From Thiomicrorhabdus chilensis DSM 12352 (GTDB lineage Bacteria > Pseudomonadota > Gammaproteobacteria > Thiomicrospirales > Thiomicrospiraceae), in assembly GCF_000483485.1 (NCBI RefSeq), contig NZ_KI519609.1:2199460-2263459 (forward strand): a stretch of 64,000 bases of DNA, given 5' to 3'. Positions 1-64,000 of the stretch are shown piece after piece (within the stretch, counting starts at the first letter, position 1; the number at the start of each line of letters is the position of its first letter). Made by a program: the position numbers and the translations under genes. The notes below the pieces were generated by a model, which worked only from the letters and a program-made list of their open reading frames with translations, made no database searches and was not told where the DNA came from.

Positions 1-711
1 TGCGGCAACTTCTTTATGCTTAAGATCAACGAACGCATTCAATTGATAGTGCAATACAGTAGCGGCTTGTTTGATCGCATCTTCAGGATCCAAAGTTCCA
101 TCCGTTACGACATCAATGATCAATTTATCCAAGTCTGTACGCTGTTCCACACGTGCATTCTGAACTTCATAACTCACAGTATGAACAGGACTGAAACTGG
201 CATCAAGCTTTAAGCTTCCAATTTGGGTTGATTCTGTTTCTGACTGAATAGCTGGACGGTACCCAATACCGGTCTCAACTTTCAGTCTCATGTTCAACTC
301 AGCCCCTTCACTCACATGCGCAATGATGTGATCAGGATTTGCAATCTCTACATCATGATCAACTTCTATGTCTGATGCACGAACAACTGCTGGTCCTTTT
401 TTATGTAAAGTCAATTCTGCACTGCTTTTCGCGTTCAGTTTTACAGAAACTTCTTTTAGATTCAGAAGAATTTCTAAAACATCTTCTCTGACACCCTCAA
501 TAGATGAATATTCATGAAGAACTCCATCAATTTGGGTTTCTACAATCGCAGCACCAGGCATAGAAGATAACAAAATACGACGTAATGCATTTCCCAGTGT
601 ATGACCAAAACCTCTTTCCAGAGGTTCTAAAGTTACACGACTGTGAAAATCTGATCGTCTTTGAATATCTACTAAACGAGGTGTTAACAGCTGTTCTAAC
701 ATCTCTTGCAT
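1..711 (-). CDS. rpoA: RNA polymerase alpha subunit, N-terminal part (cut by window edge)
   Basis: This is the alpha subunit, whose N-terminal domain dimerises and nucleates assembly of beta and beta-prime. The 237 codons present read [17 protein letters not shown] and continue open to base 1, so roughly the alpha-NTD is here and the linker and C-terminal DNA-binding domain lie outside the window. The ATG at 711 has a GGAG about 10 bases upstream; an in-frame ATG at 702 is less well placed. It is the last visible gene of the alpha operon, 25 bases after rpsD. rplQ would be expected next, beyond the edge. Confidence 0.96.
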
Positions 712-736
712 TAGAAGTTATCTCCGTTTGAAAGTA

Positions 737-1357
737 TTACTTAGAGTAAAGCTCAACAATTAGGTTTTCAGAAATGTCTGCAGATAGATCTGAACGATCT
801 GGCACAGATTTGAAGATTCCTTCAAATTTAGTGCTATCTACTTCAACCCAACCTACCGTACTGGACTGAGCACTTAATTCAAGTGCAGACGCGATGCGGC
901 TTTGGTTACGAGCTTTCTCTCTAATAGTAATGGTATCGCCCGCAGTCACTTCATAAGAAGGAATGTTTACAGTCTGACCATTCACTAAAATAGCTTTGTG
1001 AGAAACTAACTGACGCGCTTCTGAACGAGTAGAAGCAAAGCCCATACGATAAACAACGTTATCTAAACGGCTTTCAAGAATCTGTAGCAAGTTGACACCT
1101 GTTGATCCTTTACGACGGTCCGCTTCTTTATAGTAAAGACGGAACTTCTTCTCAAGTACACCATACATACGACGTACTTTTTGTTTTTCACGTAACTGTA
1201 AACCATATTCAGTTACACGCTTACGACCTGCACCGTGTTGACCAGGTAGTTGATCGATTTTACATTTTGATTCGATGCTACGAACACCGCTTTTCAAAAA
1301 TAAATCAGTACCTTCACGACGGGCAAGTTTACACTTTGGTCCAATATATCTAGCCAT
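737..1357 (-). CDS. rpsD: 30S ribosomal protein S4
   Basis: S4 is a primary 16S rRNA-binding protein that starts 30S assembly and in enterobacteria represses the alpha operon. The 206-residue length is the family norm. The start [16 protein letters not shown] is canonical, and an S4 RNA-binding domain spans about residues 96-158 ([20 protein letters not shown]). Only scattered cysteines are present, so it is not a clear zinc-binding form. It sits between rpsK and rpoA with short gaps, as usual in this operon. Confidence 0.98.
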
Positions 1358-1371
1358 GTTTACCTCAAATA

Positions 1372-1761
1372 TTAAACGCGACGTTTTTTAGGTGGTCGGC
1401 AACCGTTGTGTGGGATTGGAGTTACGTCTGCAATAGCCGTAATCTTGAATCCTGCACTATGTAAACCACGAACAGCTGAGTCACGACCAGGTCCTGGACC
1501 TTTAACCATAACTTCCATATTCTTGACACCATAGTCATGAGCCATTTGACCGGCTCTTTCTGCTGCAACCTGTGCTGCGAATGGTGTACTTTTACGTGAT
1601 CCGCGGAAACCACTTCCACCAGAAGTTGCCCAACATAAAGTGTTACCTTGACGATCTGTAATCGTCACGATGGTGTTGTTGAAAGTTGCATGTACATGCG
1701 CTACAGCGTCTGTAACGACGTGTTTGACTTTCTTTTTTACACGCGAATTTGCTTTTGCCAT
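1372..1761 (-). CDS. rpsK: 30S ribosomal protein S11
   Basis: S11 lies on the 30S platform and helps shape the E-site region. The 129 residues contain the family motifs [13 protein letters not shown] (about 28-40) and [14 protein letters not shown], and the C-terminus [10 protein letters not shown] is the canonical basic tail. It is separated by 14 bases from rpsD and about 21 bases from rpsM, so it is co-transcribed within the alpha operon. Confidence 0.98.
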
Positions 1762-1782
1762 ATCTACTCTCGCAATTATGCG

Positions 1783-2139
1783 TTATCTCTTAATCGGTCT
1801 TACTGGACCTTTACGAGTACGTGCATTAGTTTTTGTACGTTGTCCACGTAAAGGCAGACTACGACGGTGACGGATACCACGGTAACAACCCATGTCCATT
1901 AATCGCTTAATGTTCATAGAGACATCACGTCGTAAATCACCTTCAATTTTATACTTTTGTACTTCTGAACGAAGTGCTTCTAACTGATCTTCAGTTAGCT
2001 CTCTAACCTTAGTGGTTGGATCCACGTTAACAGTCGAACAAATTGCTTTTGAAATAGTTGATCCAATCCCGTAGATTGAAGTCAACCCAATAACAACATG
2101 CTTGTTAACTGGTATGTTTACGCCGGCAATACGAGCCAT
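1783..2139 (-). CDS. rpsM: 30S ribosomal protein S13
   Basis: S13 is in the head of the 30S subunit and contacts the P-site tRNA and the 50S subunit through bridges B1a/B1b. It is 118 residues, starts [16 protein letters not shown] and ends with the basic tRNA-contacting tail [22 protein letters not shown] lies about 8 bases before the ATG. It is the first gene of the alpha operon and directly follows secY with no rpmJ between them; a perfect TATAAT lies about 40 bases upstream. Confidence 0.98.
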
Positions 2140-2179
2140 TTTGACGCTCCCTTAAATTCCATCTACTGAAAAACAGAGC

Positions 2180-2208
2180 ATTATACTCGTTTTCCAAATC
2201 AATTACTA
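2180..2208 (-). promoter_or_regulatory. Putative alpha operon promoter upstream of rpsM
   Basis: On the minus strand a perfect TATAAT (2180-2185) is preceded at 17 bases by TAGTAA (2203-2208), which matches the -35 consensus at three positions. The implied leader is only about 35 nt, too short for the roughly 100-nt S4-binding pseudoknot of the E. coli alpha leader. The -10 is strong and the -35 weak, so this is a prediction. Confidence 0.5.
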
Positions 2209-2224
2209 GATAAATAACAGTAAG

Positions 2225-3535
2225 TTATTTTCCTTTAAATTTTGCTTTTTTCATCATGCCTTCATACTGGGTAGATTGCATTTGCGCTTGAACTTGGGTC
2301 ATGAAATCCATAACCACAATCACAATGATCAGCAATGATGTTCCTCCAAAATAGAAAGGGACATTCCAGTAAAGAATTAAAAATTCTGGCAATAAACAAA
2401 CAGCCGTAATATAAATCGCACCTGCTAGAGTCAATCGACCCATAATGCCATCAATATGTCGTGCAGTTTGTGGACCTGGACGAATACCAGGCAAATATGC
2501 ACCCGATTTTCTTAAGTTATCTGCTGTTTCATTAGGATTAAATACGATCGCCGTATAAAAGAAACAGAAGAAAATAATCGCTAATGCATACAACAAAATA
2601 TACAGTGGCTGACCAGGAGACATTGTGGTTGCAATGTCTTTCAACCAACCCATATTCTCAGCGGTACCAAACCAACCACCCAAGGTAGCCGGGAATAAGA
2701 TAATGCTAGAGGCGAATATAGGAGGAATAACACCTGCCATGTTTAACTTCAAAGGCAGATGGCTTTCTTGACCACCGTACAGTTTACGACCACGCATTTT
2801 TTGAGCATAGTGAACAGGAATACGTCTTTGACCCCTTTCAACAAAAACAACAAATGCAATAACCGCAAAAATCAGAGCAAGTAAAACAAATACAGTAATA
2901 GCATGTAATGCACCTGTATTTACTTGTTCAAACGTACCGCCTAACGCAGAAGGTAACCCAGCTACGATACCGGCAAAAATGATTAATGAAATACCATTCC
3001 CAATTCCACGTTCGGTGATTTGCTCACCCAACCACATCAAGAAAATGGTTCCACCAACCAATGTCGTAACCGCAGTCAACTTAAATAAGAAACCTGGGTC
3101 TACAACGACAGACATACCATTTATATTTTGTGACTCTAACGCCACTGCAACACCTAGTCCCTGGAAGGTAGCTAAAACTACCGTACCCATTCGAGTGTAT
3201 TGAGTTATTTTGCGACGTCCGTGCTCACCTTCCTTTTTAAGCTGTTCCAATTTTGGTGAAACAACCGTCAAAAGCTGCATGATAATCGATGCAGAGATGT
3301 AAGGCATGATCCCTAAAGCAAAAATTGAGAGACGCTCAAGGGCACCACCTGAGAACATGTTAAACATGTCTAGGATGGTACCCTTTTGCTGTTCAAACAT
3401 TGCTGCCAAGGCGACTGGATCAATAGATGGCACAGGAATATGTGTACCTAAACGGTAAACAATTAGAGCACCTAAAACAAATAATATTTTGTTTTTCAGA
3501 TCACTCATGGCGTTGGATGCAATTGAACTAGTCAT
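2225..3535 (-). CDS. secY: Preprotein translocase subunit SecY
   Basis: SecY is the ten-helix channel of the Sec translocon in the inner membrane. The 436-residue protein shows the usual early helix ([20 protein letters not shown]), the plug region after it, and the cytoplasmic loop with [12 protein letters not shown]. The C-terminal cytoplasmic loop carries [20 protein letters not shown], the conserved SecA/ribosome contact segment. It is the last gene of the spc operon here, starting 5 bases after rplO. SecE, its partner, is encoded upstream in the same superoperon. Confidence 0.98.
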
Positions 3536-3540
3536 AAAGA

Positions 3541-3975
3541 TTAATCTTCGATTGACCCGCCAGCTGCCTCAATTGCAGCTTTAGCACCAGCTGTCGCTTT
3601 GATTCCAGACAATTTTACTGCTTTAGTAATTTCGCCAGAGTTCACAACTTTAACTGATTTAATCTTTTCGCCAATTAGATCAGCTGCCTTCAAGGCTGCT
3701 AGATCAACGACATCCGCTTCGACTTTAGAAAGGGTGTCTAAACGAATCTCGGTAACATATGACGCTTTACGTGAAGAGAAACCTAATTTAGGCAATCTTC
3801 TCTGTAAAGGCATTTGTCCACCTTCAAAACCGATTTTAGGCATACCACCTGAGCGAGACTTTTGACCTTTATGACCACGTCCACCCATTTTACCTAAACC
3901 AGAACCTTGACCACGTCCAACGCGCTTTCTAACAGACTTAGAACCTTCTGCTGGTTTTAGAGTATTTAAATGCAT
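3541..3975 (-). CDS. rplO: 50S ribosomal protein L15
   Basis: L15 is a late-assembling 50S protein that binds 23S rRNA. The 144-residue form starts [14 protein letters not shown], which is the canonical N-terminus; an upstream in-frame ATG at 3990 would add five residues and overlap rpmD, so I prefer 3975. The glycine/lysine/arginine-rich region [19 protein letters not shown] is diagnostic. It lies between rpmD and secY in the spc operon. Confidence 0.97.
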
Positions 3976-3976
3976 T

Positions 3977-4165
3977 TTAAGCTTCCTCAACCTTTAGCAA
4001 GTAGGATACCTTATTGATCATCCCACGATTTTCTGGAGTGTCAATAACGGCAACTGTTTGGTGCATTCTTCTCAGACCAAGGCCAGACACACATGCTTTA
4101 TGTGCTGGCAAACGCCCAATCGTACTTTTCACCAATGTCACTTTTACATATTTATTATCTGACAT
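3977..4165 (-). CDS. rpmD: 50S ribosomal protein L30
   Basis: L30 is a small 50S protein. The 62-residue product starts [17 protein letters not shown] and carries the family motif [12 protein letters not shown] chose the ATG at 4165, one base beyond the rpsE stop; a GTG three codons further upstream (4174) would overlap rpsE. The tight spacing on both sides suggests translational coupling with rpsE and rplO. Confidence 0.95.
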
Positions 4166-4166
4166 T

Positions 4167-4676
4167 TTACTCACCTAAAATCTCTTCTAGAGTTTTGCCA
4201 CGCTTAGCAGCGATTTTCTCTGGGCTGCTCATGCTGGTTAAAGCATTAACAGTACTGCGAACAACGTTAACAGGACGAGTGGTACCAACGCATTTAGACA
4301 ATACGTTTTTAACACCCGCTGCTTCTAACACTGCACGCATTGCACCACCGGCAATGACTCCAGTACCTTCAGAGGCAGGCAACATTACAATGTTAGCTGC
4401 ACCCTGCTTGTAATTAATTGGATATTGAAGAGTACCATTATTAAGAGGTACATCCTTCATGTTACGACGTGCTTTTTCCATTGCTTTTTTGATCGCAACT
4501 GGTACTTCACTGGCTTTACCACTTCCATAACCAACTCGACCTTCACCATCACCGACAACGGCAAGTGCTGAGAAACCGAATACACGACCACCTTTTACAA
4601 CTTTAGCAAGACGGCGAACGGAGACTAGCTTTTCAACTAGACCATCTTGTCCATCTTGTAATTCACGTGAAGACAT
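4167..4676 (-). CDS. rpsE: 30S ribosomal protein S5
   Basis: S5 stabilises the 30S body near the decoding centre and affects translational accuracy. The 169-residue product has the double-stranded RNA-binding domain in its first half ([20 protein letters not shown], then [18 protein letters not shown]). Its second half carries the S5 fold with [20 protein letters not shown]. It is in standard spc order between rplR and rpmD. Confidence 0.98.
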
Positions 4677-4690
4677 AATTCATCCTTCCT

Positions 4691-5044
4691 TTAAAATTCA
4701 AGACCGCTTTCACGGGCTGATTCTGCTAATTGTTGTACACGTCCATGATATTTGAATCCAGAACGGTCGAATGCAACTTTGGTAACACCCGCTGCTTTTG
4801 CTTTTTCAGCGATCGCTTTACCAACAATTTGAGCAGCTTCTTTATTACCAGTGTTGCTGACTTCTTTTTTAATGTCCGCTTGTACAGTAGAGCTAGAAGC
4901 AATTACATCAGCACCATTAGCTGAGATTAATTGAGCGTAAATATGTTGAGAAGTACGATAGATACACAAACGTGGAACTTCCAACTCTCTAATTTTAGCT
5001 CTTGTTTTCTTCGCTCTACGAAGACGGGCTGCTTTCTTATCCAT
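4691..5044 (-). CDS. rplR: 50S ribosomal protein L18
   Basis: L18 binds 5S rRNA and places it in the 50S central protuberance together with L5. The 117 residues start with the basic segment [20 protein letters not shown] and contain [17 protein letters not shown] and the C-terminal [20 protein letters not shown], all typical. It is flanked by rplF and rpsE with gaps of 14 bases. Confidence 0.98.
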
Positions 5045-5058
5045 AATTACTTCCAGCC

Positions 5059-5592
5059 TTATTTCTTCTTAGCTTCTTTACGTAAAATGCGCTCATCAGC
5101 ATACTTAACACCCTTACCTTTGTAAGGCTCAGGTGGGCGGTAAGCACGGATGTTTGCAGCAACTTGTCCAACAAGCTGCTTATCAGCACCTTTTACAACA
5201 ATTTCTGTTTGACTTGGCGTTTCAATGGTTATTCCTTCAGGAATAGCATGCTCTACTGGATGTGAAAAACCTAGTGTCAAATTAAGGACTTTACCTTGCG
5301 AGTTTGCACGGTAACCAACCCCGACCAACTGTAGCTTTTTCTCAAATCCATCAGTAACACCAACAACCATGCTGTTTACTAATGAACGAACCGTTCCAGC
5401 TTGCGCCCAACCATTGGCAGCACCTTCAACCGGAGCGAAGGTAACAGTGCCATCTTCAAGTGTAACTTTAACAGCTGAATTGAACGTCTTTGTTAATGTT
5501 GCTTTACTGCCTTTGACAGTAACGTCGCTTCCATTAACATTCACTTCAACACCAGCTGGAAGTACAACAGGATTCTTTGCAATTCTTGACAT
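5059..5592 (-). CDS. rplF: 50S ribosomal protein L6
   Basis: L6 has two similar RNA-binding domains and sits near the sarcin-ricin loop at the factor-binding site. The 177-residue product begins [17 protein letters not shown]. The second domain holds the signature [20 protein letters not shown] at the C-terminus. Length and order match the family. Confidence 0.98.
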
Positions 5593-5601
5593 AATAAATC
5601 C

Positions 5602-5997
5602 TTATGCAACGTAGCAAATAACTTCCCCAACAATACCCGCTTTACGAGCATCACGGTCAGTCATAATACCTTTTGATGTTGAAATTAAGGCGATCCCTAG
5701 ACCACCAATTACCTCTGGAATTTCATCTTTGTTCTTATATACACGAAGACCAGGACGGCTGACACGTTTGATCATGTCAATAACCGGTTTACCTTCATAA
5801 TATTTAAGATCAACTGATAATTCAGATTTACCATCTTTTTCATTAACGCTGTACGTTGAAACAAATCCTTCTTCAGACAAAACTTTAGCGATTGCCAGTT
5901 TTACTTTAGATGAAGGAATTACAACATTCGCATGACCAGCAATTTGGCCATTACGGATGCGAGTTAACATATCAGCTATTGGATCAGACATACTCAT
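5602..5997 (-). CDS. rpsH: 30S ribosomal protein S8
   Basis: S8 binds the central domain of 16S rRNA and, in enterobacteria, represses the spc operon at the rplE region. The 131-residue product starts [18 protein letters not shown], closely matching the E. coli start, and ends with GEVICYVA. The conserved SSTSKG-type loop appears as [18 protein letters not shown]. It lies between rpsN and rplF. Confidence 0.98.
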
Positions 5998-6009
5998 AGA
6001 TATTTATCC

Positions 6010-6315
6010 TTACCAACTGGCTTTTCTTAAACCAGGAACATCACCTTGCATAGCTAACTGACGTAGCATGTTACGTGACAAACCAAACTTTCTATATACG
6101 CCGTGTGGACGCCCTGTTAAACGACAACGATTCTGTTGACGGACAGGAGAAGCATTGCGTGGCAACTTAGCCAACTTTTCCATTGCTTCCATACGCTCTT
6201 CGAAACTTAAAGACATATCGACAGATGCTTTTTTCAATGCAATACGTTTGTCTGCATATTTAGCAACTGCTTTAGCGCGTTTCTTTTCTCTTTCAATCAT
6301 TGATTGCTTAGCCAC
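6010..6315 (-). CDS. rpsN: 30S ribosomal protein S14 (long, zinc-free form)
   Basis: S14 is in the 30S head. At 101 residues it is the long form; the short zinc-binding form is about 61 residues with two CxxC pairs, which are absent here. The C-terminal block [20 protein letters not shown] is the S14 signature. It lies between rplE and rpsH. Confidence 0.97.
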
Positions 6316-6326
6316 AAGAAAACCCT

Positions 6327-6866
6327 CTATTTCTTAAATGGAAAATTAAAGGCTTCTAGAAGAGCTTTAGCTTCTTCATTTGAACCGGCAGTCGTCGCAA
6401 AGTTAATATCCATACCACGGATTTTATCAACCTTCTCAAACTCGATTTCTGGGAAGATAATCTGCTCTTTTAAACCTAGATTGTAGTTCCCGCGACCATC
6501 AAACGCATTCGGGTTTACACCACGAAAATCACGTACACGTGGAAGTGCGATATTAATTAGTCGATCCAAGAACTCATACATCTTTTCACCACGCAATGTC
6601 ACCTTACAACCAACAGGATAACCTTCACGAACTTTAAAACTCGCTACTGACTTACGTGCTAGAGTTCTCACTGCTTTCTGACCTGCAATAGTTTCCAAGT
6701 CAGATACAGCGTTATCTAATACTTTTTTGTCACCAATTGCATCGCCCACACCCATATTAATGGTGATTTTTGACAAACGCGGGGCCTGCATAGGTGTTTT
6801 GTAACCAAATTTCTCAGTCAATTGTGAGACAACCTGGTCATTGTAGACTTTCTGTAATCTTGCCAT
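6327..6866 (-). CDS. rplE: 50S ribosomal protein L5
   Basis: L5 binds 5S rRNA and forms part of the central protuberance contacting tRNA at the P site. The 179-residue product begins [16 protein letters not shown] and carries [18 protein letters not shown] and [20 protein letters not shown], both family signatures. In E. coli this gene start is the S8 repressor target; I did not identify that structure here. Confidence 0.98.
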
Positions 6867-6880
6867 TCTTCTAACCTATC

Positions 6881-7198
6881 TTAAGCATCAACTGCTTTAC
6901 CAGTAGACTTGAAAAAGCGGATTTTGGTTTCGCCTTCTAACTTAAAGCCGACTTTATCAGCCTTATTAGTCTCAGGGTTCAACAAAGCCACATTTGAAGC
7001 GTCCATAGGCATCTCTTTAGAAACAATACCACCTTGAACACCTGTCATAGGATTTGGTTTTGTATGCTTCTTAACCAGATTAATTCCATCAACTAAAACC
7101 TTGCCGTTTTCTAAAACGGCAGAGATGGAACCACGCTTTCCTTTATCTTTACCAGTGATGACGATTACTTCATCACCTTTTCTTAATCGATTCATCAT
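6881..7198 (-). CDS. rplX: 50S ribosomal protein L24
   Basis: L24 is an assembly-initiating 50S protein with a KOW motif. The 105 residues begin [20 protein letters not shown], which contains the KOW motif at about residues 8-30, and end with a [14 protein letters not shown]-type tail. The second methionine, one codon in, is an equally possible start. It lies between rplN and rplE. Confidence 0.97.
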
Positions 7199-7205
7199 TT
7201 AATCC

Positions 7206-7574
7206 TTATAAAACTTCAGGAGCTAATGAAACAATTTTCATAAACTTTTCATTACGAAGCTCACGAGTAACTGGTCCAAAGATACGTGTACCGATCGGCT
7301 CTAGCTTAGCATTAAGAATAACAGCTGCATTGCCATCAAACTTAATAAGCGATCCGTCGTTTCTTCTAACGCCTTTTGCAGTACGAACTACAACAGCATT
7401 ATAGACATCACCTTTCTTGACCTTACCACGTGGTGCAGCTTCCTTAACACTCACTTTAATTACGTCACCAACGCTGGCATAACGACGTTTTGAACCGCCT
7501 AACACCTTAATACATTGGACACGTCGTGCTCCACTGTTATCTGCAACATCAAGCACTGTTTGCATTTGAATCAT
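7206..7574 (-). CDS. rplN: 50S ribosomal protein L14
   Basis: L14 forms inter-subunit bridges with 16S rRNA and is the binding site of RsfS. The 122-residue product starts [20 protein letters not shown], exactly the family pattern, and ends with SLAPEVL. A GGAG lies 6 bases before the ATG. It is the first gene of the spc operon and follows a 145-base gap that holds a promoter and a terminator-like hairpin. Confidence 0.98.
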
Positions 7575-7616
7575 GGTGGTACTCCATCCATAAAAGTAAA
7601 ATTATTACAGCACAAA

Positions 7617-7663
7617 AACCGCTACAGTGGTCAGTTCCTATTGGCTTAACCACTATAACGGTT
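7617..7663 (-). terminator. Terminator-like hairpin (possible attenuator) in the spc operon leader
   Basis: On the minus strand, arms 7649-7663 and 7617-7631 form a continuous 15-bp stem (two G-U pairs) with a 17-nt loop, followed directly by TTTTTGTG. It lies downstream of the extended -10 promoter at 7675-7683 and upstream of rplN. It would therefore stop transcripts from both the S10 operon and the spc promoter unless it is regulated or leaky. Confidence 0.75.
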
Positions 7664-7674
7664 CGAATTAAACT

Positions 7675-7683
7675 ATTATAGCA
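7675..7683 (-). promoter_or_regulatory. Extended -10 promoter of the spc operon
   Basis: The minus strand reads TGC-TATAAT, a perfect extended -10 element, between rpsQ and rplN. No good -35 hexamer is visible at 16-18 bases, which is common for extended -10 promoters. The position matches the known spc promoter of enterobacteria, between rpsQ and rplN. Confidence 0.7.
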
Positions 7684-7719
7684 AATAGTTTAACGCTATG
7701 CTACTTAAGTTTATTAACT

Positions 7720-7983
7720 TTAAATTTTTGCTTTTTCGTCTACACTTACTAAAGTCCAAGATTTATTCTTAGACAATGGCTTACATTCCTGAATAGTGAC
7801 AGAGTCACCCACACCACAGGTGTTTTCAGAGTCATGAGCCATAACTTTAGTAGACTTGCGAACGAATTTCTTATACTTAGGGTGCTTAATAAAACGATCT
7901 GTACGGACAACAATTGATTGCTCCATACCGTTGCTTACTACAACACCTTGCATTGTACGTGCTTTTTTCTCTTGACCAGCCAT
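7720..7983 (-). CDS. rpsQ: 30S ribosomal protein S17
   Basis: S17 is an early 16S-binding protein of OB fold. The 87 residues contain [20 protein letters not shown] near the start and [20 protein letters not shown], the family signature. It is the last gene of the S10 operon; 145 bases separate it from rplN. Confidence 0.98.
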
Positions 7984-7985
7984 TC

Positions 7986-8177
7986 TTACTTACTCACTTT
8001 TTGACGAATGATGGTTTTAACTCGTGCAATTGTACGACGAACCGTCTTTAATTGCGCAGAGTTAGATAACTGACCAGTTGCATGTTGCATTCTTAAGTTG
8101 AATTGCTCTTTAAGCAAATCAATAAGTTCTGCTTTTAGTTCATCAACTGTTTTGTCATGTAGTTCTTTTGCAGTCAT
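7986..8177 (-). CDS. rpmC: 50S ribosomal protein L29
   Basis: L29 is a small helical protein at the polypeptide exit next to L23. The 63 residues start [18 protein letters not shown] and include [17 protein letters not shown], the L29 signature. It abuts rplP with no gap and is 2 bases from rpsQ, indicating translational coupling. Confidence 0.97.
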
Positions 8178-8591
8178 TTACATCACCGTTCTGGTTACAA
8201 CTTGGGTTTTAAATGGGAGTTTAGCCGCCGCTAAAGCAAAAGCTTCACGCGCTAAATTTTCATCTACACCCTGAATTTCATAAAGGATTCGACCAGGCTG
8301 AATTTGAGCAACCCAGTATTCTACACTCCCTTTACCTTTACCCATACGAACCTCAAGAGGTTTGTTTGTAATCGGCTTATCAGGAAACACACGAATCCAA
8401 ATTTTAGCACCACGCTTTACATGACGCGTCATAACACGTCGACCAGCTTCGATCTGACGAGAAGTCATTCTTCCACGCTCTAAGGCTTTAAGGCCAAAAT
8501 CACCGAAGCTAACTTTGTTTCCAACTTGTGCCAAACCGCGGTTACGCCCTTTATGAACTTTTCTAAATTTGGTACGTTTAGGCATTAACAT
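8178..8591 (-). CDS. rplP: 50S ribosomal protein L16
   Basis: L16 is near the A-site and central protuberance and is needed for late 50S assembly. The 137-residue product starts [19 protein letters not shown], matching the usual [11 protein letters not shown] start, so the first ATG is kept. [18 protein letters not shown] is the family signature block. It lies between rpsC and rpmC. Confidence 0.98.
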
Positions 8592-8605
8592 AGTTAGTTA
8601 TCCTT

Positions 8606-9286
8606 TTATTTACGGCCTTTCTTGCCCTTAGATTGTTTATTATCGTCCAGTGCTAACTTACCTAGCTTTTCGCCTTTGAAAATCCAGACTTTGACGCCGA
8701 TTTTTCCGTAAGTTGTATCTGCTTCGAACGTTGCGTAATCGATATCTGCACGGAATGTATGAAGCGGTACACGCCCTTCTCTATACCATTCTGCACGTGC
8801 AATATCAGCACCATTCAAACGACCTGAAACGGTTACCTTAATACCTTCGGCACCTAAACGCATCGCATTACCCACAGCGCGCTTCATAGCACGACGGAAT
8901 TGAATACGCTTTTCAAGCTGTTGAGCAATGCTTTCAGCAACTAACTTAGCATCAAGCTCAGGCTTTTTGATTTCTTCAATGTTGATATTTACCGGCAAGC
9001 CCGTCTTTTTAATCAAAGATTGCTTTAGCTTTTCAATATCTTCACCTTTCTTACCAATCACAACACCAGGGCGAGCGGTATGAACCGTAACACGAATTCC
9101 ATTAGCAACACGCTCAATGTTCAATTTACTAATTGAAGCATGCTTTAATTTAGAGTTTAATTCGTTACGAATTTCAACATCACTGACAAGAAAATCAGCA
9201 TAGTTCTTGCTATCAGCATACCAACGAGCATTCCAATCTTTTGTAATACCTAGTCGGATACCAGTAGGATTTACTTTTTGACCCAT
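8606..9286 (-). CDS. rpsC: 30S ribosomal protein S3
   Basis: S3 lines the mRNA entry channel and contributes to helicase activity. The 226 residues begin [23 protein letters not shown] domain follows at about 39-107 with [17 protein letters not shown], and the C-terminal S3 domain contains [20 protein letters not shown]. The basic tail [10 protein letters not shown] ends the protein. Order is rplV-rpsC-rplP. Confidence 0.98.
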
Positions 9287-9297
9287 TCTGATTCTCC

Positions 9298-9630
9298 TTA
9301 TTTCTCGCCAACAGTAACAGTGATATGACTGGTACGTTTTAAGATACGGTTACCGCGACCTTTAGCACGTGCACGCATGCGCTTCATGATCGGCCCCTCA
9401 TTGACATAAGCGGCTGTAACCTTTAATTCATCAATATCCGCACCTTCATTATTTTCAGCATTTGCAATCGCTGAATTTAAAACAGTCTTCATAAGTGAAG
9501 CTGCTTTTTTATCACTGAAGGCCAAAATATTAACGGCTGTCTCGACATCTTTTCCACGGATCATATCCGCGACCAAGCGTACTTTCTGAGGAGAGATGCG
9601 AGCGAATTTATGAGTTGCACTTACTTGCAT
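9298..9630 (-). CDS. rplV: 50S ribosomal protein L22
   Basis: L22 lines the exit tunnel; its beta-hairpin loop is where macrolide-resistance changes occur. The 110-residue product has the usual [15 protein letters not shown] near residue 14 and the loop region [20 protein letters not shown] near 75-94, which looks wild-type in outline. It lies between rpsS and rpsC. Confidence 0.98.
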
Positions 9631-9641
9631 TACATCGTCTC

Positions 9642-9920
9642 CTATTTACGCTTAGCTTTCTTATCCGCAGCATGGCCACGGTAAGTACGAGTCATTGAAA
9701 ATTCACCCAATTTATGGCCAACCATATTTTCAGATACGAAAACAGGGATATGTTCCTTACCATTATGAACGGCAATTGTTAAACCGATCATTTCAGGCAG
9801 GATCATTGATCTTCTTGACCATGTTTTAATTGGACGTTTATTACCAGATTCTTGCGCCTCAACCACTTTCTTATACAAGTGGTGATCTACAAAAGGTCCT
9901 TTTTTAACTGAACGTGGCAT
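9642..9920 (-). CDS. rpsS: 30S ribosomal protein S19
   Basis: S19 pairs with S13 in the 30S head. The 92-residue product begins [19 protein letters not shown] and contains the signature [20 protein letters not shown] followed by [12 protein letters not shown]. It lies between rplB and rplV in standard S10 order. Confidence 0.98.
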
Positions 9921-9935
9921 CAGTGTCCTTCCTTA

Positions 9936-10763
9936 TTACTTATTTCTACGTCGTACAATCATCTTATCTGTACGCTTATTACTACGAGTTTTCTTACCTT
10001 TAGTAGGCACACCCCAAGGAGTTACAGGGTTACGACCACCAGAGGTACGCCCTTCACCACCACCATGCGGGTGATCTACAGGGTTCATAGCAACACCTCG
10101 AACAGTAGGTCGAACACCGCGCCAACGAGTGGCACCGGCCTTACCTAATTTACGCAGACTGTGTTCAGAGTTACCAACTTCTCCGATTGTCGCTTTACAT
10201 TCAGCCAGGATCTTACGCATTTCACCAGAACGTAACTTAACTAGAACATAAGCCCCGTCACGACCCGCGATTTGTGCATAGGCACCTGCTGAACGTGCAA
10301 TTTGTGCACCTTTTCCAGGGCGCATTTCCAAAGCATGGACAATGGTACCAACCGGAATATTACGCAAAGGAAGGCAGTTACCCGCTTTGATTGAAACATT
10401 CTCACCAGACTCAATCACATCACCAGCAACCAATTTTTTAGGTGCTAGGATATAAGCGCGTTCACCATCTGCATATTTAATTAACGCAATATGCGCAGTG
10501 CGGTTTGGATCATATTCCAAACGCTCTACAGTCGCTGGAATGCCAGTCTTGTTACGTTTGAAATCGATTAGGCGATAGTGTTGCTTATGACCACCACCGT
10601 GATGGCGTACAGTAATACGACCATTGTTATTACGACCACCAGACTTTGATTTTTTCTCTAACAAAGCTGAATGAGGCTTGCCTTTGTGCAATGTCGGCTC
10701 TACCACATTGACAACAAAACGGCGTCCTGCAGAGGTCGGCTTAGACTTTTTAATAATTGCCAT
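9936..10763 (-). CDS. rplB: 50S ribosomal protein L2
   Basis: L2 is one of the largest 50S proteins and supports subunit joining and peptidyl transfer. The 275-residue product has an N-terminal OB domain with [18 protein letters not shown]. Its SH3-like domain ends in [19 protein letters not shown], which contains the conserved histidine near residue 229. It lies between rplW and rpsS. Confidence 0.98.
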
Positions 10764-10774
10764 TATTAGACTCC

Positions 10775-11071
10775 TTACTCAGCACTTGCAAAATCAATTT
10801 CTTGACCAGCAGCCAATTTAACGATGGCTTTACGCACACCATTTCGCTTACCTTTACGGCCTTTGAAAACCTTAGTTTTACCTTTGATGTTGATGACATT
10901 CACAGACTGAACCTTAACATCAAATAAACTTTCTACAGCTTGCTTAACTTCTGTTTTCGTAGCAGTAGGCACAACCTTAAACACATACTGACCTGCTTGA
11001 TCAGCAATGATTGCTGCTTTTTCAGAAACATGTGGGGCAAGCAATACTTTTAAAATTCTTTCTTGGCTCAT
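10775..11071 (-). CDS. rplW: 50S ribosomal protein L23
   Basis: L23 sits at the tunnel exit and is the docking site for trigger factor and SRP. The 98-residue product starts [19 protein letters not shown] and contains [20 protein letters not shown], the family signature. Its first four bases overlap the rplD stop (ATGA type), suggesting coupled translation. Confidence 0.98.
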
Positions 11072-11688
11072 GCTAATTGCTCCTCTAGTCGCTTAACTGC
11101 ACCTTGAGTCATAACAACATTCTGGAATCCAACCAAGCTCACTGGATCAATTCCAGCGACATCACAAACATCCGCACTGTAAAGGTTACGACTAGACAAA
11201 TACAAATATTCATCAAACGCTTCAGTAACAATCAACGCATCTTTAATATTTAACTGTGACAACTTAGCATTGAATTCTTTCGTTTTAGGCGCATCAACCT
11301 TAAAATCATCAACAACGATAAGACGACCACTTCGATTAAGTTCAGAAAGAATAGAACGCATCGCACCGCGATACATTTTTCTGTTTACTTTTTGCGAGTA
11401 GTCTCGGTTATGACCAGGGAAAGCACGTCCACCGCCAACCCAAATCGGGCTACGACTAGTACCGGCACGAGCACGACCCGTTCCCTTCTGTCTCCATGGC
11501 TTAGCACCACCACCACTTACTGCAGCTCTGTTCTTTTGACCTTTGGTTCCAGAACGGCCAGCTACCATATAAGCATTGACAACCTGGTGAACCAAAGACT
11601 CATTAAAATCTACACCGAATAAAGAATCTGCAACCTTAACAGAACCTGATTCTTTACCTGTAGAAAGCTCAATTAATTTTAAATCCAT
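11068..11688 (-). CDS. rplD: 50S ribosomal protein L4
   Basis: L4 contacts the exit tunnel and, in gammaproteobacteria, can repress the S10 operon by attenuation and by blocking translation. The product is 206 residues from [15 protein letters not shown]; an ATG one codon earlier (11691) has poorer spacing from [24 protein letters not shown] is the extended tunnel-loop region. A terminator-like hairpin in the rpsJ leader is the plausible target of autoregulation, by analogy. Confidence 0.97.
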
Positions 11689-11698
11689 CATGCCCACC

Positions 11699-12337
11699 TT
11701 ACTTAACAGCTTTACGAACAATGACAGTACTATTTTTAGCGCCCGGGACTGCACCCTTGATCAATAGAAGACCATTTTCTGCATCCACTTTCACTAAATC
11801 TAAGTTCTGTGTTGTTTGTCGAACGTCACCCATATGTCCAGACATCTTCTTACCTTTGAAGACGCGACCTGGAGTCTGGTTTTGACCGATTGAACCATTT
11901 GCTCGGTGAGACAAGGAGTTACCGTGAGTGTTGTCTTGCGTAGCAAAATTATGTCGCTTAACACCACCCTGAAAACCTTTACCTTTGGTAGTTCCAGTAA
12001 CGTCAACCACTGAAATTTCATTAAAACGCTCAACAGTCAGCTCTGAACCAACTTCAAGACCTTCAACTTCATCTTCAGCTTCAACGCGGAATTCCCATAA
12101 ACCACGACCTGCGTCAACACCTGCTTTTGCGAAGTGTCCAGCTTGTGGCTTACTAATACGACCTGCATGCACAGTACCTGTTGTAACCTGAATAGCAGCA
12201 TAGCCATCAGACTCAAGGGTTTTAAGCTGTGTAATTCGGTTTGGTGCCACTTCTACCACTGTAACAGGAGTAGAAACACCATCCTCATTAAACACACGAG
12301 TCATACCGATCTTTTTACCTACTAGACCAATACTCAT
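11699..12337 (-). CDS. rplC: 50S ribosomal protein L3
   Basis: L3 is an early-assembly 50S protein whose loop reaches the peptidyl-transferase centre. The 212-residue product starts [20 protein letters not shown] and contains [20 protein letters not shown] and [20 protein letters not shown], the latter holding the methylated-glutamine region of the family. It lies between rpsJ and rplD. Confidence 0.98.
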
Positions 12338-12396
12338 TTCAATACCTCATTATTATTTTTGTCAGCCATTACGATTGATGACCAACCACTATACGT

Positions 12397-12708
12397 TTAA
12401 CGAAATTCTAGCTGTACATCAACACCAGCAGCCAAGTCCAACTTCATCAATGCATCAACTGTTTTATCAGTTGGATCAACAATGTCTAACAAACGCTTAT
12501 GAGTGCGGATTTCATACTGATCACGCGCATCTTTATTAACGTGCGGTGATACTAGAACAGTAAAACGCTCTTTACGTGTAGGCATAGGAATTGGACCACG
12601 TACTTGTGCGCCAGTTCTTTTTGCCGTCTCTGTAATCTCTCGAGCAGATTGATCGATAAGTCTATGATCAAACGCTTTCAAGCGAATACGAATATTTTGA
12701 GTCGCCAT
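12397..12708 (-). CDS. rpsJ: 30S ribosomal protein S10 (NusE)
   Basis: S10 is a 30S head protein and also the NusE partner of NusB and NusG in antitermination. The 103 residues begin [20 protein letters not shown] and contain [20 protein letters not shown], the signature segment. It is the first gene of the S10 operon, preceded by its own promoter and a strong terminator-like hairpin. Confidence 0.98.
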
Positions 12709-12726
12709 TATGATTTCTCTTCTTGT

Positions 12727-12764
12727 AAAAAAAAGAAAAGCAGCGATTTTTTCAAATCACTGCT
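12727..12764 (-). terminator. Intrinsic-terminator hairpin in the S10 operon leader (attenuator candidate)
   Basis: On the minus strand, arms 12754-12764 and 12739-12749 give an 11-bp stem (one G-U) with a 4-nt loop, followed by TTTTCTTTTTTTT. It lies between the rpsJ promoter (12779-12807) and the rpsJ start, so every S10 transcript must pass it. E. coli controls this operon by L4-dependent attenuation at a leader terminator; similarity of position, not of sequence, suggests the same here. Confidence 0.8.
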
Positions 12765-12778
12765 ATTTGAGGTTGCGA

Positions 12779-12807
12779 ATTATAAACAAAACAAAGTTAC
12801 ATTACAA
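12779..12807 (-). promoter_or_regulatory. S10 operon promoter
   Basis: The minus strand shows TTGTAA (12802-12807), a 17-base spacer and a perfect TATAAT (12779-12784), placed downstream of tuf copy 1 and upstream of rpsJ. The match to the sigma-70 consensus is good. Confidence 0.75.
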
Positions 12808-12840
12808 CAACTTTGTCTTTTTTATTAATCACTTAGTTTT

Positions 12841-12865
12841 CAACAGGCCTGTTACAGGCCTGTTG
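12841..12865 (-). repeat. Paired CAGGCCTG copies forming a hairpin after tuf copy 1
   Basis: Two CAGGCCTG octamers (12844-12851 and 12855-12862) form an 11-bp perfect stem with a 3-base loop, immediately after the tuf stop codon. No T-run follows on the minus strand, so it may protect a 3' end or slow polymerase rather than terminate efficiently. It is one of many copies of this octamer in the window. Confidence 0.7.
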
Positions 12866-12866
12866 A

Positions 12867-14057
12867 TTAATCGATGATTTTAGCAACAACGCCAGCACCA
12901 ACAGTACGTCCACCTTCACGAATCGCGAAACGTAAACCTTCTGACATGGCGATTGGGTTGATTAGCTCAACGGTCATCTGAACGTTGTCACCAGGCATTA
13001 CCATTTCAACACCTGCTGGCAGTTCACAAGCACCAGTTACGTCAGTAGTACGGAAGTAGAACTGTGGACGGTAGCCGTTGAAGAATGGAGTGTGACGTCC
13101 ACCTTCGTCTTTACCTAGCACATAAACTTCAGCTTCGAACTTGGTGTGTGGAGTAACGGTACCTTTGTGTGCCAATACTTGTCCACGTTCGATGTCTTCA
13201 CGCTTAGTACCACGCAATAGGATACCTACGTTATCACCGGCTTCACCTTGATCTAGAAGCTTACGGAACATTTCAACACCGGTAACAGTGGTTGTTTGAG
13301 TTGGGCGGATACCGACGATCTCGATCTCTTCACCTACTTTAACCACACCAGTTTCAACACGACCAGTTGCTACCGTACCACGACCCTGGATTGAGAAGAT
13401 GTCTTCTACAGGCATTAGGAATGGCTTGTCAGTTGCACGCTCTGGAGTCGGGATGTAGCTGTCTAGTGCATCGATTAGACGCTGGATAGATGGCTCACCG
13501 ATTTCAGACTGGTCACCTTCGATGGCTTTTAGTGCAGAACCAATGATAACTGGAGTGTCATCACCTGGGAATTCATAGGTATCTAGAAGTTCACGAACTT
13601 CCATCTCTACTAATTCCATTAGCTCTTCATCATCAACCATGTCGGCTTTGTTTAGGTAAACAAGGATGTATGGTACACCTACCTGACGTGATAGCAGGAT
13701 ATGCTCACGCGTCTGTGGCATCGGGCCATCAGCCGCTGAACATACTAGGATTGCGCCATCCATCTGTGCTGCACCGGTAATCATGTTTTTAACATAGTCA
13801 GCGTGCCCTGGGCAGTCTACGTGTGCGTAGTGACGGGTTTCTGATTCGTACTCAACGTGTGCAGTTGAGATAGTGATCCCACGCTCACGCTCTTCTGGTG
13901 CGTTATCGATTGCAGCGTAGTCTTTTACGTCTCCACCGAATTTCTTACCTTGTACGATTGTCAATGCCGCTGTTAGAGTTGTTTTACCATGGTCAACGTG
14001 ACCAATCGTTCCAACGTTTACGTGCGGTTTCGTTCTTTCAAACTTTTCTTTTGCCAT
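12867..14057 (-). CDS. tuf: Elongation factor Tu, copy 1
   Basis: EF-Tu delivers aminoacyl-tRNA to the ribosome as a GTP complex. The 396 residues start [16 protein letters not shown]; an upstream ATG (14078) would add seven residues and is not conserved. G motifs are GHVDHGKT (19-26), DCPGHADY and NKAD. It sits after fusA as in the str operon. The nucleotide sequence is almost identical to copy 2 at 29222-30412: by eye I find four differences, at 12891, 12894, 12935 and 13020, all silent and all near the 3' end. Confidence 0.98.
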
Positions 14058-14120
14058 TTTAAACACCTTATTAAGCAAAGACCCTATCCGAAAACAGGGC
14101 CATTAATTTAATTAAAAGAT

Positions 14121-16223
14121 TTAAGAGCCTTTTTGGACACTTGCAATGATTTCATCCTGAATGTTCTTAGGAGCATCATTGTATTTCAAGAATGTCATGC
14201 TGTAGTTAGCTCGACCCTGTGTCAATGAACGCATCTGGTTTGAGTAACCGAACATTTCAGATAATGGAACTTCAGCCTTGATCGACTTACCTGTCGGAAT
14301 ATCATCCATGCTTGATACCATCCCACGACGACGGTTAAGGTCACCGATAATATCACCCATGTATTCTTCTGGCGTAGTCACTTCAACTGCCATGATTGGT
14401 TCAAGAATAACCGGGTTTGCATCAGCAACACCATTCTTGATACCCATACCGGCCGCAACCGAGAACGCCATTTCGTTGGAGTCAACATCATGGTAAGAAC
14501 CATCGATCAATTCGACACTGACATCAACCATAGGGAATCCGGCAATGACACCGTTTTCAAGCTGGGCTTTCGCACCTTTTTCAACCGCACCAATATATTC
14601 ACGTGGTACAGCACCACCAACGATACTGTTGATGAACTCAAAACCACTGCCTGCTTCGCGAGGAGCAATTTTAAAGACAACGTGACCGTATTGACCACGA
14701 CCACCAGACTGACGAACAAACTTACCGTCCGCCTCAACAGCACTTTTGATCGTTTCACGGTAAGAAACCTGAGGTGCACCGATATTCGCTTCAACGTTAA
14801 ATTCACGCTTCATACGATCAACAATGATATCCAAGTGAAGTTCACCCATACCAGAGATAATGGTTTGGTTGGTCTCTTCATCCGAATGGACACGGAAAGA
14901 AGGATCTTCAGCCGCAAGCTTCTGCAGAGCGATACCCATCTTCTCTTGGTCAGCCTTTGTTTTTGGCTCGATTGCAATCGAGATAACCGGATCCGGGAAC
15001 TCCATACGTTCAAGAACAATTTTATGATCCGGATCACAAAGCGTATCACCTGTAGTCGTATCTTTTAGACCGACGGCACAAGCAATCTCACCCGCACGCA
15101 CTTCTTTGATCTCTTCACGAGAGTTAGCATGCATCTGTAGGATACGCCCGATACGTTCACGCTTTTGCTTAACCGAGTTGAACACAGCACTACCGGCATT
15201 CAATACACCGGAATACACACGGAAGAATGTCAGAGTCCCTACATATGGATCCGTTGCGATTTTGAATGCCAAGGAAGCGAATGGAGCATCATCACTTGAT
15301 TCACGAGCTTCTTTGGTACCGTCTTCCAACTCACCTTGAATAGGAGGCACATCAACCGGAGCTGGCATGAAGTCAATCACACCATCTAACAAGGTTTGAA
15401 CCCCTTTGTTCTTGAACGATGAACCACAGAACATTGGAACGATTTCTACATCGATACAACGCTTACGGATACCCGCTTTGATATCATCTTCAGACAAGTC
15501 ACCTTCATCCAGGTACTTATCCATCAACTCTTCAGAAGCTTCAGCAGCAGTTTCAACCAGGTTTTCACGCCACTCTTGGCAAAGCTCAACCATATCTTCC
15601 GGGATATCTTCATAGGTGTACTGCATACCCATGTTTTCTTCTTCCCAGTAAATCGCTTTCATTTTGACCAAGTCGACCACACCACGGAACGTGTCTTCAG
15701 CACCGATAGGCAACTGCATAGGAACCGGGTTAGCGCCCAAACGGTCAATAACCATTTGATTAACATTCAGGAAGTTTGCTCCAGCTCGGTCCATCTTGTT
15801 GACGTAACCCATACGTGGCACGCCATACTTATCCGCCTGACGCCAAACTGTTTCTGATTGAGGTTCAACACCTGATACCGAACAGAAACAGGTAACCGCA
15901 CCATCTAGAACACGCAGTGAACGCTCTACTTCAATCGTGAAGTCTACGTGACCCGGAGTATCGATAATATTGATTCGATGCTCAGGGTACTGCTTTGCCA
16001 TACCGCTCCAGTGAGCAGTTGTCGCAGCAGAAGTGATGGTGATACCACGCTCCTGCTCCTGTTCCATCCAGTCCATTGTTGCACCACCATCATGTACCTC
16101 ACCAATCTTGTGAGACACACCTGTGTAGTAAAGAATACGTTCAGTAGTTGTGGTTTTACCCGCATCAATGTGCGCCATAATACCGATATTGCGGTATCTT
16201 TCAATTGGGGTTTTACGTGCCAC
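14121..16223 (-). CDS. fusA: Elongation factor G
   Basis: EF-G is the GTPase that drives translocation and, with RRF, ribosome recycling. I place the start at the GTG at 16223 because the protein then reads [19 protein letters not shown], which aligns with the family; AAGG lies about 9 bases upstream. The product is 700 residues with AHIDAGKT (17-24), DTPGHVDF and [10 protein letters not shown], then domains II-V. An in-frame ATG at 16256 would add 11 non-conserved residues. It lies between rpsG and tuf. Confidence 0.97.
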
Positions 16224-16245
16224 GTTAATTAACCTTTTAATTAAA

Positions 16246-16277
16246 TGCCAAAACAATAAAGGCCCTTAACCGGGCCT
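16246..16277 (-). terminator. Short terminator-like hairpin between rpsG and fusA
   Basis: On the minus strand AGGCCC and GGGCCT (arms 16272-16277 and 16260-16265) form a 6-bp stem with a 6-nt loop, followed by TTATTGTTTT. It lies in the gap within the str operon, so it probably causes only partial termination or marks an mRNA processing site. Confidence 0.5.
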
Positions 16278-16285
16278 CAATCAGA

Positions 16286-16759
16286 TTACCAACGGAAATG
16301 TGAGAAAGCCTTGTTGGCTTCTGCCATCCGGTGTGTATCTTCTTTCTTTTTAATCGCAGAACCACGATTTTCTAGCGCGTCACCTAACTCGCCAGCCAAT
16401 CGGAGCATCATGCCCTTTTCACTGCGTTTTCTGGAAGCTTCAACCAACCAACGCATGGCTAAAGCCATCTTACGTTCAGGGCGAACCTCTACAGGTACCT
16501 GGTAAGTAGCACCACCTACGCGGCGTGACTTAACTTCAACCATTGGTCCAACGTTATCAAGAGCTTCTTTTAAAAGCGCGGCATGATCCCCACCTTTCTT
16601 ACGCTCAACCACAACGTCTAAAGCACCATAGACAATTTTTTCGGCAACGGATTTTTTACCGCTAACCATGATCATATTTACAAACTTTGTTAAAGTCTTA
16701 TCTCCGAACTTAGGATCAGGTAACACCTGTCTTTTCGGAATTTCTCTTCTTCTAGCCAT
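16286..16759 (-). CDS. rpsG: 30S ribosomal protein S7
   Basis: S7 nucleates assembly of the 30S head and contacts E-site tRNA and mRNA; in E. coli it also represses the str operon. The 157-residue product begins [20 protein letters not shown] and contains [20 protein letters not shown]. It follows rpsL by about 70 bases. Confidence 0.98.
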
Positions 16760-16828
16760 TCTTAACTCTTCCGGTATAAATGTAACACTAAAATTGCAAA
16801 ACGTATGTTAAGGATTATTTATTATCCA

Positions 16829-17203
16829 TTAACCCTTAGGACGCTTCGCACCGTACTTAGAACGACCTTGTTTACGACCATCAACACCAGCACAATCTAA
16901 TGCGCCGCGAACTGTATGGTAACGTACACCAGGCAAGTCTTTTACACGACCACCACGGATTAGGATAACCGAGTGTTCCTGTAGATTATGTCCTTCACCA
17001 CCAATATAGGATGAAACTTCATAACCATTCGTTAAACGTACACGCGCAACTTTACGCAGAGCAGAGTTAGGCTTCTTAGGGGTTGTTGTATAAACACGCG
17101 TACATACACCACGACGCTGAGGACAAGCCTGCAACGCAGCAACATTAGATACCTTACGCTTATCTTTACGCGGCTTACGCACCAACTGGTTAATAGTAGC
17201 CAT
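16829..17203 (-). CDS. rpsL: 30S ribosomal protein S12
   Basis: S12 sits at the decoding centre. The 124 residues include [16 protein letters not shown], with the conserved lysines near 43-44, and [13 protein letters not shown], with lysine 88 and the aspartate 89 that is beta-methylthiolated in many bacteria. The usual streptomycin-resistance positions therefore look wild type. It is the first gene of the str operon, behind a clear promoter. Confidence 0.98.
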
Positions 17204-17282
17204 TCAATTTTCTCCAAATTTGAGATTAACTCTTACATACAAACAAATCTACGGCCATTTTGGCCGCAAATAAGGATTGAAG

Positions 17283-17311
17283 ATTTTAGTTACCTATTCA
17301 GAATAAGTCAA
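17283..17311 (-). promoter_or_regulatory. str operon promoter (upstream of rpsL)
   Basis: The minus strand has TTGACT (17306-17311), a 17-base spacer and TAAAAT (17283-17288). It lies in the 136-base gap between rpoC and rpsL. The -35 is inside an imperfect inverted repeat (ATTCAG and CTGAAT arms) right after the rpoC stop, which could act as a weak rpoC terminator. A small CGGCC/GGCCG hairpin follows in the leader. Confidence 0.75.
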
Positions 17312-17339
17312 GCATAAATACTTGAATTTATTATCTGAA

Positions 17340-20300
17340 TTAGATTTCGTTACCAATATCTTCGACTTCCACTTCATCTAGCGCATCCACTTCTTCCGAA
17401 GACTCTACTTCCTCCGGTTTCATAAATGCTTGCAGTTCACCCATCGTCGCTTCGGTAGCGGCTTTACGAGCCTGATGATAAGCGAAACCTGTACCTGCAG
17501 GAATCAATCGACCCACAATTACGTTCTCTTTCAAACCAATCAACTTGTCTCGCTTGCCACTTACAGCCGCTTCAGTCAAGACACGAGTCGTTTCCTGGAA
17601 GGATGCAGCGGAAATAAATGACTCAGTCGCCAAAGAAGCTTTAGTGATACCCAGCAACACACGTTCAAAGGAGGCTTCCACCTTACCTTCTTCACGCGCT
17701 TTTTCATTCAATTCAATCACACGTGCATACTCAGTCTGCTCGCCTTTGATCAGGCCTGTATCACCAGGTGCCTTAATCTCAACTTTACGCAACATCTGAC
17801 GAACGATCGTTTCAATATGCTTATCGTTGATCTTAACCCCTTGCAAGCGGTATACATCTTGAACTTCGTCAACAATGTATTCTGCTAGTTTCTCAATGCC
17901 CAAGAGTCTCAGGATGTCATGAGGGTTAGGGTTACCTTCTACAACGATATCCCCTTTCTCAACACGCTCACCTTCAAAGACACTGACACTTCTCCATTTC
18001 GGAATCAATGTTTCATACTGCTCGCCACTGTCTTGAGTAATGATCAGACGCTGCTTACCTTTGGTCTCTTTACCAAAACCGACCACACCTGCAACTTCAG
18101 CCATAATGGAAGGCTCTTTAGGTTGACGCGCTTCAAAGAGGTCAGCCACACGTGGCAGACCACCCGTAATATCTTTTGTTTTCGAACTCGCTTGTGGAAT
18201 TCTAGCCAAGACATCACCGGCACCAATCTTAGTGCTTTCTTGCACCACTACGATACCGTTTTCAGGCAAGTAGTAGATGGCCGGAGTTTGCGTACCAGGG
18301 AAGCACATGGCTTCACCGGCATCATCAAGCAATGCAATATAAGGTCTGGCTTCTTTTGCAGAAGTCGCACGCTCTTTTGCATCCTTAACGACGTGAGTCG
18401 TCAAACCGGTTAACTCATCGATGTTCTCTTCGACTGTCCCCTCAAAGTTCCCGAACTGAACCACACCTTCGGCTTCCGTAATAACCGGGTGAGTATGCGG
18501 ATCCCACTGAGCAAGGATATCGCCCGCCGTCACAGAACCACCATCTGCAACCGATAAGACCGCACCATAAGGAATCTTATAGCGCTCTTTCTCTCTTCCG
18601 GTTTCATCGGCAATTGAGATTTCACCCGAACGTGAAGACACGACAATCTGACCATCCGAGTTTACGATTGTTTTCAGGTTATACCACTTCGCCGTACCGG
18701 TATGCTTGATTTCAATCTGACTTTGTGCCGATGAACCAGATGCCGTTCCACCGATATGGAAAGTACGCATAGTCAGCTGAGTACCCGGTTCACCAATGGA
18801 TTGCGCCGCCATAACACCAACAGCTTCACCCATATTAACCAAGTGACCACGAGCCAAATCACGACCATAACATTGCTGACATATACCGAAACGTGTTTCA
18901 CACGTCATCGGTGAACGAACAGTAACATGGTCGATCCCGTTATCATCAATCAAGCTGACCAACTTCTCATCCAACAAAGTACCGTTTGGAATCAATAATG
19001 TGCCGTCAGCAGCCTGAACATCTTCACTTGTGATACGACCCAGCACTCGATCCTTCAGGGTTTCTACAACATCACCACCCTCAATGTGAGCGGTCATCTT
19101 AACGCCGGAAATCGTTCCACAATCGTTTTCAGTGACGACAACATCCTGTGCAACATCCACCAAACGTCGCGTTAAATAACCTGAGTTGGCTGTTTTAAGT
19201 GCCGTATCGGCCAAACCTTTACGTGCACCGTGTGTTGAAATGAAGTACTGAAGTACGTTCAAACCTTCACGGAAGTTTGCTGTAATCGGTGTTTCGATAA
19301 TCGATCCATCCGGCTTAGCCATCAGACCACGCATCCCACCAAGCTGACGCATCTGAGCGACAGAACCACGAGCACCGGAGTCTGCCATCATATAGACAGA
19401 GTTAAATGACGTCTGCTTGACCTCATTCCCCTCTTTATCGATCACGGTCTCAAATTGCAATTCATCCATCATAGACTTGGTGACAAGTTCGTTCGTATGC
19501 GACCAGATATCGACCACTTTATTGTAACGCTCACCATCTGTTACCAAACCTTGAGCAAACTGCCCCTGAATTTCCGCAACCTGGCTTTCAGCTCGGTCAA
19601 TAATCTCGGCTTTAACGTCCGGAATCAACATGTCGTCAGAACAGAATGACAGGCCTGCCAATGTTGACCATTTAAAACCGGCATACATAAGCTGGTCGGC
19701 AAAAATGACTGTCTCTTTTGGCCCCAACACTCGGTAACAAGTATTCAGAACCGAGCTGATATTTTTCTTGGTCAAACTCAAGTTCAACAAGTCAAAGCTC
19801 AGGCCTTTTGGCAGTATTCTGCATAGCAGTGCACGACCGGCAGTCGTATCGACAATACGTGAGCTGACGCTTTCAGTTCCATTTTCATCGATAACGGTTT
19901 CTTCTACCTTCAACTTGATTTTAGTATGAAGGTGCACCACCTTAGACTGAAGAGCTCGATCCACTTCCTGCCAGTTAGAAAAGGCTTTACCTTCCCCTTT
20001 GGCATTCACACTTTCACGCGTGATGTAATACAAACCAAGTACAACATCCTGTGAAGGCACAATAATCGGATCACCGTTTGCAGGTGACAACAGGTTATTG
20101 GTAGACATCATCAAAGAACGCGCTTCAAGCTGCGCTTCCAGCGACAATGGCACGTGAACCGCCATCTGATCCCCATCGAAGTCGGCGTTAAAGGCCGAAC
20201 ATACCAATGGGTGCAAGTTAATTGCCTTACCTTCAATCAATACCGGTTCGAAAGCCTGGATACCAAGACGGTGAAGTGTTGGAGCACGGTTCAAAAGTAC

Positions 20301-21560
20301 CGGATGCTCACGAATCACTTCATCCAACACGTCCCATACTTCTGGCAGGCCTTGCTCGACCATTTTCTTAGCGGCTTTGATGGTAGGTGAAAGACCACGC
20401 TTCTGTAATTTACTGAAGATGAAAGGCTTGAACAATTCCAAAGCCATTTTCTTAGGTAAACCACACTGGTGCAGACGTAGTGTCGGACCAACAACAATGA
20501 CGGAACGACCAGAATAGTCAACACGCTTACCAAGTAGGTTTTGACGGAAACGACCCTGCTTACCTTTAATCATGTCAGCAAGCGACTTCAATTGACGTTT
20601 ATTGGTTCCGGTTACCGCACGACCACGACGCCCATTATCCAATAATGAATCAACGGCCTCTTGCAGCATACGTTTTTCATTACGCACGATAATATCTGGT
20701 GCCATTAAATCCAATAAACGTTTCAAACGATTGTTTCGGTTGATGACACGACGGTATAAATCATTCAAATCCGAGGTCGCAAAACGACCACCATCAAGCG
20801 GAACCAATGGACGCAATTCAGGAGGCAATACTGGCAAGACATCCAATATCATCCATTCTGGCTTGTTACCAGAATTGACAAACGATTCAATCAGCTTAAG
20901 GCGCTTTGAAATCTTCTTCTGCTTAGTCTCAGAATTGGTACTCTCGATCTCTTCACGAAGACGCACCGCATCACCATGCAGGTCGATTGCTTGCAGCATT
21001 TTCTTGATAGCTTCCGCACCCATTTGCGCTTCAAACTCATCGCCATACTCATCCAATGCGTCCAGATACTCTTCTTCTGAAAGCAATTGCCAAGGCTCTA
21101 GGGGAGTCAGGCCCGGATCCACCACCATGAATGCTTCGAAATACAAAACCGCTTCGATCTCTTTCAGGGTCATGTCCAACATCAAACCGATACGTGATGG
21201 CAATGACTTTAAGAACCAGATGTGCGCAACAGACGTCGCCAGGTCAATGTGACCCATACGCTCACGACGGACTTTAGACTGAGTAACCTCAACCCCACAC
21301 TTCTCACAGATTACACCACGGTGTTTCAGACGCTTATATTTACCACACAGACACTCGTAATCACGGATTGGACCGAAAATCTTGGCGCAGAACAAACCAT
21401 CTCGCTCTGGTTTGAACGTACGATAGTTAATGGTTTCTGGCTTCTTAACTTCACCAAATGACCAAGAACGGATTTTTTCCGGTGAAGCAAGTGATACTTT
21501 AATCGCATCAAAATCACTTGATACGTTTTGTTTTTTTAGAAAACCTAATAAATCTTTCAT
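17340..21560 (-). CDS. rpoC: RNA polymerase beta-prime subunit
   Basis: This is the beta-prime subunit, which carries the active-site magnesium. In 1406 residues I see the N-terminal zinc ribbon with cysteines 70, 72, 85 and 88 ([19 protein letters not shown]), and the catalytic loop [12 protein letters not shown] near 458-469. The second zinc site is [19 protein letters not shown], and the family C-terminus follows. Its ATG directly follows the rpoB stop with no gap, so the two are translationally coupled. Confidence 0.99.
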
Positions 21561-24500
21561 TTAGTCTTGCTCCAACTCAATATCAATACCTAAAGCGCGA
21601 ATCTCTTTGCGTAATACGCTAAACGATTCAGGCATACCTGGCTCCATGTACTCGTTACCATCGACAATGTTTTTATACATTCTAGTACGACCATTCAAGT
21701 CATCTGACTTAACGGTTAACATCTCTTGTAGAGTAAAGGCCGCACCATAAGCTTCAAGTGCCCATACCTCCATCTCACCGAAACGCTGACCACCGAACTG
21801 AGCCTTACCACCTAGTGGCTGCTGAGTGACCAGACTATAAGGACCGGTAGAACGTGCATGCATCTTGTCATCAACCAAGTGGTTTAGCTTCAAATAATAC
21901 ATGTAACCAACCGTGACCGGACGATCAAACTCTTCACCCGTTAAACCGTCAAACAACTTCATCTGACCGGATTCTGGTAAATCAGCCAATCTAAGAAGTG
22001 ATTTAATCTGACCTTCGTTCACACCGTCAAATACCGCTGATGCAACCGGGACACCCTTCTTAAGGTTCTGTGCAAGCTCGATAATGTCATCATCACTGAA
22101 ACCGGAGAAGTCAACCGACTGACCTTGAGTTTCGTTATATACCTTATCCAAGAATGAACGCATTTCAGCAATATCTGCTTCACGCTGGAGCATGGCATTG
22201 ATTTTAGTACCAAGCCCTTCTGCAGCCAGTCCAAGATGGACTTCAAGAATCTGCCCAACGTTCATACGAGACGGTACCCCTAGCGGGTTCAAACAGATAT
22301 CAACAGGCCTGCCCGTTTCATCAAACGGCATGTCTTCAACAGGACAAATACGTGAGATAACACCTTTGTTACCGTGACGCCCAGCCATCTTATCACCCGG
22401 CTGAATTCTACGCTTGATGGCCACATAAACCTTAACCATCTTGGAAACACCCGGCGCCAGGTCATCACCTTGGCTCAACTTCTTGCGTTTCTCTTCATAA
22501 GCGTCATTCAGTTCAATGCGTTTCTGCTTCAACTGAGTTTCGAGACCTTCCAACTGACGTGAAATTTCAGCATCATCCACATTCAAAGCAAACCATCTGT
22601 CTTTATCAACCGTGGCAAGATACTCTGAAGTTAGAACCGTTCCGTCAACCAGTTTTTTACCGTCCAGCATGACTTCGATACGATCCAAAGTATCTTCTTT
22701 CAAAATCGTATACTGCTCATCGATATCTTTGCGGATTCTAGAAAGCTCTTCTTCCTGGATTGACAAAGCTCGGGCATCTTTCTGAACGCCTTCACGCGTG
22801 AACACCTGAACGTCAATGACAGTACCTTCAATCCCCTTGCTAACACGTAGAGACGAGTCCTTAACATCCGAAGCCTTTTCACCAAAGATTGCACGCAGCA
22901 ACTTCTCTTCTGGAGTCAATTGAGTTTCACCCTTAGGTGTGACCTTACCAACCAGAATGTCACCTTGTTTAACTTCAGCACCTACATAAACCACACCACA
23001 TTCATCAAGACGTGACAGTGCGGCTTCACCCACATTTGGAATATCTGCGGTAATTTCTTCCGGACCAAGCTTGGTATCACGCGCCAAACAAGTTAATTCT
23101 TCGATATGAATGGTGGTGTAACGATCTTCTTGAACCACACGCTCAGAGACCAGAATCGAATCTTCGAAGTTGTACCCGTTCCAAGGCATAAATGCGATAC
23201 GCATATTCTGCCCCAACGCCAATTCACCAAGGTCAGTAGATGGCCCATCGGCCATTACATCACCGCGTGCAACCGTCTCGCCCGCTTTAACAATCGGTTT
23301 CTGGTTAATACAGGTGTTCTGGTTAGAACGCTGATACTTAACCAGGTTGTAAATATCCACCCCAGTCTCGCCTTCTTGAATCTCTTCGGCGTTTACTCGA
23401 ACAACAATACGTGCCGCATCGGCAGATACGACCTCACCACCGCGATCGGCAACCACGGTAACACCGGAGTCGATGGCGACAGTTTTCTCAACACCCGTTC
23501 CTACTAAAGGCTTATCAGCACGTAAAGTTGGAACAGCCTGACGTTGCATGTTTGCCCCCATTAGGGCACGGTTAGCATCATCGTGTTCCAGGAATGGGAT
23601 CAAAGAGGCTGCAACCGACACAATCTGTTGTGGCGATACATCCATATAGTCGATATCAACTGATGACGACAATGTAAATTCATTCTGGTGACGTGAAGAC
23701 ACCAACTTATCAACAAAGCGTCCTTCAGCATCTAAGTTCGCACTGGCCTGAGCAATGACAAATTGGGCTTCATCAATAGCAGACACATATTCCACGTCAT
23801 CCGTTACTTGGCCGTTAACAACTTTACGGTATGGTGTCTCAAGGAAACCATATTCATTCGTCTTGGCATAAATCGCCAAGGTGTTGATCAAACCGATATT
23901 TGGCCCTTCAGGAGTTTCGATCGGACAGACACGACCATAATGCGTCGGATGAACATCACGAACCTCAAACCCGGCACGTTCACGAGTTAGACCACCTGGC
24001 CCTAATGCAGAAACACGTCGCTTGTGGGTGACTTCAGAAAGCGGGTTCACCTGATCCATAAACTGTGACAGCTGGCTGGAGCCAAAAAACTCTTTGATAG
24101 CAGCAGAAACCGGCTTAGCATTGATCAAGTCCTGAGGCATCAAACCATCAGATTCCGCTTGGTTCAAACGCTCCTTAACCGCACGCTCAACACGAACCAA
24201 ACCGACACGGAAAGCATTTTCGGCCATTTCACCAACAGCACGGATACGGCGGTTTCCAAGCGTATCGATGTCATCCACCGTACTCAAACCATTACGGATA
24301 TTAATCAACTCACGGATAACATCAGTAATGTCATCTTTATCCAAGACACCTGAACCAACATTGCTCTTACGCCCCAAACGACGATTAAGTTTCATTCGAC
24401 CAACGGAAGACAAATCATAACGGCTTTCATCAAAGAACAAGCTGTTAAACAAAGCTTCAGAAGATTCTTTTGTCGGCGGCTCGCCTGGTCGCATCATTCT

Positions 24501-25619
24501 ATAAATCTCAACCTGCGCTTCTAACTGAGAAGTAGTGGAGTCAAGATTTAACGTGTCGGAGATGTAAGGACCGTTTTCAAGTTCGTCGATATAAAGCACT
24601 CTTAACTCGTACTTATCCATCAACATGATTTTTTCAATCAATTCCTGAGAGATCACTTCATTTGCACGCGCCACCAATTCACCAGTATTAGCGTCCATAA
24701 TACCGGTAGCCAACACTTTACCGAGCAAATATTCAGAAGGAACTTTAACCTTCTTAATGCCGGCTTCATTTAGTTGCTTCACGGTACGTGCCGTGATTTT
24801 TTTACCTACCTGTACGATTTTCTTACCGTCATGTTCGATGTCAAAGGTAGCGGTTTGTCCTTTAAGCTGGTCGGCATTTAAAACAAGTTCGAACTTGCCT
24901 TTTTTAGCGGTGATGGTATTTTGCTCGAAGAAAGATCCAAGAATCTCTTCATTACTGTATCCCATTGCGCGCAAAAGAATGGAAACGGGCAATTTACGAC
25001 GACGGTCAATACGCGTGAACAGACAGTCATTATGGTCAAACTCAAAGTCCAACCATGAACCACGGTAAGGAATAATTCGTGCATTGAACAACAACTTACC
25101 AGAAGAATGCGACTTCCCTTTATCGTTATCAAAAATAACACCAGGCGATCGGTGCAATTGAGTAACGATGACACGCTCGGTACCATTGATTACAAATGTA
25201 CCGTTGTCCGTCATTAACGGAATATCACCCAGATAAACTTCCTGTTCTTTAACATCCTTAACTGGACGTTTCCCTGCAGGTGCGTCCTTGTCATAAATCA
25301 CTAAACGCATTTTGACTCTTAAAGGAGCAGCGTAAGTCACACCACGCTGTTTACATTCTTTAACATCAAACTCTGGTTGACCCATGTGGTAACTAACATA
25401 CTCAAGGTCAGCGGTACCAGCCACACCCTTGATAGGAAAAACGGAACTAAAAGCGGCGTTTAACCCCACACTCGCTCTTTCCAATGGCTTTTGATCCATT
25501 TGCAGAAAATCACGGAAAGAACCCTTCTGAAGGGATAATAAATAAGGAACTTCAAGAATAGAAGGTCGTGTTGCAAAATTCTTACGAACACGTTTCTTTT
25601 CAGTTAAAGAATAAGTCAT
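21561..25619 (-). CDS. rpoB: RNA polymerase beta subunit
   Basis: This is the beta subunit of RNA polymerase, containing the rifampicin pocket and part of the active site. The 1352-residue product starts [19 protein letters not shown]. The rifampicin-region motifs [20 protein letters not shown] and [20 protein letters not shown] look wild type in outline, followed by [19 protein letters not shown] and the switch region near the C-terminus. It is separated from rplL by 186 bases holding an attenuator-like hairpin. Confidence 0.99.
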
Positions 25620-25738
25620 CGTTTACCTCGACGCTAAAATTGCCAGGAAAGTAAATGGCAAAAAAGCCATTGGGAATGCATAAAACTGTAGTAGCGTATT
25701 TATCCACAATTTACTAACACACTTTTACACACTGTTAA

Positions 25739-25772
25739 AACGCGAAAAGGCCGGCGCTATAAAACGCCAGCC
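25739..25772 (-). terminator. Attenuator-like terminator between rplL and rpoB
   Basis: On the minus strand, arms 25765-25772 and 25749-25756 form an 8-bp GC-rich stem (one G-U) with an 8-nt loop, followed by TTTTCGCGTTTT. A partial terminator at this exact place sets the ratio of L7/L12 to RNA polymerase in E. coli, and the same role is likely here. Confidence 0.75.
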
Positions 25773-25805
25773 ATCACGCAGCTGTTGAGACAGCAAAGAT
25801 AAGAA

Positions 25806-26177
25806 TTACTTAACTTCGACTTCTGCACCAGCTTCTTTAAGGTCGTTAGCCAATGCATCGGCTTCTTCCTTAGTTACGCCTTCTTTAAGAGTGAATGGAA
25901 CACCTTCTACAGCTTCCTTCGCTTCTTTAAGACCAAGACCAGTTGCGGCACGTACTGCTTTGATCGCTGCAACTTTGTTAGCACCAGCGCCAGTAAGCAC
26001 TACGTCAAACTCAGTTTGTTCTGCAGCCGCACCACCAGCATCACCAGCAGGACCAGCAACAGCTACAGCAGCGGCAGAAACACCAAACTTCTCTTCCATC
26101 GCTTCAACAAGTTCAACAACTTCCATTACAGACATATTCGCAACGGCTTCTAAAATATCATCTTTTGATACAGACAT
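25806..26177 (-). CDS. rplL: 50S ribosomal protein L7/L12
   Basis: L7/L12 forms the multimeric stalk that recruits translation factors. The 123-residue product starts [20 protein letters not shown] (ATG at 26177; an ATG four codons earlier is not conserved). It has an N-terminal dimerisation helix, an Ala/Gly-rich hinge near 38-55 and the C-terminal domain with [20 protein letters not shown]. It follows rplJ by about 50 bases. Confidence 0.98.
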
Positions 26178-26228
26178 TGTAATCTCCAAAATTAAATTAT
26201 GTTTTTAACAGTGCTTAAGTTTTATAAC

Positions 26229-26729
26229 TTAAGCTGCTTCTGCGTCTTTCTGCTCTTTAACAGCAACCAAACCACGAGCCAACTTGGCAACAGGTTCTTT
26301 CATGACGTACAGAAGCTTACTAACGGCTTCATCGTAAGTAGGTAGAGCTGCCACTGTTGCCAACTGGCTAGCGTCCATAACGCCTTCACCAATTGAAAGT
26401 GACTTAACCACTAATGCGGTGTTGTCTTTACCAAAATCCTTAAATACGCGTGCCGCATTCCCTAACTCTTCACCAGAGAAAGCAAATACAAGCGGACCAA
26501 CAAAGGTCTCAGCCATATCTTCAAATTTTGTTCCAGCAACCGCACGACGTGCCAAGGTGTTTTTAATAACACGAACCTGGACACCGGCTTCACGTGCATT
26601 TGCACGAAGTTGGGTCATTTGCTCTACAGTCAAACCACGATATTCAGCCGCAACCATCGAACCCGCATCTGCAACAACAGCAGAGACTTCTTCAACGACA
26701 AGCTTTTTATCTTCGATATTGAGTGCCAT
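26229..26729 (-). CDS. rplJ: 50S ribosomal protein L10
   Basis: L10 anchors the L7/L12 dimers at the stalk base and represses its own operon by binding the leader. The 166-residue product starts MALNIEDKKLVVEEVSAVV at 26729, where GGAGG stands 6 bases upstream; an ATG at 26780 would put the start inside the leader. The C-terminal helix that binds L7/L12 is AKLARGLVAVKEQKDAEAA. Confidence 0.98.
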   Translation of the reverse strand: MALNIEDKKLVVEEVSAVVADAGSMVAAEYRGLTVEQMTQLRANAREAGVQVRVIKNTLARRAVAGTKFEDMAETFVGPLVFAFSGEELGNAARVFKDFGKDNTALVVKSLSIGEGVMDASQLATVAALPTYDEAVSKLLYVMKEPVAKLARGLVAVKEQKDAEAA

Positions 26730-26783
26730 ATAACCTCCAAAACAGTCTGATGTGTATCGATCAACATCAAACTCTTCCATCTA

Positions 26784-26828
26784 CGTAGGCTTAAATCTAT
26801 TAAGAATGCACCTTAGCATTCACCTACG
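26784..26828 (-). ncRNA. L10-type ribosomal leader structure upstream of rplJ
   Basis: On the minus strand, CGTAGG (26823-26828) pairs with CCTACG (26784-26789), enclosing a GAATGC/GCATTC hairpin (26816-26821 with 26804-26809). This two-helix arrangement with purine-rich junctions, about 55-100 nt before rplJ, matches the L10(L12)4-binding leader known from many bacteria. It is predicted to let L10 repress rplJL translation. Confidence 0.75.
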
Positions 26829-26883
26829 GTCTGCGATGGGCGCTCAATCAATCAACATAATTTGATTCAAGGAGTCCCAATTC

Positions 26884-26919
26884 GCAAATAATAGCCACGC
26901 CTTAATTAACAGGCGCAGC
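26884..26919 (-). terminator. Weak terminator between rplA and rplJ
   Basis: On the minus strand GCTGCGCC and GGCGTGGC (26912-26919 with 26894-26901) form an 8-bp stem with two G-U pairs, followed by TATTATTTG. It lies just after rplA, before the L10 leader. The broken T-run suggests partial termination. Confidence 0.5.
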
Positions 26920-26924
26920 CATCA

Positions 26925-27614
26925 TTATAGTGATGACTGATCAACCAACAGGCCTGGACCCATGGTAGAAGAGATCGTCACTTTCTTAATGTATGTACCC
27001 TTAGCAGAAGCAGGCTTCGCTTTATTCAGGTCATCCATCAAGGCATTTAAATTCTCTTTAAGCTTTTCCGCTTCAAACGAAACCGTACCAATTGCAGCAT
27101 GGACAATACCAGCTTTATCGGCACGGAAACGTACCTGACCTGCTTTGGCATTATTGATTGCACCGACTACATCCGGCGTAACCGTGCCAGTCTTAGGGTT
27201 AGGCATTAAACCGCGAGGCCCAAGAACCTGACCCAACATACCAACCACACGCATCGCATCCGGAGAAGCAATAACAACATCAAAATCCATCATGCCTTTT
27301 TTGACTTCATCAGCCAAATCTTCCATACCAACAAAATCAGCACCTGCGTCTTTTGCAGCTTGCTGGTTAGCTTCACCAGTAAACACGGCTACACGCACAT
27401 CTTTACCAGTTCCGTTAGGCATGACCGTTGCACCACGAACTACTTGATCGGATTTGCGTGGATCGATACCCAAACGGATCGACACATCAACTGACTCAAC
27501 AAACTTTGAAGTAGCCAGCTCTTTGATCAAATTAATCCCTTCAACCAAGTCATAAGAGGTATTGCGATCAACGCGCTCTGCAAACACTTTTTGTTTTTTT
27601 GTTAACTTTGCCAT
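26925..27614 (-). CDS. rplA: 50S ribosomal protein L1
   Basis: L1 forms the mobile E-site stalk and represses the rplKA unit. The 229-residue product starts [20 protein letters not shown] at 27614; an upstream start at 27629 would overlap rplK. Signatures [15 protein letters not shown] and the C-terminal [11 protein letters not shown] are present. It follows rplK by 4 bases. Confidence 0.98.
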
Positions 27615-27618
27615 CTTC

Positions 27619-28047
27619 TTAACCCTCAACCACTAAGCCCATTGAACGCGCAGAACCAGCGATAATATTTACCGCAGCATCCAAATCATTTGCATTCAAA
27701 TCAGCCATTTTAGTATTTGCAATCTCTTCCAACTGAGCACGCGTTACTGTACCGACCTTATTCAGGTTAGGAACAGCACTACCGCTTTTGATGCCCGCTG
27801 CCTTCTTAAGCAGAATAGACGCCGGAGGGGTTTTAGTAATGAAAGTGAAACTACGGTCACTGTAAACAGTAATAACCACAGGAACAGGCATGTTCTTTTC
27901 TAAGCTCTGTGTTTGTGCGTTAAATGCTTTACAGAACTCCATGATGTTCACACCATGCTGACCCAATGCCGGACCAACTGGTGGACTTGGATTTGCAGCA
28001 CCCGCAGGCACCTGCAACTTGATATAGGCTTCAATCTTCTTAGCCAT
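27619..28047 (-). CDS. rplK: 50S ribosomal protein L11
   Basis: L11 binds the GTPase-associated centre and is needed for RelA activation. The 142-residue product starts [20 protein letters not shown]. It carries [20 protein letters not shown], the proline-rich N-terminal domain signature, and ends with the C-terminal RNA-binding domain including [10 protein letters not shown]. It lies between nusG and rplA. Confidence 0.98.
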
Positions 28048-28060
28048 CTTTCTCTCCTTA

Positions 28061-28086
28061 TGGGTATAACGCTTTTCAGCTCCCCA
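28061..28086 (-). promoter_or_regulatory. Possible L1 operator in the rplK leader
   Basis: On the minus strand a TGGG (28083-28086) and CCCA (28061-28064) helix encloses an asymmetric purine-rich loop, ending just before the ribosome binding site of rplK. L1 autoregulation acts at this place in E. coli. The helix is short, so this is tentative. Confidence 0.35.
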
Positions 28087-28107
28087 GTGATTTAAATCTC
28101 GATTCGA

Positions 28108-28641
28108 TTAACTTTTCTCTACCTGTCCGAACTCAAGTTCAACAGGTGTAGAACGGCCGAAAATCAAAACCGATACTTGCAATTTGTTTTTGTCGTAATC
28201 AATCCCTTCAACCACAGCTTCAAAGTCCTTGAAGGGGCCATCGACAACACGAACCATCTCGCCTGGCTCATAAATAACCTTAGGACGCGGCTTATCAACC
28301 CCAGCTTCGACGCGCTGCAGAATACGATCCACTTCTTTCTGGGAAATCGGAGCCGGGCGGTCACTCGTCCCACCAATAAAGCCCATCACCTGAGGAACAC
28401 TTTTAACCAGATGCCATGACTCTTCTGTCATCTCCATCTGTACCAAAACGTAACCAGGAAAAAACTTTCTTTCGCTCGTACGTTTCTTCCCATCACGGAT
28501 CTCAACCACTTCCTCGGATGGTACTAATATTTCCCCAAACTGATCAGACAATTCTGCTCGATCTGCATATTCTTGCAAAGCCTTTTGAACTTTCTTTTCA
28601 TACCCGGAATACGCATGAACGACATACCATCTTTTTGCCAT
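28108..28641 (-). CDS. nusG: Transcription termination/antitermination protein NusG
   Basis: NusG binds RNA polymerase through its N-terminal domain and Rho or S10 through its KOW domain. The 177-residue product starts [19 protein letters not shown] at 28641 and carries [15 protein letters not shown]-like core sequence. The KOW domain is near 125-177 ([20 protein letters not shown]). It starts one base after the secE stop. Confidence 0.98.
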
Positions 28642-28642
28642 C

Positions 28643-29026
28643 TTAACCACCTTGTCCTGTTAACATTTGAACTGCCCACAAAAAGAACATATCAACTAAC
28701 CAAAAAAAGATTCCCATGATGATAACCACCACAAAAACAATCAGTGTCATTTGAACTGTCTCTTGACGTGTAGGCCAAACAACCTGACGAACCTCTCTTT
28801 TTGCATGACTAAGGTAGTGAAACCAGCTTCGACCGATTGTGGTCTGATAAAGTATAAACGCTGATATAGCTACACCCGCTATGACACCTAAAACACGAAC
28901 AACTGCATGCGCTTCCTGATAGACATAATAACCGACTAACGAACCAACCAAGACAGCCACAGCCAATAACAACTTGGCTGTATCCATCGGATTTGATGCT
29001 TTTTGTTCCTGCATTTGCTTACTCAT
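28643..29026 (-). CDS. secE: Preprotein translocase subunit SecE
   Basis: SecE clamps SecY in the translocon. The 127-residue protein has two hydrophobic segments near residues 18-60, a cytoplasmic amphipathic segment with [20 protein letters not shown] and a third helix near 95-118. That is the three-helix gammaproteobacterial form, not the short one-helix type. It precedes nusG as usual. Confidence 0.97.
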
Positions 29027-29042
29027 AACCTATTAGCTAAAT

Positions 29043-29076
29043 TAAAAACGACCCGCATTTAAAAAATGCAGGCCGT
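29043..29076 (-). terminator. Terminator between tRNA-Trp and secE
   Basis: On the minus strand, arms 29065-29076 and 29048-29059 form a 12-bp stem with two G-U pairs, followed by TTTTTAATT. It lies just after tRNA-Trp and before secE, so read-through or another promoter is needed for secE-nusG. Confidence 0.7.
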
Positions 29077-29085
29077 TATGAAATA

Positions 29086-29162
29086 TGGCAGGGGTAGAGG
29101 GATTCGAACCCCCAACACCCGGATTTGGAATCCGGTGCTCTACCAATTGGAGCTATACCCCT
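29086..29162 (-). tRNA. trpT: tRNA-Trp (anticodon CCA)
   Basis: The minus strand folds as a cloverleaf: acceptor AGGGGTA pairs with TACCCCT, the anticodon loop is TTCCAAA with CCA, and the T loop is TTCGAAT. The 3' GCCA is encoded. Its place between tuf and secE is conserved in many gammaproteobacteria. Confidence 0.96.
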
Positions 29163-29175
29163 AAATTTTGCCGCA

Positions 29176-29214
29176 AAAAAAGGGGATTATACATCCCCTT
29201 TTTTAGTTTTGCAA
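29176..29214 (-). promoter_or_regulatory. tuf terminator overlapping the trpT-secE-nusG promoter
   Basis: On the minus strand a perfect 12-bp stem (29193-29204 with 29176-29187), 5-nt loop and long T-run form a strong terminator for tuf copy 2. The same bases contain TTGCAA (29209-29214), a 17-base spacer and a perfect TATAAT (29186-29191) with its centre in the loop. One short sequence can thus end tuf and start trpT-secE-nusG. Confidence 0.8.
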
Positions 29215-29221
29215 GCTTGTA

Positions 29222-30412
29222 TTAATCGATGATTTTAGCAACAACACCTGCACCAACAGTACGTCCACCTTCACGAATCGCGAAACGTAGACCTTCTGAC
29301 ATGGCGATTGGGTTGATTAGCTCAACGGTCATCTGAACGTTGTCACCAGGCATTACCATTTCAACACCTGCTGGTAGTTCACAAGCACCAGTTACGTCAG
29401 TAGTACGGAAGTAGAACTGTGGACGGTAGCCGTTGAAGAATGGAGTGTGACGTCCACCTTCGTCTTTACCTAGCACATAAACTTCAGCTTCGAACTTGGT
29501 GTGTGGAGTAACGGTACCTTTGTGTGCCAATACTTGTCCACGTTCGATGTCTTCACGCTTAGTACCACGCAATAGGATACCTACGTTATCACCGGCTTCA
29601 CCTTGATCTAGAAGCTTACGGAACATTTCAACACCGGTAACAGTGGTTGTTTGAGTTGGGCGGATACCGACGATCTCGATCTCTTCACCTACTTTAACCA
29701 CACCAGTTTCAACACGACCAGTTGCTACCGTACCACGACCCTGGATTGAGAAGATGTCTTCTACAGGCATTAGGAATGGCTTGTCAGTTGCACGCTCTGG
29801 AGTCGGGATGTAGCTGTCTAGTGCATCGATTAGACGCTGGATAGATGGCTCACCGATTTCAGACTGGTCACCTTCGATGGCTTTTAGTGCAGAACCAATG
29901 ATAACTGGAGTGTCATCACCTGGGAATTCATAGGTATCTAGAAGTTCACGAACTTCCATCTCTACTAATTCCATTAGCTCTTCATCATCAACCATGTCGG
30001 CTTTGTTTAGGTAAACAAGGATGTATGGTACACCTACCTGACGTGATAGCAGGATATGCTCACGCGTCTGTGGCATCGGGCCATCAGCCGCTGAACATAC
30101 TAGGATTGCGCCATCCATCTGTGCTGCACCGGTAATCATGTTTTTAACATAGTCAGCGTGCCCTGGGCAGTCTACGTGTGCGTAGTGACGGGTTTCTGAT
30201 TCGTACTCAACGTGTGCAGTTGAGATAGTGATCCCACGCTCACGCTCTTCTGGTGCGTTATCGATTGCAGCGTAGTCTTTTACGTCTCCACCGAATTTCT
30301 TACCTTGTACGATTGTCAATGCCGCTGTTAGAGTTGTTTTACCATGGTCAACGTGACCAATCGTTCCAACGTTTACGTGCGGTTTCGTTCTTTCAAACTT
30401 TTCTTTTGCCAT
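29222..30412 (-). CDS. tuf: Elongation factor Tu, copy 2
   Basis: This is the second EF-Tu gene, 396 residues, with the same protein sequence as copy 1. It starts [16 protein letters not shown] at 30412, preceded by GGAG about 9 bases upstream; reading further upstream runs into the tRNA-Thr region and is not conserved. It lies in the classical tRNA-tuf-tRNA-Trp-secE context (the tufB position). The near-identical DNA to copy 1 points to continuing gene conversion. Confidence 0.98.
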
Positions 30413-30475
30413 GATGCAAACTCCGTTAAGCGGCTTCCAGCCCGTTAAGACACAGAACCAACTTTGGTTAAAAAA

Positions 30476-30551
30476 TGGAGCTTCCAATCGGAATCGAACC
30501 GATGACCTCATCCTTACCATGGATGCGCTCTACCGACTGAGCTATGGAAGC
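30476..30551 (-). tRNA. tRNA-Thr (anticodon GGT)
   Basis: The minus strand gives acceptor GCTTCCA with TGGAAGC, an anticodon stem CATCC/GGATG around the loop ATGGTAA (GGT) and the T loop TTCGATT. CCA is encoded. It is the third of three tRNAs before tuf copy 2. Confidence 0.95.
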
Positions 30552-30623
30552 GGTATAAAATATCAAAAAGGCCCTCTCATCAATTTGCATTAGCAAATCA
30601 ACAAAGAGAGCCTCTTTAAAAAC

Positions 30624-30698
30624 TGGAGCGGGTAGGGGGAATCGAACCCCCCTCATCGGCTTGGAAGGCCGAGGTAATAGCCAATATACGATACCCGC
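30624..30698 (-). tRNA. tRNA-Gly (anticodon TCC)
   Basis: The minus strand gives acceptor GCGGGTA with TACCCGC, anticodon loop CTTCCAA (TCC) and T loop TTCGATT, with encoded CCA. It lies between tRNA-Tyr and tRNA-Thr. Confidence 0.95.
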
Positions 30699-30703
30699 AA
30701 AAC

Positions 30704-30788
30704 TGGTGGAGGGTGGTGGATTCGAACCACCGAAGGCTGAGCCAGCAGATTTACAGTCTGCCCCCTTTGGCCGCTCGGGAAACCCTCC
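30704..30788 (-). tRNA. tRNA-Tyr (anticodon GTA)
   Basis: This is a class II tRNA of 85 bases with a long variable arm (CTGGCTCAGCCTTCGG region), acceptor GGAGGGT/ACCCTCC, anticodon loop CTGTAAA with GTA and T loop TTCGAAT. CCA is encoded. It is the first gene of the tRNA-tuf transcript. Confidence 0.95.
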
Positions 30789-30803
30789 GAATTGTGAGTG
30801 CGT

Positions 30804-30831
30804 ATTTTATAGATTATTTAACGCCTGTCAA
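30804..30831 (-). promoter_or_regulatory. Promoter of the tRNA-Tyr/Gly/Thr-tuf unit
   Basis: The minus strand has a perfect TTGACA (30826-30831), a 16-base spacer and TAAAAT (30804-30809), followed by a GC-containing stretch ACGC before the start point. That discriminator type is typical of stringently controlled stable-RNA promoters. Confidence 0.85.
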
Positions 30832-30986
30832 CACTAAATTCCATAATTTTTCATTATCCATTTTTCTGTCTTTTTTAATCTTCTCATCCCGTACGGCTAT
30901 TATTTTGTAAAATTGTTTTTACTATACTCGGCAACTGTTAGATTCAGCAGCCATACATCAACAATCTAAGCAGGTACCTGAACGCC

Positions 30987-31769
30987 GTGCAAACCCAACT
31001 TGACCTAAACGCTTTCAAAATCCTCTACCAGGACGAACACATTGTCGCCATTCATAAACCGGCAGGCCTGTTAGTACATCGATCCTCAATCGACAAATAT
31101 GAAACCCAATTCGCGGTTCAAATCACTCGCGACTTGATCGGCCAACCTGTTTTCCCTATTCATCGACTGGACAAGGCCACCTCCGGCCTGCTTTTATTTG
31201 CTTTAGATTCAAACAGCGCCCGACTGCTTGGCGAGCAGTTCAGCCAACACAGCATCACAAAAACTTATTTGGCGCTATGCCGAGGCTGGACAAACCCGAC
31301 AGGACTGATAGACCATCCGCTTAAATATCAAAAAGATAAAATTGCCGACAAATACAAACAGGACCAATCCCTGCCACAGTCTGCTGAAACCTTTTATGAG
31401 ACACTTGCGCACACCACCGTCGATCACTCCATCGGGCAATTTGATCAGCAACGCTATTCACTTGTCGAACTCAAACCCACAACTGGCCGTAAGCATCAGA
31501 TCCGTCGTCACATGAATCATATCAGCCATCCCATTATCGGCGACGTTAAGTACGGTGACCGCCATCACAACCATTTTTTTAACGATTGGCTTGGACAGCA
31601 TCGCCTCTACTTGGCTGCCACCTCCTTACGGTTTAACCACCCAGTTTCCGGGAAAGAGATGAGCATTCACGCCCCGTTAGAGCACTCATTCCTGACAGCG
31701 TTAAATGCACTTAATCTCATGCATGCCATTCCAGAGTCAAGCCATGATTCAAACGTCAAACCTAATTAA
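30987..31769 (+). CDS. truC: tRNA pseudouridine(65) synthase TruC
   Basis: TruC makes pseudouridine 65 in certain tRNAs. The 260-residue product has the RluA-family catalytic motif HRLDKATSG with Asp at about residue 62. KPTTGRKHQIRRHMNHISHP and GDVKYGD follow, aligning well with TruC rather than RluC/RluD; there is no S4 domain. The start is GTG at 30987. Its stop overlaps the convergent 106-residue gene by four bases. Confidence 0.9.
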   Translation: MQTQLDLNAFKILYQDEHIVAIHKPAGLLVHRSSIDKYETQFAVQITRDLIGQPVFPIHRLDKATSGLLLFALDSNSARLLGEQFSQHSITKTYLALCRGWTNPTGLIDHPLKYQKDKIADKYKQDQSLPQSAETFYETLAHTTVDHSIGQFDQQRYSLVELKPTTGRKHQIRRHMNHISHPIIGDVKYGDRHHNHFFNDWLGQHRLYLAATSLRFNHPVSGKEMSIHAPLEHSFLTALNALNLMHAIPESSHDSNVKPN

Positions 31770-32086
31770 TCGAACGCGGATGTAAAATACACTTTAAAAT
31801 TCCAACTGGACTGATCCAGTATTTCGCGATCCATGCCCACCGACATATCCCAGGCCGAACCTTCGGACAGCAGCATGACCCTATCATCAGCTACAGAACT
31901 CCTGATCGAATCTGACCTATTAAGGTAAGCACCCTGCCCGTCCTCAACAGCCACGTCAAACTGATACACACCCATATCAACCGAATTAAAATCAACAGCC
32001 AAAGCATCTGGCGTCACCAAAAGCAAACCACTGAGGATCAACTCCAACAGATAGGTTTCCCCTACTCTCATTTTCTGAACGAACAT
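31766..32086 (-). CDS. Unrecognised 106-residue protein under tandem c-di-GMP riboswitch control
   Basis: I do not recognise a family. The product starts MFVQKMRVGETYLLELILSG, and a hydrophobic run near residues 12-28 ending in DALAVDF could be a signal-like segment or a buried strand. The rest is acidic and looks strand-rich, ending SSWNFKVYFTSAFD. No PilZ motif (RxxxR with D/NxSxxG), GGDEF, EAL or HD motif is seen. AGGGAG lies 7 bases before the ATG, supporting translation. Its leader of about 390 nt carries two c-di-GMP-I aptamers, so it is probably a c-di-GMP effector gene or a secreted/envelope component; that is inference. The 3' end overlaps truC antisense. Confidence 0.7.
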   Translation of the reverse strand: MFVQKMRVGETYLLELILSGLLLVTPDALAVDFNSVDMGVYQFDVAVEDGQGAYLNRSDSIRSSVADDRVMLLSEGSAWDMSVGMDREILDQSSWNFKVYFTSAFD

Positions 32087-32145
32087 TCACAGTCTCCCTG
32101 AGCACAGCTCAAACGAAACCTGTAAAGAAGTTTGGTCGAAATTTA

Positions 32146-32163
32146 AAACGCCCTCAAGCGTTT
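32146..32163 (-). terminator. Terminator of the proximal riboswitch expression platform
   Basis: On the minus strand AAACGC (32158-32163) and GCGTTT (32146-32151) form a 6-bp hairpin followed by TAAATTT. The 5' arm shares three bases with the 3' strand of aptamer helix P1 (32161-32165), so P1 and the terminator exclude one another. Confidence 0.6.
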
Positions 32164-32235
32164 GCAACCTGGCGATCTCAAATTCATGTCGAGACCCATG
32201 GCTTTCCGTCCTTGCTTCACAACAAGTTTGGCAAA
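32161..32235 (-). promoter_or_regulatory. c-di-GMP-I (GEMM) riboswitch, copy A (gene-proximal)
   Basis: Read on the minus strand, the order is CCAAACTTG, a GTGAAG loop, CAAGGACGGAAAGCCATGGG, then a second hairpin, then GATCGCCAGGTTGC. This is the conserved core of GEMM-I aptamers (CAAACC, GGACGCAAAGCC, GGGTC, GATCGCCGGGTTGC). P1 is TTTGC (32231-32235) with GCAAA (32161-32165). The base before AAAGCC is G instead of the usual C. The overlap of P1 with the downstream terminator predicts that ligand turns expression on. Cyclic GMP-AMP specificity cannot be excluded from sequence alone. Confidence 0.85.
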
Positions 32236-32347
32236 TACAACATTAACAAACCAAAACAGAAATGAGTTATGCAAAAACCGGAAACAGCCGCACAACAACA
32301 TAATAGATAGAAAGGAAAAACATCCCTACCTATAAAGAAGAGTTAAC

Positions 32348-32423
32348 TTGGCAACCTGGCGATCTCAAGTTCATGTCGAGACCCATGGCTTTCCGTCCTT
32401 GCTTCACAACAAGTTTGGCACAA
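32348..32423 (-). promoter_or_regulatory. c-di-GMP-I (GEMM) riboswitch, copy B (promoter-proximal)
   Basis: This copy differs from copy A at only one base across the roughly 67-nt core (T to C in the second hairpin), so it is a recent duplication or kept alike by conversion. P1 here is weaker, TTG-T-GC (32418-32423) with GCCAA (32348-32352) and one bulged base. I see no clear terminator directly after it, so it may act with copy A on the single downstream terminator, giving a steeper or lower-threshold response. Confidence 0.83.
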
Positions 32424-32484
32424 CAAATTTTCTATTTAGACATTCAGTTTCGTAAGCACAATAGAATTACAAAACCTACATTTC

Positions 32485-32512
32485 ATTCTACAAAAAAATC
32501 TTTAAATTTCAA
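32485..32512 (-). promoter_or_regulatory. Promoter of the riboswitch transcript
   Basis: The minus strand has TTGAAA (32507-32512), a 16-base spacer and TAGAAT (32485-32490). Transcription would start near 32478, about 55 bases before aptamer B, giving a leader of about 390 nt. The rest of the 620-base gap toward bioA holds the dyad at 32588-32608 and little else I can interpret. Confidence 0.65.
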
Positions 32513-32587
32513 TAGACTGAATTATAGATAATTCTTATCAACTCACACTAAAAAACAAATGACAAACACTTTTGTATCGTCGCCCGA

Positions 32588-32608
32588 TTGAACGTCAAAA
32601 GCGTTCAA
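32588..32608 (+). promoter_or_regulatory. TTGAACG/CGTTCAA dyad upstream of bioA
   Basis: A perfect 7-bp inverted repeat (32588-32594 and 32602-32608) with a 7-base spacer lies about 100 bases before the bioA start, in the region where its promoter should be. It does not resemble the BirA operator. It could be a regulator site; which one is unknown. Confidence 0.4.
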
Positions 32609-32706
32609 GACTCACACTACAGGACAATACACCTCGATAGCTTATGAAATCATGCTAATGGTTAGGTATCATAGACAGATTAAACAGACTAATCAGGCAA
32701 ACATTC

Positions 32707-33999
32707 ATGAGCAATTGGCCCTCCCTTATCGAATTTGACCAGCGACACGTTTGGCATCCTTACGCTAAAACACCGAACCCAATTGCGGCAATTGGCGTGA
32801 AAAAAACCCAAGGTTCAATCATCACCCTGGCCGATGACCGCGAAGTAGTGGACGGCATGTCCTCGTGGTGGGCTGCGGTGCACGGCTACAACCACCCCAA
32901 AATCAGCCAGGCCATGCATGTTCAAATCGACACCATGCCACACATTATGTTTGGCGGATTGACCCATGAACCCGCCATTGAACTTGCCAAACGCCTGATC
33001 AAGATCACACCGGCAGGCCTCGACAAAGTGTTTTTGGCCGATTCCGGTTCCATCTCCATGGAAGTGGCCATTAAAGTCGCTTTGCAATACTGGATCAGCC
33101 TGGAGCTCCCGCAAAAAAATCGATTATTGAGCGTTCGAAATGGCTATCATGGCGACACCTTCGCCACCATGGCGATATCGGATCCTGAAAACGGCATGCA
33201 CTCTTTATTCAAAGACATCCTCACGCAGCATTTCTTTGCGCCGGCTCCCGAAGCGGGTTTTGATAAAGAATCCGACAATCATGACATCCAGGCTTTGGAG
33301 TCATTATTACAGGCACATCACACGGAAATTGCCGCTGTCACCATTGAACCGATCGTTCAGGGAGCAGGCGGCATGCGCTTTTACCGACCCGCCTATCTAA
33401 AGAAATTACGTCAACTGTGCACGCAATATGATGTCCTGCTCATTGCCGATGAAATCGCAACCGGCTTTGGACGAACCGGCAAACTCTTTGCCTGTGAGTG
33501 GGCAGACATCTCACCCGACATTCTATGTGTCGGCAAAGCTTTGACCGGAGGTACCATGACCATGGCCGCCATGCTCTGTACTTCACAGATCAGCGACACC
33601 ATCAGCGCGGGAACTCCCGGCCTGTTAATGCACGGTCCAACATTCATGGGCAATCCACTGGCCTGCTCGGCCTCCATTGCCAGCATCGACTTGCTTTTGG
33701 ACAGCCCTTGGCAATCCAGAGTAGAAGAGATTGAAACCCACCTTAAGAGCAGTCTCAACTTTTTATCGACCTTACCTGGGGTCGAAGAGATACGCGTATT
33801 GGGTGCCATTGGCGTTGTCCAGCTCGAACGAGCCGATCTCGGTCCGGAAATTCAAGCCGCCGCATTGAATAACGGCGTGTGGGTGCGGCCTTTTGGCAAA
33901 CTGATTTACATCATGCCGGCTTTCAATATCCCGCACAACCAGCTCCAACAACTGACCGACGGCATGAGCAAAGCAATACAGACGGCTTTAAATAAATAA
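32707..33999 (+). CDS. bioA: Adenosylmethionine-8-amino-7-oxononanoate aminotransferase
   Basis: BioA uses SAM as amino donor to turn 8-amino-7-oxononanoate into 7,8-diaminononanoate in biotin synthesis. The 430-residue product is a fold-type I PLP aminotransferase: the N-terminal FDQRHVWHPYAKT is typical of BioA, SSWWAAVHGYNHPKI follows, and the PLP lysine is Lys277 in VGKALTGGTM. It stands alone, while bioD is 14 kb away at 46821. No BirA operator was recognised upstream. Confidence 0.96.
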   Translation: MSNWPSLIEFDQRHVWHPYAKTPNPIAAIGVKKTQGSIITLADDREVVDGMSSWWAAVHGYNHPKISQAMHVQIDTMPHIMFGGLTHEPAIELAKRLIKITPAGLDKVFLADSGSISMEVAIKVALQYWISLELPQKNRLLSVRNGYHGDTFATMAISDPENGMHSLFKDILTQHFFAPAPEAGFDKESDNHDIQALESLLQAHHTEIAAVTIEPIVQGAGGMRFYRPAYLKKLRQLCTQYDVLLIADEIATGFGRTGKLFACEWADISPDILCVGKALTGGTMTMAAMLCTSQISDTISAGTPGLLMHGPTFMGNPLACSASIASIDLLLDSPWQSRVEEIETHLKSSLNFLSTLPGVEEIRVLGAIGVVQLERADLGPEIQAAALNNGVWVRPFGKLIYIMPAFNIPHNQLQQLTDGMSKAIQTALNK

Positions 34000-34051
34000 A
34001 AGCATTGCGCCACTGCAAATGACATTTTAAAACCAGCAGGCCTGCTCAAAG

Positions 34052-34080
34052 TTGACATAAACATCAAATAATTCAACAAT
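34052..34080 (+). promoter_or_regulatory. Putative promoter of the DUF805 gene
   Basis: A perfect TTGACA (34052-34057), 17-base spacer and AACAAT (34075-34080) precede the GTG start by about 45 bases. A CAGGCCTG palindrome (34037-34044) lies just upstream. Confidence 0.55.
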
Positions 34081-34124
34081 GGATACGCACTTAACCTTAT
34101 CCACCATCCAAAAGAGGGTCACTT

Positions 34125-34511
34125 GTGGAATATTTCATTGATGCATTAAAAAACTATGCCACGTTTTCAGGACGAGCCAGCCGCAAACAGTACTGGATGT
34201 TCATGCTGTTCTACATCATTTTCTATCTGATATTAACGCTCATAGACATCTCCTTTGGAGTCTATGATGAGATGATGGGGATCGGATTGCTTACCACAGT
34301 TTACGCTTTAGGGTTATTCCTGCCTTCTTTAGCCATCTTGGCGCGCAGACTGCATGACATCGGCCGCAGTGGCTGGTGGATTCTATTGATCTTGATTCCA
34401 TTGATCGGCCCGATTGTCATATTAATTTTCACCCTGCTCGACAGCCAAAGAGAGGAAAACGCCTATGGCGTCAGTCCCAAATATGCAACTAATGTCATAA
34501 CAAGTGAATAA
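34125..34511 (+). CDS. DUF805 family inner-membrane protein
   Basis: The 128-residue protein has three hydrophobic segments near 24-45, 52-73 and 84-107. It carries the two signatures of DUF805: SGRASRKQYWMF near residue 15-26 and ARRLHDIGRSGWW near 73-85. The function of the family is unknown. The start is GTG with AGAGGG 6 bases upstream. It is convergent with the OsmC-like gene and shares a terminator with it. Confidence 0.88.
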   Translation: MEYFIDALKNYATFSGRASRKQYWMFMLFYIIFYLILTLIDISFGVYDEMMGIGLLTTVYALGLFLPSLAILARRLHDIGRSGWWILLILIPLIGPIVILIFTLLDSQREENAYGVSPKYATNVITSE

Positions 34512-34525
34512 CCAGCACCCACAAA

Positions 34526-34548
34526 AAAGCCAGCATTAAGCTGGCTTT
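34526..34548. terminator. Bidirectional terminator between DUF805 and OsmC-like genes
   Basis: AAAGCCAGC (34526-34534) and GCTGGCTTT (34540-34548) form a perfect 9-bp stem with a 5-base loop. On the minus strand a run of six T follows, which suits the OsmC-like gene. On the plus strand only TTTGT follows. Confidence 0.8.
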
Positions 34549-34571
34549 GTACAACAATCAGAGGGGATCAC

Positions 34572-34991
34572 TCAGCCTTCAATAATCTCAAAATCGTGAG
34601 ACATCTCAACCGACGATTCCAACATTTTGGAAACCGAACAATATTTCTCAGCGGACAAGTTCACCGCCCTCTCGACTTTTTTCTGGTTCAAGCCTTGACC
34701 ATAAACCTTGAAATGCACATGTATTTTGGTAAAGACCTTAGGCACACTCTCGGCTCGTTCAGCACTGATTTCAACCTGACAATCCTTAACCAGACCGGAC
34801 TGGCTTTTGTTCAACATCATAATCACATCGATGCTGGTACACCCCCCCAGACCCAAAAGAACCATCTCCATCGGGCGTGCGCCTTTGTTTTCACCGCCAA
34901 CTTCCGGCGCCGCATCCATTAATACAGAGTGCCCGCTTTCGGTCTGGCCTTCAAACGCCATACCGCCTTGCCATTTAATCAGTGTTGCCAT
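34572..34991 (-). CDS. OsmC-like peroxiredoxin family protein (YhfA type)
   Basis: OsmC-fold proteins reduce organic hydroperoxides through two cysteines. This 139-residue protein has Cys51 in GLGGCTSIDVIMML and Cys118 in EKYCSVSKML, the two conserved positions, and closely follows the short YhfA subgroup. The substrate is unknown. It is 10 bases downstream of the decarboxylase gene, so it may be co-transcribed with the polyamine operon. Confidence 0.88.
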   Translation of the reverse strand: MATLIKWQGGMAFEGQTESGHSVLMDAAPEVGGENKGARPMEMVLLGLGGCTSIDVIMMLNKSQSGLVKDCQVEISAERAESVPKVFTKIHVHFKVYGQGLNQKKVERAVNLSAEKYCSVSKMLESSVEMSHDFEIIEG

Positions 34992-35001
34992 TGCCTATCC
35001 T

Positions 35002-36198
35002 TTATTCATCTTCCGGGTGTTCGATAAGATCTTCGACCACCACCACTTTAGGCTTAGGATAATAGTTAAATTCGGACGCAGACGCAATGGTATAGGCCCC
35101 CATTTGCTTGGCAATCATCACATCGCCTACAAAAAGTTCCGGCAACTCTATGTCCTCATCCACCACATCCACACTGTCACAAGTAGGGCCCGCCAACACA
35201 CTCGGATAAAAATCCCCGGTCGGATCAATCGGCTTCAACGGCGCAATCGGATACTTGGCATGATCATACATCTGCCCACTCAAGGCTCCGTAAACCCCGT
35301 CATCCAAATAGTACCAAGTACGCGCGCCGCGTTTTGCTTTGCCCACCACTCGAATCACTTCAATCATTGAAGGAGCCGAAATAAAACGCCCTGGCTCGGC
35401 AAAGACGCGAATCGATTCCGGCAGCTCGGACAGTGCTTCAACAATCGGCGCACAAAAATCTTCAATCGGCATCACCGGCCCCTGATAGGAAACCGGAAAA
35501 CTGCCGCCGATATCCAACCATTTCCAATTGACGTGAGTCATCTCTTTCATCGCTGCAATTGATGCCTGTACCGCATTCACCTGAGCGAACGGCGACAAGG
35601 ATTGGGAACCGACATGAAAAGACAAGCCGGAAACCGTCAAACCGTTTTCCATCGCCAAATTGACCAGGCCTGGCAGTTCTTCTAATGCCGAACCGAATTT
35701 ACGCGACAGATCCACAATCGCATCCTGGCTGCGGAAACTGACGCGAATCATCAATTCGACCTGATCCCGGTACGGAATGAATTTCAACACTTCGTCCGGA
35801 TTATCCACCACAAAACGCGTACAGCCGAAATCCAAAGCATGGCGAATCTCTCGATCTTTTTTGATCGGATGAGTGTGAATACATTGCGAGCCTTCAACGC
35901 CCAACCCTTTCACCAAATCGACTTCTCCGGCTGTCGCCAAATCAAAGCTGCCACCCAACTTTTTCAAGCGACGAATCACCGCCGGATGGGCCAGTGATTT
36001 GATCGCATAAAACAACTCCACACCAGGCAAGGCATTTTGCAATGCCTTGTACTGGTATTCAACCTCCTGTAAATCCAAAACCAGAAAAGGCGTATCATGC
36101 TGGGTCAGCAAGTCCCTTAAGGTCGAGCGGTCAAACTGCTCGAGTTCGTCAGGGTGCGTCTGTTCTGCAAAGTGCTGGACAAGTTCTGCGTTGTTCAA
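35002..36198 (-). CDS. Ornithine/lysine decarboxylase, eukaryotic-like (fold type III)
   Basis: This PLP decarboxylase would make putrescine (from ornithine) or cadaverine (from lysine). In 398 residues the PLP lysine is Lys67 in LFYAIKSLAHP, followed by FDLATAGEVDLV, SFHVGSQSLSP, EPGRFISAPS and the catalytic cysteine in GPTCDSVDVVDE. It is unrelated to the large fold-type I SpeC of E. coli. The start is a TTG at 36198 with GAGAGA just upstream; the nearby ATG is out of frame. Following speD and speE, ornithine decarboxylase for spermidine synthesis is the likeliest role. Confidence 0.9.
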   Translation of the reverse strand: MNNAELVQHFAEQTHPDELEQFDRSTLRDLLTQHDTPFLVLDLQEVEYQYKALQNALPGVELFYAIKSLAHPAVIRRLKKLGGSFDLATAGEVDLVKGLGVEGSQCIHTHPIKKDREIRHALDFGCTRFVVDNPDEVLKFIPYRDQVELMIRVSFRSQDAIVDLSRKFGSALEELPGLVNLAMENGLTVSGLSFHVGSQSLSPFAQVNAVQASIAAMKEMTHVNWKWLDIGGSFPVSYQGPVMPIEDFCAPIVEALSELPESIRVFAEPGRFISAPSMIEVIRVVGKAKRGARTWYYLDDGVYGALSGQMYDHAKYPIAPLKPIDPTGDFYPSVLAGPTCDSVDVVDEDIELPELFVGDVMIAKQMGAYTIASASEFNYYPKPKVVVVEDLIEHPEDE

Positions 36199-36232
36199 TT
36201 TCTCTCATTCTCCAAAAGGCCTTTTGGCCTGA

Positions 36233-37081
36233 TTATGCCATTGCATCTTGAACGTATTTGGGCAATGCAAAAGATCCCACGTGCAATTCAGGTGTGTAGA
36301 AGCGGGTCTGAATACCCGATGCTTCAAAACGCCCGCGAATCACATCTACGTTTTGTTGTTTTAAAAGCAAATCATCCGTTGCCCAGGCAAACGTCATGAT
36401 TCCGCCTACATAAGTGGGTACCGCCGCCGAGTAAAAACTCGCTTCTTCAAACAAAGGCGACAAACGCTTAAAGGTGGTGGTCACCTCATCGGTCTGCATA
36501 AAGCTGACCCCGTTTTGCGCCACAAACACACCGCCCTCGTTCAAACATTTTTGAATGCCCTGATAGAAACGTGAAGTAAACAGCACTTCCCCCGGCCCCA
36601 TCGGATCGGTGGAGTCGGAGATAATCACATCGAATTTCTCGGCACATTGGTTTACAAAATCCACGCCATCGGCAATGACAACATTCGCTTTCGGATGCTC
36701 ATAGGCTCCTGCGGAATGTTTGGGCAAATACTGCACACACATATCGATCACCTGCTGGTCGATCTCAACCTGAGTCACCGATTCGACATCCTCATGTTTC
36801 AATACTTCTCGCAAGATGCCGCCGTCTCCTCCCCCGATAATCAACACTCTTCTGGCATGGCCGTGCGCCAATATGGGCACATGTGTCATCATTTCATGGT
36901 AGATGAATTCGTCTTTTTCCGTGGTTTGAATGACGCCATCCAAAGCCATAACGGTGCCCCACTGGGCATTGTTAAAAATCACCAGGTGCTGATGGCCGGT
37001 ATCGACTTCAAACAACACCTCATCGATGACAAACTGCTGACCCCAGGCAGGGTAGAGCGTCTCTAAATAGGTATCAGTCAT
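36233..37081 (-). CDS. speE: Spermidine synthase (polyamine aminopropyltransferase)
   Basis: SpeE transfers the aminopropyl group of decarboxylated SAM to putrescine. The 282-residue protein has [18 protein letters not shown], the nucleotide-binding motif [16 protein letters not shown] (GGGDGG at 83-88) and the catalytic region [12 protein letters not shown]. It overlaps the end of speD by eight bases, indicating coupled translation. SAM decarboxylase upstream supplies its substrate. Confidence 0.96.
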
Positions 37082-37571
37082 TTGTCTCCACCTCTCCGCG
37101 CAAAATGGTATCGACTTTCACATCAGAAGGCGTAAAGGCCATCCTCAAAACTTCAATCGCCTTTTCGGGTTCGGAGTCACCGCACATGAACACATCAAAG
37201 GCCGCGTAATTTCTCTCCGGCCAGGAATGCACACTGATATGCGACTCCGCCAATACCGCCACACCCGAAATTCCGCCGTTCGGAGTAAAGTGGTGCAAAT
37301 GGATATGCAACAAGGTCGCTTTGGCTTTTTCCACACCTTCACGCAAAGCCGTCTCCATCAACTGAAGGTCGTCCAAGTTTTTTGCCCCCCAGAAATCGGC
37401 AATCAAATGGGTTCCGGCAAAAGTTTTACCATCACGACAGATAAAGTGGTCCAGCGTCTGATCTTCAACCGCTTGGTCATGGGTTGGCCAGGTATCGTCA
37501 ATAATGGTGGTTTTTTCGATGACTTCGAAGTGTTCGTTCCCGGTAACCAGGATATTTTCTGAATTAGGCAT
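37074..37571 (-). CDS. speD: S-adenosylmethionine decarboxylase proenzyme
   Basis: SpeD is a pyruvoyl enzyme that cleaves itself. In this 165-residue protein the cleavage site is [13 protein letters not shown] with Ser110 becoming the pyruvoyl group, and the conserved cysteine is Cys130 in DVFMCGD. It belongs to the small bacterial class but has an N-terminal extension of about 40 residues compared with the shortest forms. It is the first gene of speD-speE-decarboxylase, behind a promoter/terminator overlap and structured leader. Confidence 0.95.
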
Positions 37572-37634
37572 TTATTGTGAGCACCTTACTAAAACACCCA
37601 CATGATAAGAATTGAATGCGGATGAATGATTAAT

Positions 37635-37692
37635 AAAAATTCGACAAGACAAGGCTAGCTCGACGAACCCCAGCCACGTTTATTAAAACGTG
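37635..37692 (-). promoter_or_regulatory. speD leader with two hairpins, one terminator-like
   Basis: On the minus strand the leader has CACGTTT/AAACGTG (37686-37692 with 37675-37681, 4-base loop). Then a 9-bp imperfect stem (37659-37667 with 37640-37648) is followed by TTTTTATT. The second looks like an intrinsic terminator about 65 bases before speD, so attenuation of polyamine synthesis is possible. I do not recognise it as a known riboswitch. Confidence 0.5.
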
Positions 37693-37715
37693 AGGTTTAA
37701 CCATTTTTCTTTTGG

Positions 37716-37759
37716 AAAAAAGGAGAAGCGTATTATTCTCCTTTTTTAATTCTTTGCAA
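37716..37759. terminator. Bidirectional terminator overlapping a speD promoter
   Basis: A perfect 12-bp stem (37716-37727 with 37736-37747, 8-base loop) has T-runs on both strands and can end the peptidase operon that reads toward it. The minus strand also has TTGCAA (37754-37759), a 16-base spacer and AATAAT (37732-37737), which would start speD. The arrangement repeats that at 29176-29214. The remaining bases of the 318-base gap show nothing else. Confidence 0.65.
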
Positions 37760-37889
37760 GCAATTTTTTGTGCTATTTTAATATTTTTTCAATACGATAG
37801 ATTTACCCAAAAAGGCATTACGAATCAACTGGTTAAAAACCGACTCAATGACAGATTATCTTTATTAAATAAAGTATACCTATGCAAGG

Positions 37890-38912
37890 TTATCTTGGCT
37901 CACACTCAACACGAGGGCACAAGGGTTGAGAAACAATCTGTTTCGAATTGAGCTGCATTTCCACAACCGTCGCTTTCAGGTTAGGCTGATCAGGTGATAG
38001 TTTCAAACCACATTGTGCTGCATCAAATGCGGCTTTATCGCACCCTTCTGCCTTCAAGACATAAGCATAGTTATTCCATACGTCGGCTGATGTTGGAAAA
38101 TTTGACACAATCATACGAAAGAGGTCTAAAGCTTGAGAGTTGTTTCCATGCTGATAGTACAAATTGGTCAAAGCCAACCAGGCGTTTTTTTGCTCCGGCC
38201 AATACCGCGTAGCGGTTTGGTAGGCTTTTTCTGCAGACTTTAACTGGCCCACACTTTCTAAATCATAAGCAGACTGTAACCATTTCGAAGGGATTACTGT
38301 TGCAGGTAAATGCGCTGGATTGGTGACCACCAAGCCCCAATAGCCTGAACGGAGCCAAGTTTGTTCAAAGTTTGACAGCGAGGTGAGCCAACGACGTGTC
38401 GTTCCTGAACGTAAAATGATTTGGGACGTAGTCAGGTCATAACCAACCACCACTGAAAAATGCCATATCGGATAACTTTCAAACCCCAAATTTTGTAATA
38501 CCAATACAGGATTACCCGCTTCTACCTCTTTTAGCAAAGCATCTATACGAGGATTGATTTCATAAGCCACTTGACCATACTGTCGCGCGGCCGCCATAAT
38601 TTCAAGCTGAAAACTCCCCTGTCGCTCGGGCACATAAATGGCGGGTACCAATGATTCTGGGAAAACCCCTATCTTTTGATAATTAAGCACCGTGGCCAGC
38701 GCCGCTGGACCACATTGATATTTTTCTTGGGGAAAAAATGGGACTTCTGTCAATTCAGCGGTTGGTTTGACAGGCATTGAAGCACGCTCATACAATGCTT
38801 TGGTTTGCGGCGCGGTTGCACAACCTGACAACAATAAAAAAAAGGTTAAAAGCAAAACACCCGACCAAAGTCGGGTGTTTATTGTTAAATATAGATACAT
38901 CTCAGTTAGCAT
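37890..38912 (-). CDS. Lipoprotein C39-like cysteine peptidase with TPR region (PA2778-like)
   Basis: The 340-residue product has a lipoprotein signal ending LLLSGC at Cys31. A papain-like C39 domain follows with Cys67 in YQCGPAALATVL and His151 in IWHFSVVVGYD. From about 205 to 320 there are tetratricopeptide-like repeats (AEKAYQTATRYWPEQKNAWL, QALDLFRMIVSNFPTSADVW). This layout matches the PA2778 family of Pseudomonas. The substrate is unknown. Its ATG follows the stop of the PA2779-like gene with no gap. A perfect hairpin lies inside its signal-peptide codons. Confidence 0.85.
   Translation of the reverse strand: MLTEMYLYLTINTRLWSGVLLLTFFLLLSGCATAPQTKALYERASMPVKPTAELTEVPFFPQEKYQCGPAALATVLNYQKIGVFPESLVPAIYVPERQGSFQLEIMAAARQYGQVAYEINPRIDALLKEVEAGNPVLVLQNLGFESYPIWHFSVVVGYDLTTSQIILRSGTTRRWLTSLSNFEQTWLRSGYWGLVVTNPAHLPATVIPSKWLQSAYDLESVGQLKSAEKAYQTATRYWPEQKNAWLALTNLYYQHGNNSQALDLFRMIVSNFPTSADVWNNYAYVLKAEGCDKAAFDAAQCGLKLSPDQPNLKATVVEMQLNSKQIVSQPLCPRVECEPR
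38855..38880 (-). terminator. Terminator-like hairpin inside the peptidase signal-peptide region
   Basis: AAACACCCGAC and GTCGGGTGTTT (38870-38880 with 38855-38865 on the minus strand) form a perfect 11-bp stem with a 4-base loop, followed by TGCTTTTAACC. It covers about codons 11-19 of the peptidase gene, an unusual place for so stable a structure. Confidence 0.6.
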
Positions 38913-39290
38913 TCATTCTATTGGATGCACAAACGGGAAAATATCCGTTGCGCCAATAATATCCGTCACGATGAATACAAGAAAAATCAGTACTACTAGT
39001 CCCAAAACGTCACCACCGGCAGGAATCTGTTCCATCTGGTGATTCAATTGAGCGACTTCAGCGTCCGTTAAAGCGGCCACACGCTGTTGAACTTCTTCTG
39101 GCGAAACGCCCATCTCAAGAAACTGTACTTGCACATCTTCACGCTGCATCATTGCATTTAACTTCGTTCGCTCTGACGCGATTGCTTGTTCTTGAACAAG
39201 CTGTTTCGTGCTCACCATTGCCGCCTGAGCAGGAAGAGTGATCAGGCTTAAAAACGAAAGTAATATACTCATTGCGATTGTCTGTCTCAT
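38913..39290 (-). CDS. Small membrane protein, PA2779-like
   Basis: This 125-residue protein starts MRQTIAMSILLSFLSLITLP, a signal peptide ending in AQA. A helical region follows with SPEEVQQRVAALTDAEVAQL, and one C-terminal membrane helix (VLGLVVLIFLVFIVTDIIGA). These are features of the PA2779 family, which usually stands beside a PA2778 peptidase as here. AGGAG lies 7 bases before the ATG at 39290; an upstream TTG two codons earlier is less likely. The function is unknown. Confidence 0.85.
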   Translation of the reverse strand: MRQTIAMSILLSFLSLITLPAQAAMVSTKQLVQEQAIASERTKLNAMMQREDVQVQFLEMGVSPEEVQQRVAALTDAEVAQLNHQMEQIPAGGDVLGLVVLIFLVFIVTDIIGATDIFPFVHPIE

Positions 39291-39403
39291 GTCCAAACTC
39301 CTTTTAAGCCAATCAATTTTAAGATTGTGAAATTCGAGAGTATCAGCTTTTAAGGACCTAAGTAAATAGTCCCTATAACAAAGCTTGAAGCAGAAAACAA
39401 CAA

Positions 39404-40210
39404 TTACAAGCTGAATAGCTCTGCCAGTTTTTCACCCGGATTTTCAGCGCGCATAAAAGCCTCACCCACCAAAAAGCTATTAACGTGATGCTCACGCATC
39501 TTTGCAACATCTTCCGGCCCTAAAATTCCACTTTCGGTGATGACGATACGATCGTCCGGAATCCTGTCCAGCATGCGAATGGTGGTTTCCAGAGAAACAT
39601 CAAAGGTATGCAAGTCACGGTTATTGATGCCGATCATCGGCAGCGGCAGACGCAAGGCACGTTCCAATTCCTCTTCATTGTGCACCTCAACCAGCACATC
39701 CATCCCCAACTGCAAGGCAGTTTCGGTCAGTTCATACAATTGGGCGTCACCAATGGCGGCCGCAATCAATAAAATACAATCGGCACCGATAACACGCGCT
39801 TCATAGACTTGATAGTCGTCGACAATGAAATCTTTGCGGATAATCGGCAAATCCACCGCCTCTCTCACCTGTTGCAGATACTCATTCGATCCCTGAAAAA
39901 AATCATGATCGGTCAGTACCGACAAGCAAGCCGCGCCATGAGCCTGATAACTTTTGGCGATCTCTACCGGGTCGAACGGCTCACGCAACACCCCCTTACT
40001 TGGAGAGGCTTTTTTAATTTCGGCAATCACCGCCGATTCTCCAGCATCCAGCTTGGCTTGCAAAGCATCCGCAAAACCTCGAGTAGGTGACGTGGTCATC
40101 ATCAAGGCTTTCTGCTTCATCTCCCTTAGCGGAATACGCTCGCACCCTTCCTGAATTTCTTCCAGCTTGCGAAAAATAATTTTTTTCAAAATGGTAGGCG
40201 TACCACTCAT
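39404..40210 (-). CDS. trpC: Indole-3-glycerol phosphate synthase
   Basis: TrpC closes the indole ring in tryptophan synthesis. The 268-residue TIM-barrel protein contains [20 protein letters not shown] near 60, [29 protein letters not shown] and [13 protein letters not shown] with the conserved catalytic residues. It is monofunctional, without a TrpF domain. It follows trpD after 166 bases, a larger gap than within trpEGD. Confidence 0.97.
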
Positions 40211-40376
40211 ACTGCTATCCTTTTACTCGCACCCAACCCAAACGGATCAGAGGCTTCAACATTTAATATTAGATTGTTTGTTTAGATGATTTTGTGACAA
40301 TGGACTGACGTGGTTTTGGAGTCCTCATCAAAAAACAGCACGCTTTAAGAATGAGCAGGCCTGGTACCTATCAAGC

Positions 40377-41405
40377 TTAAGCGAAGGACTGGGTTTTAGC
40401 GATAAACTCCGAAAACTTCTGCTGCGCCAGACCCTCAAAAATCACTTTACGGGCCAAAGCCACCCCTTCTGCATAAGTTGTCGTCAATCCCGAGACGTAA
40501 ATCGAGGCACCAGCATTCAAACAGACGATATCGGTGGCCGCACTGGCATTTCCGGCAAATACCGAACGGATCACATTCAAGCTTTCCTGCGCTGAATCCA
40601 CCGCCAAATCCTTCAAGTCCGGATGATCCATGTCGAAATCGGACGGATCGATTTTCCAATGGCTGATTTGTCCGTTCTTCAATTCGGAAACATTGGTTTC
40701 GCTGGCGATGGAGATCTCATCCAACCCATCTTCGGCGGAAACCACCATGACGTGTTCCGAACCAAGGCGCTGCAACACTTCGGCAAAAATCGGCCCCAAC
40801 TCTTTATTAAAAACACCAATCACCTGATAAGGCGCACCGGCTGGGTTAGTCAAAGGGCCGAGCATATTGAACAATGTGCGAACCCCCATCTCTTTCCTTG
40901 GGCCAATCACATGTTTCATGGCGCTATGGTGTGCTGGTGCAAACATAAAACCGACGCCAACCTCATCCACACATTGCGCCACCTGTTCGGCACTCAAGCC
41001 CAAATTAACGCCTGCGGCTTCCAGCACATCGGCACTGCCGGACTTACTGGAAAATGAACGGTTGCCATGTTTGGCCACATGGCCTCCCGCCGCCGCGACC
41101 ACAAACGCGCAGGCGGTAGAGATATTGAAAGTATTAGAACCGTCGCCACCGGTGCCGCAGGTATCCACCAGATGAGACTTATCCTTGACCAGAACCGGTG
41201 CCGCCAACTCCCGCATCACCTTGACCGCCGAGGTAATTTCCGGAACACTTTCGCTTTTCATGCGCAAGGCCGCTAAAATCGCCCCCACTTGAGCGTCGCT
41301 AGCCTCTCCACTCATTAATTTACGCATCACCGCTTCCATTTGATTTTCATGCAAATCCTGACGGTTCAACAACTGCTCTAACGCTGCGTTCAGTTCCATA
41401 CTCAC
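40377..41405 (-). CDS. trpD: Anthranilate phosphoribosyltransferase
   Basis: TrpD joins anthranilate to PRPP. The 342-residue protein has VDTCGTGGDGSNTFNISTAC, the PRPP-binding glycine loop, then KHGNRSFSSKSGSADVLEA and FNMLGPLTNPA. It is the stand-alone form, with TrpG encoded separately just upstream. The 10-base gap to trpG suggests coupling. Confidence 0.97.
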   Translation of the reverse strand: MSMELNAALEQLLNRQDLHENQMEAVMRKLMSGEASDAQVGAILAALRMKSESVPEITSAVKVMRELAAPVLVKDKSHLVDTCGTGGDGSNTFNISTACAFVVAAAGGHVAKHGNRSFSSKSGSADVLEAAGVNLGLSAEQVAQCVDEVGVGFMFAPAHHSAMKHVIGPRKEMGVRTLFNMLGPLTNPAGAPYQVIGVFNKELGPIFAEVLQRLGSEHVMVVSAEDGLDEISIASETNVSELKNGQISHWKIDPSDFDMDHPDLKDLAVDSAQESLNVIRSVFAGNASAATDIVCLNAGASIYVSGLTTTYAEGVALARKVIFEGLAQQKFSEFIAKTQSFA

Positions 41406-41414
41406 TCTCGCTGA

Positions 41415-41996
41415 TTATTTCTGGTCTAAAAAGTTCTGCAACATCTGATGACCTTGCTCCGTCAAAATAGACTCCGGGTGAAATTGCACCCCTTCAATCG
41501 GGAGGGTTTTATGGCGAACTCCCATAATTTCATCCAAGTGACCCTGATCATCTTGAGTCCAAGCTGTGACCTCTAGGCAATCCGGCAAGCTGTCCTGTTC
41601 AATGACCAATGAGTGATAGCGGGTTGTCTGTACCGGATTGGGCAGACCTGTGAACATGCCGACATTATGGTGATATACCGGCGACGTTTTACCGTGCATG
41701 ACCTGTTTGGCGCGCACAATCTTTCCGCCAAACGCCTGTCCAATCGCCTGATGGCCTAAACAGACCCCCATAATTGGAATCTTGCCAGCAAAATGTTTGA
41801 TCGCTTCAACCGAAACACCGGCCTCGGTCGGTGTACACGGTCCCGGGGAGATCACTAGAAACTCGGGATCCATTGTTTGAATCTGTTCCAAGGTTATCTG
41901 GTCATTACGATGCACCTCAACCTGTTGACCCAACTCACCGAAATACTGCACGATGTTATAGGTAAACGAATCGTAATTATCAATCATCAACAACAT
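41415..41996 (-). CDS. trpG: Anthranilate synthase component II (glutamine amidotransferase)
   Basis: TrpG supplies ammonia from glutamine to TrpE and often also to aminodeoxychorismate synthase. The 193-residue class I amidotransferase has Cys79 in [13 protein letters not shown] and the His-Glu pair in [13 protein letters not shown]. It lies between trpE and trpD. Confidence 0.97.
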
Positions 41997-42016
41997 AGTC
42001 TTATGCCCTTACCTAT

Positions 42017-43522
42017 TTAACGATGCCCGACATCCGGGTTTTGAGTTTGCAGGCCTTCTGCAACGAATTGTGCGGCTCGGAAAATAGCCCGACCCTTGTT
42101 CATGGTTTCATCCCATTCGGACTGAGGTACCGAATCGGCCACAATTCCAGCCCCCGCCTGCACAAACAAGCGGTGATCTTTAATGACCGCCGTTCTGATG
42201 GCAATGGCGGTATCCATATTGCCGTGCCAACCCAGGTACCCCACCGCACCGGAATAGATGCCGCGTTTCACCGGCTCAAATTCATCAATGATTTCCATCG
42301 CACGGATTTTAGGCGCGCCCGATACGGTTCCGGCGGGGAAGGTCGCGCGCAATACATCCATGGCCGTCATTCCCGGTTTGGCAATGCCATTGACATTGGA
42401 AACGATGTGCATCACATGGGAATAACGTTCCACCACCATTTTCTCAGTCAAGTCCACCGAACCGACTTCGGCGATACGGCCAACGTCATTACGCCCCAAA
42501 TCAATCAGCATCAAATGTTCGGCAACCTCTTTCGGGTCGTTTAACAAATCCTGTTCCAAAGACTGGTCTTGTTCAGGAGTCAAGCCGCGGCGCCGGGTTC
42601 CAGCAATCGGCCGAACAGTGACCTGGTTATCCTCAAGACGCACCAGGATTTCCGGGGATGAACCGACCACTTGCAGGTCCCCCATATCGATAAAAAACAT
42701 ATATGGTGAAGGATTCAAATAACGCAACGCTCGGTACAGGTCTATCGGCGCTTCGTCATACGGCAAGGACATCTGCTGGGAAATGACCACCTGCATAGCA
42801 TCACCGGCAAAGATATACTCTTTGATTTTGGCGACAGCCTGCTTGAAAGCCTCCTCACCAAAACTGGAAACAAAGTCTTTTTCATCGACTGTACGGCCAC
42901 TCGGTTCGTCTACCGGTATAGGCATAGATTCGCTCAACAAAGCCTGCAACTCATCCAAACGCGCCTGACTTCGAGAATAGGCATCGGCTTGTGACAAGTC
43001 GGCATGCACAATGACATGCACCTGACCGCTCAAATTATCAAACACCACCAACTCTTCAGAGACCAGCAACTCAATGTCAGGCGCTCCAATATCATCTTGT
43101 TGCGGCATGCTTTTCTTAAGGCGCTCTTCCACATAACGCACCGTATCGTAGCCAAAATAGCCCACTAATCCGCCATTGAAAACCGGCAGGCCTGGTTGTT
43201 CTATAACTTTGAACTGGTTCTGATAGGCTTCGATCCAAGCCAACGGATCGTCCGCCACTTGCTGCTGCACCAGCTCGGAACCGTTCCATTCCTGAATCTG
43301 TTGTCCGCGGATCAATAAACGTCGCTGGCAGGGTAAGCCGATGATTGAGTAACGTCCCCACTTGTCGCCCCCCTGCACCGATTCAAACAGGTAGGAATAA
43401 GGGGCTTTGGCCAACTTGTGATACACACTCAATGGCGTGTCGTAATCCGATAGAACCGTGCGCATTACCGGCGCGCGGTTGTAACCCTGTTGTGCCAATT
43501 TTGCAAAGAGCGCATCACTCAT
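42017..43522 (-). CDS. trpE: Anthranilate synthase component I
   Basis: TrpE converts chorismate to anthranilate and is normally feedback-inhibited by tryptophan. The 501-residue protein has an N-terminal regulatory domain and a chorismate-binding C-terminal half with [36 protein letters not shown] and [20 protein letters not shown]. Its own ribosome binding site is weak (AAGG about 12 bases away) and its ATG overlaps the end of a 39-codon ORF by 8 bases, so its translation is probably coupled to that ORF. Confidence 0.97.
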
Positions 43523-43634
43523 GATTTTGTTTTGCCTTGGTCAGTTTTCTAAACAACATCGCCCGTTTGATTCCGGACAATGCACAGATTAATGGACGAA
43601 AAATCTCTAGTAACAGCGCTTTCATAAAAGCCAT
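43515..43634 (-). CDS. Small 39-codon ORF coupled to trpE
   Basis: The ORF starts ATG at 43634 with an excellent AGGTGA 5-6 bases upstream and encodes [20 protein letters not shown] followed by a basic stretch ([19 protein letters not shown]). Its stop overlaps the trpE start. It has no Trp codon, so it is not a classical trpL leader peptide. The product would have a hydrophobic N-terminal half and a basic tail. Function unknown; at least it probably feeds ribosomes into trpE. Confidence 0.6.
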
Positions 43635-43681
43635 AATGTTCACCTGTTAGTACACATCTCTCATCCGTTGATATTCATGTC

Positions 43682-43707
43682 GAAAATGAGCAGGCCTGCT
43701 CATTTTC
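43682..43707. repeat. 26-base perfect palindrome with central CAGGCCTG
   Basis: The sequence GAAAATGAGCAGG and its exact reverse complement join without spacer around CAGGCCTG (43691-43698). It lies between gph and the trp operon and would fold into a hairpin ending in TTTTC on either strand, so it may terminate gph transcripts. Confidence 0.8.
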
Positions 43708-43726
43708 AAACATCAACCCCTTACAA

Positions 43727-44407
43727 TTATGCCTTAGCCTGCAGGTAGTTTGGAAATTCTGCAAAGGAATCCATTACCACATCGGGTTCATAGTCACGGA
43801 TGTCTTCACCATGGTTGTAACCGTAGGTCATGCAAAAGATATGGAATCCGGCTGCTCGCGCCGCTTTAACATCCGATTTGGAATCCCCCACCATCAGGGC
43901 GTTTTCAGGCTCAACGCCCAATTGTTCTGCGGCATAAAGCAATGGCATCGGGTGCGGTTTCTTTTCCGCACAGGTATCGCCACTGACGATGACTTCAAAA
44001 TAATCATGCAGTCCCTTGTCTTTCAAAAGCGGGATGGTGAAAGCCTCGGCCTTGTTAGTGACACAAGCCACACGATATCCCTGGGCCTTGACCCATTCGA
44101 TGCCCTCAATAACACCTTCATAGACACAACTGCGTTGGGAGGTATTATCTTTATACAACTCCAGGAAAATCGGATAAGCCTTAGCCATCAATTCCGGATC
44201 GGGCTCACCGTCCACAGCGTTGATCAAGGCGCGTTCGGTCAGACGCTCAACGCCATTGCCCACCCAGTTGCGCACCGCATCTTCTCCGCGCACCGGCATG
44301 CCCAACTGTTTCATCATCTCATCAACGCAATAAGCCAGATCCGGCACACTGTCAATCAAAGTCCCATCCAAATCGAACAGAACAAACCCAGGTTTTAACT
44401 TTTCCAT
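43727..44407 (-). CDS. gph: Phosphoglycolate phosphatase
   Basis: Gph removes phosphate from 2-phosphoglycolate, made by Rubisco oxygenation or DNA repair. The 226-residue HAD-family protein starts MEKLKPGFVLFDLDGTLIDS at 44407, with nucleophile Asp12 and Asp14. VACVTNKAEAF and GDSKSDVKAARAAGF give the later HAD motifs. An upstream ATG at 44482 would add 25 non-conserved residues. It follows rpe, as in many autotrophs. Confidence 0.94.
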   Translation of the reverse strand: MEKLKPGFVLFDLDGTLIDSVPDLAYCVDEMMKQLGMPVRGEDAVRNWVGNGVERLTERALINAVDGEPDPELMAKAYPIFLELYKDNTSQRSCVYEGVIEGIEWVKAQGYRVACVTNKAEAFTIPLLKDKGLHDYFEVIVSGDTCAEKKPHPMPLLYAAEQLGVEPENALMVGDSKSDVKAARAAGFHIFCMTYGYNHGEDIRDYEPDVVMDSFAEFPNYLQAKA

Positions 44408-44479
44408 AATTCTCTCTTGAATTCTAAATTGAGCCCTTGGCTTACGCCAAGAACTCACATTATCGTATTCCCAATACAA

Positions 44480-44514
44480 CAAAACGCCGAGGCCAAAAAC
44501 TCCTCAGCGTTTTG
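44480..44514 (-). terminator. Terminator after rpe
   Basis: On the minus strand, arms 44502-44514 and 44480-44492 form a 13-bp stem (one G-U), followed by TTGTATT. It lies between rpe and gph; the incomplete T-run suggests partial read-through to gph. Confidence 0.65.
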
Positions 44515-44547
44515 CAGATAACCGTAAACAAGCTGTCTTATCGGGTT

Positions 44548-45252
44548 TTAAGCTTTGGCGAGCTCTTCACGCATTTGCTTGATGATGCTGTCATAACGGT
44601 TTGCATCAGAGGCATTGGCATTACCAAAAATTCCGGAACCGGATACGAACGTATCACAACCCGCCGCCGCCACTTCTGCGATATTCTCGACTTTAACCCC
44701 ACCGTCAATTTCAAGACGAATATCACGGCCGGAGGCATCGATCAACTGACGAGCGGTACGCAGCTTCTCCAAAGCCTGCTCAATAAATGCCTGGCCACCG
44801 AAACCTGGGTTAACCGACATAATCAAAATCATGTCGATTTTGTCCATAACATGTTCAAGATGGCTCAAAGGGGTAGCTGGGTTAAACACCAAGCCGGCCT
44901 TACAGCCTTGCGCCTTGATCAACTGCAATGAACGGTCAATGTGCTCGGAAGCTTCCGGATGGAAGGTAATGAAATCCGCACCGGCTGAAGCAAAATCACC
45001 AATCAACTGATCAACTGGCTTCACCATCAAATGCACATCGATTGGCGCCTTAAGGTCTTCTTTTACCATGTAGTTCTTCAATGATTCACAGACCAAAGGC
45101 CCAATCGTCAAGTTAGGCACGTAATGGTTATCCATAACATCAAAATGCACTACGTCAGCCCCTGCCGCCAACACATCCTTAACATCTTTACCCAACTGCG
45201 CAAAGTCAGCTGATAGAATCGATGGAGCGATCCAGTTTTCTTGCTTAGCCAT
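44548..45252 (-). CDS. rpe: Ribulose-phosphate 3-epimerase
   Basis: Rpe interconverts ribulose-5-phosphate and xylulose-5-phosphate in the Calvin and pentose phosphate pathways. The 234-residue TIM barrel has [36 protein letters not shown] with metal-binding His/Asp, and [19 protein letters not shown]. It is divergent from the PsiE-like gene, has its own promoter and precedes gph. Confidence 0.97.
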
Positions 45253-45295
45253 ACTACTTGTTCCTTAATTAAATTTTTTGAAAATTAATTCGTGC

Positions 45296-45324
45296 ATTTT
45301 AACAGTATCCTTTAAAATGGGCAA
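45296..45324 (-). promoter_or_regulatory. rpe promoter
   Basis: The minus strand shows TTGCCC (45319-45324), a 17-base spacer and TGT-TAAAAT (extended -10; 45296-45301), about 45 bases before the rpe start. Confidence 0.65.
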
Positions 45325-45410
45325 AAAAAAGCATCGCTCCGAGCGCTTATTTTCTGGCCTGAAGATAAGTGGATGAAACATTAACGGCGACTATACGGTG
45401 AGTGACCAGC

Positions 45411-45869
45411 ATGAACAGTGACCCAAACAAAGACGACTTGAGAGCAGAGCCCAAATACGTCAAGAGTTTTCAACAAGAACTCTTAAGCAAACTCATCCAT
45501 TTGGCCGAATTTGTAGGCTTGACGGTGATCGCCATAGCGACCATCTATGCCGGCGCGATGGAAGTCAGCGGAATGATCGAAATTCGTGAAGTCACCCTCG
45601 GCGACTTGCTGCTTTTATTCCTTTACCTTGAAGTCCTGGCTATGGTTGCGATCTACTTGGAGTCAGGCAAACTTCCGATTCGCTTGCCCTTATACATCGC
45701 CATTGTCGCACTGGCGCGTTACCTTATCCTAGACCTCAAGGATTTGACCGAGTGGCAAATGCTTGCCATTGGATTTACCATTACCCTCATTTCGATTGCG
45801 GTACTGATTCTGCGATACGGCCATATCAACATGCCATATCCTCCAGTACGCAAACCCAAAGACAACTGA
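45411..45869 (+). CDS. PsiE-like membrane protein
   Basis: The 152-residue protein has four hydrophobic segments (about 30-50, 62-82, 88-106 and 117-136). It contains LLLLFLYLEVLAMVAIYLES and LARYLILDLKD, typical of the phosphate-starvation-inducible PsiE family, whose function is unknown. I use the ATG at 45411, with GGTGAG 8 bases upstream, rather than the GTG at 45402. purC follows after 21 bases. Confidence 0.85.
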   Translation: MNSDPNKDDLRAEPKYVKSFQQELLSKLIHLAEFVGLTVIAIATIYAGAMEVSGMIEIREVTLGDLLLLFLYLEVLAMVAIYLESGKLPIRLPLYIAIVALARYLILDLKDLTEWQMLAIGFTITLISIAVLILRYGHINMPYPPVRKPKDN

Positions 45870-45890
45870 TTACATCGTTAGGAAATGTCC

Positions 45891-46778
45891 ATGCAACCAT
45901 TATACGAATCGAACTTAACCAGCCTGCCTTTAATCAGCAAAGGAAAGGTGCGTGACATCTACGACATTGATGATCAGCACCTTTTGATTGTCACCACGGA
46001 TCGCATTTCTGCATTTGATGCCATCCTACCGACGGCCATACCGGGTAAAGGTCGCATCCTGACAGAGACTGCGCAATTCTGGATGAAAAAGACCCAGGAC
46101 ATCCTACCCAACCAACTGGTGACCAACATCAGCCTGGCCGATTACCTCACACCAGACGAACTCAAACAACTGGATGGTCGCGGCATGATTGTGCGTAAAC
46201 TTAAACCCCTTCCGGTTGAGGCGATTGTGCGAGGCTACCTGGTAGGTTCAGGATGGAAAGAATACAAGAAAAAACACAGCGTATGCGGCATCCCACTAGA
46301 AGAAGGGTTGAAAAAAGCACAAAAACTTCCGACGCCACTTTTTACTCCCTCCACCAAAGCCGCAGTGGGCGAACACGATGAAAACATCAGTTTTGACCAA
46401 CTCATTGAGATCATGGGGCAACATAAAGCGGAAGCGGTGCGCGACTTAAGTTTGAAACTATATGAGTTTGCGGCCAATTTCGCTCTGGAACGTGGCATCA
46501 TCATCGCTGATACCAAATTTGAATTTGGCGAAGATGAAAATGGCACCATCTACCTGATCGACGAAGCCTTGACGCCTGACAGTTCACGTTTCTGGCCTGC
46601 CTCAAAATACGAGGTCGGCAAAAACCCGGAAAGCTTCGACAAGCAATACATTCGCGATTATCTGGAGTCACTGGACTGGGATAAGAATTCAACTCCACCT
46701 GAATTGCCGGAAGACGTGGTATTTAAAACCCTTGAAAAATACCAGGAAGCTCAAGCGCGCTTGACCGAAAACCTGTGA
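45891..46778 (+). CDS. purC: Phosphoribosylaminoimidazole-succinocarboxamide synthase
   Basis: PurC joins aspartate to CAIR in purine synthesis. At 295 residues it is the longer form resembling yeast ADE1 rather than the roughly 237-residue E. coli type. Motifs are SKGKVRDIYDIDDQHLLIVT, TDRISAFDAILPTAIPGKG, VRGYLVGSGWKEYKK and DTKFEFG. I chose the ATG at 45891 since AGGAA lies 7 bases upstream; an ATG two codons earlier is too close. bioD follows. Confidence 0.96.
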   Translation: MQPLYESNLTSLPLISKGKVRDIYDIDDQHLLIVTTDRISAFDAILPTAIPGKGRILTETAQFWMKKTQDILPNQLVTNISLADYLTPDELKQLDGRGMIVRKLKPLPVEAIVRGYLVGSGWKEYKKKHSVCGIPLEEGLKKAQKLPTPLFTPSTKAAVGEHDENISFDQLIEIMGQHKAEAVRDLSLKLYEFAANFALERGIIIADTKFEFGEDENGTIYLIDEALTPDSSRFWPASKYEVGKNPESFDKQYIRDYLESLDWDKNSTPPELPEDVVFKTLEKYQEAQARLTENL

Positions 46779-46820
46779 TGAATCAATACACTCAATACAG
46801 ACTGGCACCCTAACGAATTT

Positions 46821-47492
46821 ATGTCGATCATGAGCAAAGGCTTTTTTGTCACCGGCACCGACACAGAGATCGGCAAAACCCATGTGAGCGGATGCATCGG
46901 ACATACCCTAGTCAAATTGGGTCACCAGGTCATTCCCTACAAACCCATTGCATCCGGCTGCATCCGTCCAAACAATAACACCTTGCTCAGTGAAGATGCC
47001 TTGTTTTTACAACAGGCCTGCCAATCCTTATATACACTTGAACAAATCTGCCCCTTTCGTTTTGAAGCAGCTATCTCCCCGCAACTGGCCATTTCTCAAT
47101 CCAATGAACATATCTCCATAGAAGATTTGGCCAGCAATATTATCTTTGAAAAAAATGCCATTACCTTGGTTGAAGGTGCGGGAGGCTTTTATTCCCCCAT
47201 CGCCAGTGACGGCCTCAATTCAGACCTGGCCAAACAACTAGGATTGCCCGTCATTCTGGTCGTAGGAGATCGTCTCGGCTGCATCAACCACGCCCTGCTG
47301 AGCATAGAAGCCATTGGTAATGCCGGGCTAGACCTTAAAGCGGTGGTCGTTAATCAACTCAGCCCCAACAGCCACTACAGCTTAGGTCTGGAGGATTTTA
47401 CCGATGCCCCGATTTACCACACCCCATATCAGACACAACTCACACCCACTGAAGTTTCGACAGCCCTGATTAATCTATTACTTTCAGAATAA
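46821..47492 (+). CDS. bioD: Dethiobiotin synthetase
   Basis: BioD closes the ureido ring of dethiobiotin using CO2 and ATP. The 223-residue protein has a P-loop GTDTEIGKTHVSG near 11-23, KPIASGC and VEGAGGFYSPI, typical of BioD. A start at the internal ATG (46830) is also possible. It is not near bioA, and no bioBFHC gene is in the window. Confidence 0.95.
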   Translation: MSIMSKGFFVTGTDTEIGKTHVSGCIGHTLVKLGHQVIPYKPIASGCIRPNNNTLLSEDALFLQQACQSLYTLEQICPFRFEAAISPQLAISQSNEHISIEDLASNIIFEKNAITLVEGAGGFYSPIASDGLNSDLAKQLGLPVILVVGDRLGCINHALLSIEAIGNAGLDLKAVVVNQLSPNSHYSLGLEDFTDAPIYHTPYQTQLTPTEVSTALINLLLSE

Positions 47493-47596
47493 CCAGATGC
47501 TTTCTTATACTGTCATCAAAAGCTTTTGAAACTTTCATAGAGATGAAAAGTTAAAATACAATTTTTTCCCAAGATAGTAATTCAGGTACTTCCTCC

Positions 47597-48427
47597 ATGC
47601 AGCAAAAACTCAAGCGCGCGATGGGCGCCATTCAAGGCGTCAAAATTCCGGACATGCCCAAAGAAGTACTTGAACTTCAACAGGAGCTGAACCACAAATT
47701 TCCCAATACGCAAAACATTGTTCATATCATTCAACAGAATACCAAGCTGTCCGGCGAGGTATTACGAATCGCCAACTCCAAAGCGATGAGACTGAAAACA
47801 CCTGCAACCGGCATCAAGGATGCGGTAGATGCTTTAGGATTCGTCAACCTGCAAAATTTGGTGCTGGCGGCCGCACTCAAAAATATCTTTTCAGCCGACT
47901 CCACTTTTACGGAGATATTGGAACATTCAATCGATGTGGCCTATTGTGCAGCGGAACTTTCAGACTGGGTAGACGGCATCAGCCGAGATCAGGCTTACCT
48001 GCTTGGATTGTTTCATAATGGCGGGGCCATGATGCTCGCCTCTAAACTTGGAAAGGACTATGCAAAACTTTTCTCCCAATCCCTCAGCAACCCCATCTCC
48101 GTGATTGCAACAGAAGAAGAAAAGTTGGATACCAACCACTGTATGGTTGGCGTTTTGCTTGGACAAAAATGGCGTTTACCCGTGGACATGCTCAGCGCCA
48201 TCATGCTCCATCACAATGCCAGCTGTTCACGCATTCAACAGGATAGGGTTCGCGCCATGGTTGCCATACTCAAGATATCAAACGCTATCGTCAGCGAAGT
48301 CTCATTGGGCGCATATTGTGGCCAAGAAGGGCGAGATTATTTACAAGATGGGATAGACGAGTTGATGATGGACAGTGATGTTGTGGCTGATATCAGACGT
48401 GGTTTAATGACCAATAATGTCGCTTAG
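47597..48427 (+). CDS. HDOD domain protein
   Basis: HDOD proteins are signalling proteins with an HD-related fold that lacks the full catalytic set. In this 276-residue protein the domain covers about residues 16-215, with TKLSGEVLRIANSKAMRL, DAVDALGFVNLQNLVLAAAL, GLFHNGGAMMLASKL and the C-terminal HHNASC region. There is no EAL, GGDEF or receiver domain. A link to c-di-GMP signalling is possible but not shown by sequence. Confidence 0.88.
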   Translation: MQQKLKRAMGAIQGVKIPDMPKEVLELQQELNHKFPNTQNIVHIIQQNTKLSGEVLRIANSKAMRLKTPATGIKDAVDALGFVNLQNLVLAAALKNIFSADSTFTEILEHSIDVAYCAAELSDWVDGISRDQAYLLGLFHNGGAMMLASKLGKDYAKLFSQSLSNPISVIATEEEKLDTNHCMVGVLLGQKWRLPVDMLSAIMLHHNASCSRIQQDRVRAMVAILKISNAIVSEVSLGAYCGQEGRDYLQDGIDELMMDSDVVADIRRGLMTNNVA

Positions 48428-48448
48428 AATAATGCTCGAATGAATTTA

Positions 48449-48478
48449 AGCCAGGTTAAAGACAGGCCTGGCTATTTT
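48449..48478 (+). terminator. Terminator after the HDOD gene, built with CAGGCCTG
   Basis: AGCCAGG (48449-48455) and CCTGGCT (48467-48473) form a 7-bp stem, followed by ATTTTATTTTT. Half of the stem is a CAGGCCTG octamer (48463-48470). Confidence 0.7.
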
Positions 48479-48719
48479 ATTTTTCTTTGCTCTGTTTAGC
48501 CTCATGCAACATCGACTTTAAACGCAAGGCTAAAAGCACAACCAGCACACCGCTCATAAACGCAAACAAAGCAAACGGCCAAATCGCTTGTACAATCTCC
48601 CAACCTTCCGCTATCACGATCACATTTTGACCAATTGTTTCTGACAACTGCAAACTCTGTAGAAGTGAATCTGAGTAATACAATAACAGCAGCAGTAATC
48701 CGATAATGACAATACACAT
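48477..48719 (-). CDS. Unrecognised small membrane protein
   Basis: The 80-residue protein has two hydrophobic segments, MCIVIIGLLLLLLYYSDSLL at the start and a second near 40-62 (WPFALFAFMSGVLVVLLALR), and a charged tail ending HEAKQSKEK. I use the ATG at 48719, with GGTGAGG 4-6 bases upstream; the earlier ATG at 48758 lies within the fba terminator hairpin. No family recognised. It follows fba by about 80 bases. Confidence 0.65.
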   Translation of the reverse strand: MCIVIIGLLLLLLYYSDSLLQSLQLSETIGQNVIVIAEGWEIVQAIWPFALFAFMSGVLVVLLALRLKSMLHEAKQSKEK

Positions 48720-48745
48720 AGCCCTCACCCCAATCTTTAAAAATA

Positions 48746-48772
48746 AAAAAGCCCGCATATAGCGGGCTTTTT
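48746..48772. terminator. Terminator of fba
   Basis: AAAAAGCCCGC (48746-48756) and GCGGGCTTTTT (48762-48772) form a perfect 11-bp stem with a 5-base loop, T-rich on both strands. It lies directly after the fba stop. Confidence 0.88.
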
Positions 48773-48796
48773 AGATCACGAATTAAACCGTATCGA

Positions 48797-49861
48797 TTAA
48801 CGAACAGTTTGATCCAGTGAACCAGCAGCATAACGTGCTTGCATCTCTTCAAGACCAACAGACTTGATCTTAGAAGCATGACCCGCACAACCAAATGCTT
48901 CAAAACGCGCTTTACAGATTTCCATCATAGCGTTTTCAGCTGCATTGAAGAATTTACGTGGATCGAAGTTTGAAGTGTTTTCAGCAAGGTGCTTACGGAT
49001 TGCACCCGTAGAGGCCATACGTAGGTCAGTATCGATATTAACCTTACGAACACCGTGCTTGATCCCTTCAACGATTGCTTCAACAGGCACACCGTAAGTT
49101 TGCCCCATATCACCACCGTAGTTGTTAATGATTTCCAACCACTCTTCAGGTACAGAAGAAGAACCGTGCATTACGATGTGAGTATCAGGGATACGCTTGT
49201 GGATCTTAGCGATCTGGTCGATCTTAAGAACGTCATCAGAAGGCTTAGAAGTAAACTTGTAAGCACCGTGAGACGTACCAACAGCAACCGCCAAACAGTC
49301 AACATTGGTATCTTTTACGAACTGAGCCGCTTCTTCAGGGTCAGTCAAAAGCATTGAGTGATCTAGCTCTTCATCAGAACCGTGACCATCTTCTTCACCC
49401 ATTTTACCAGTCTCAAGTGAACCTAGGCACCCTAGCTCACCCTCAACAGAAACACCACCCGCGTGAGCGATCTTAACGACTTCAGCGGTGATACCTGAAT
49501 TGTATTCATAAGAAGCAGGGGTTTTCATGTCCGCTTCCAAAGAACCATCCATCATGACCGATGTAAAACCAGACTGGATAGCACGCAAACATACACCTAC
49601 ATCAGAACCGTGATCCTGGTGCATAACAACCGGGATATGTGGATACATTTCAACCGCTGCGGCAACCATGTGACGCAACATTGGCTCACCAGCATACTTA
49701 CGTGCACCTGCAGAACCCTGAAGGATAACTGGAGAGTCACAAGCATCAGCTGCGCGCATGATTGCACGTACTTGTTCCATGTTGTTTACGTTAAACGCAG
49801 GCATACCGAAGTTGTTTTCTGCTGCGTAGTCCATTAATTCACGAAGTGTAATCATCGCCAT
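48797..49861 (-). CDS. fba: Fructose-bisphosphate aldolase, class II (CbbA type)
   Basis: This zinc aldolase joins or splits fructose-1,6-bisphosphate and, in Calvin-cycle bacteria, also sedoheptulose-1,7-bisphosphate. The 354-residue protein has [16 protein letters not shown] (metal His), [20 protein letters not shown] and the phosphate-binding [10 protein letters not shown] and VNIDTDLR. It closely resembles CbbA proteins of autotrophs. It follows pyk after about 100 bases and has its own promoter. Confidence 0.95.
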
Positions 49862-49903
49862 GTGCGAGACTCCTCTAGTTGGTTTTCAAAAAATAATTTC
49901 GCT

Positions 49904-49932
49904 ATTCTAACAAGCTTTTCAAGGCGTTCCAA
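49904..49932 (-). promoter_or_regulatory. fba promoter
   Basis: The minus strand reads TTGGAA (49927-49932), a 17-base spacer and TGT-TAGAAT (extended -10; 49904-49909), about 45 bases before the fba start, inside the pyk-fba gap. Confidence 0.7.
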
Positions 49933-49964
49933 ATAATAATTCAGAGCGCCAAATCCCTTTTAAA

Positions 49965-51407
49965 TTAAGGGACTTTTACAATTTCCATACGGTTGGTTCC
50001 ACCCATCAAACCACGCGCCTCTCCACGTGTCAGAATGAGCAAGTCACCTTCCTTGGCAATCCCAAAGGCTTTGATACGGTTAATGATCATGTCCTGAATC
50101 TCTTCATCCGAAAGTCCGGTGTAATCAACGGAAGACGGATAGACACCTCGGAACAACGTGACCTTACGACGTGTATCCAAATGAGGCGTCAAGGCGATGA
50201 TCGGCATGCCCGAACTGATGCGAGACATCAATAAAGGCGTATTTCCTGATTCCGTCAAAGCCGCGATACATTTCACACCAAAATGGTTAGCCGCATACAT
50301 GGTTGCCATTGCAATGGTTTCATCCACTGCGGTAAAGGATTCGTCAATACGGTGTGTAGACTCACGCGTAGAACGTGCCTTTTCAGCTTCGCGGCAAATA
50401 CGTCCCATGGTCTCAACGACCAAACTTGGCGATTTACCTGTGGCGGTCTCACCTGACAGCATTACCGCATCAGTTCCGTCCATCACGGCGTTGGCCACAT
50501 CAAACACTTCCGCACGAGTCGGGATCGCGTTTTCTATCATGGTTTCCATCATCTGAGTCGCAGTAATGGTGACGCGATTAAGCTGACGAGAACGTTTAAT
50601 CATCTTTTTCTGCAGAGCAGGCAACTGGGCATCGCCCACTTCCACACCCAAGTCTCCACGGGCAATCATAATGACATCCGAAGCCAGGATAATCCCATCC
50701 AGGGTTTCATCATCCGCCACCGCTTCGGCACGTTCAACTTTGGATACAATGCTGCAGTTCAAGCCCGCCTGCTGCGCCAAAGAACGGCAATATTCAACAT
50801 CTTCTGCCGAACGCGGGAAAGAAAGTGCCAAATAATCGGCATTCATTTCAGCGGCAGTAATAATGTCTTCTTTGTCCTTGTCGGTCAAAGCGGCGGCAGA
50901 CAAGCCACCACCTTGCAGGTTAATCCCTTTATTGTTTGACAGGGTTCCACCGACCACAACCGTGCAGTTAACACGCTCGCCTTCAACGTTATCGACTTCG
51001 AACACCAAACGTCCGTCATCCAACAACAGCTTGTCACCCGGCTTCACGTCATAAGGCAGGTTTTTATAAGTCAAACCGACTTCATGCTGGTTACCGTCGT
51101 TTTTGCCGACATTGTTATCCAATGAAAACTTATCACCGGTTTCCAAAAAGACCTTATCTTCAGCAAAACGTGCAATACGGATTTTAGGGCCTTGAAGGTC
51201 AACCAAAACACCGACTTCATGATCGAATTTTTCGGCCAGATCACGCACCGCTTGCGCACGCGCCTTGTGCTCGTCCGCGATACCGTGTGACATATTGATA
51301 CGAACAACGTCCACACCTGCTTTAATTAAACGCTCTAACTCACCTTCACGATCCGTAGCCGGCCCCAATGTTGCAACAATTTTTGTTCTTCTTAAACCTG
51401 ATGGCAT
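49965..51407 (-). CDS. pyk: Pyruvate kinase
   Basis: Pyruvate kinase makes pyruvate and ATP from phosphoenolpyruvate. The 480-residue protein has RRTKIVATLGPATDREGELE, the substrate loop with GDLGVEVG, ITATQMMETMIENAIPTRAE and a C-terminal allosteric domain (VDYTGLSDEEIQDMI). In an autotroph it drains fixed carbon to pyruvate. It lies between pgk and fba, with a 249-base leader. Confidence 0.97.
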   Translation of the reverse strand: MPSGLRRTKIVATLGPATDREGELERLIKAGVDVVRINMSHGIADEHKARAQAVRDLAEKFDHEVGVLVDLQGPKIRIARFAEDKVFLETGDKFSLDNNVGKNDGNQHEVGLTYKNLPYDVKPGDKLLLDDGRLVFEVDNVEGERVNCTVVVGGTLSNNKGINLQGGGLSAAALTDKDKEDIITAAEMNADYLALSFPRSAEDVEYCRSLAQQAGLNCSIVSKVERAEAVADDETLDGIILASDVIMIARGDLGVEVGDAQLPALQKKMIKRSRQLNRVTITATQMMETMIENAIPTRAEVFDVANAVMDGTDAVMLSGETATGKSPSLVVETMGRICREAEKARSTRESTHRIDESFTAVDETIAMATMYAANHFGVKCIAALTESGNTPLLMSRISSGMPIIALTPHLDTRRKVTLFRGVYPSSVDYTGLSDEEIQDMIINRIKAFGIAKEGDLLILTRGEARGLMGGTNRMEIVKVP

Positions 51408-51602
51408 AAATTTTTTTACCTTTCTAGAATGTAACCCTTATTCATACAGGAAAGATGTCTCGCGAAATAAACTGCAATCCTAACACCCGTCGATACAGCC
51501 AAGTCTTTTGGCTGCTGTGTGCTATTGAGTTTACTTACCGAGGCACCCTTTGGTGTATTCCACTATTTACAAGTATAAATAAGAAAGTTTTGTTTAAATT
51601 AA
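51408..51602 (-). other. pyk leader with hairpins; no clear promoter
   Basis: Between the pgk terminator and pyk the minus strand can form CACC/GGTG (51552-51555 with 51544-51547) and a 7-bp CAGCCAA/TTGGCTG hairpin (51508-51514 with 51496-51502). I see no T-run after either and no match to a riboswitch I know. A 5' untranslated region of this size before a glycolytic gene could be regulatory. Confidence 0.35.
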
Positions 51603-51635
51603 ACAGGCCTGGTCAGTTTGACCAACCAGACCCCT
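51603..51635 (-). terminator. Terminator after pgk, built with CAGGCCTG
   Basis: On the minus strand GGTCTGG (51625-51631) pairs with CCAGGCC (51605-51611), with an inner TGGTCA/TGACCA option, followed by TGTTTAATTT. One arm is a CAGGCCTG octamer (51603-51610). Confidence 0.6.
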
Positions 51636-51656
51636 TGATTCAGTCGAAACTAAATC

Positions 51657-52838
51657 TTACTTTGCTGCTGCTTTTTCTAACATTTCAACAGCAGGTAGTT
51701 TTTTGCCTTCCAAGAACTCAAGGAAAGCTCCACCACCGGTAGAGATGTAAGAAACCTGATCGGCGATGTCGTATTTATCGATAGCCGCCAAAGTATCCCC
51801 ACCACCTGCGATAGAGAATGCGTTTGATTCTGCAATCGCCATAGAGATGGCTTTGGTTCCTTCACCAAACTGATCGAATTCGAAAACACCAACCGGACCG
51901 TTCCAAACAACAGTACCAGCGTTTTTGATGATGTCAGCCAATTCAGCTGCAGAATCCGGTCCGATATCGAAAATCATGTCATCATCCGCTACTTCGGAAA
52001 CATTCTTGGTTTCGGCAGCCGCAGACTCAGAGAATTCTTTACCGCATACCACATCAGATGCCAATGGAATAGCCGCGCCGCGACCTTCCATGATTTCATT
52101 CAACTTCTTACAGGTTGGAACCAAATCGCTTTCAGACAAAGATTTACCCACATTGTAACCGGCTGCTTCGATGAAGGTGTTGGCGATACCACCACCTACA
52201 ACCAACTGATCCACTTTCTCAGATAGAGATTCAAGAACTGTCAGCTTAGTAGAAACTTTAGAACCACCAACGATTGCTACCATTGGACGAGCAGGATTAT
52301 TCAAAGCTTTACCAAGCGCGTCCAATTCTGCTGCAAGCAAAGGACCGGCACAAGCCGTGTCGGCAAAAGCTCCGGCACCGTGAGTAGAAGCTTGGGCACG
52401 GTGCGCCGTACCGAAAGCATCCATTACATAAACATCACACAAAGCTGCGTACTGCTTAGATAGAGCTTCGTCGTTTTTCTTTTCGCCAACGTTAAAACGT
52501 ACGTTTTCAAGCAGTACTACGTCGCCGTCTGCGATATCGAAGTTACCATCTAGATAATCTTTAACAAGACGTACTTCTTTACCCAACTTAGCAGACAGGT
52601 CGGCGGCAACTGGAGCCAAAGAGAACTCTGCTGCATATTCACCTTCGGTAGGACGACCCAAGTGAGACATAAGCATGACTTTAGCCCCGGCTTCTGAAGC
52701 CATTTTGATCGTAGGAAGTGAAGCGCGGATACGCGCATCAGAAGTTACTTTACCGTCTTTAACTGGCACGTTTAAATCTTCACGAATCAATACGCGCTTA
52801 CCAGCTAGGTCTAGATCAGACATCTTAATTACAGACAT
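51657..52838 (-). CDS. pgk: Phosphoglycerate kinase
   Basis: Pgk phosphorylates 3-phosphoglycerate in the Calvin cycle or the reverse in glycolysis. The 393-residue protein has [45 protein letters not shown] and the nucleotide site [11 protein letters not shown] followed by GGGDTLAA. It lies between gap and pyk. Confidence 0.98.
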
Positions 52839-53008
52839 AATAAGTCCTCTTTTATGGTTTAAAAGCCACCTCCAAGAATCGGAGAGGCGTTAGATTTAAG
52901 GTAATTAAACTTACTTTTCGATACTCGCAACCCGTTTGGCTACAAATACGGATAAGAAAATTTAATTTAAGGAAGGAATAATCCCCCCTTAAATTTAAAT
53001 AATCGAAT

Positions 53009-53112
53009 TTCTGGGTTCAGTAGTGACTTCAGTTCAAGGCGGATAGAGGGCGTGTACATGTGTACACAACCGAAAGACAACGCAGAAATGAAGTTGCTAA
53101 TGAACTCAGAAA
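53009..53112. repeat. Large imperfect palindrome between gap and pgk, centred on GTGTACATGTGTACAC
   Basis: Outer arms 53009-53031 and 53089-53112 are imperfect inverted repeats (17 of 21 core positions match). The centre 53052-53067 is an inverted repeat GTGTACA-TG-TGTACAC. The element starts 5 bases after the gap stop. It resembles dispersed intergenic palindromic repeats, and its RNA would fold into one long hairpin. I see no second copy in the window. Confidence 0.7.
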
Positions 53113-53116
53113 ACGA

Positions 53117-54121
<1,005 letters not shown>

Positions 54122-54130
54122 TTACTCCTA

Positions 54131-54161
54131 AAATGACCAGGCCTGCTCATTTCCAGGCCTG
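54131..54161 (-). repeat. Two CAGGCCTG copies between tkt and gap
   Basis: Octamers at 54138-54145 and 54154-54161 sit in the 61-base tkt-gap gap. The first is the centre of a near-palindrome AAATGA-G-CAGGCCTG-G-TCATTT on the minus strand. There is no clean T-run, so partial termination or RNA stabilisation between the genes is more likely than full termination. Confidence 0.6.
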
Positions 54162-54176
54162 GAAAACTAAAATCTA

Positions 54177-56165
54177 TTACTTAGCCAAAACCGCATTTGC
54201 AGTTGCTACAACGTTCTCTACTGTGAAGCCGAACTCTTTGAACAGTTCGCCTGCCGGCGCAGATTCACCAAAGGTCTTCATGCAAACGATGCCACCTTCT
54301 AGACCGACATACTTGTACCAAGATTCAGCCACACCCGCTTCAATCGCAACGCGCTTAACACCAGGAGTCAATACAGAATCCTTATAAGCTTGGTCCTGAG
54401 TGTCGAATGCACAAGTAGAAGGCATAGAAACAACACGAACCTTCTTATCCATTGCGGCTGCGGCTTCTACCGCCAAACCAACTTCAGAACCGGTCGCGAT
54501 GAAGATGATGTCAGCCGTACCTTCACAATCTTTCAATACGTAACCACCCTTCTCGATGTTCTTAACCTGTTCTTCAGTACGAGCCATAGGAGTTAGGTTC
54601 TGACGTGAGAAGACCAATGCGGTTGGTGCATCGTTACGCATCATCGCAATTTTCCAGGAAACTGCCGCTTCGATCGCATCACAAGCACGCCAAGTCTGGA
54701 AGTTTGGAATCACACGCATGGTCGCCAACTGCTCAACCGGCTGGTGAGTCGGACCATCTTCACCCAAACCGATTGAATCGTGAGTGTAAACATAGATTGT
54801 GCCGATTTTCATCAAGGCTGACATACGCAAGGCATTACGCATGAATTCCATGAACATGAAGAAAGTCGCACCATACACTTTGAAGCCACCGTGCAGAACC
54901 ATACCGTTCATCATGTGCGCCATACCGAATTCACGAACACCCCATGACAGGTAGTTACCATTTGCGTTGTCATAGTTAACCTTAACGGTACCAGACCAGT
55001 TAGTCAGGTTAGAACCGGTCAAGTCAGCCGAACCACCGAACATTTCCGGCAAGATTGGACCCATGGCTTCGATTGCGTTTTGAGACGCTTTACGAGAAGC
55101 GATATTCGGCATCTCTTCTTGCGTGTGCTTGATGAAGTTATCCATCTCTTTTTCAAAGTTCGTTGGCAACTCACCGGCCATGCGACGTTCGAACTCAGCG
55201 GCCAATTCAGGGTGCTCAGCACGATAAGCTTCAAAACGAGTATTCCACTCCGCTTCGTCTTTTGCACCTTGTTCTTTGTGATCCCAACCGGCATAGATTT
55301 CATCAGGAATCTCAAATGGCGCATGAGGCCAGTTCAAAAATTCACGTGCATCTGCGATCTCTTTATCCCCTAGAGGCGCACCGTGACAGTCATGAGAACC
55401 GCAAAGGTTTGGCGAACCGAAACCAATGATCGTGCGAGTACAAATCAAAGAAGGCTTGTCAGTGACCGCTTTAGCTTCTTCAATCGCCTTATTTACGGCC
55501 TCTGCATCGTGACCGTCAACGTCACGAATCACGTGCCAGTTGTACGAGTCGAAACGGGCTGCAACATCGCGCTCCATCCATTCACCGATATGGCCATCGA
55601 TAGAAATATCGTTGTCATCCCAGAAAGCGATCAGCTTACCAAGACCCAAAGTCCCTGCCATTGCACCGGCTTCGTGAGAAAGACCTTCCATCAAACAACC
55701 GTCACCCATAAATACATAAGTGTGGTGGTCAACAATATTATGACCTGGGCGGTTGAAGTTAGCCGCTAAAGTGCGTTCGGCAATCGCCATACCTACGGCA
55801 TTGGTAATACCCTGCCCTAGAGGACCCGTAGTCGTTTCGATACCTTCTGCATAACCATACTCAGGGTGACCCGCTGTTTTAGCGTGTAACTGACGGAACT
55901 GCTTGATATCTTCCATCCCCAAATCAAAACCAGTCAGGTGCAATAGTGAATAAATCAACATTGAACCGTGACCGTTAGACAATACGAAACGATCGCGATC
56001 AGCCCAGTTTGCATTGGTCGGGTTATATTTCATGTGGCTGTTCCACAGAACTTCAGCGATGTCCGCCATACCCATTGGCGCACCAGGGTGACCAGAATTT
56101 GCTTTTTGAACAGCATCCATACTCAAGGCACGGACAGCATTTGCAAGATCTCTACGAGTTGTCAT
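54177..56165 (-). CDS. tkt: Transketolase
   Basis: Transketolase moves two-carbon units in the Calvin and pentose phosphate pathways with thiamine diphosphate. The 662-residue protein has [40 protein letters not shown] with the TPP/Mg motif, [20 protein letters not shown] and a C-terminal domain. It is the first gene of the tkt-gap-pgk-pyk-fba row. Confidence 0.98.
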
Positions 56166-56505
56166 ACAACTTCCTCAACTTTGTAAAAAATTCGGTGTCT
56201 GCAGAACGAAAAAGATCCTTCAAGGCATCTCTGAATATTGCTCGAATTCGCTCTACAATATAAATTTGGACGATTATTCTCTCTTAAAACAACAAAATCA
56301 TCAAGTTTTCTTATCTATTTATTAACACAGGCTAGGATTCCAAACCTGCTCTCCGGCTCTGCTAACCCTTTGTTTTATCATAGAGTTACATCCTCTCACC
56401 CTATTAAAACAAGGGCTATCTGAAAACCGAGCCGCATCAAGTCGATATCAAAAAAGTCAACTTGTCCAAAACATCACATATCATGCTCAAGGCAAGGGAT
56501 ATTAG
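56166..56505. other. 340-base gap between tkt start and RND permease end
   Basis: This should hold the tkt promoter on the minus strand, but I see only weak hexamer pairs (for example TTGATG and GAGAAT at 17 bases). GAGG before the tkt ATG is a usable ribosome binding site. No gene, repeat or hairpin is evident in the rest. Confidence 0.4.
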
Positions 56506-59500
56506 CTATGAAATTTTTATGACAAGCCGGTCCTTCAAAGCCGACACCTTCTCATACGTATGTTCGTAAACCGACAAGAGCGCAGGAATCACTAATAGAA
56601 TCAAAAAAGTTGAAAACATCAAGCCAAACGCAATGGCCGTCGCCATTGGAATCAAGAATTGCGCCTGCAAGGAGGTTTCAAACAGCAAGGGGGTCAACCC
56701 TGCAATGGTCGTCAAGGACGTTAAGAGTACCGCACGAACCCTTTGGACGGCGGCCTCTTCCAGAGACTCATTCACCCCCAACCCTGATTCGCGAAGGCGT
56801 TTATAGAAACTCACCAGAATGATCGAATCGTTGACCACAATACCCGAGAGACCGAAAAACCCGAACAGGGACAATATGGTCATGTCCAAGCCAAGCCACC
56901 AGTGCCCCATGATCGCCCCGATCAAGCCAAACGGAATCGCGGCCATGACCACCAAAGGCCATCCATAGGAACTGAATATCCACGCCAACACAATGTAAAT
57001 AATGGACAAGCCCATCAACAGGCCAATCTTCATATCCCCCAAAGTTTCCGCCTGCCGGGCACTTTGCCCTTCCAATGAATAGCTTAGCCCGTATTTTTGC
57101 ACCAACTCTTTCAAAGTGCTTTGCTGCAACTGCGCCAGAATTCGGTTGGCATTATTGGTGGTTTTATCCACCTCTCCGACCACCGTCACCGCAAGCTGAC
57201 CGTCGACATGGCGCATGACATCAAACCCTCGCTGTGTATGCCAGCTTGCCACAGAACTCAATGCCACACGCTCACCAGAAGCCGTCATCACCTGCATGCG
57301 ATTAATGGTCGCCAGAGTTGCCTGCTCGGCTCGAGGATACTGCACCCGGACTTCCACCTCGTCCTCTTCATCGGTAAAAATCTGCACCAGGCGACCTGAG
57401 AAAGCATCCGATAACTGGCGCCCCAAAGAGACATAGGTCAACCCTAACGCCTTACCTTGAGGCGTCAATTGATATACCAGCTGATCCCGGCCATAAGGCA
57501 AATCATCGCGAATGCCACTGACACCTGCCACCTGGCTCAGCACTTCCTGCAAATCCAAAGAGGCCTGCTTCAATTTCATTGGCTCGGCACCCCACAGACG
57601 GATATCCAGATCACTTCCCGGCGGCCCCGCTCGCGGCGATTCCATGGTCAACACATCCAAGCCGGAAACCGCTCCCGCTTTTTGTTGCCATACTCGAATA
57701 AATTCCGCATTGCGTGTTTCTCGCTGATCAGGCTCCACCAACTCAATATTAATGCCACTGAAATTGGGGCCGGTTTGACGACTGGTTTTATTGAAATGCA
57801 CCACTGCGGTTTTCAGAATACCGGGTTCCAGCTCCCTCTCGGTTTCCAACAAAGCCTGATAGAGCTGCTCTACATAGGCACTGGAGACTTCGGTTGGCGT
57901 TCCGGAAACAAAACGCGCATCGGCATTAATTTTGGTGGACTCTGGTGACGGGAAAAACACAAAGCCCAAACGCCCTCCAGCCAACAAACCAATCACAAAA
58001 ATCATCAATGCCAGGGTACTGGCCAAGGTCACGGCACGATTTCTTAACACCCAGCGAATCATCATGCGGAACTGATGATGTCGCAGATGGTCTATTCCCC
58101 TGTCCAGTCGATCACGCAGACTGCCCTCTTTGGCGGGTTTGACCTTACTCAGGGCATGGCGTAAATGTCCGGGCAGAATGGTAAAACTCTCGATCAGTGA
58201 CGCGAAAATGACGGCGATGATCACCAATGGGATAGCAAACAGAATGTTGCCGATTTCACCACCTATCAGCATCAAAGGCAAAAAGGCCGCAACCGTCGTC
58301 AAAGAGGAGGCGGAAACCGGGCCCAGCATGCGGTAGGCACCACCTTCTGCAGCCTGCAGATGAGGTTCCCCCATTTCATGATGGGCCAAGGTGTCTTCAC
58401 CCACCACTATCGCATCATCGACAATGATCCCCAACGCCATGATCAAGCCAAACAAACTGACCATGTTAATGCTTCCGCCGGCCAGATACATGATCATCAA
58501 AGTGGCCATAAACGAAACCGGAATCCCGACCGCTATCCAAAAAGCCACCCGGCCATTCAAAAAGATATACAGAATCAACACCACCAAAATCAAGCCGCCG
58601 ATGCCGTTATTGACCAACAGCATGATGCGCTGATTCACCAGCGACCAGGTTTCATCATAAACCTTGAGTTCAACCCCTTGGGGTAAAGTCGGCCGTGTTT
58701 CCTGCAACCATTGATCCATTATCTTGGACGACTTCAAGGTATCACCGCTTTCCGCACGCATCAATTGCATTTCAATGGCCGGCTTGCCGTCCACTTCAAT
58801 ATAGGGTGAATCCTTGGTCGGCTGACGCTCAATTTGGCCAACCTCACCTAACGAGACATTCTCCGAGGCATTCACCACCAAAGGCATCTGCGCAAATTCG
58901 GTTTCCGTGCGTCGCTGCTGCAAGGCACGGATATCGCGAACGCTGTCGCTATCGCCTACCGAACCGGCCGGGTAATCACGACTCATATTCGCCACCTGAT
59001 TGCCCACCTGTTCCAGTGACAGACCGTAATGCTCCAACGCCTGCTGAGGTATTTCGATCGACATCTGCTCGGTCGGCAAGCCGGTGAAATTGATCTTATC
59101 GATACCTCGATCCAATAACTGGCGTTCAAAAGTGCGAACCAAGGGCCTCAACTCATCCAAACTGCCTTTTTCGCTGATCAATAACAGACGGGCAATCGAC
59201 TCATAACGAATCACCCGCTCGATAATCGGCCGCTCCGAATCTTGCGGTAAATTCCTCAATTCATTGATGCGCTGATTGATCTGATCCAGCGCCTCAATCA
59301 TGTCGGTGCCCTCTTCGAACTTAAGCGAGATACTCGACAAACCCAACGCAGAGGTAGAGGTCATCTCCTCCAAACCGTCCAGATTTCTCAATACCCGCTC
59401 AATCGGATCGGTAATACTGTTTTCCACATCCTCGGCATTGGCTCCGGGCCACACCACCCTAACCGAGGCATAATCCAGCTCAAAACTCGGGAAGAACTGC

Positions 59501-59718
59501 ACGTTCAACTTCATTAGAGCGACCAAACCCATCAAAATCATGACCAGCATCAACAGGTTAGGCGCCACCTTATGGCGTGCAAACACACCAATCAAACCGT
59601 GAGACTTAAAAGGCTTTTCCTTTACATGGTAATCCTGATCAAGCGCCTGATCCGGTTGCGTGGCACTGTGAGTCTCTTGCGACTCTGCACCAGAAGAAGA
59701 TGGATTATGCGAACTCAT
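56506..59718 (-). CDS. RND efflux transporter, inner-membrane permease (AcrB/MexB-like family)
   Basis: The 1070-residue protein has the RND layout: helix 1 (NLLMLVMILMGLVALMKLNV), a large periplasmic domain, helices 2-6 with the proton-relay pair in MALGIIVDDAIVVGEDTLAH (Asp near 434-435), a second periplasmic domain and helices 8-12. It belongs to the AcrB/D/F family; substrates are not evident. Its ATG overlaps the adaptor stop by 4 bases. No outer-membrane TolC gene is in the window. Confidence 0.93.
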   Translation of the reverse strand: MSSHNPSSSGAESQETHSATQPDQALDQDYHVKEKPFKSHGLIGVFARHKVAPNLLMLVMILMGLVALMKLNVQFFPSFELDYASVRVVWPGANAEDVENSITDPIERVLRNLDGLEEMTSTSALGLSSISLKFEEGTDMIEALDQINQRINELRNLPQDSERPIIERVIRYESIARLLLISEKGSLDELRPLVRTFERQLLDRGIDKINFTGLPTEQMSIEIPQQALEHYGLSLEQVGNQVANMSRDYPAGSVGDSDSVRDIRALQQRRTETEFAQMPLVVNASENVSLGEVGQIERQPTKDSPYIEVDGKPAIEMQLMRAESGDTLKSSKIMDQWLQETRPTLPQGVELKVYDETWSLVNQRIMLLVNNGIGGLILVVLILYIFLNGRVAFWIAVGIPVSFMATLMIMYLAGGSINMVSLFGLIMALGIIVDDAIVVGEDTLAHHEMGEPHLQAAEGGAYRMLGPVSASSLTTVAAFLPLMLIGGEIGNILFAIPLVIIAVIFASLIESFTILPGHLRHALSKVKPAKEGSLRDRLDRGIDHLRHHQFRMMIRWVLRNRAVTLASTLALMIFVIGLLAGGRLGFVFFPSPESTKINADARFVSGTPTEVSSAYVEQLYQALLETERELEPGILKTAVVHFNKTSRQTGPNFSGINIELVEPDQRETRNAEFIRVWQQKAGAVSGLDVLTMESPRAGPPGSDLDIRLWGAEPMKLKQASLDLQEVLSQVAGVSGIRDDLPYGRDQLVYQLTPQGKALGLTYVSLGRQLSDAFSGRLVQIFTDEEDEVEVRVQYPRAEQATLATINRMQVMTASGERVALSSVASWHTQRGFDVMRHVDGQLAVTVVGEVDKTTNNANRILAQLQQSTLKELVQKYGLSYSLEGQSARQAETLGDMKIGLLMGLSIIYIVLAWIFSSYGWPLVVMAAIPFGLIGAIMGHWWLGLDMTILSLFGFFGLSGIVVNDSIILVSFYKRLRESGLGVNESLEEAAVQRVRAVLLTSLTTIAGLTPLLFETSLQAQFLIPMATAIAFGLMFSTFLILLVIPALLSVYEHTYEKVSALKDRLVIKIS

Positions 59719-60956
59719 TGAGACACCTCAGTCACTTTCAATCCACTAATCGCATTAGGCAGATGGGTCACGCTGATTTTTGCACCCTCCGCAAAGCTTG
59801 GAGCAATCAGTGCCCATAAGGCACCGTTTTTACTCAAGTCACCCAGCACCTTCACTGTCTGCGCTTTCAGTCGTCCATCTTCAACCAAATAGATTCGGTC
59901 ACTGCCATAAAGCGCACTGTAAGGAACTGACACCGCCTGATCATAAGTCGCGCCCTGCAACTCCACCTCCAACAAGTCACCCGGACGCACACCCTTGAGA
60001 CTGGACGGCACACTGAAGAACACATCCACCCCGCTGGTACTGGCCTGCCCGGCAATGCGCTCCAATTTCAGCGGCACCGCTTCAGCAAAAGCATCTTTTG
60101 AGTAAAACGCCTCGACCGCATCGCCTTTCTTTAAACGGGAATAGACACTTTCAAACTCATTGACCGGCAACTTGGCCCGCAACTCCAAACTCTGCAGACC
60201 GTAATACTGCACCAAGCTGGCTCCGGCATTGACCCGATCCCCAGCACTCACCGGCACCGCTGAAACCCTGCCATCATAAGGCGCCACCACCAATCCACGC
60301 TGTCGATTCAGTTCAGCCTGAGCCAAAACGGCCTGAGCCTTTTGCAAACGCGCCTGATTCTGTTGCGATTTCAATTTATGTTCTTCCACCGCCAACTCGG
60401 CACCCACCACCACATATTCCTGTTTGGCCAACGCCTCTTTAGCCTGCTCCAAAACCGTCAATGAAGTCAGGTCTTTTTTCAATAGGCGTTCAGTTCGCTT
60501 CACATCGGATCGCTTGAACTCCAACACTTTCTTTTCATGTGCCAGGCGCTCAAGATTGGCCTGATAAGCCAAACGTTCAAGACGTAATTGAGCTTGCATA
60601 TCGGCCACCTCCGCCCGTGCCTGCTGCACTGGAATCTCCAAGTCCTGCAAATCCAAACTCACCAGTTTATCTCCGGCTTTAACCGCATCCCCCTCTTTGA
60701 CCCAAACCTGCTCCACCACCGCAGCGACCGGAGCCGATGCCGAAACCAATGAATTTGATTCGACTTGCCCATAAAGCCTTTGTACCGGTGACAATTTTTC
60801 AAATCGGGCTTCCAAGGTCTCCACCATCCACACCTTTTCCTGCACTTGAACCGGAGGCTGCTCAGGTTTAGTCGATTTCATAAACACAAATATGGCAATT
60901 GCCAGCAAAATAATCCCGAGCGGTATAACAAGTTGTTTTATTTTTTTTATCCACAT
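59715..60956 (-). CDS. RND efflux periplasmic adaptor subunit
   Basis: The 413-residue membrane-fusion protein has an N-terminal anchor (KQLVIPLGIILLAIAIFVFM). A lipoyl half-motif follows (VEQVWVKEGDAVKAGDKLVS near 93-112), then a long coiled coil (about 115-215) and the second lipoyl half VVAPYDGRVSAVPVSAGDRV, then beta-barrel and proximal domains. It precedes and overlaps the permease, so the two form one pump. Confidence 0.93.
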   Translation of the reverse strand: MWIKKIKQLVIPLGIILLAIAIFVFMKSTKPEQPPVQVQEKVWMVETLEARFEKLSPVQRLYGQVESNSLVSASAPVAAVVEQVWVKEGDAVKAGDKLVSLDLQDLEIPVQQARAEVADMQAQLRLERLAYQANLERLAHEKKVLEFKRSDVKRTERLLKKDLTSLTVLEQAKEALAKQEYVVVGAELAVEEHKLKSQQNQARLQKAQAVLAQAELNRQRGLVVAPYDGRVSAVPVSAGDRVNAGASLVQYYGLQSLELRAKLPVNEFESVYSRLKKGDAVEAFYSKDAFAEAVPLKLERIAGQASTSGVDVFFSVPSSLKGVRPGDLLEVELQGATYDQAVSVPYSALYGSDRIYLVEDGRLKAQTVKVLGDLSKNGALWALIAPSFAEGAKISVTHLPNAISGLKVTEVSQ

Positions 60957-61266
60957 GACCTTTTATCCAATTGCGTGATGAGCTATTTCGCCATTCTAAA
61001 TGAATTCGAATAAATTTCATCACTTAATCTTTTGAAGACGCTACCGCAAGCCTCAACCGCGATAAAAGCCCACCTAATTTTTCCAAAATCAGCAGGCCTG
61101 TCTATTTCAATATTACGCAGTAATTCCACACTTATTTTGATGTTGTTAAAAACAGTTCAAATTGTTATATTTCTATTCATAAAATAAAGTTATAGGGACA
61201 TCAAACATTTACTCAACCCAAAAACCAAATAATAAACATATCCACTCAATAAACAAAGGAAACACC
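60957..61266. other. Divergent gap between adaptor and DUF3365 genes
   Basis: The 310-base gap is AT-rich. It contains one CAGGCCTG (61093-61100) and a promoter for the DUF3365 gene at 61143-61171. I see no operator or promoter that I can assign confidently to the efflux operon. Confidence 0.5.
61143..61171 (+). promoter_or_regulatory. Promoter of the DUF3365 gene
   Basis: TTGTTA (61143-61148), a 17-base spacer and TGT-TATATT (extended -10; 61166-61171) lie about 95 bases before the ATG, which is preceded by AAAGGA. Confidence 0.6.
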
Positions 61267-61833
61267 ATGAAAAAGCTCATCTTAATAACGGCACTGACTG
61301 CCTTCACTTTTAACGCCATGGCTCAAGACACGCTGCCTGAAAAACAGCTTGAAGCGCGCCAGGTTGCCAAACAATTTCTAGGCTCACTGAAACCCGAACT
61401 GGGTAAAGCCATGAAATCAGGCGGACCGGTTCATGCCGTAGGCACCTGTTATGAAATCTCTCCGGAAATAGCCGACAAGCTCACAAAAAGCACCGGCTGG
61501 AACGTCAACCGAGTAAGCCTTAAGCCTCGCGCCACTACCGCTTCAGCCGACAGCTGGGAAACCCAAACCCTGCAATGGTTTGATGCCCAGGCGGCAGCCG
61601 GAAAAGACGTGACCAAACTGGAAAAATTCGAAATCGTCAAAGTGGATGGTCAAGACACCTATCGTTACATGAAAGCCATTCCAACCGGTGATGTCTGCCT
61701 GACCTGTCACGGAACTGCGGTTCCCGCCAACGTCACCGCCAAAATACTGGAACTTTACCCAGATGACAAAGCCACCGGATACCACAAAGGTGAAATCCGC
61801 GGTGCCTTCAGTTTTAAACAAGCGGCACAATAA
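61267..61833 (+). CDS. DUF3365 domain periplasmic monohaem c-type protein
   Basis: The 188-residue product has a signal peptide (MKKLILITALTAFTFNAMAQ) and a single haem c motif CLTCH (Cys144, Cys147, His148). The rest matches the DUF3365/Tll0287-like fold, including WETQTLQWFDAQAAAGKD. Such domains act as haem sensors or small electron carriers; here there is no output domain, so it is probably a soluble periplasmic cytochrome. Confidence 0.88.
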   Translation: MKKLILITALTAFTFNAMAQDTLPEKQLEARQVAKQFLGSLKPELGKAMKSGGPVHAVGTCYEISPEIADKLTKSTGWNVNRVSLKPRATTASADSWETQTLQWFDAQAAAGKDVTKLEKFEIVKVDGQDTYRYMKAIPTGDVCLTCHGTAVPANVTAKILELYPDDKATGYHKGEIRGAFSFKQAAQ

Positions 61834-62299
61834 CCGTTTAACCAACTCCCAAAAGCGGCTCAAAGAATTCTCTTTAGCCGCTTTTTATTATAGAAGTACC
61901 ACTCATATACACGATCTAAGATCAGCTAATGCCTTCAGCGAATAATATTAAACTGTCGGCTCCTTTGCCAAAAAACTCAAAAAAATCGCAGGCATCACGA
62001 ACCAACTGTCGCAATTATTTTTTGGCCACACACACCTACCCAACTCGCCCTACCCCTTTCGCTTAACCAGACCACCTCAGTAAAATGTACTGCCATCAAA
62101 GTAAAACGTCTGGTTTAGTTTTGCTTACAGTATTATTATGTTTTGAATAGATTATGAAGTTTAACGCTAAACAGAACCCGGAAAACCAGTCGACACTATG
62201 CATTCGTTTTGAATGAAAGGGTCTCTTCGATCCGGCTTTACCTTGCTCACTGAAGCTGCAGTCCAAGCAAGTCGCATGAATCACTTAGGGAGCGCTCCG
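61834..62299. other. Gap between DUF3365 and DUF2254 genes
   Basis: The 466-base gap starts with the terminator at 61851-61886. The rest holds no ORF with a ribosome binding site or recognised motif. The last 90 bases could be read as an N-terminal extension of the DUF2254 protein but lack a plausible ribosome binding site for it. Confidence 0.4.
61851..61886 (+). terminator. Terminator after the DUF3365 gene
   Basis: AAAGCGGCT (61852-61860) and AGCCGCTTT (61876-61884) form a 9-bp stem, with extra pairing AAAGA/TCTTT inside the loop, followed by TTATT. Confidence 0.85.
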
Positions 62300-63631
62300 A
62301 TGAGGGTACAGGTTTTCAAGACATGGGATCGAGTCCACTCCAGCTTTTGGTTTCTTCCAGCACTCATGGCCAGCGGAACAATACTCTTGGCCTTTGCCAC
62401 TGTCGCTCTGGATACGATAGCGACGGATTGGATAACGCAGAACTGGGGAGTCACGTTTAATGGTGGCGCGGAAGGAGCCAGCGCCCTGCTGGGCGCCATC
62501 GCCGGTTCAATGATCACCATCGCCGGAGTCGTTTTCTCGATGACCCTTGTCGCTCTGTCACTTGCCTCGTCTCAGCTCGGTCCCCGCTTACTGCGTAGTT
62601 TCATGCGCGATACCACCACCCAAGTCGTACTCGGCACCTTCGTCGCAACTTTTCTATACTGCCTTCTTGTGCTCCGCACCATTCGCCACACTGAAGAGCT
62701 TGTTTTCGTCCCTCACCTATCCGTCTCCGTCGGCGTGCTGCTCGCGGTAGTGAGCGTGGGAGTCTTAATCTTTTTCATTCATCACGTATCGGTTTCCATC
62801 CAAGCCAATGAAATTGTGGCACGAGTCGGCAATGAGTTAATTGCAGAACTGGGAGAGCTGTTTCCCGGAAACATAGGGCAGGCAGGGCCCCGGACTCCGA
62901 TCAAACCACCCGATACTGACTTCCTCGACCGGTGTAGCCGAGAGGCGCAACCTATCGATTCGGCTCAGGATGGTTATTTGCAATTCGTTGATGGAGAAGC
63001 CTTAATGGCTTTAGCCGTTCAAGAAAATCTGGTCATCGAACTTATAAAACGTCCTGGCCACTATATCATTGCCTCGCGTCCACTGGCACGGATCTGGCCA
63101 GGGCACAAGGTAACCGAACAGATGATTGAGCGCGTCAATGCCGCATTCGCCTTGGGCAACCAGCGTACGTCAGGTCAGGATATTGAGTTTGCAGTCAATC
63201 AACTTGTCGAAATCGCGGTACGAGCACTCTCTCCCGGAATCAACGACCCCTTCACTGCGATGACTTGCGTAGATCGTCTGGGGTCAGCATTATGCCGCTT
63301 GGCACAACAAGAAATGCCATCTCCTTATCGACATGACAATCAGGATCAACTCCGAATCATTACCCCCGTTTTCACCTTTCCGGACATCACCGATGCGGCG
63401 TTCAACCAGATTCGACAATATAGCCGCTCCAGCGCAGCCGTGACCATCCGTTTACTTGAAACCCTTGCTGAAATCGCGAGATCGGTTCAGCGACCAGAAG
63501 ACGGTAATGCGCTTTTAAGGCACGCCAATATGATCGTCAGCGGAATCAGTGCGCTTCCGGGAGACGAAGATCGTCAAGCGGCAAAAGAACGCTACCAATC
63601 CATAACGCTCTTATTAAGCGAATCCTCATAG
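62300..63631 (+). CDS. DUF2254 family inner-membrane protein
   Basis: The 443-residue protein starts MRVQVFKTWDRVHSSFWFLP, the usual DUF2254 start; GGGAG lies 7 bases before this ATG, whereas a start 29 codons earlier has poor support. It has four hydrophobic segments in the first third (ending near residue 170). AGSMITIAGVVFSMTLVALS and LVALSLASSQLGPRLLRSFM form the family signature, and a soluble C-terminal part follows. The function of the family is unknown. Base composition is a little more GC-rich than its neighbours. Confidence 0.88.
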   Translation: MRVQVFKTWDRVHSSFWFLPALMASGTILLAFATVALDTIATDWITQNWGVTFNGGAEGASALLGAIAGSMITIAGVVFSMTLVALSLASSQLGPRLLRSFMRDTTTQVVLGTFVATFLYCLLVLRTIRHTEELVFVPHLSVSVGVLLAVVSVGVLIFFIHHVSVSIQANEIVARVGNELIAELGELFPGNIGQAGPRTPIKPPDTDFLDRCSREAQPIDSAQDGYLQFVDGEALMALAVQENLVIELIKRPGHYIIASRPLARIWPGHKVTEQMIERVNAAFALGNQRTSGQDIEFAVNQLVEIAVRALSPGINDPFTAMTCVDRLGSALCRLAQQEMPSPYRHDNQDQLRIITPVFTFPDITDAAFNQIRQYSRSSAAVTIRLLETLAEIARSVQRPEDGNALLRHANMIVSGISALPGDEDRQAAKERYQSITLLLSESS

Positions 63632-63677
63632 ACTCGTCTTTGAAATACATTTACACAATTGGTGTTAAGGTGGTAAG

Positions 63678-63693
63678 TTAGCTAAATAGCTAA
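63678..63693. promoter_or_regulatory. TTAGCTA-AA-TAGCTAA dyad
   Basis: A perfect 7-bp inverted repeat with a two-base spacer lies 46 bases after the DUF2254 stop and 170 bases before the DUF3185-like gene. It is short enough to be a protein-binding site; no T-run follows. Function unknown. Confidence 0.35.
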
Positions 63694-63862
63694 GTACTTT
63701 AAAACACAAACCCTACTGCGGTGCAGTTTGAGCAAGACCTAACAATGGGGATGTCTTTACCATTCAAAAATATAAAACCAAAAGGTGGATGAGCACATTT
63801 TGCAAGCCAAGTTGCGGATGAGCTGTCTCACTAAACCATTTTTTTAACAGAGGAATTTAAAT

Positions 63863-64000
63863 ATGGCAATGGCTTCTGGAGGTTCAATGAAAATAATCGG
63901 CATTATCCTGATCGTCATAGGCGCTGGACTTGCGCTATGGGGGTATCAACTATCCGACTCTATCGGTTCTCAAATAACAGAAGCCGTAACAGGTGCGGAT
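63863..64000 (+). CDS. DUF3185-like small membrane protein (cut by window edge)
   Basis: The 46 codons present start MAMASGGSMKIIGIILIVIG and continue with a hydrophobic helix and WGYQLSDSIGSQITEAVTGA, typical of the DUF3185 family of small two-helix proteins of unknown function. AGAGGA lies 8 bases before the ATG. The internal methionine at codon 9 is an alternative start. The gene runs off the window. Confidence 0.7.
   Translation, partial: MAMASGGSMKIIGIILIVIGAGLALWGYQLSDSIGSQITEAVTGAD

Follow-up and report, generated by a model that had tools for sequence, protein, structure and literature searches.

A palindromic element between gap and pgk of Thiomicrorhabdus chilensis belongs to a dispersed repeat family with a likely relationship to ERIC

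Introduction

What is the long palindrome that lies between gap and pgk in Thiomicrorhabdus chilensis DSM 12352, and might it set the transcript of the one gene apart from that of the other? The locus lies in a stretch of 64,000 nucleotides from contig NZ_KI519609.1, referred to here as the window. The original prediction, made from the letters of the window alone, described a palindromic block that could be a dispersed repeat, either MITE-like or REP-like, or a stabiliser of the 3′ end of the gap message. The structure, conservation, distribution and placement of the block were examined, and the possible functions are weighed on that basis.

Structure of the element and its position between gap and pgk

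The imperfect palindrome centred on GTGTACATGTGTACAC proved to be real, and its fold was not equalled by shuffled sequences on either strand. The + strand (53000-53125) folds at -50.7 kcal/mol (z -7.5) and the gap-sense strand (52985-53125) at -44.8 kcal/mol (z -5.4), with 0 of 200 shuffles as good in each case. The proposed length of 104 bases (53009-53112) was too short: the matched arms extend beyond those limits and give 120 bp, with TAATCG (53000-53005) pairing with CGATTA (53114-53119) at the outermost positions. The features of the locus are collected in Table 1. An A+U-rich stretch comes after the hairpin of the element.

Both gap and pgk are encoded on the minus strand, and the element is therefore the 3′ side of gap; in gene direction the order is gap, element, terminator-like hairpin, pgk. 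The placement of the block after gap and before pgk in the original prediction needed this minus-strand correction, and the distance of five bases that it gave was about right (four bases separate 53112 from the stop codon). It had also judged the block to be unlike a simple terminator. This judgement holds, because a separate terminator-like hairpin stands behind the element, and a plain terminator was rejected as the identity of the element for the same reason. No Rfam family matched the element, whether at gathering scores or at relaxed E-values, or the elements of six further loci, and a known RNA family was set aside on that result.

Table 1. Features of the gap-pgk region of the window. 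Genes were called as longest open frames.
Feature	Position in window	Strand	Remarks
pgk, next gene downstream of gap	51657..52838	-	phosphoglycerate kinase part of PRK13962, under the cut-off of that bifunctional model
Intrinsic-terminator-like hairpin with U-rich tail	52954..52995 (stem 52995-52964)	-	separate from the element; consensus scan only
Palindromic element, entire	53000..53119	- (gap-sense)	outer arm includes the gap stop codon
Covariance model R2 match	53019..53101	+	80.7 bits
Conserved box TTCAAGGCGG (gap-sense CCGCCTTGAA)	53033..53042	+	read on the better-folding strand
Central hairpin GTGTAC-ATGT-GTACAC, GTGTACATGTGTACAC	53052..53067	.	pairs maintained via double changes in relatives
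Conserved box CAACGCAGAAAT (gap-sense ATTTCTGCGTTG)	53078..53089	+	read on the better-folding strand
gap stop codon TAA (TTA on +)	53117..53119	-	final bases of the outer arm of the element
gap, type I glyceraldehyde-3-phosphate dehydrogenase	53117..54115	-	TIGR01534 above cut-off

Conservation of the element behind gap

A GapDH protein match was obtained in 32 of 32 Thiomicrorhabdus genomes, paralogues counted. Thirty gap loci were fetched and 29 were read, the other one ending inside gap. Directly behind the stop codon of gap, the element is present in 25 of the 29, and the model strand is antisense to gap in 25 of 25; the weakest of these copies (L317) scored 27.2 bits. There was no element match behind gap in G005, G018, G019 and G028. 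No clean empty site was recognised at these four loci, and in G028 an apparent decayed hairpin lies behind gap.

When the 25 orthologues from the gap locus were aligned alone, 94.2% of the cells were paired and 22 of 27 pairs had double changes. The covariation score was 0.540, against 0.195 for shuffled and at most 0.137 for slid alignments; these controls guard against the advantage that the structure gains from having been predicted on this very alignment. The covariation among the orthologues implies that pairing has been maintained at one site while the arms diverged.

Four genomes of the genus have a second element, upstream of gap (L303:2620-2703, L304:2620-2703, L316:2647-2730 and L317:1262-1345), with scores of 36-49 bits.

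Copies in the genome and breadth of the family

The BLASTN search that had been suggested as a check returned one full-length copy in the T. chilensis genome, and in relatives copies of the full block, and others of its central part, were present at other sites. Covariance models were more sensitive. Model R1 derives from an alignment (A2) of 21 distinct regex matches, in which 88.2% of the cells are paired, 18 of 21 pairs have changed on both sides, and covariation is 0.592 against 0.157 shuffled and 0.109-0.144 slid. Model R2 was built from 32 of 36 collected stretches, and as its training set included the gap-element copy itself, the 80.7-bit match in Table 1 is not independent; R1, R2 and R3 were all trained on members of the family. 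All copy counts from genome searches are lower bounds.

In the T. chilensis genome, R1 gave at least six matches at E<=0.01, and at least eight at E<0.05 when that genome was searched alone, and R2 gave at least five at E<=1e-4. Three of the R1 matches (63655, 346371 and 2192388) were left out of the count because they belong to a sibling repeat with seven copies. With the models combined, the remaining copies lie behind gap, a CbbQ-like gene, purB, rpsT, rlmH and ilvC. The models thus find five copies beyond the one from BLASTN, and a single-copy palindrome was rejected; the outcome that would have told against a repeat, a lone copy without conservation, is at odds with these copies and with the 25 occupied gap loci. 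Within the 64-kb window, the gap element is the sole R2 match at E<=10.

The sibling palindromic repeat occupies seven places in the genome (L145-L151) and reads GGCAACGGCCAA .. ATCAAGGCGTGAAGTTG .. CAACGCAGAG .. TTGGCTAAGCCCC in its better copies. It has the two outer boxes in common with the gap element.

The family extends well outside the species. R1 matched in at least 39 of 58 genomes, with up to at least 30 copies per genome in the genus, at least 46 in G034 and at least 66 in G045. Across the class Gammaproteobacteria, R2 at E<=1e-4 matched at least 55 of 369 sampled genomes, which represent at least 45 of 271 genera. In a phylum sample, which overlaps partly with the class sample, at least 60 of 398 genomes matched at E<=1e-5. 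The 12 genomes with named loci, which were chosen for having the element, contained at least 2-29 R2 copies each. Of the 23 stretches returned by a strict pattern scan of named genomes, 12 are from Clostridial MAGs and mostly have other ends, of the TAGGGTGTGTTTCTAAA type and its inverse. A plasmid search with the gap element gave two 37-base matches (E 0.3) from one organism. Copies inside one genus are not independent. The gap block is firmly established as a member of a dispersed repeat family.

Mobile relatives

In G034 and G045, the core of the element is found inside near-identical repeats of about 125-150 bp with the ends GTAACTGCTCAG / CTGAGTAGTTAC, the left end being doubled. Of the copies read, 10 of 20 from G045 and 5 of 23 from G034 are flanked by exact 8-bp target duplications; if one mismatch is allowed, the numbers rise to 15 and 9, respectively. 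The best of the possible end pairs was taken for each copy. The repeat ends match those of ISDge4, which the available text of PMC12898284 places in the ISBst12 group of the IS66 family, with a repeat of 8 bp. The MITEs of G034 and G045 and the gap element have the same core hairpin and equal arm length, but the gap element lacks the IS66/ISBst12-like ends and has its own, TAATCG/CGATTA; the GTAACTRYTCAG terminal-repeat pattern gave 0 matches in the T. chilensis genome. The MITE-like half of the dispersed-repeat proposal is therefore borne out by copies in the genome, genus and class and by mobile copies with 8-bp duplications, and the REP-like half is not.

An IS66 transposase was considered as the partner and rejected, PF03050 having no match in any of the eight genomes searched, T. 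chilensis included (the G034 and G045 assemblies are fragmented). Several G045 contigs (L152-L157 and L161-L163) nevertheless end 120-125 bases inside sequences of two kinds that share the ends of the MITE and start with GTAACTACTCAG; these may represent both ends of an autonomous element, present in many copies, that partners the MITE. A further repeat in G045, starting with GTAACTACTCAGCGCCCCAG and having a different interior, was seen in L158, L159, L160 and L164. A literature search for 10-12-mers of the element yielded, among the matches listed, only the ISDge4 ends as being of interest. By description, not by sequence, the family resembles QMITE2 of Coxiella, which in the available text of PMC5896051 is a small MITE located mainly in 3′ UTRs and intergenic regions and flanked by direct repeats of 7-11 nt.

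Placement behind stop codons

Placement was assessed with 117 model matches in 100 loci, of which 110 were used after seven duplicates or weak matches had been dropped. Among 66 copies from the genus, 51 lie no more than 25 nt behind a co-directional stop codon, and none of the 66 occupies the mirror position. The genes upstream of the 51 were compared by BLASTP with 11 reference proteins, and 47 fell into groups: gap (14), purB (6), dnaN (6), ubiE (5), a CbbQ-like gene (4), a SlyD-like gene (4), a cyclic-nucleotide-binding protein (3), rpsT (2), and rlmH, ilvC and the frame of L123 itself (1 each). The L123 upstream frame does not group with that of L067. The other four (ileS, gph, lpd and a cytochrome, named by eye) grouped with none of the references.

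When ten of the proteins were searched with NCBIfam, GapDH, PurB, S20, IlvC, DnaN and UbiE scored above a cut-off; the CbbQ-like ATPase (with GvpN/CobS models), the SlyD-like isomerase and Pgk matched only below it, and there was no match for the cyclic-nucleotide-binding protein. The names CbbQ-like, SlyD-like, Pgk, cyclic-nucleotide-binding protein and RlmH, like those of the four ungrouped proteins, were assigned by eye.

The remaining 15 genus copies comprise six second tandem copies, seven in tRNA operons (tRNA-Gly/tRNA-Glu) and two others. Outside this set, 76 further copies were examined, nearly all from other taxa; one (L212) is from the same genus, and three matches, as well as ten matches in nine re-fetched loci, were omitted. 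Here, 33 lie within 30 nt behind a stop codon, against 3 in the mirror position. The mobile copies show little bias, with 7 against 3 of 23 within 25 nt in G034 and 1 against 0 of 20 in G045, and only 1 of 10 copies from Clostridia lies within 30 nt behind a stop codon.

In the tRNA clusters of L142, L049, L059, L056, L069 and L065, the element stands between tRNA-Gly and the next tRNA-Glu, twice over in L142. In G034, two tandem elements (L094:1501-1708) directly precede the tmRNA gene, and their better-folding strand is the tmRNA strand.

Strand asymmetry

To avoid favouring either strand, only Watson-Crick pairs were scored when the arms were aligned. On the gene-sense strand of the 51 genus copies behind stop codons, A.C mismatches outnumber G.T by 109 to 10, and the other strand folds better in all 51; for the other 15 genus copies the counts are 18 and 8, with the other strand folding better in 14. 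At the gap locus, the strand that is not gene-sense has 52 G.T against 8 A.C, or 22 against 7 when counted as distinct states. By copy, 19 lean toward G.T on the complement strand, two lean the opposite way and four are even. The complement strand folds better in 23 of the 25 gap-locus copies and in 73 of the 76 further elements. The mismatch bias and the fold bias together imply that the strand with the kept fold is the complement of the preceding gene; at gap, the strand that folds better, and has G.U where the other has A.C, is complementary to the gap mRNA. For the copies in tRNA operons and ahead of tmRNA, it is the transcribed strand that folds better.

The A.C excess is inherited in part from the mobile form; at positions where the mobile form is mostly paired it is still 71 against 21 (sum over the position table). 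A mutational strand bias was also considered as the cause of A.C over G.U, but the usual leading-strand C-to-T bias would push in the opposite direction.

Relationship to ERIC

ERIC repeats, also called IRU or RU-1, have been known since about 1990. They are about 120-127 bp long and form one long imperfect hairpin, and the 120-bp gap element has the same form: like ERIC, it is an extragenic palindrome of close to 127 bp that folds as one hairpin (z -7.5 and -5.4). The boxes AAGGCG, GGAG-hairpin-TGAC and AACGCAG occur in this order on one strand both in the family and in the tested E. coli ERIC copies. ERIC differs from the gap element in its longer inner stem and its terminal sequences. Insertion of ERIC duplicates TA. 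The gap element begins and ends with TA, which would fit such a duplication, and no clean empty site was recognised among the four gap loci that lack it.

Of 5426 E. coli genomes, 5375 contain the centre of ERIC. Three E. coli chromosome loci, two of which are one and the same, gave R2 matches at the ERIC centre and nowhere else (17.1 bits). In eight further, divergent ERIC loci, R2 matched five end to end on the expected strand (15.3-18.0 bits, E 0.027-0.097) and one partially, and two had no match at E<=1; the 64-kb window, by comparison, has no R2 match at E<=10 apart from the gap element. R3 ranked ERIC first in its loci (E 0.022, 13.8 bits). An ordered signature of 21 bases was complete in ERIC (21/21) and reached at most 19 in 5000 random palindromes, but its boxes had been trimmed with knowledge of ERIC. 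When the consensus boxes were left untrimmed, 197 and 171 of the 5000 palindromes (about 4%) equalled ERIC. A window match to R3 at 45866-45937 scored 18.1 bits, above the 13.8 of ERIC, and was set aside as false, since it shares sequence with the beginning of a coding frame and folds no better than shuffles.

ERIC reportedly has a preferred orientation next to stop codons (De Gregorio, 2005). Orientation matters for the effect of ERIC, according to the available text of PMC2229807. In the loci read here, the distance from the stop codon to the start of ERIC is 6 nt for cusC, 1 nt for ybhI and 6 nt for potI, with the orientation of the gap family. These three (1-6 nt) stand among ten distinct loci, in which three are mirror copies at 19-25 nt (L324, L326 and L327), three are neither and one is unannotated; the count in these few loci is 3 against 3 mirror, and that for the gap family in the genus is 51 against 0 of 66. 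The better-folding strand is the same as in the gap family in 9 of 10 ERIC copies, and the G.U excess is not repeated in ERIC arms (G.U 24, A.C 33, by a crude count). Kinship of the family with ERIC is likely, not proven.

The host range of ERIC is given as Enterobacteriaceae and Vibrionaceae in the available text of a review (PMC10969869). A search for literature on palindromic or ERIC-like repeats in the present organisms, or outside the known ERIC hosts, gave nothing on point among the matches listed, which covered few subscription papers. ERIC is described as an element of those two families, and the family described here, which ranges far wider, may be its unrecognised kin.

Possible functions

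The explanation favoured here, a tentative one that stops just short of being probable, is that the gap block is a long-fixed copy of an ERIC-like MITE and that, between gap and pgk, it works as a hairpin that governs mRNA stability under the control of translation. A mobile, ERIC-like palindromic repeat would have been fixed with one end supplying or abutting the gap stop codon, and would be transcribed as the 3′ UTR of gap. Ribosomes arriving at the stop codon, which sits within the outer arm, would disturb that arm, and this disturbance may decide whether the hairpin protects the end of the message or exposes a cleavage site. The level of the gap transcript would in this way be set apart from that of pgk.

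There is a precedent for such a role. In the available text of PMC2229807 and PMC10969869, ERIC copies that lie 3′ of genes in Yersinia are described as lowering the upstream transcript through an RNase E site that becomes unmasked; ribosomes take part, and orientation is crucial to the outcome. The gap element fits the geometry of the Yersinia case, having the stop codon inside the outer arm and a fixed orientation, and the T. chilensis genome has two genes of the RNase E/G family. From its position, the covariation at the gap locus and the ERIC precedent, a role in setting gap against pgk is plausible. Several observations run against the mRNA-stability hairpin. The G.U strand is not the one in the gap mRNA, which is not expected of a simple mRNA hairpin, and the terminator-like hairpin behind the element could itself set gap against pgk. 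The model scores for ERIC are weak, ERIC placement is mixed, 4 of 29 loci are without the element, and the mobile copies are little biased.

The element might instead be a selfish relic without host function, an unlikely reading. MITE copies would then persist behind stop codons as the least harmful sites, and template-switch correction, rather than selection, would keep the arms of the quasi-palindrome complementary. Mobile copies with target duplications are known in the family, adjacent arm bases sometimes change jointly on both sides (L292 against L312, for example), and the number of matches per positive genome varies from 1 to 66 (lower bounds). However, neutral correction predicts neither a strand-specific preference for G.U over A.C, nor conserved boxes across two phyla, nor retention behind gap in 25 of 29 loci.

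Alternatively, the selected product might be a hairpin RNA from the + strand of the window, antisense to the 3′ end of gap. The fold of the + strand is the better one in this copy and in 23 of the 25 at the gap locus, that strand has G.U over A.C (52 to 8 at the gap locus, 109 to 10 over the 51 genus copies), and it is the transcribed strand that folds better in tRNA operons and ahead of tmRNA. Such an RNA is nevertheless improbable, as a simple scan found no sigma-70-like promoter on either strand of 52830-53250 and Rfam gave no match.

The palindrome is long and the family moves as DNA with target duplications, which would suit a DNA-level site, either a cruciform or a palindrome bound by protein, at which a nucleoid protein, a topoisomerase or a transposase would act. 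Recognition of double-stranded DNA predicts no strand asymmetry, however, and within the genus the position follows stop codons, making this reading a distinctly poor prospect. A REP/BIME-type palindrome or plain terminator, also extragenic palindromes behind genes, is hardly credible for an element of 120 bp with two conserved boxes flanking an inner hairpin and a separate terminator-like hairpin next to it, REPs being far shorter (20-40 bp in the available text of PMC3733652).

Beyond the gap locus, it is conceivable, though somewhat doubtful, that one core, consisting of the hairpin, two fixed boxes and a strand-specific fold, is common to the MITEs with IS66-like ends of Gammaproteobacteria, the TAGRGTGTGTTTCTAAA-ended repeats of rumen Clostridia, the ERIC of Enterobacterales and the host-fixed copies located behind stop codons or within tRNA operons. 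It would then be a functional module carried across phyla and kept as a 3′-end control, with ERIC as one branch. Possible relatives of ERIC would be supplied by a wide family that includes mobile members, has a conserved core and, within a single genus, sits strictly at stop codons, and the bias of G.U over A.C indicates which strand is kept. For T. chilensis, the element is a candidate control point between gap and pgk.

Elsewhere in the window, two c-di-GMP-I riboswitch matches lie in tandem on the minus strand, about 100 bases apart (32160-32242 and 32347-32429).
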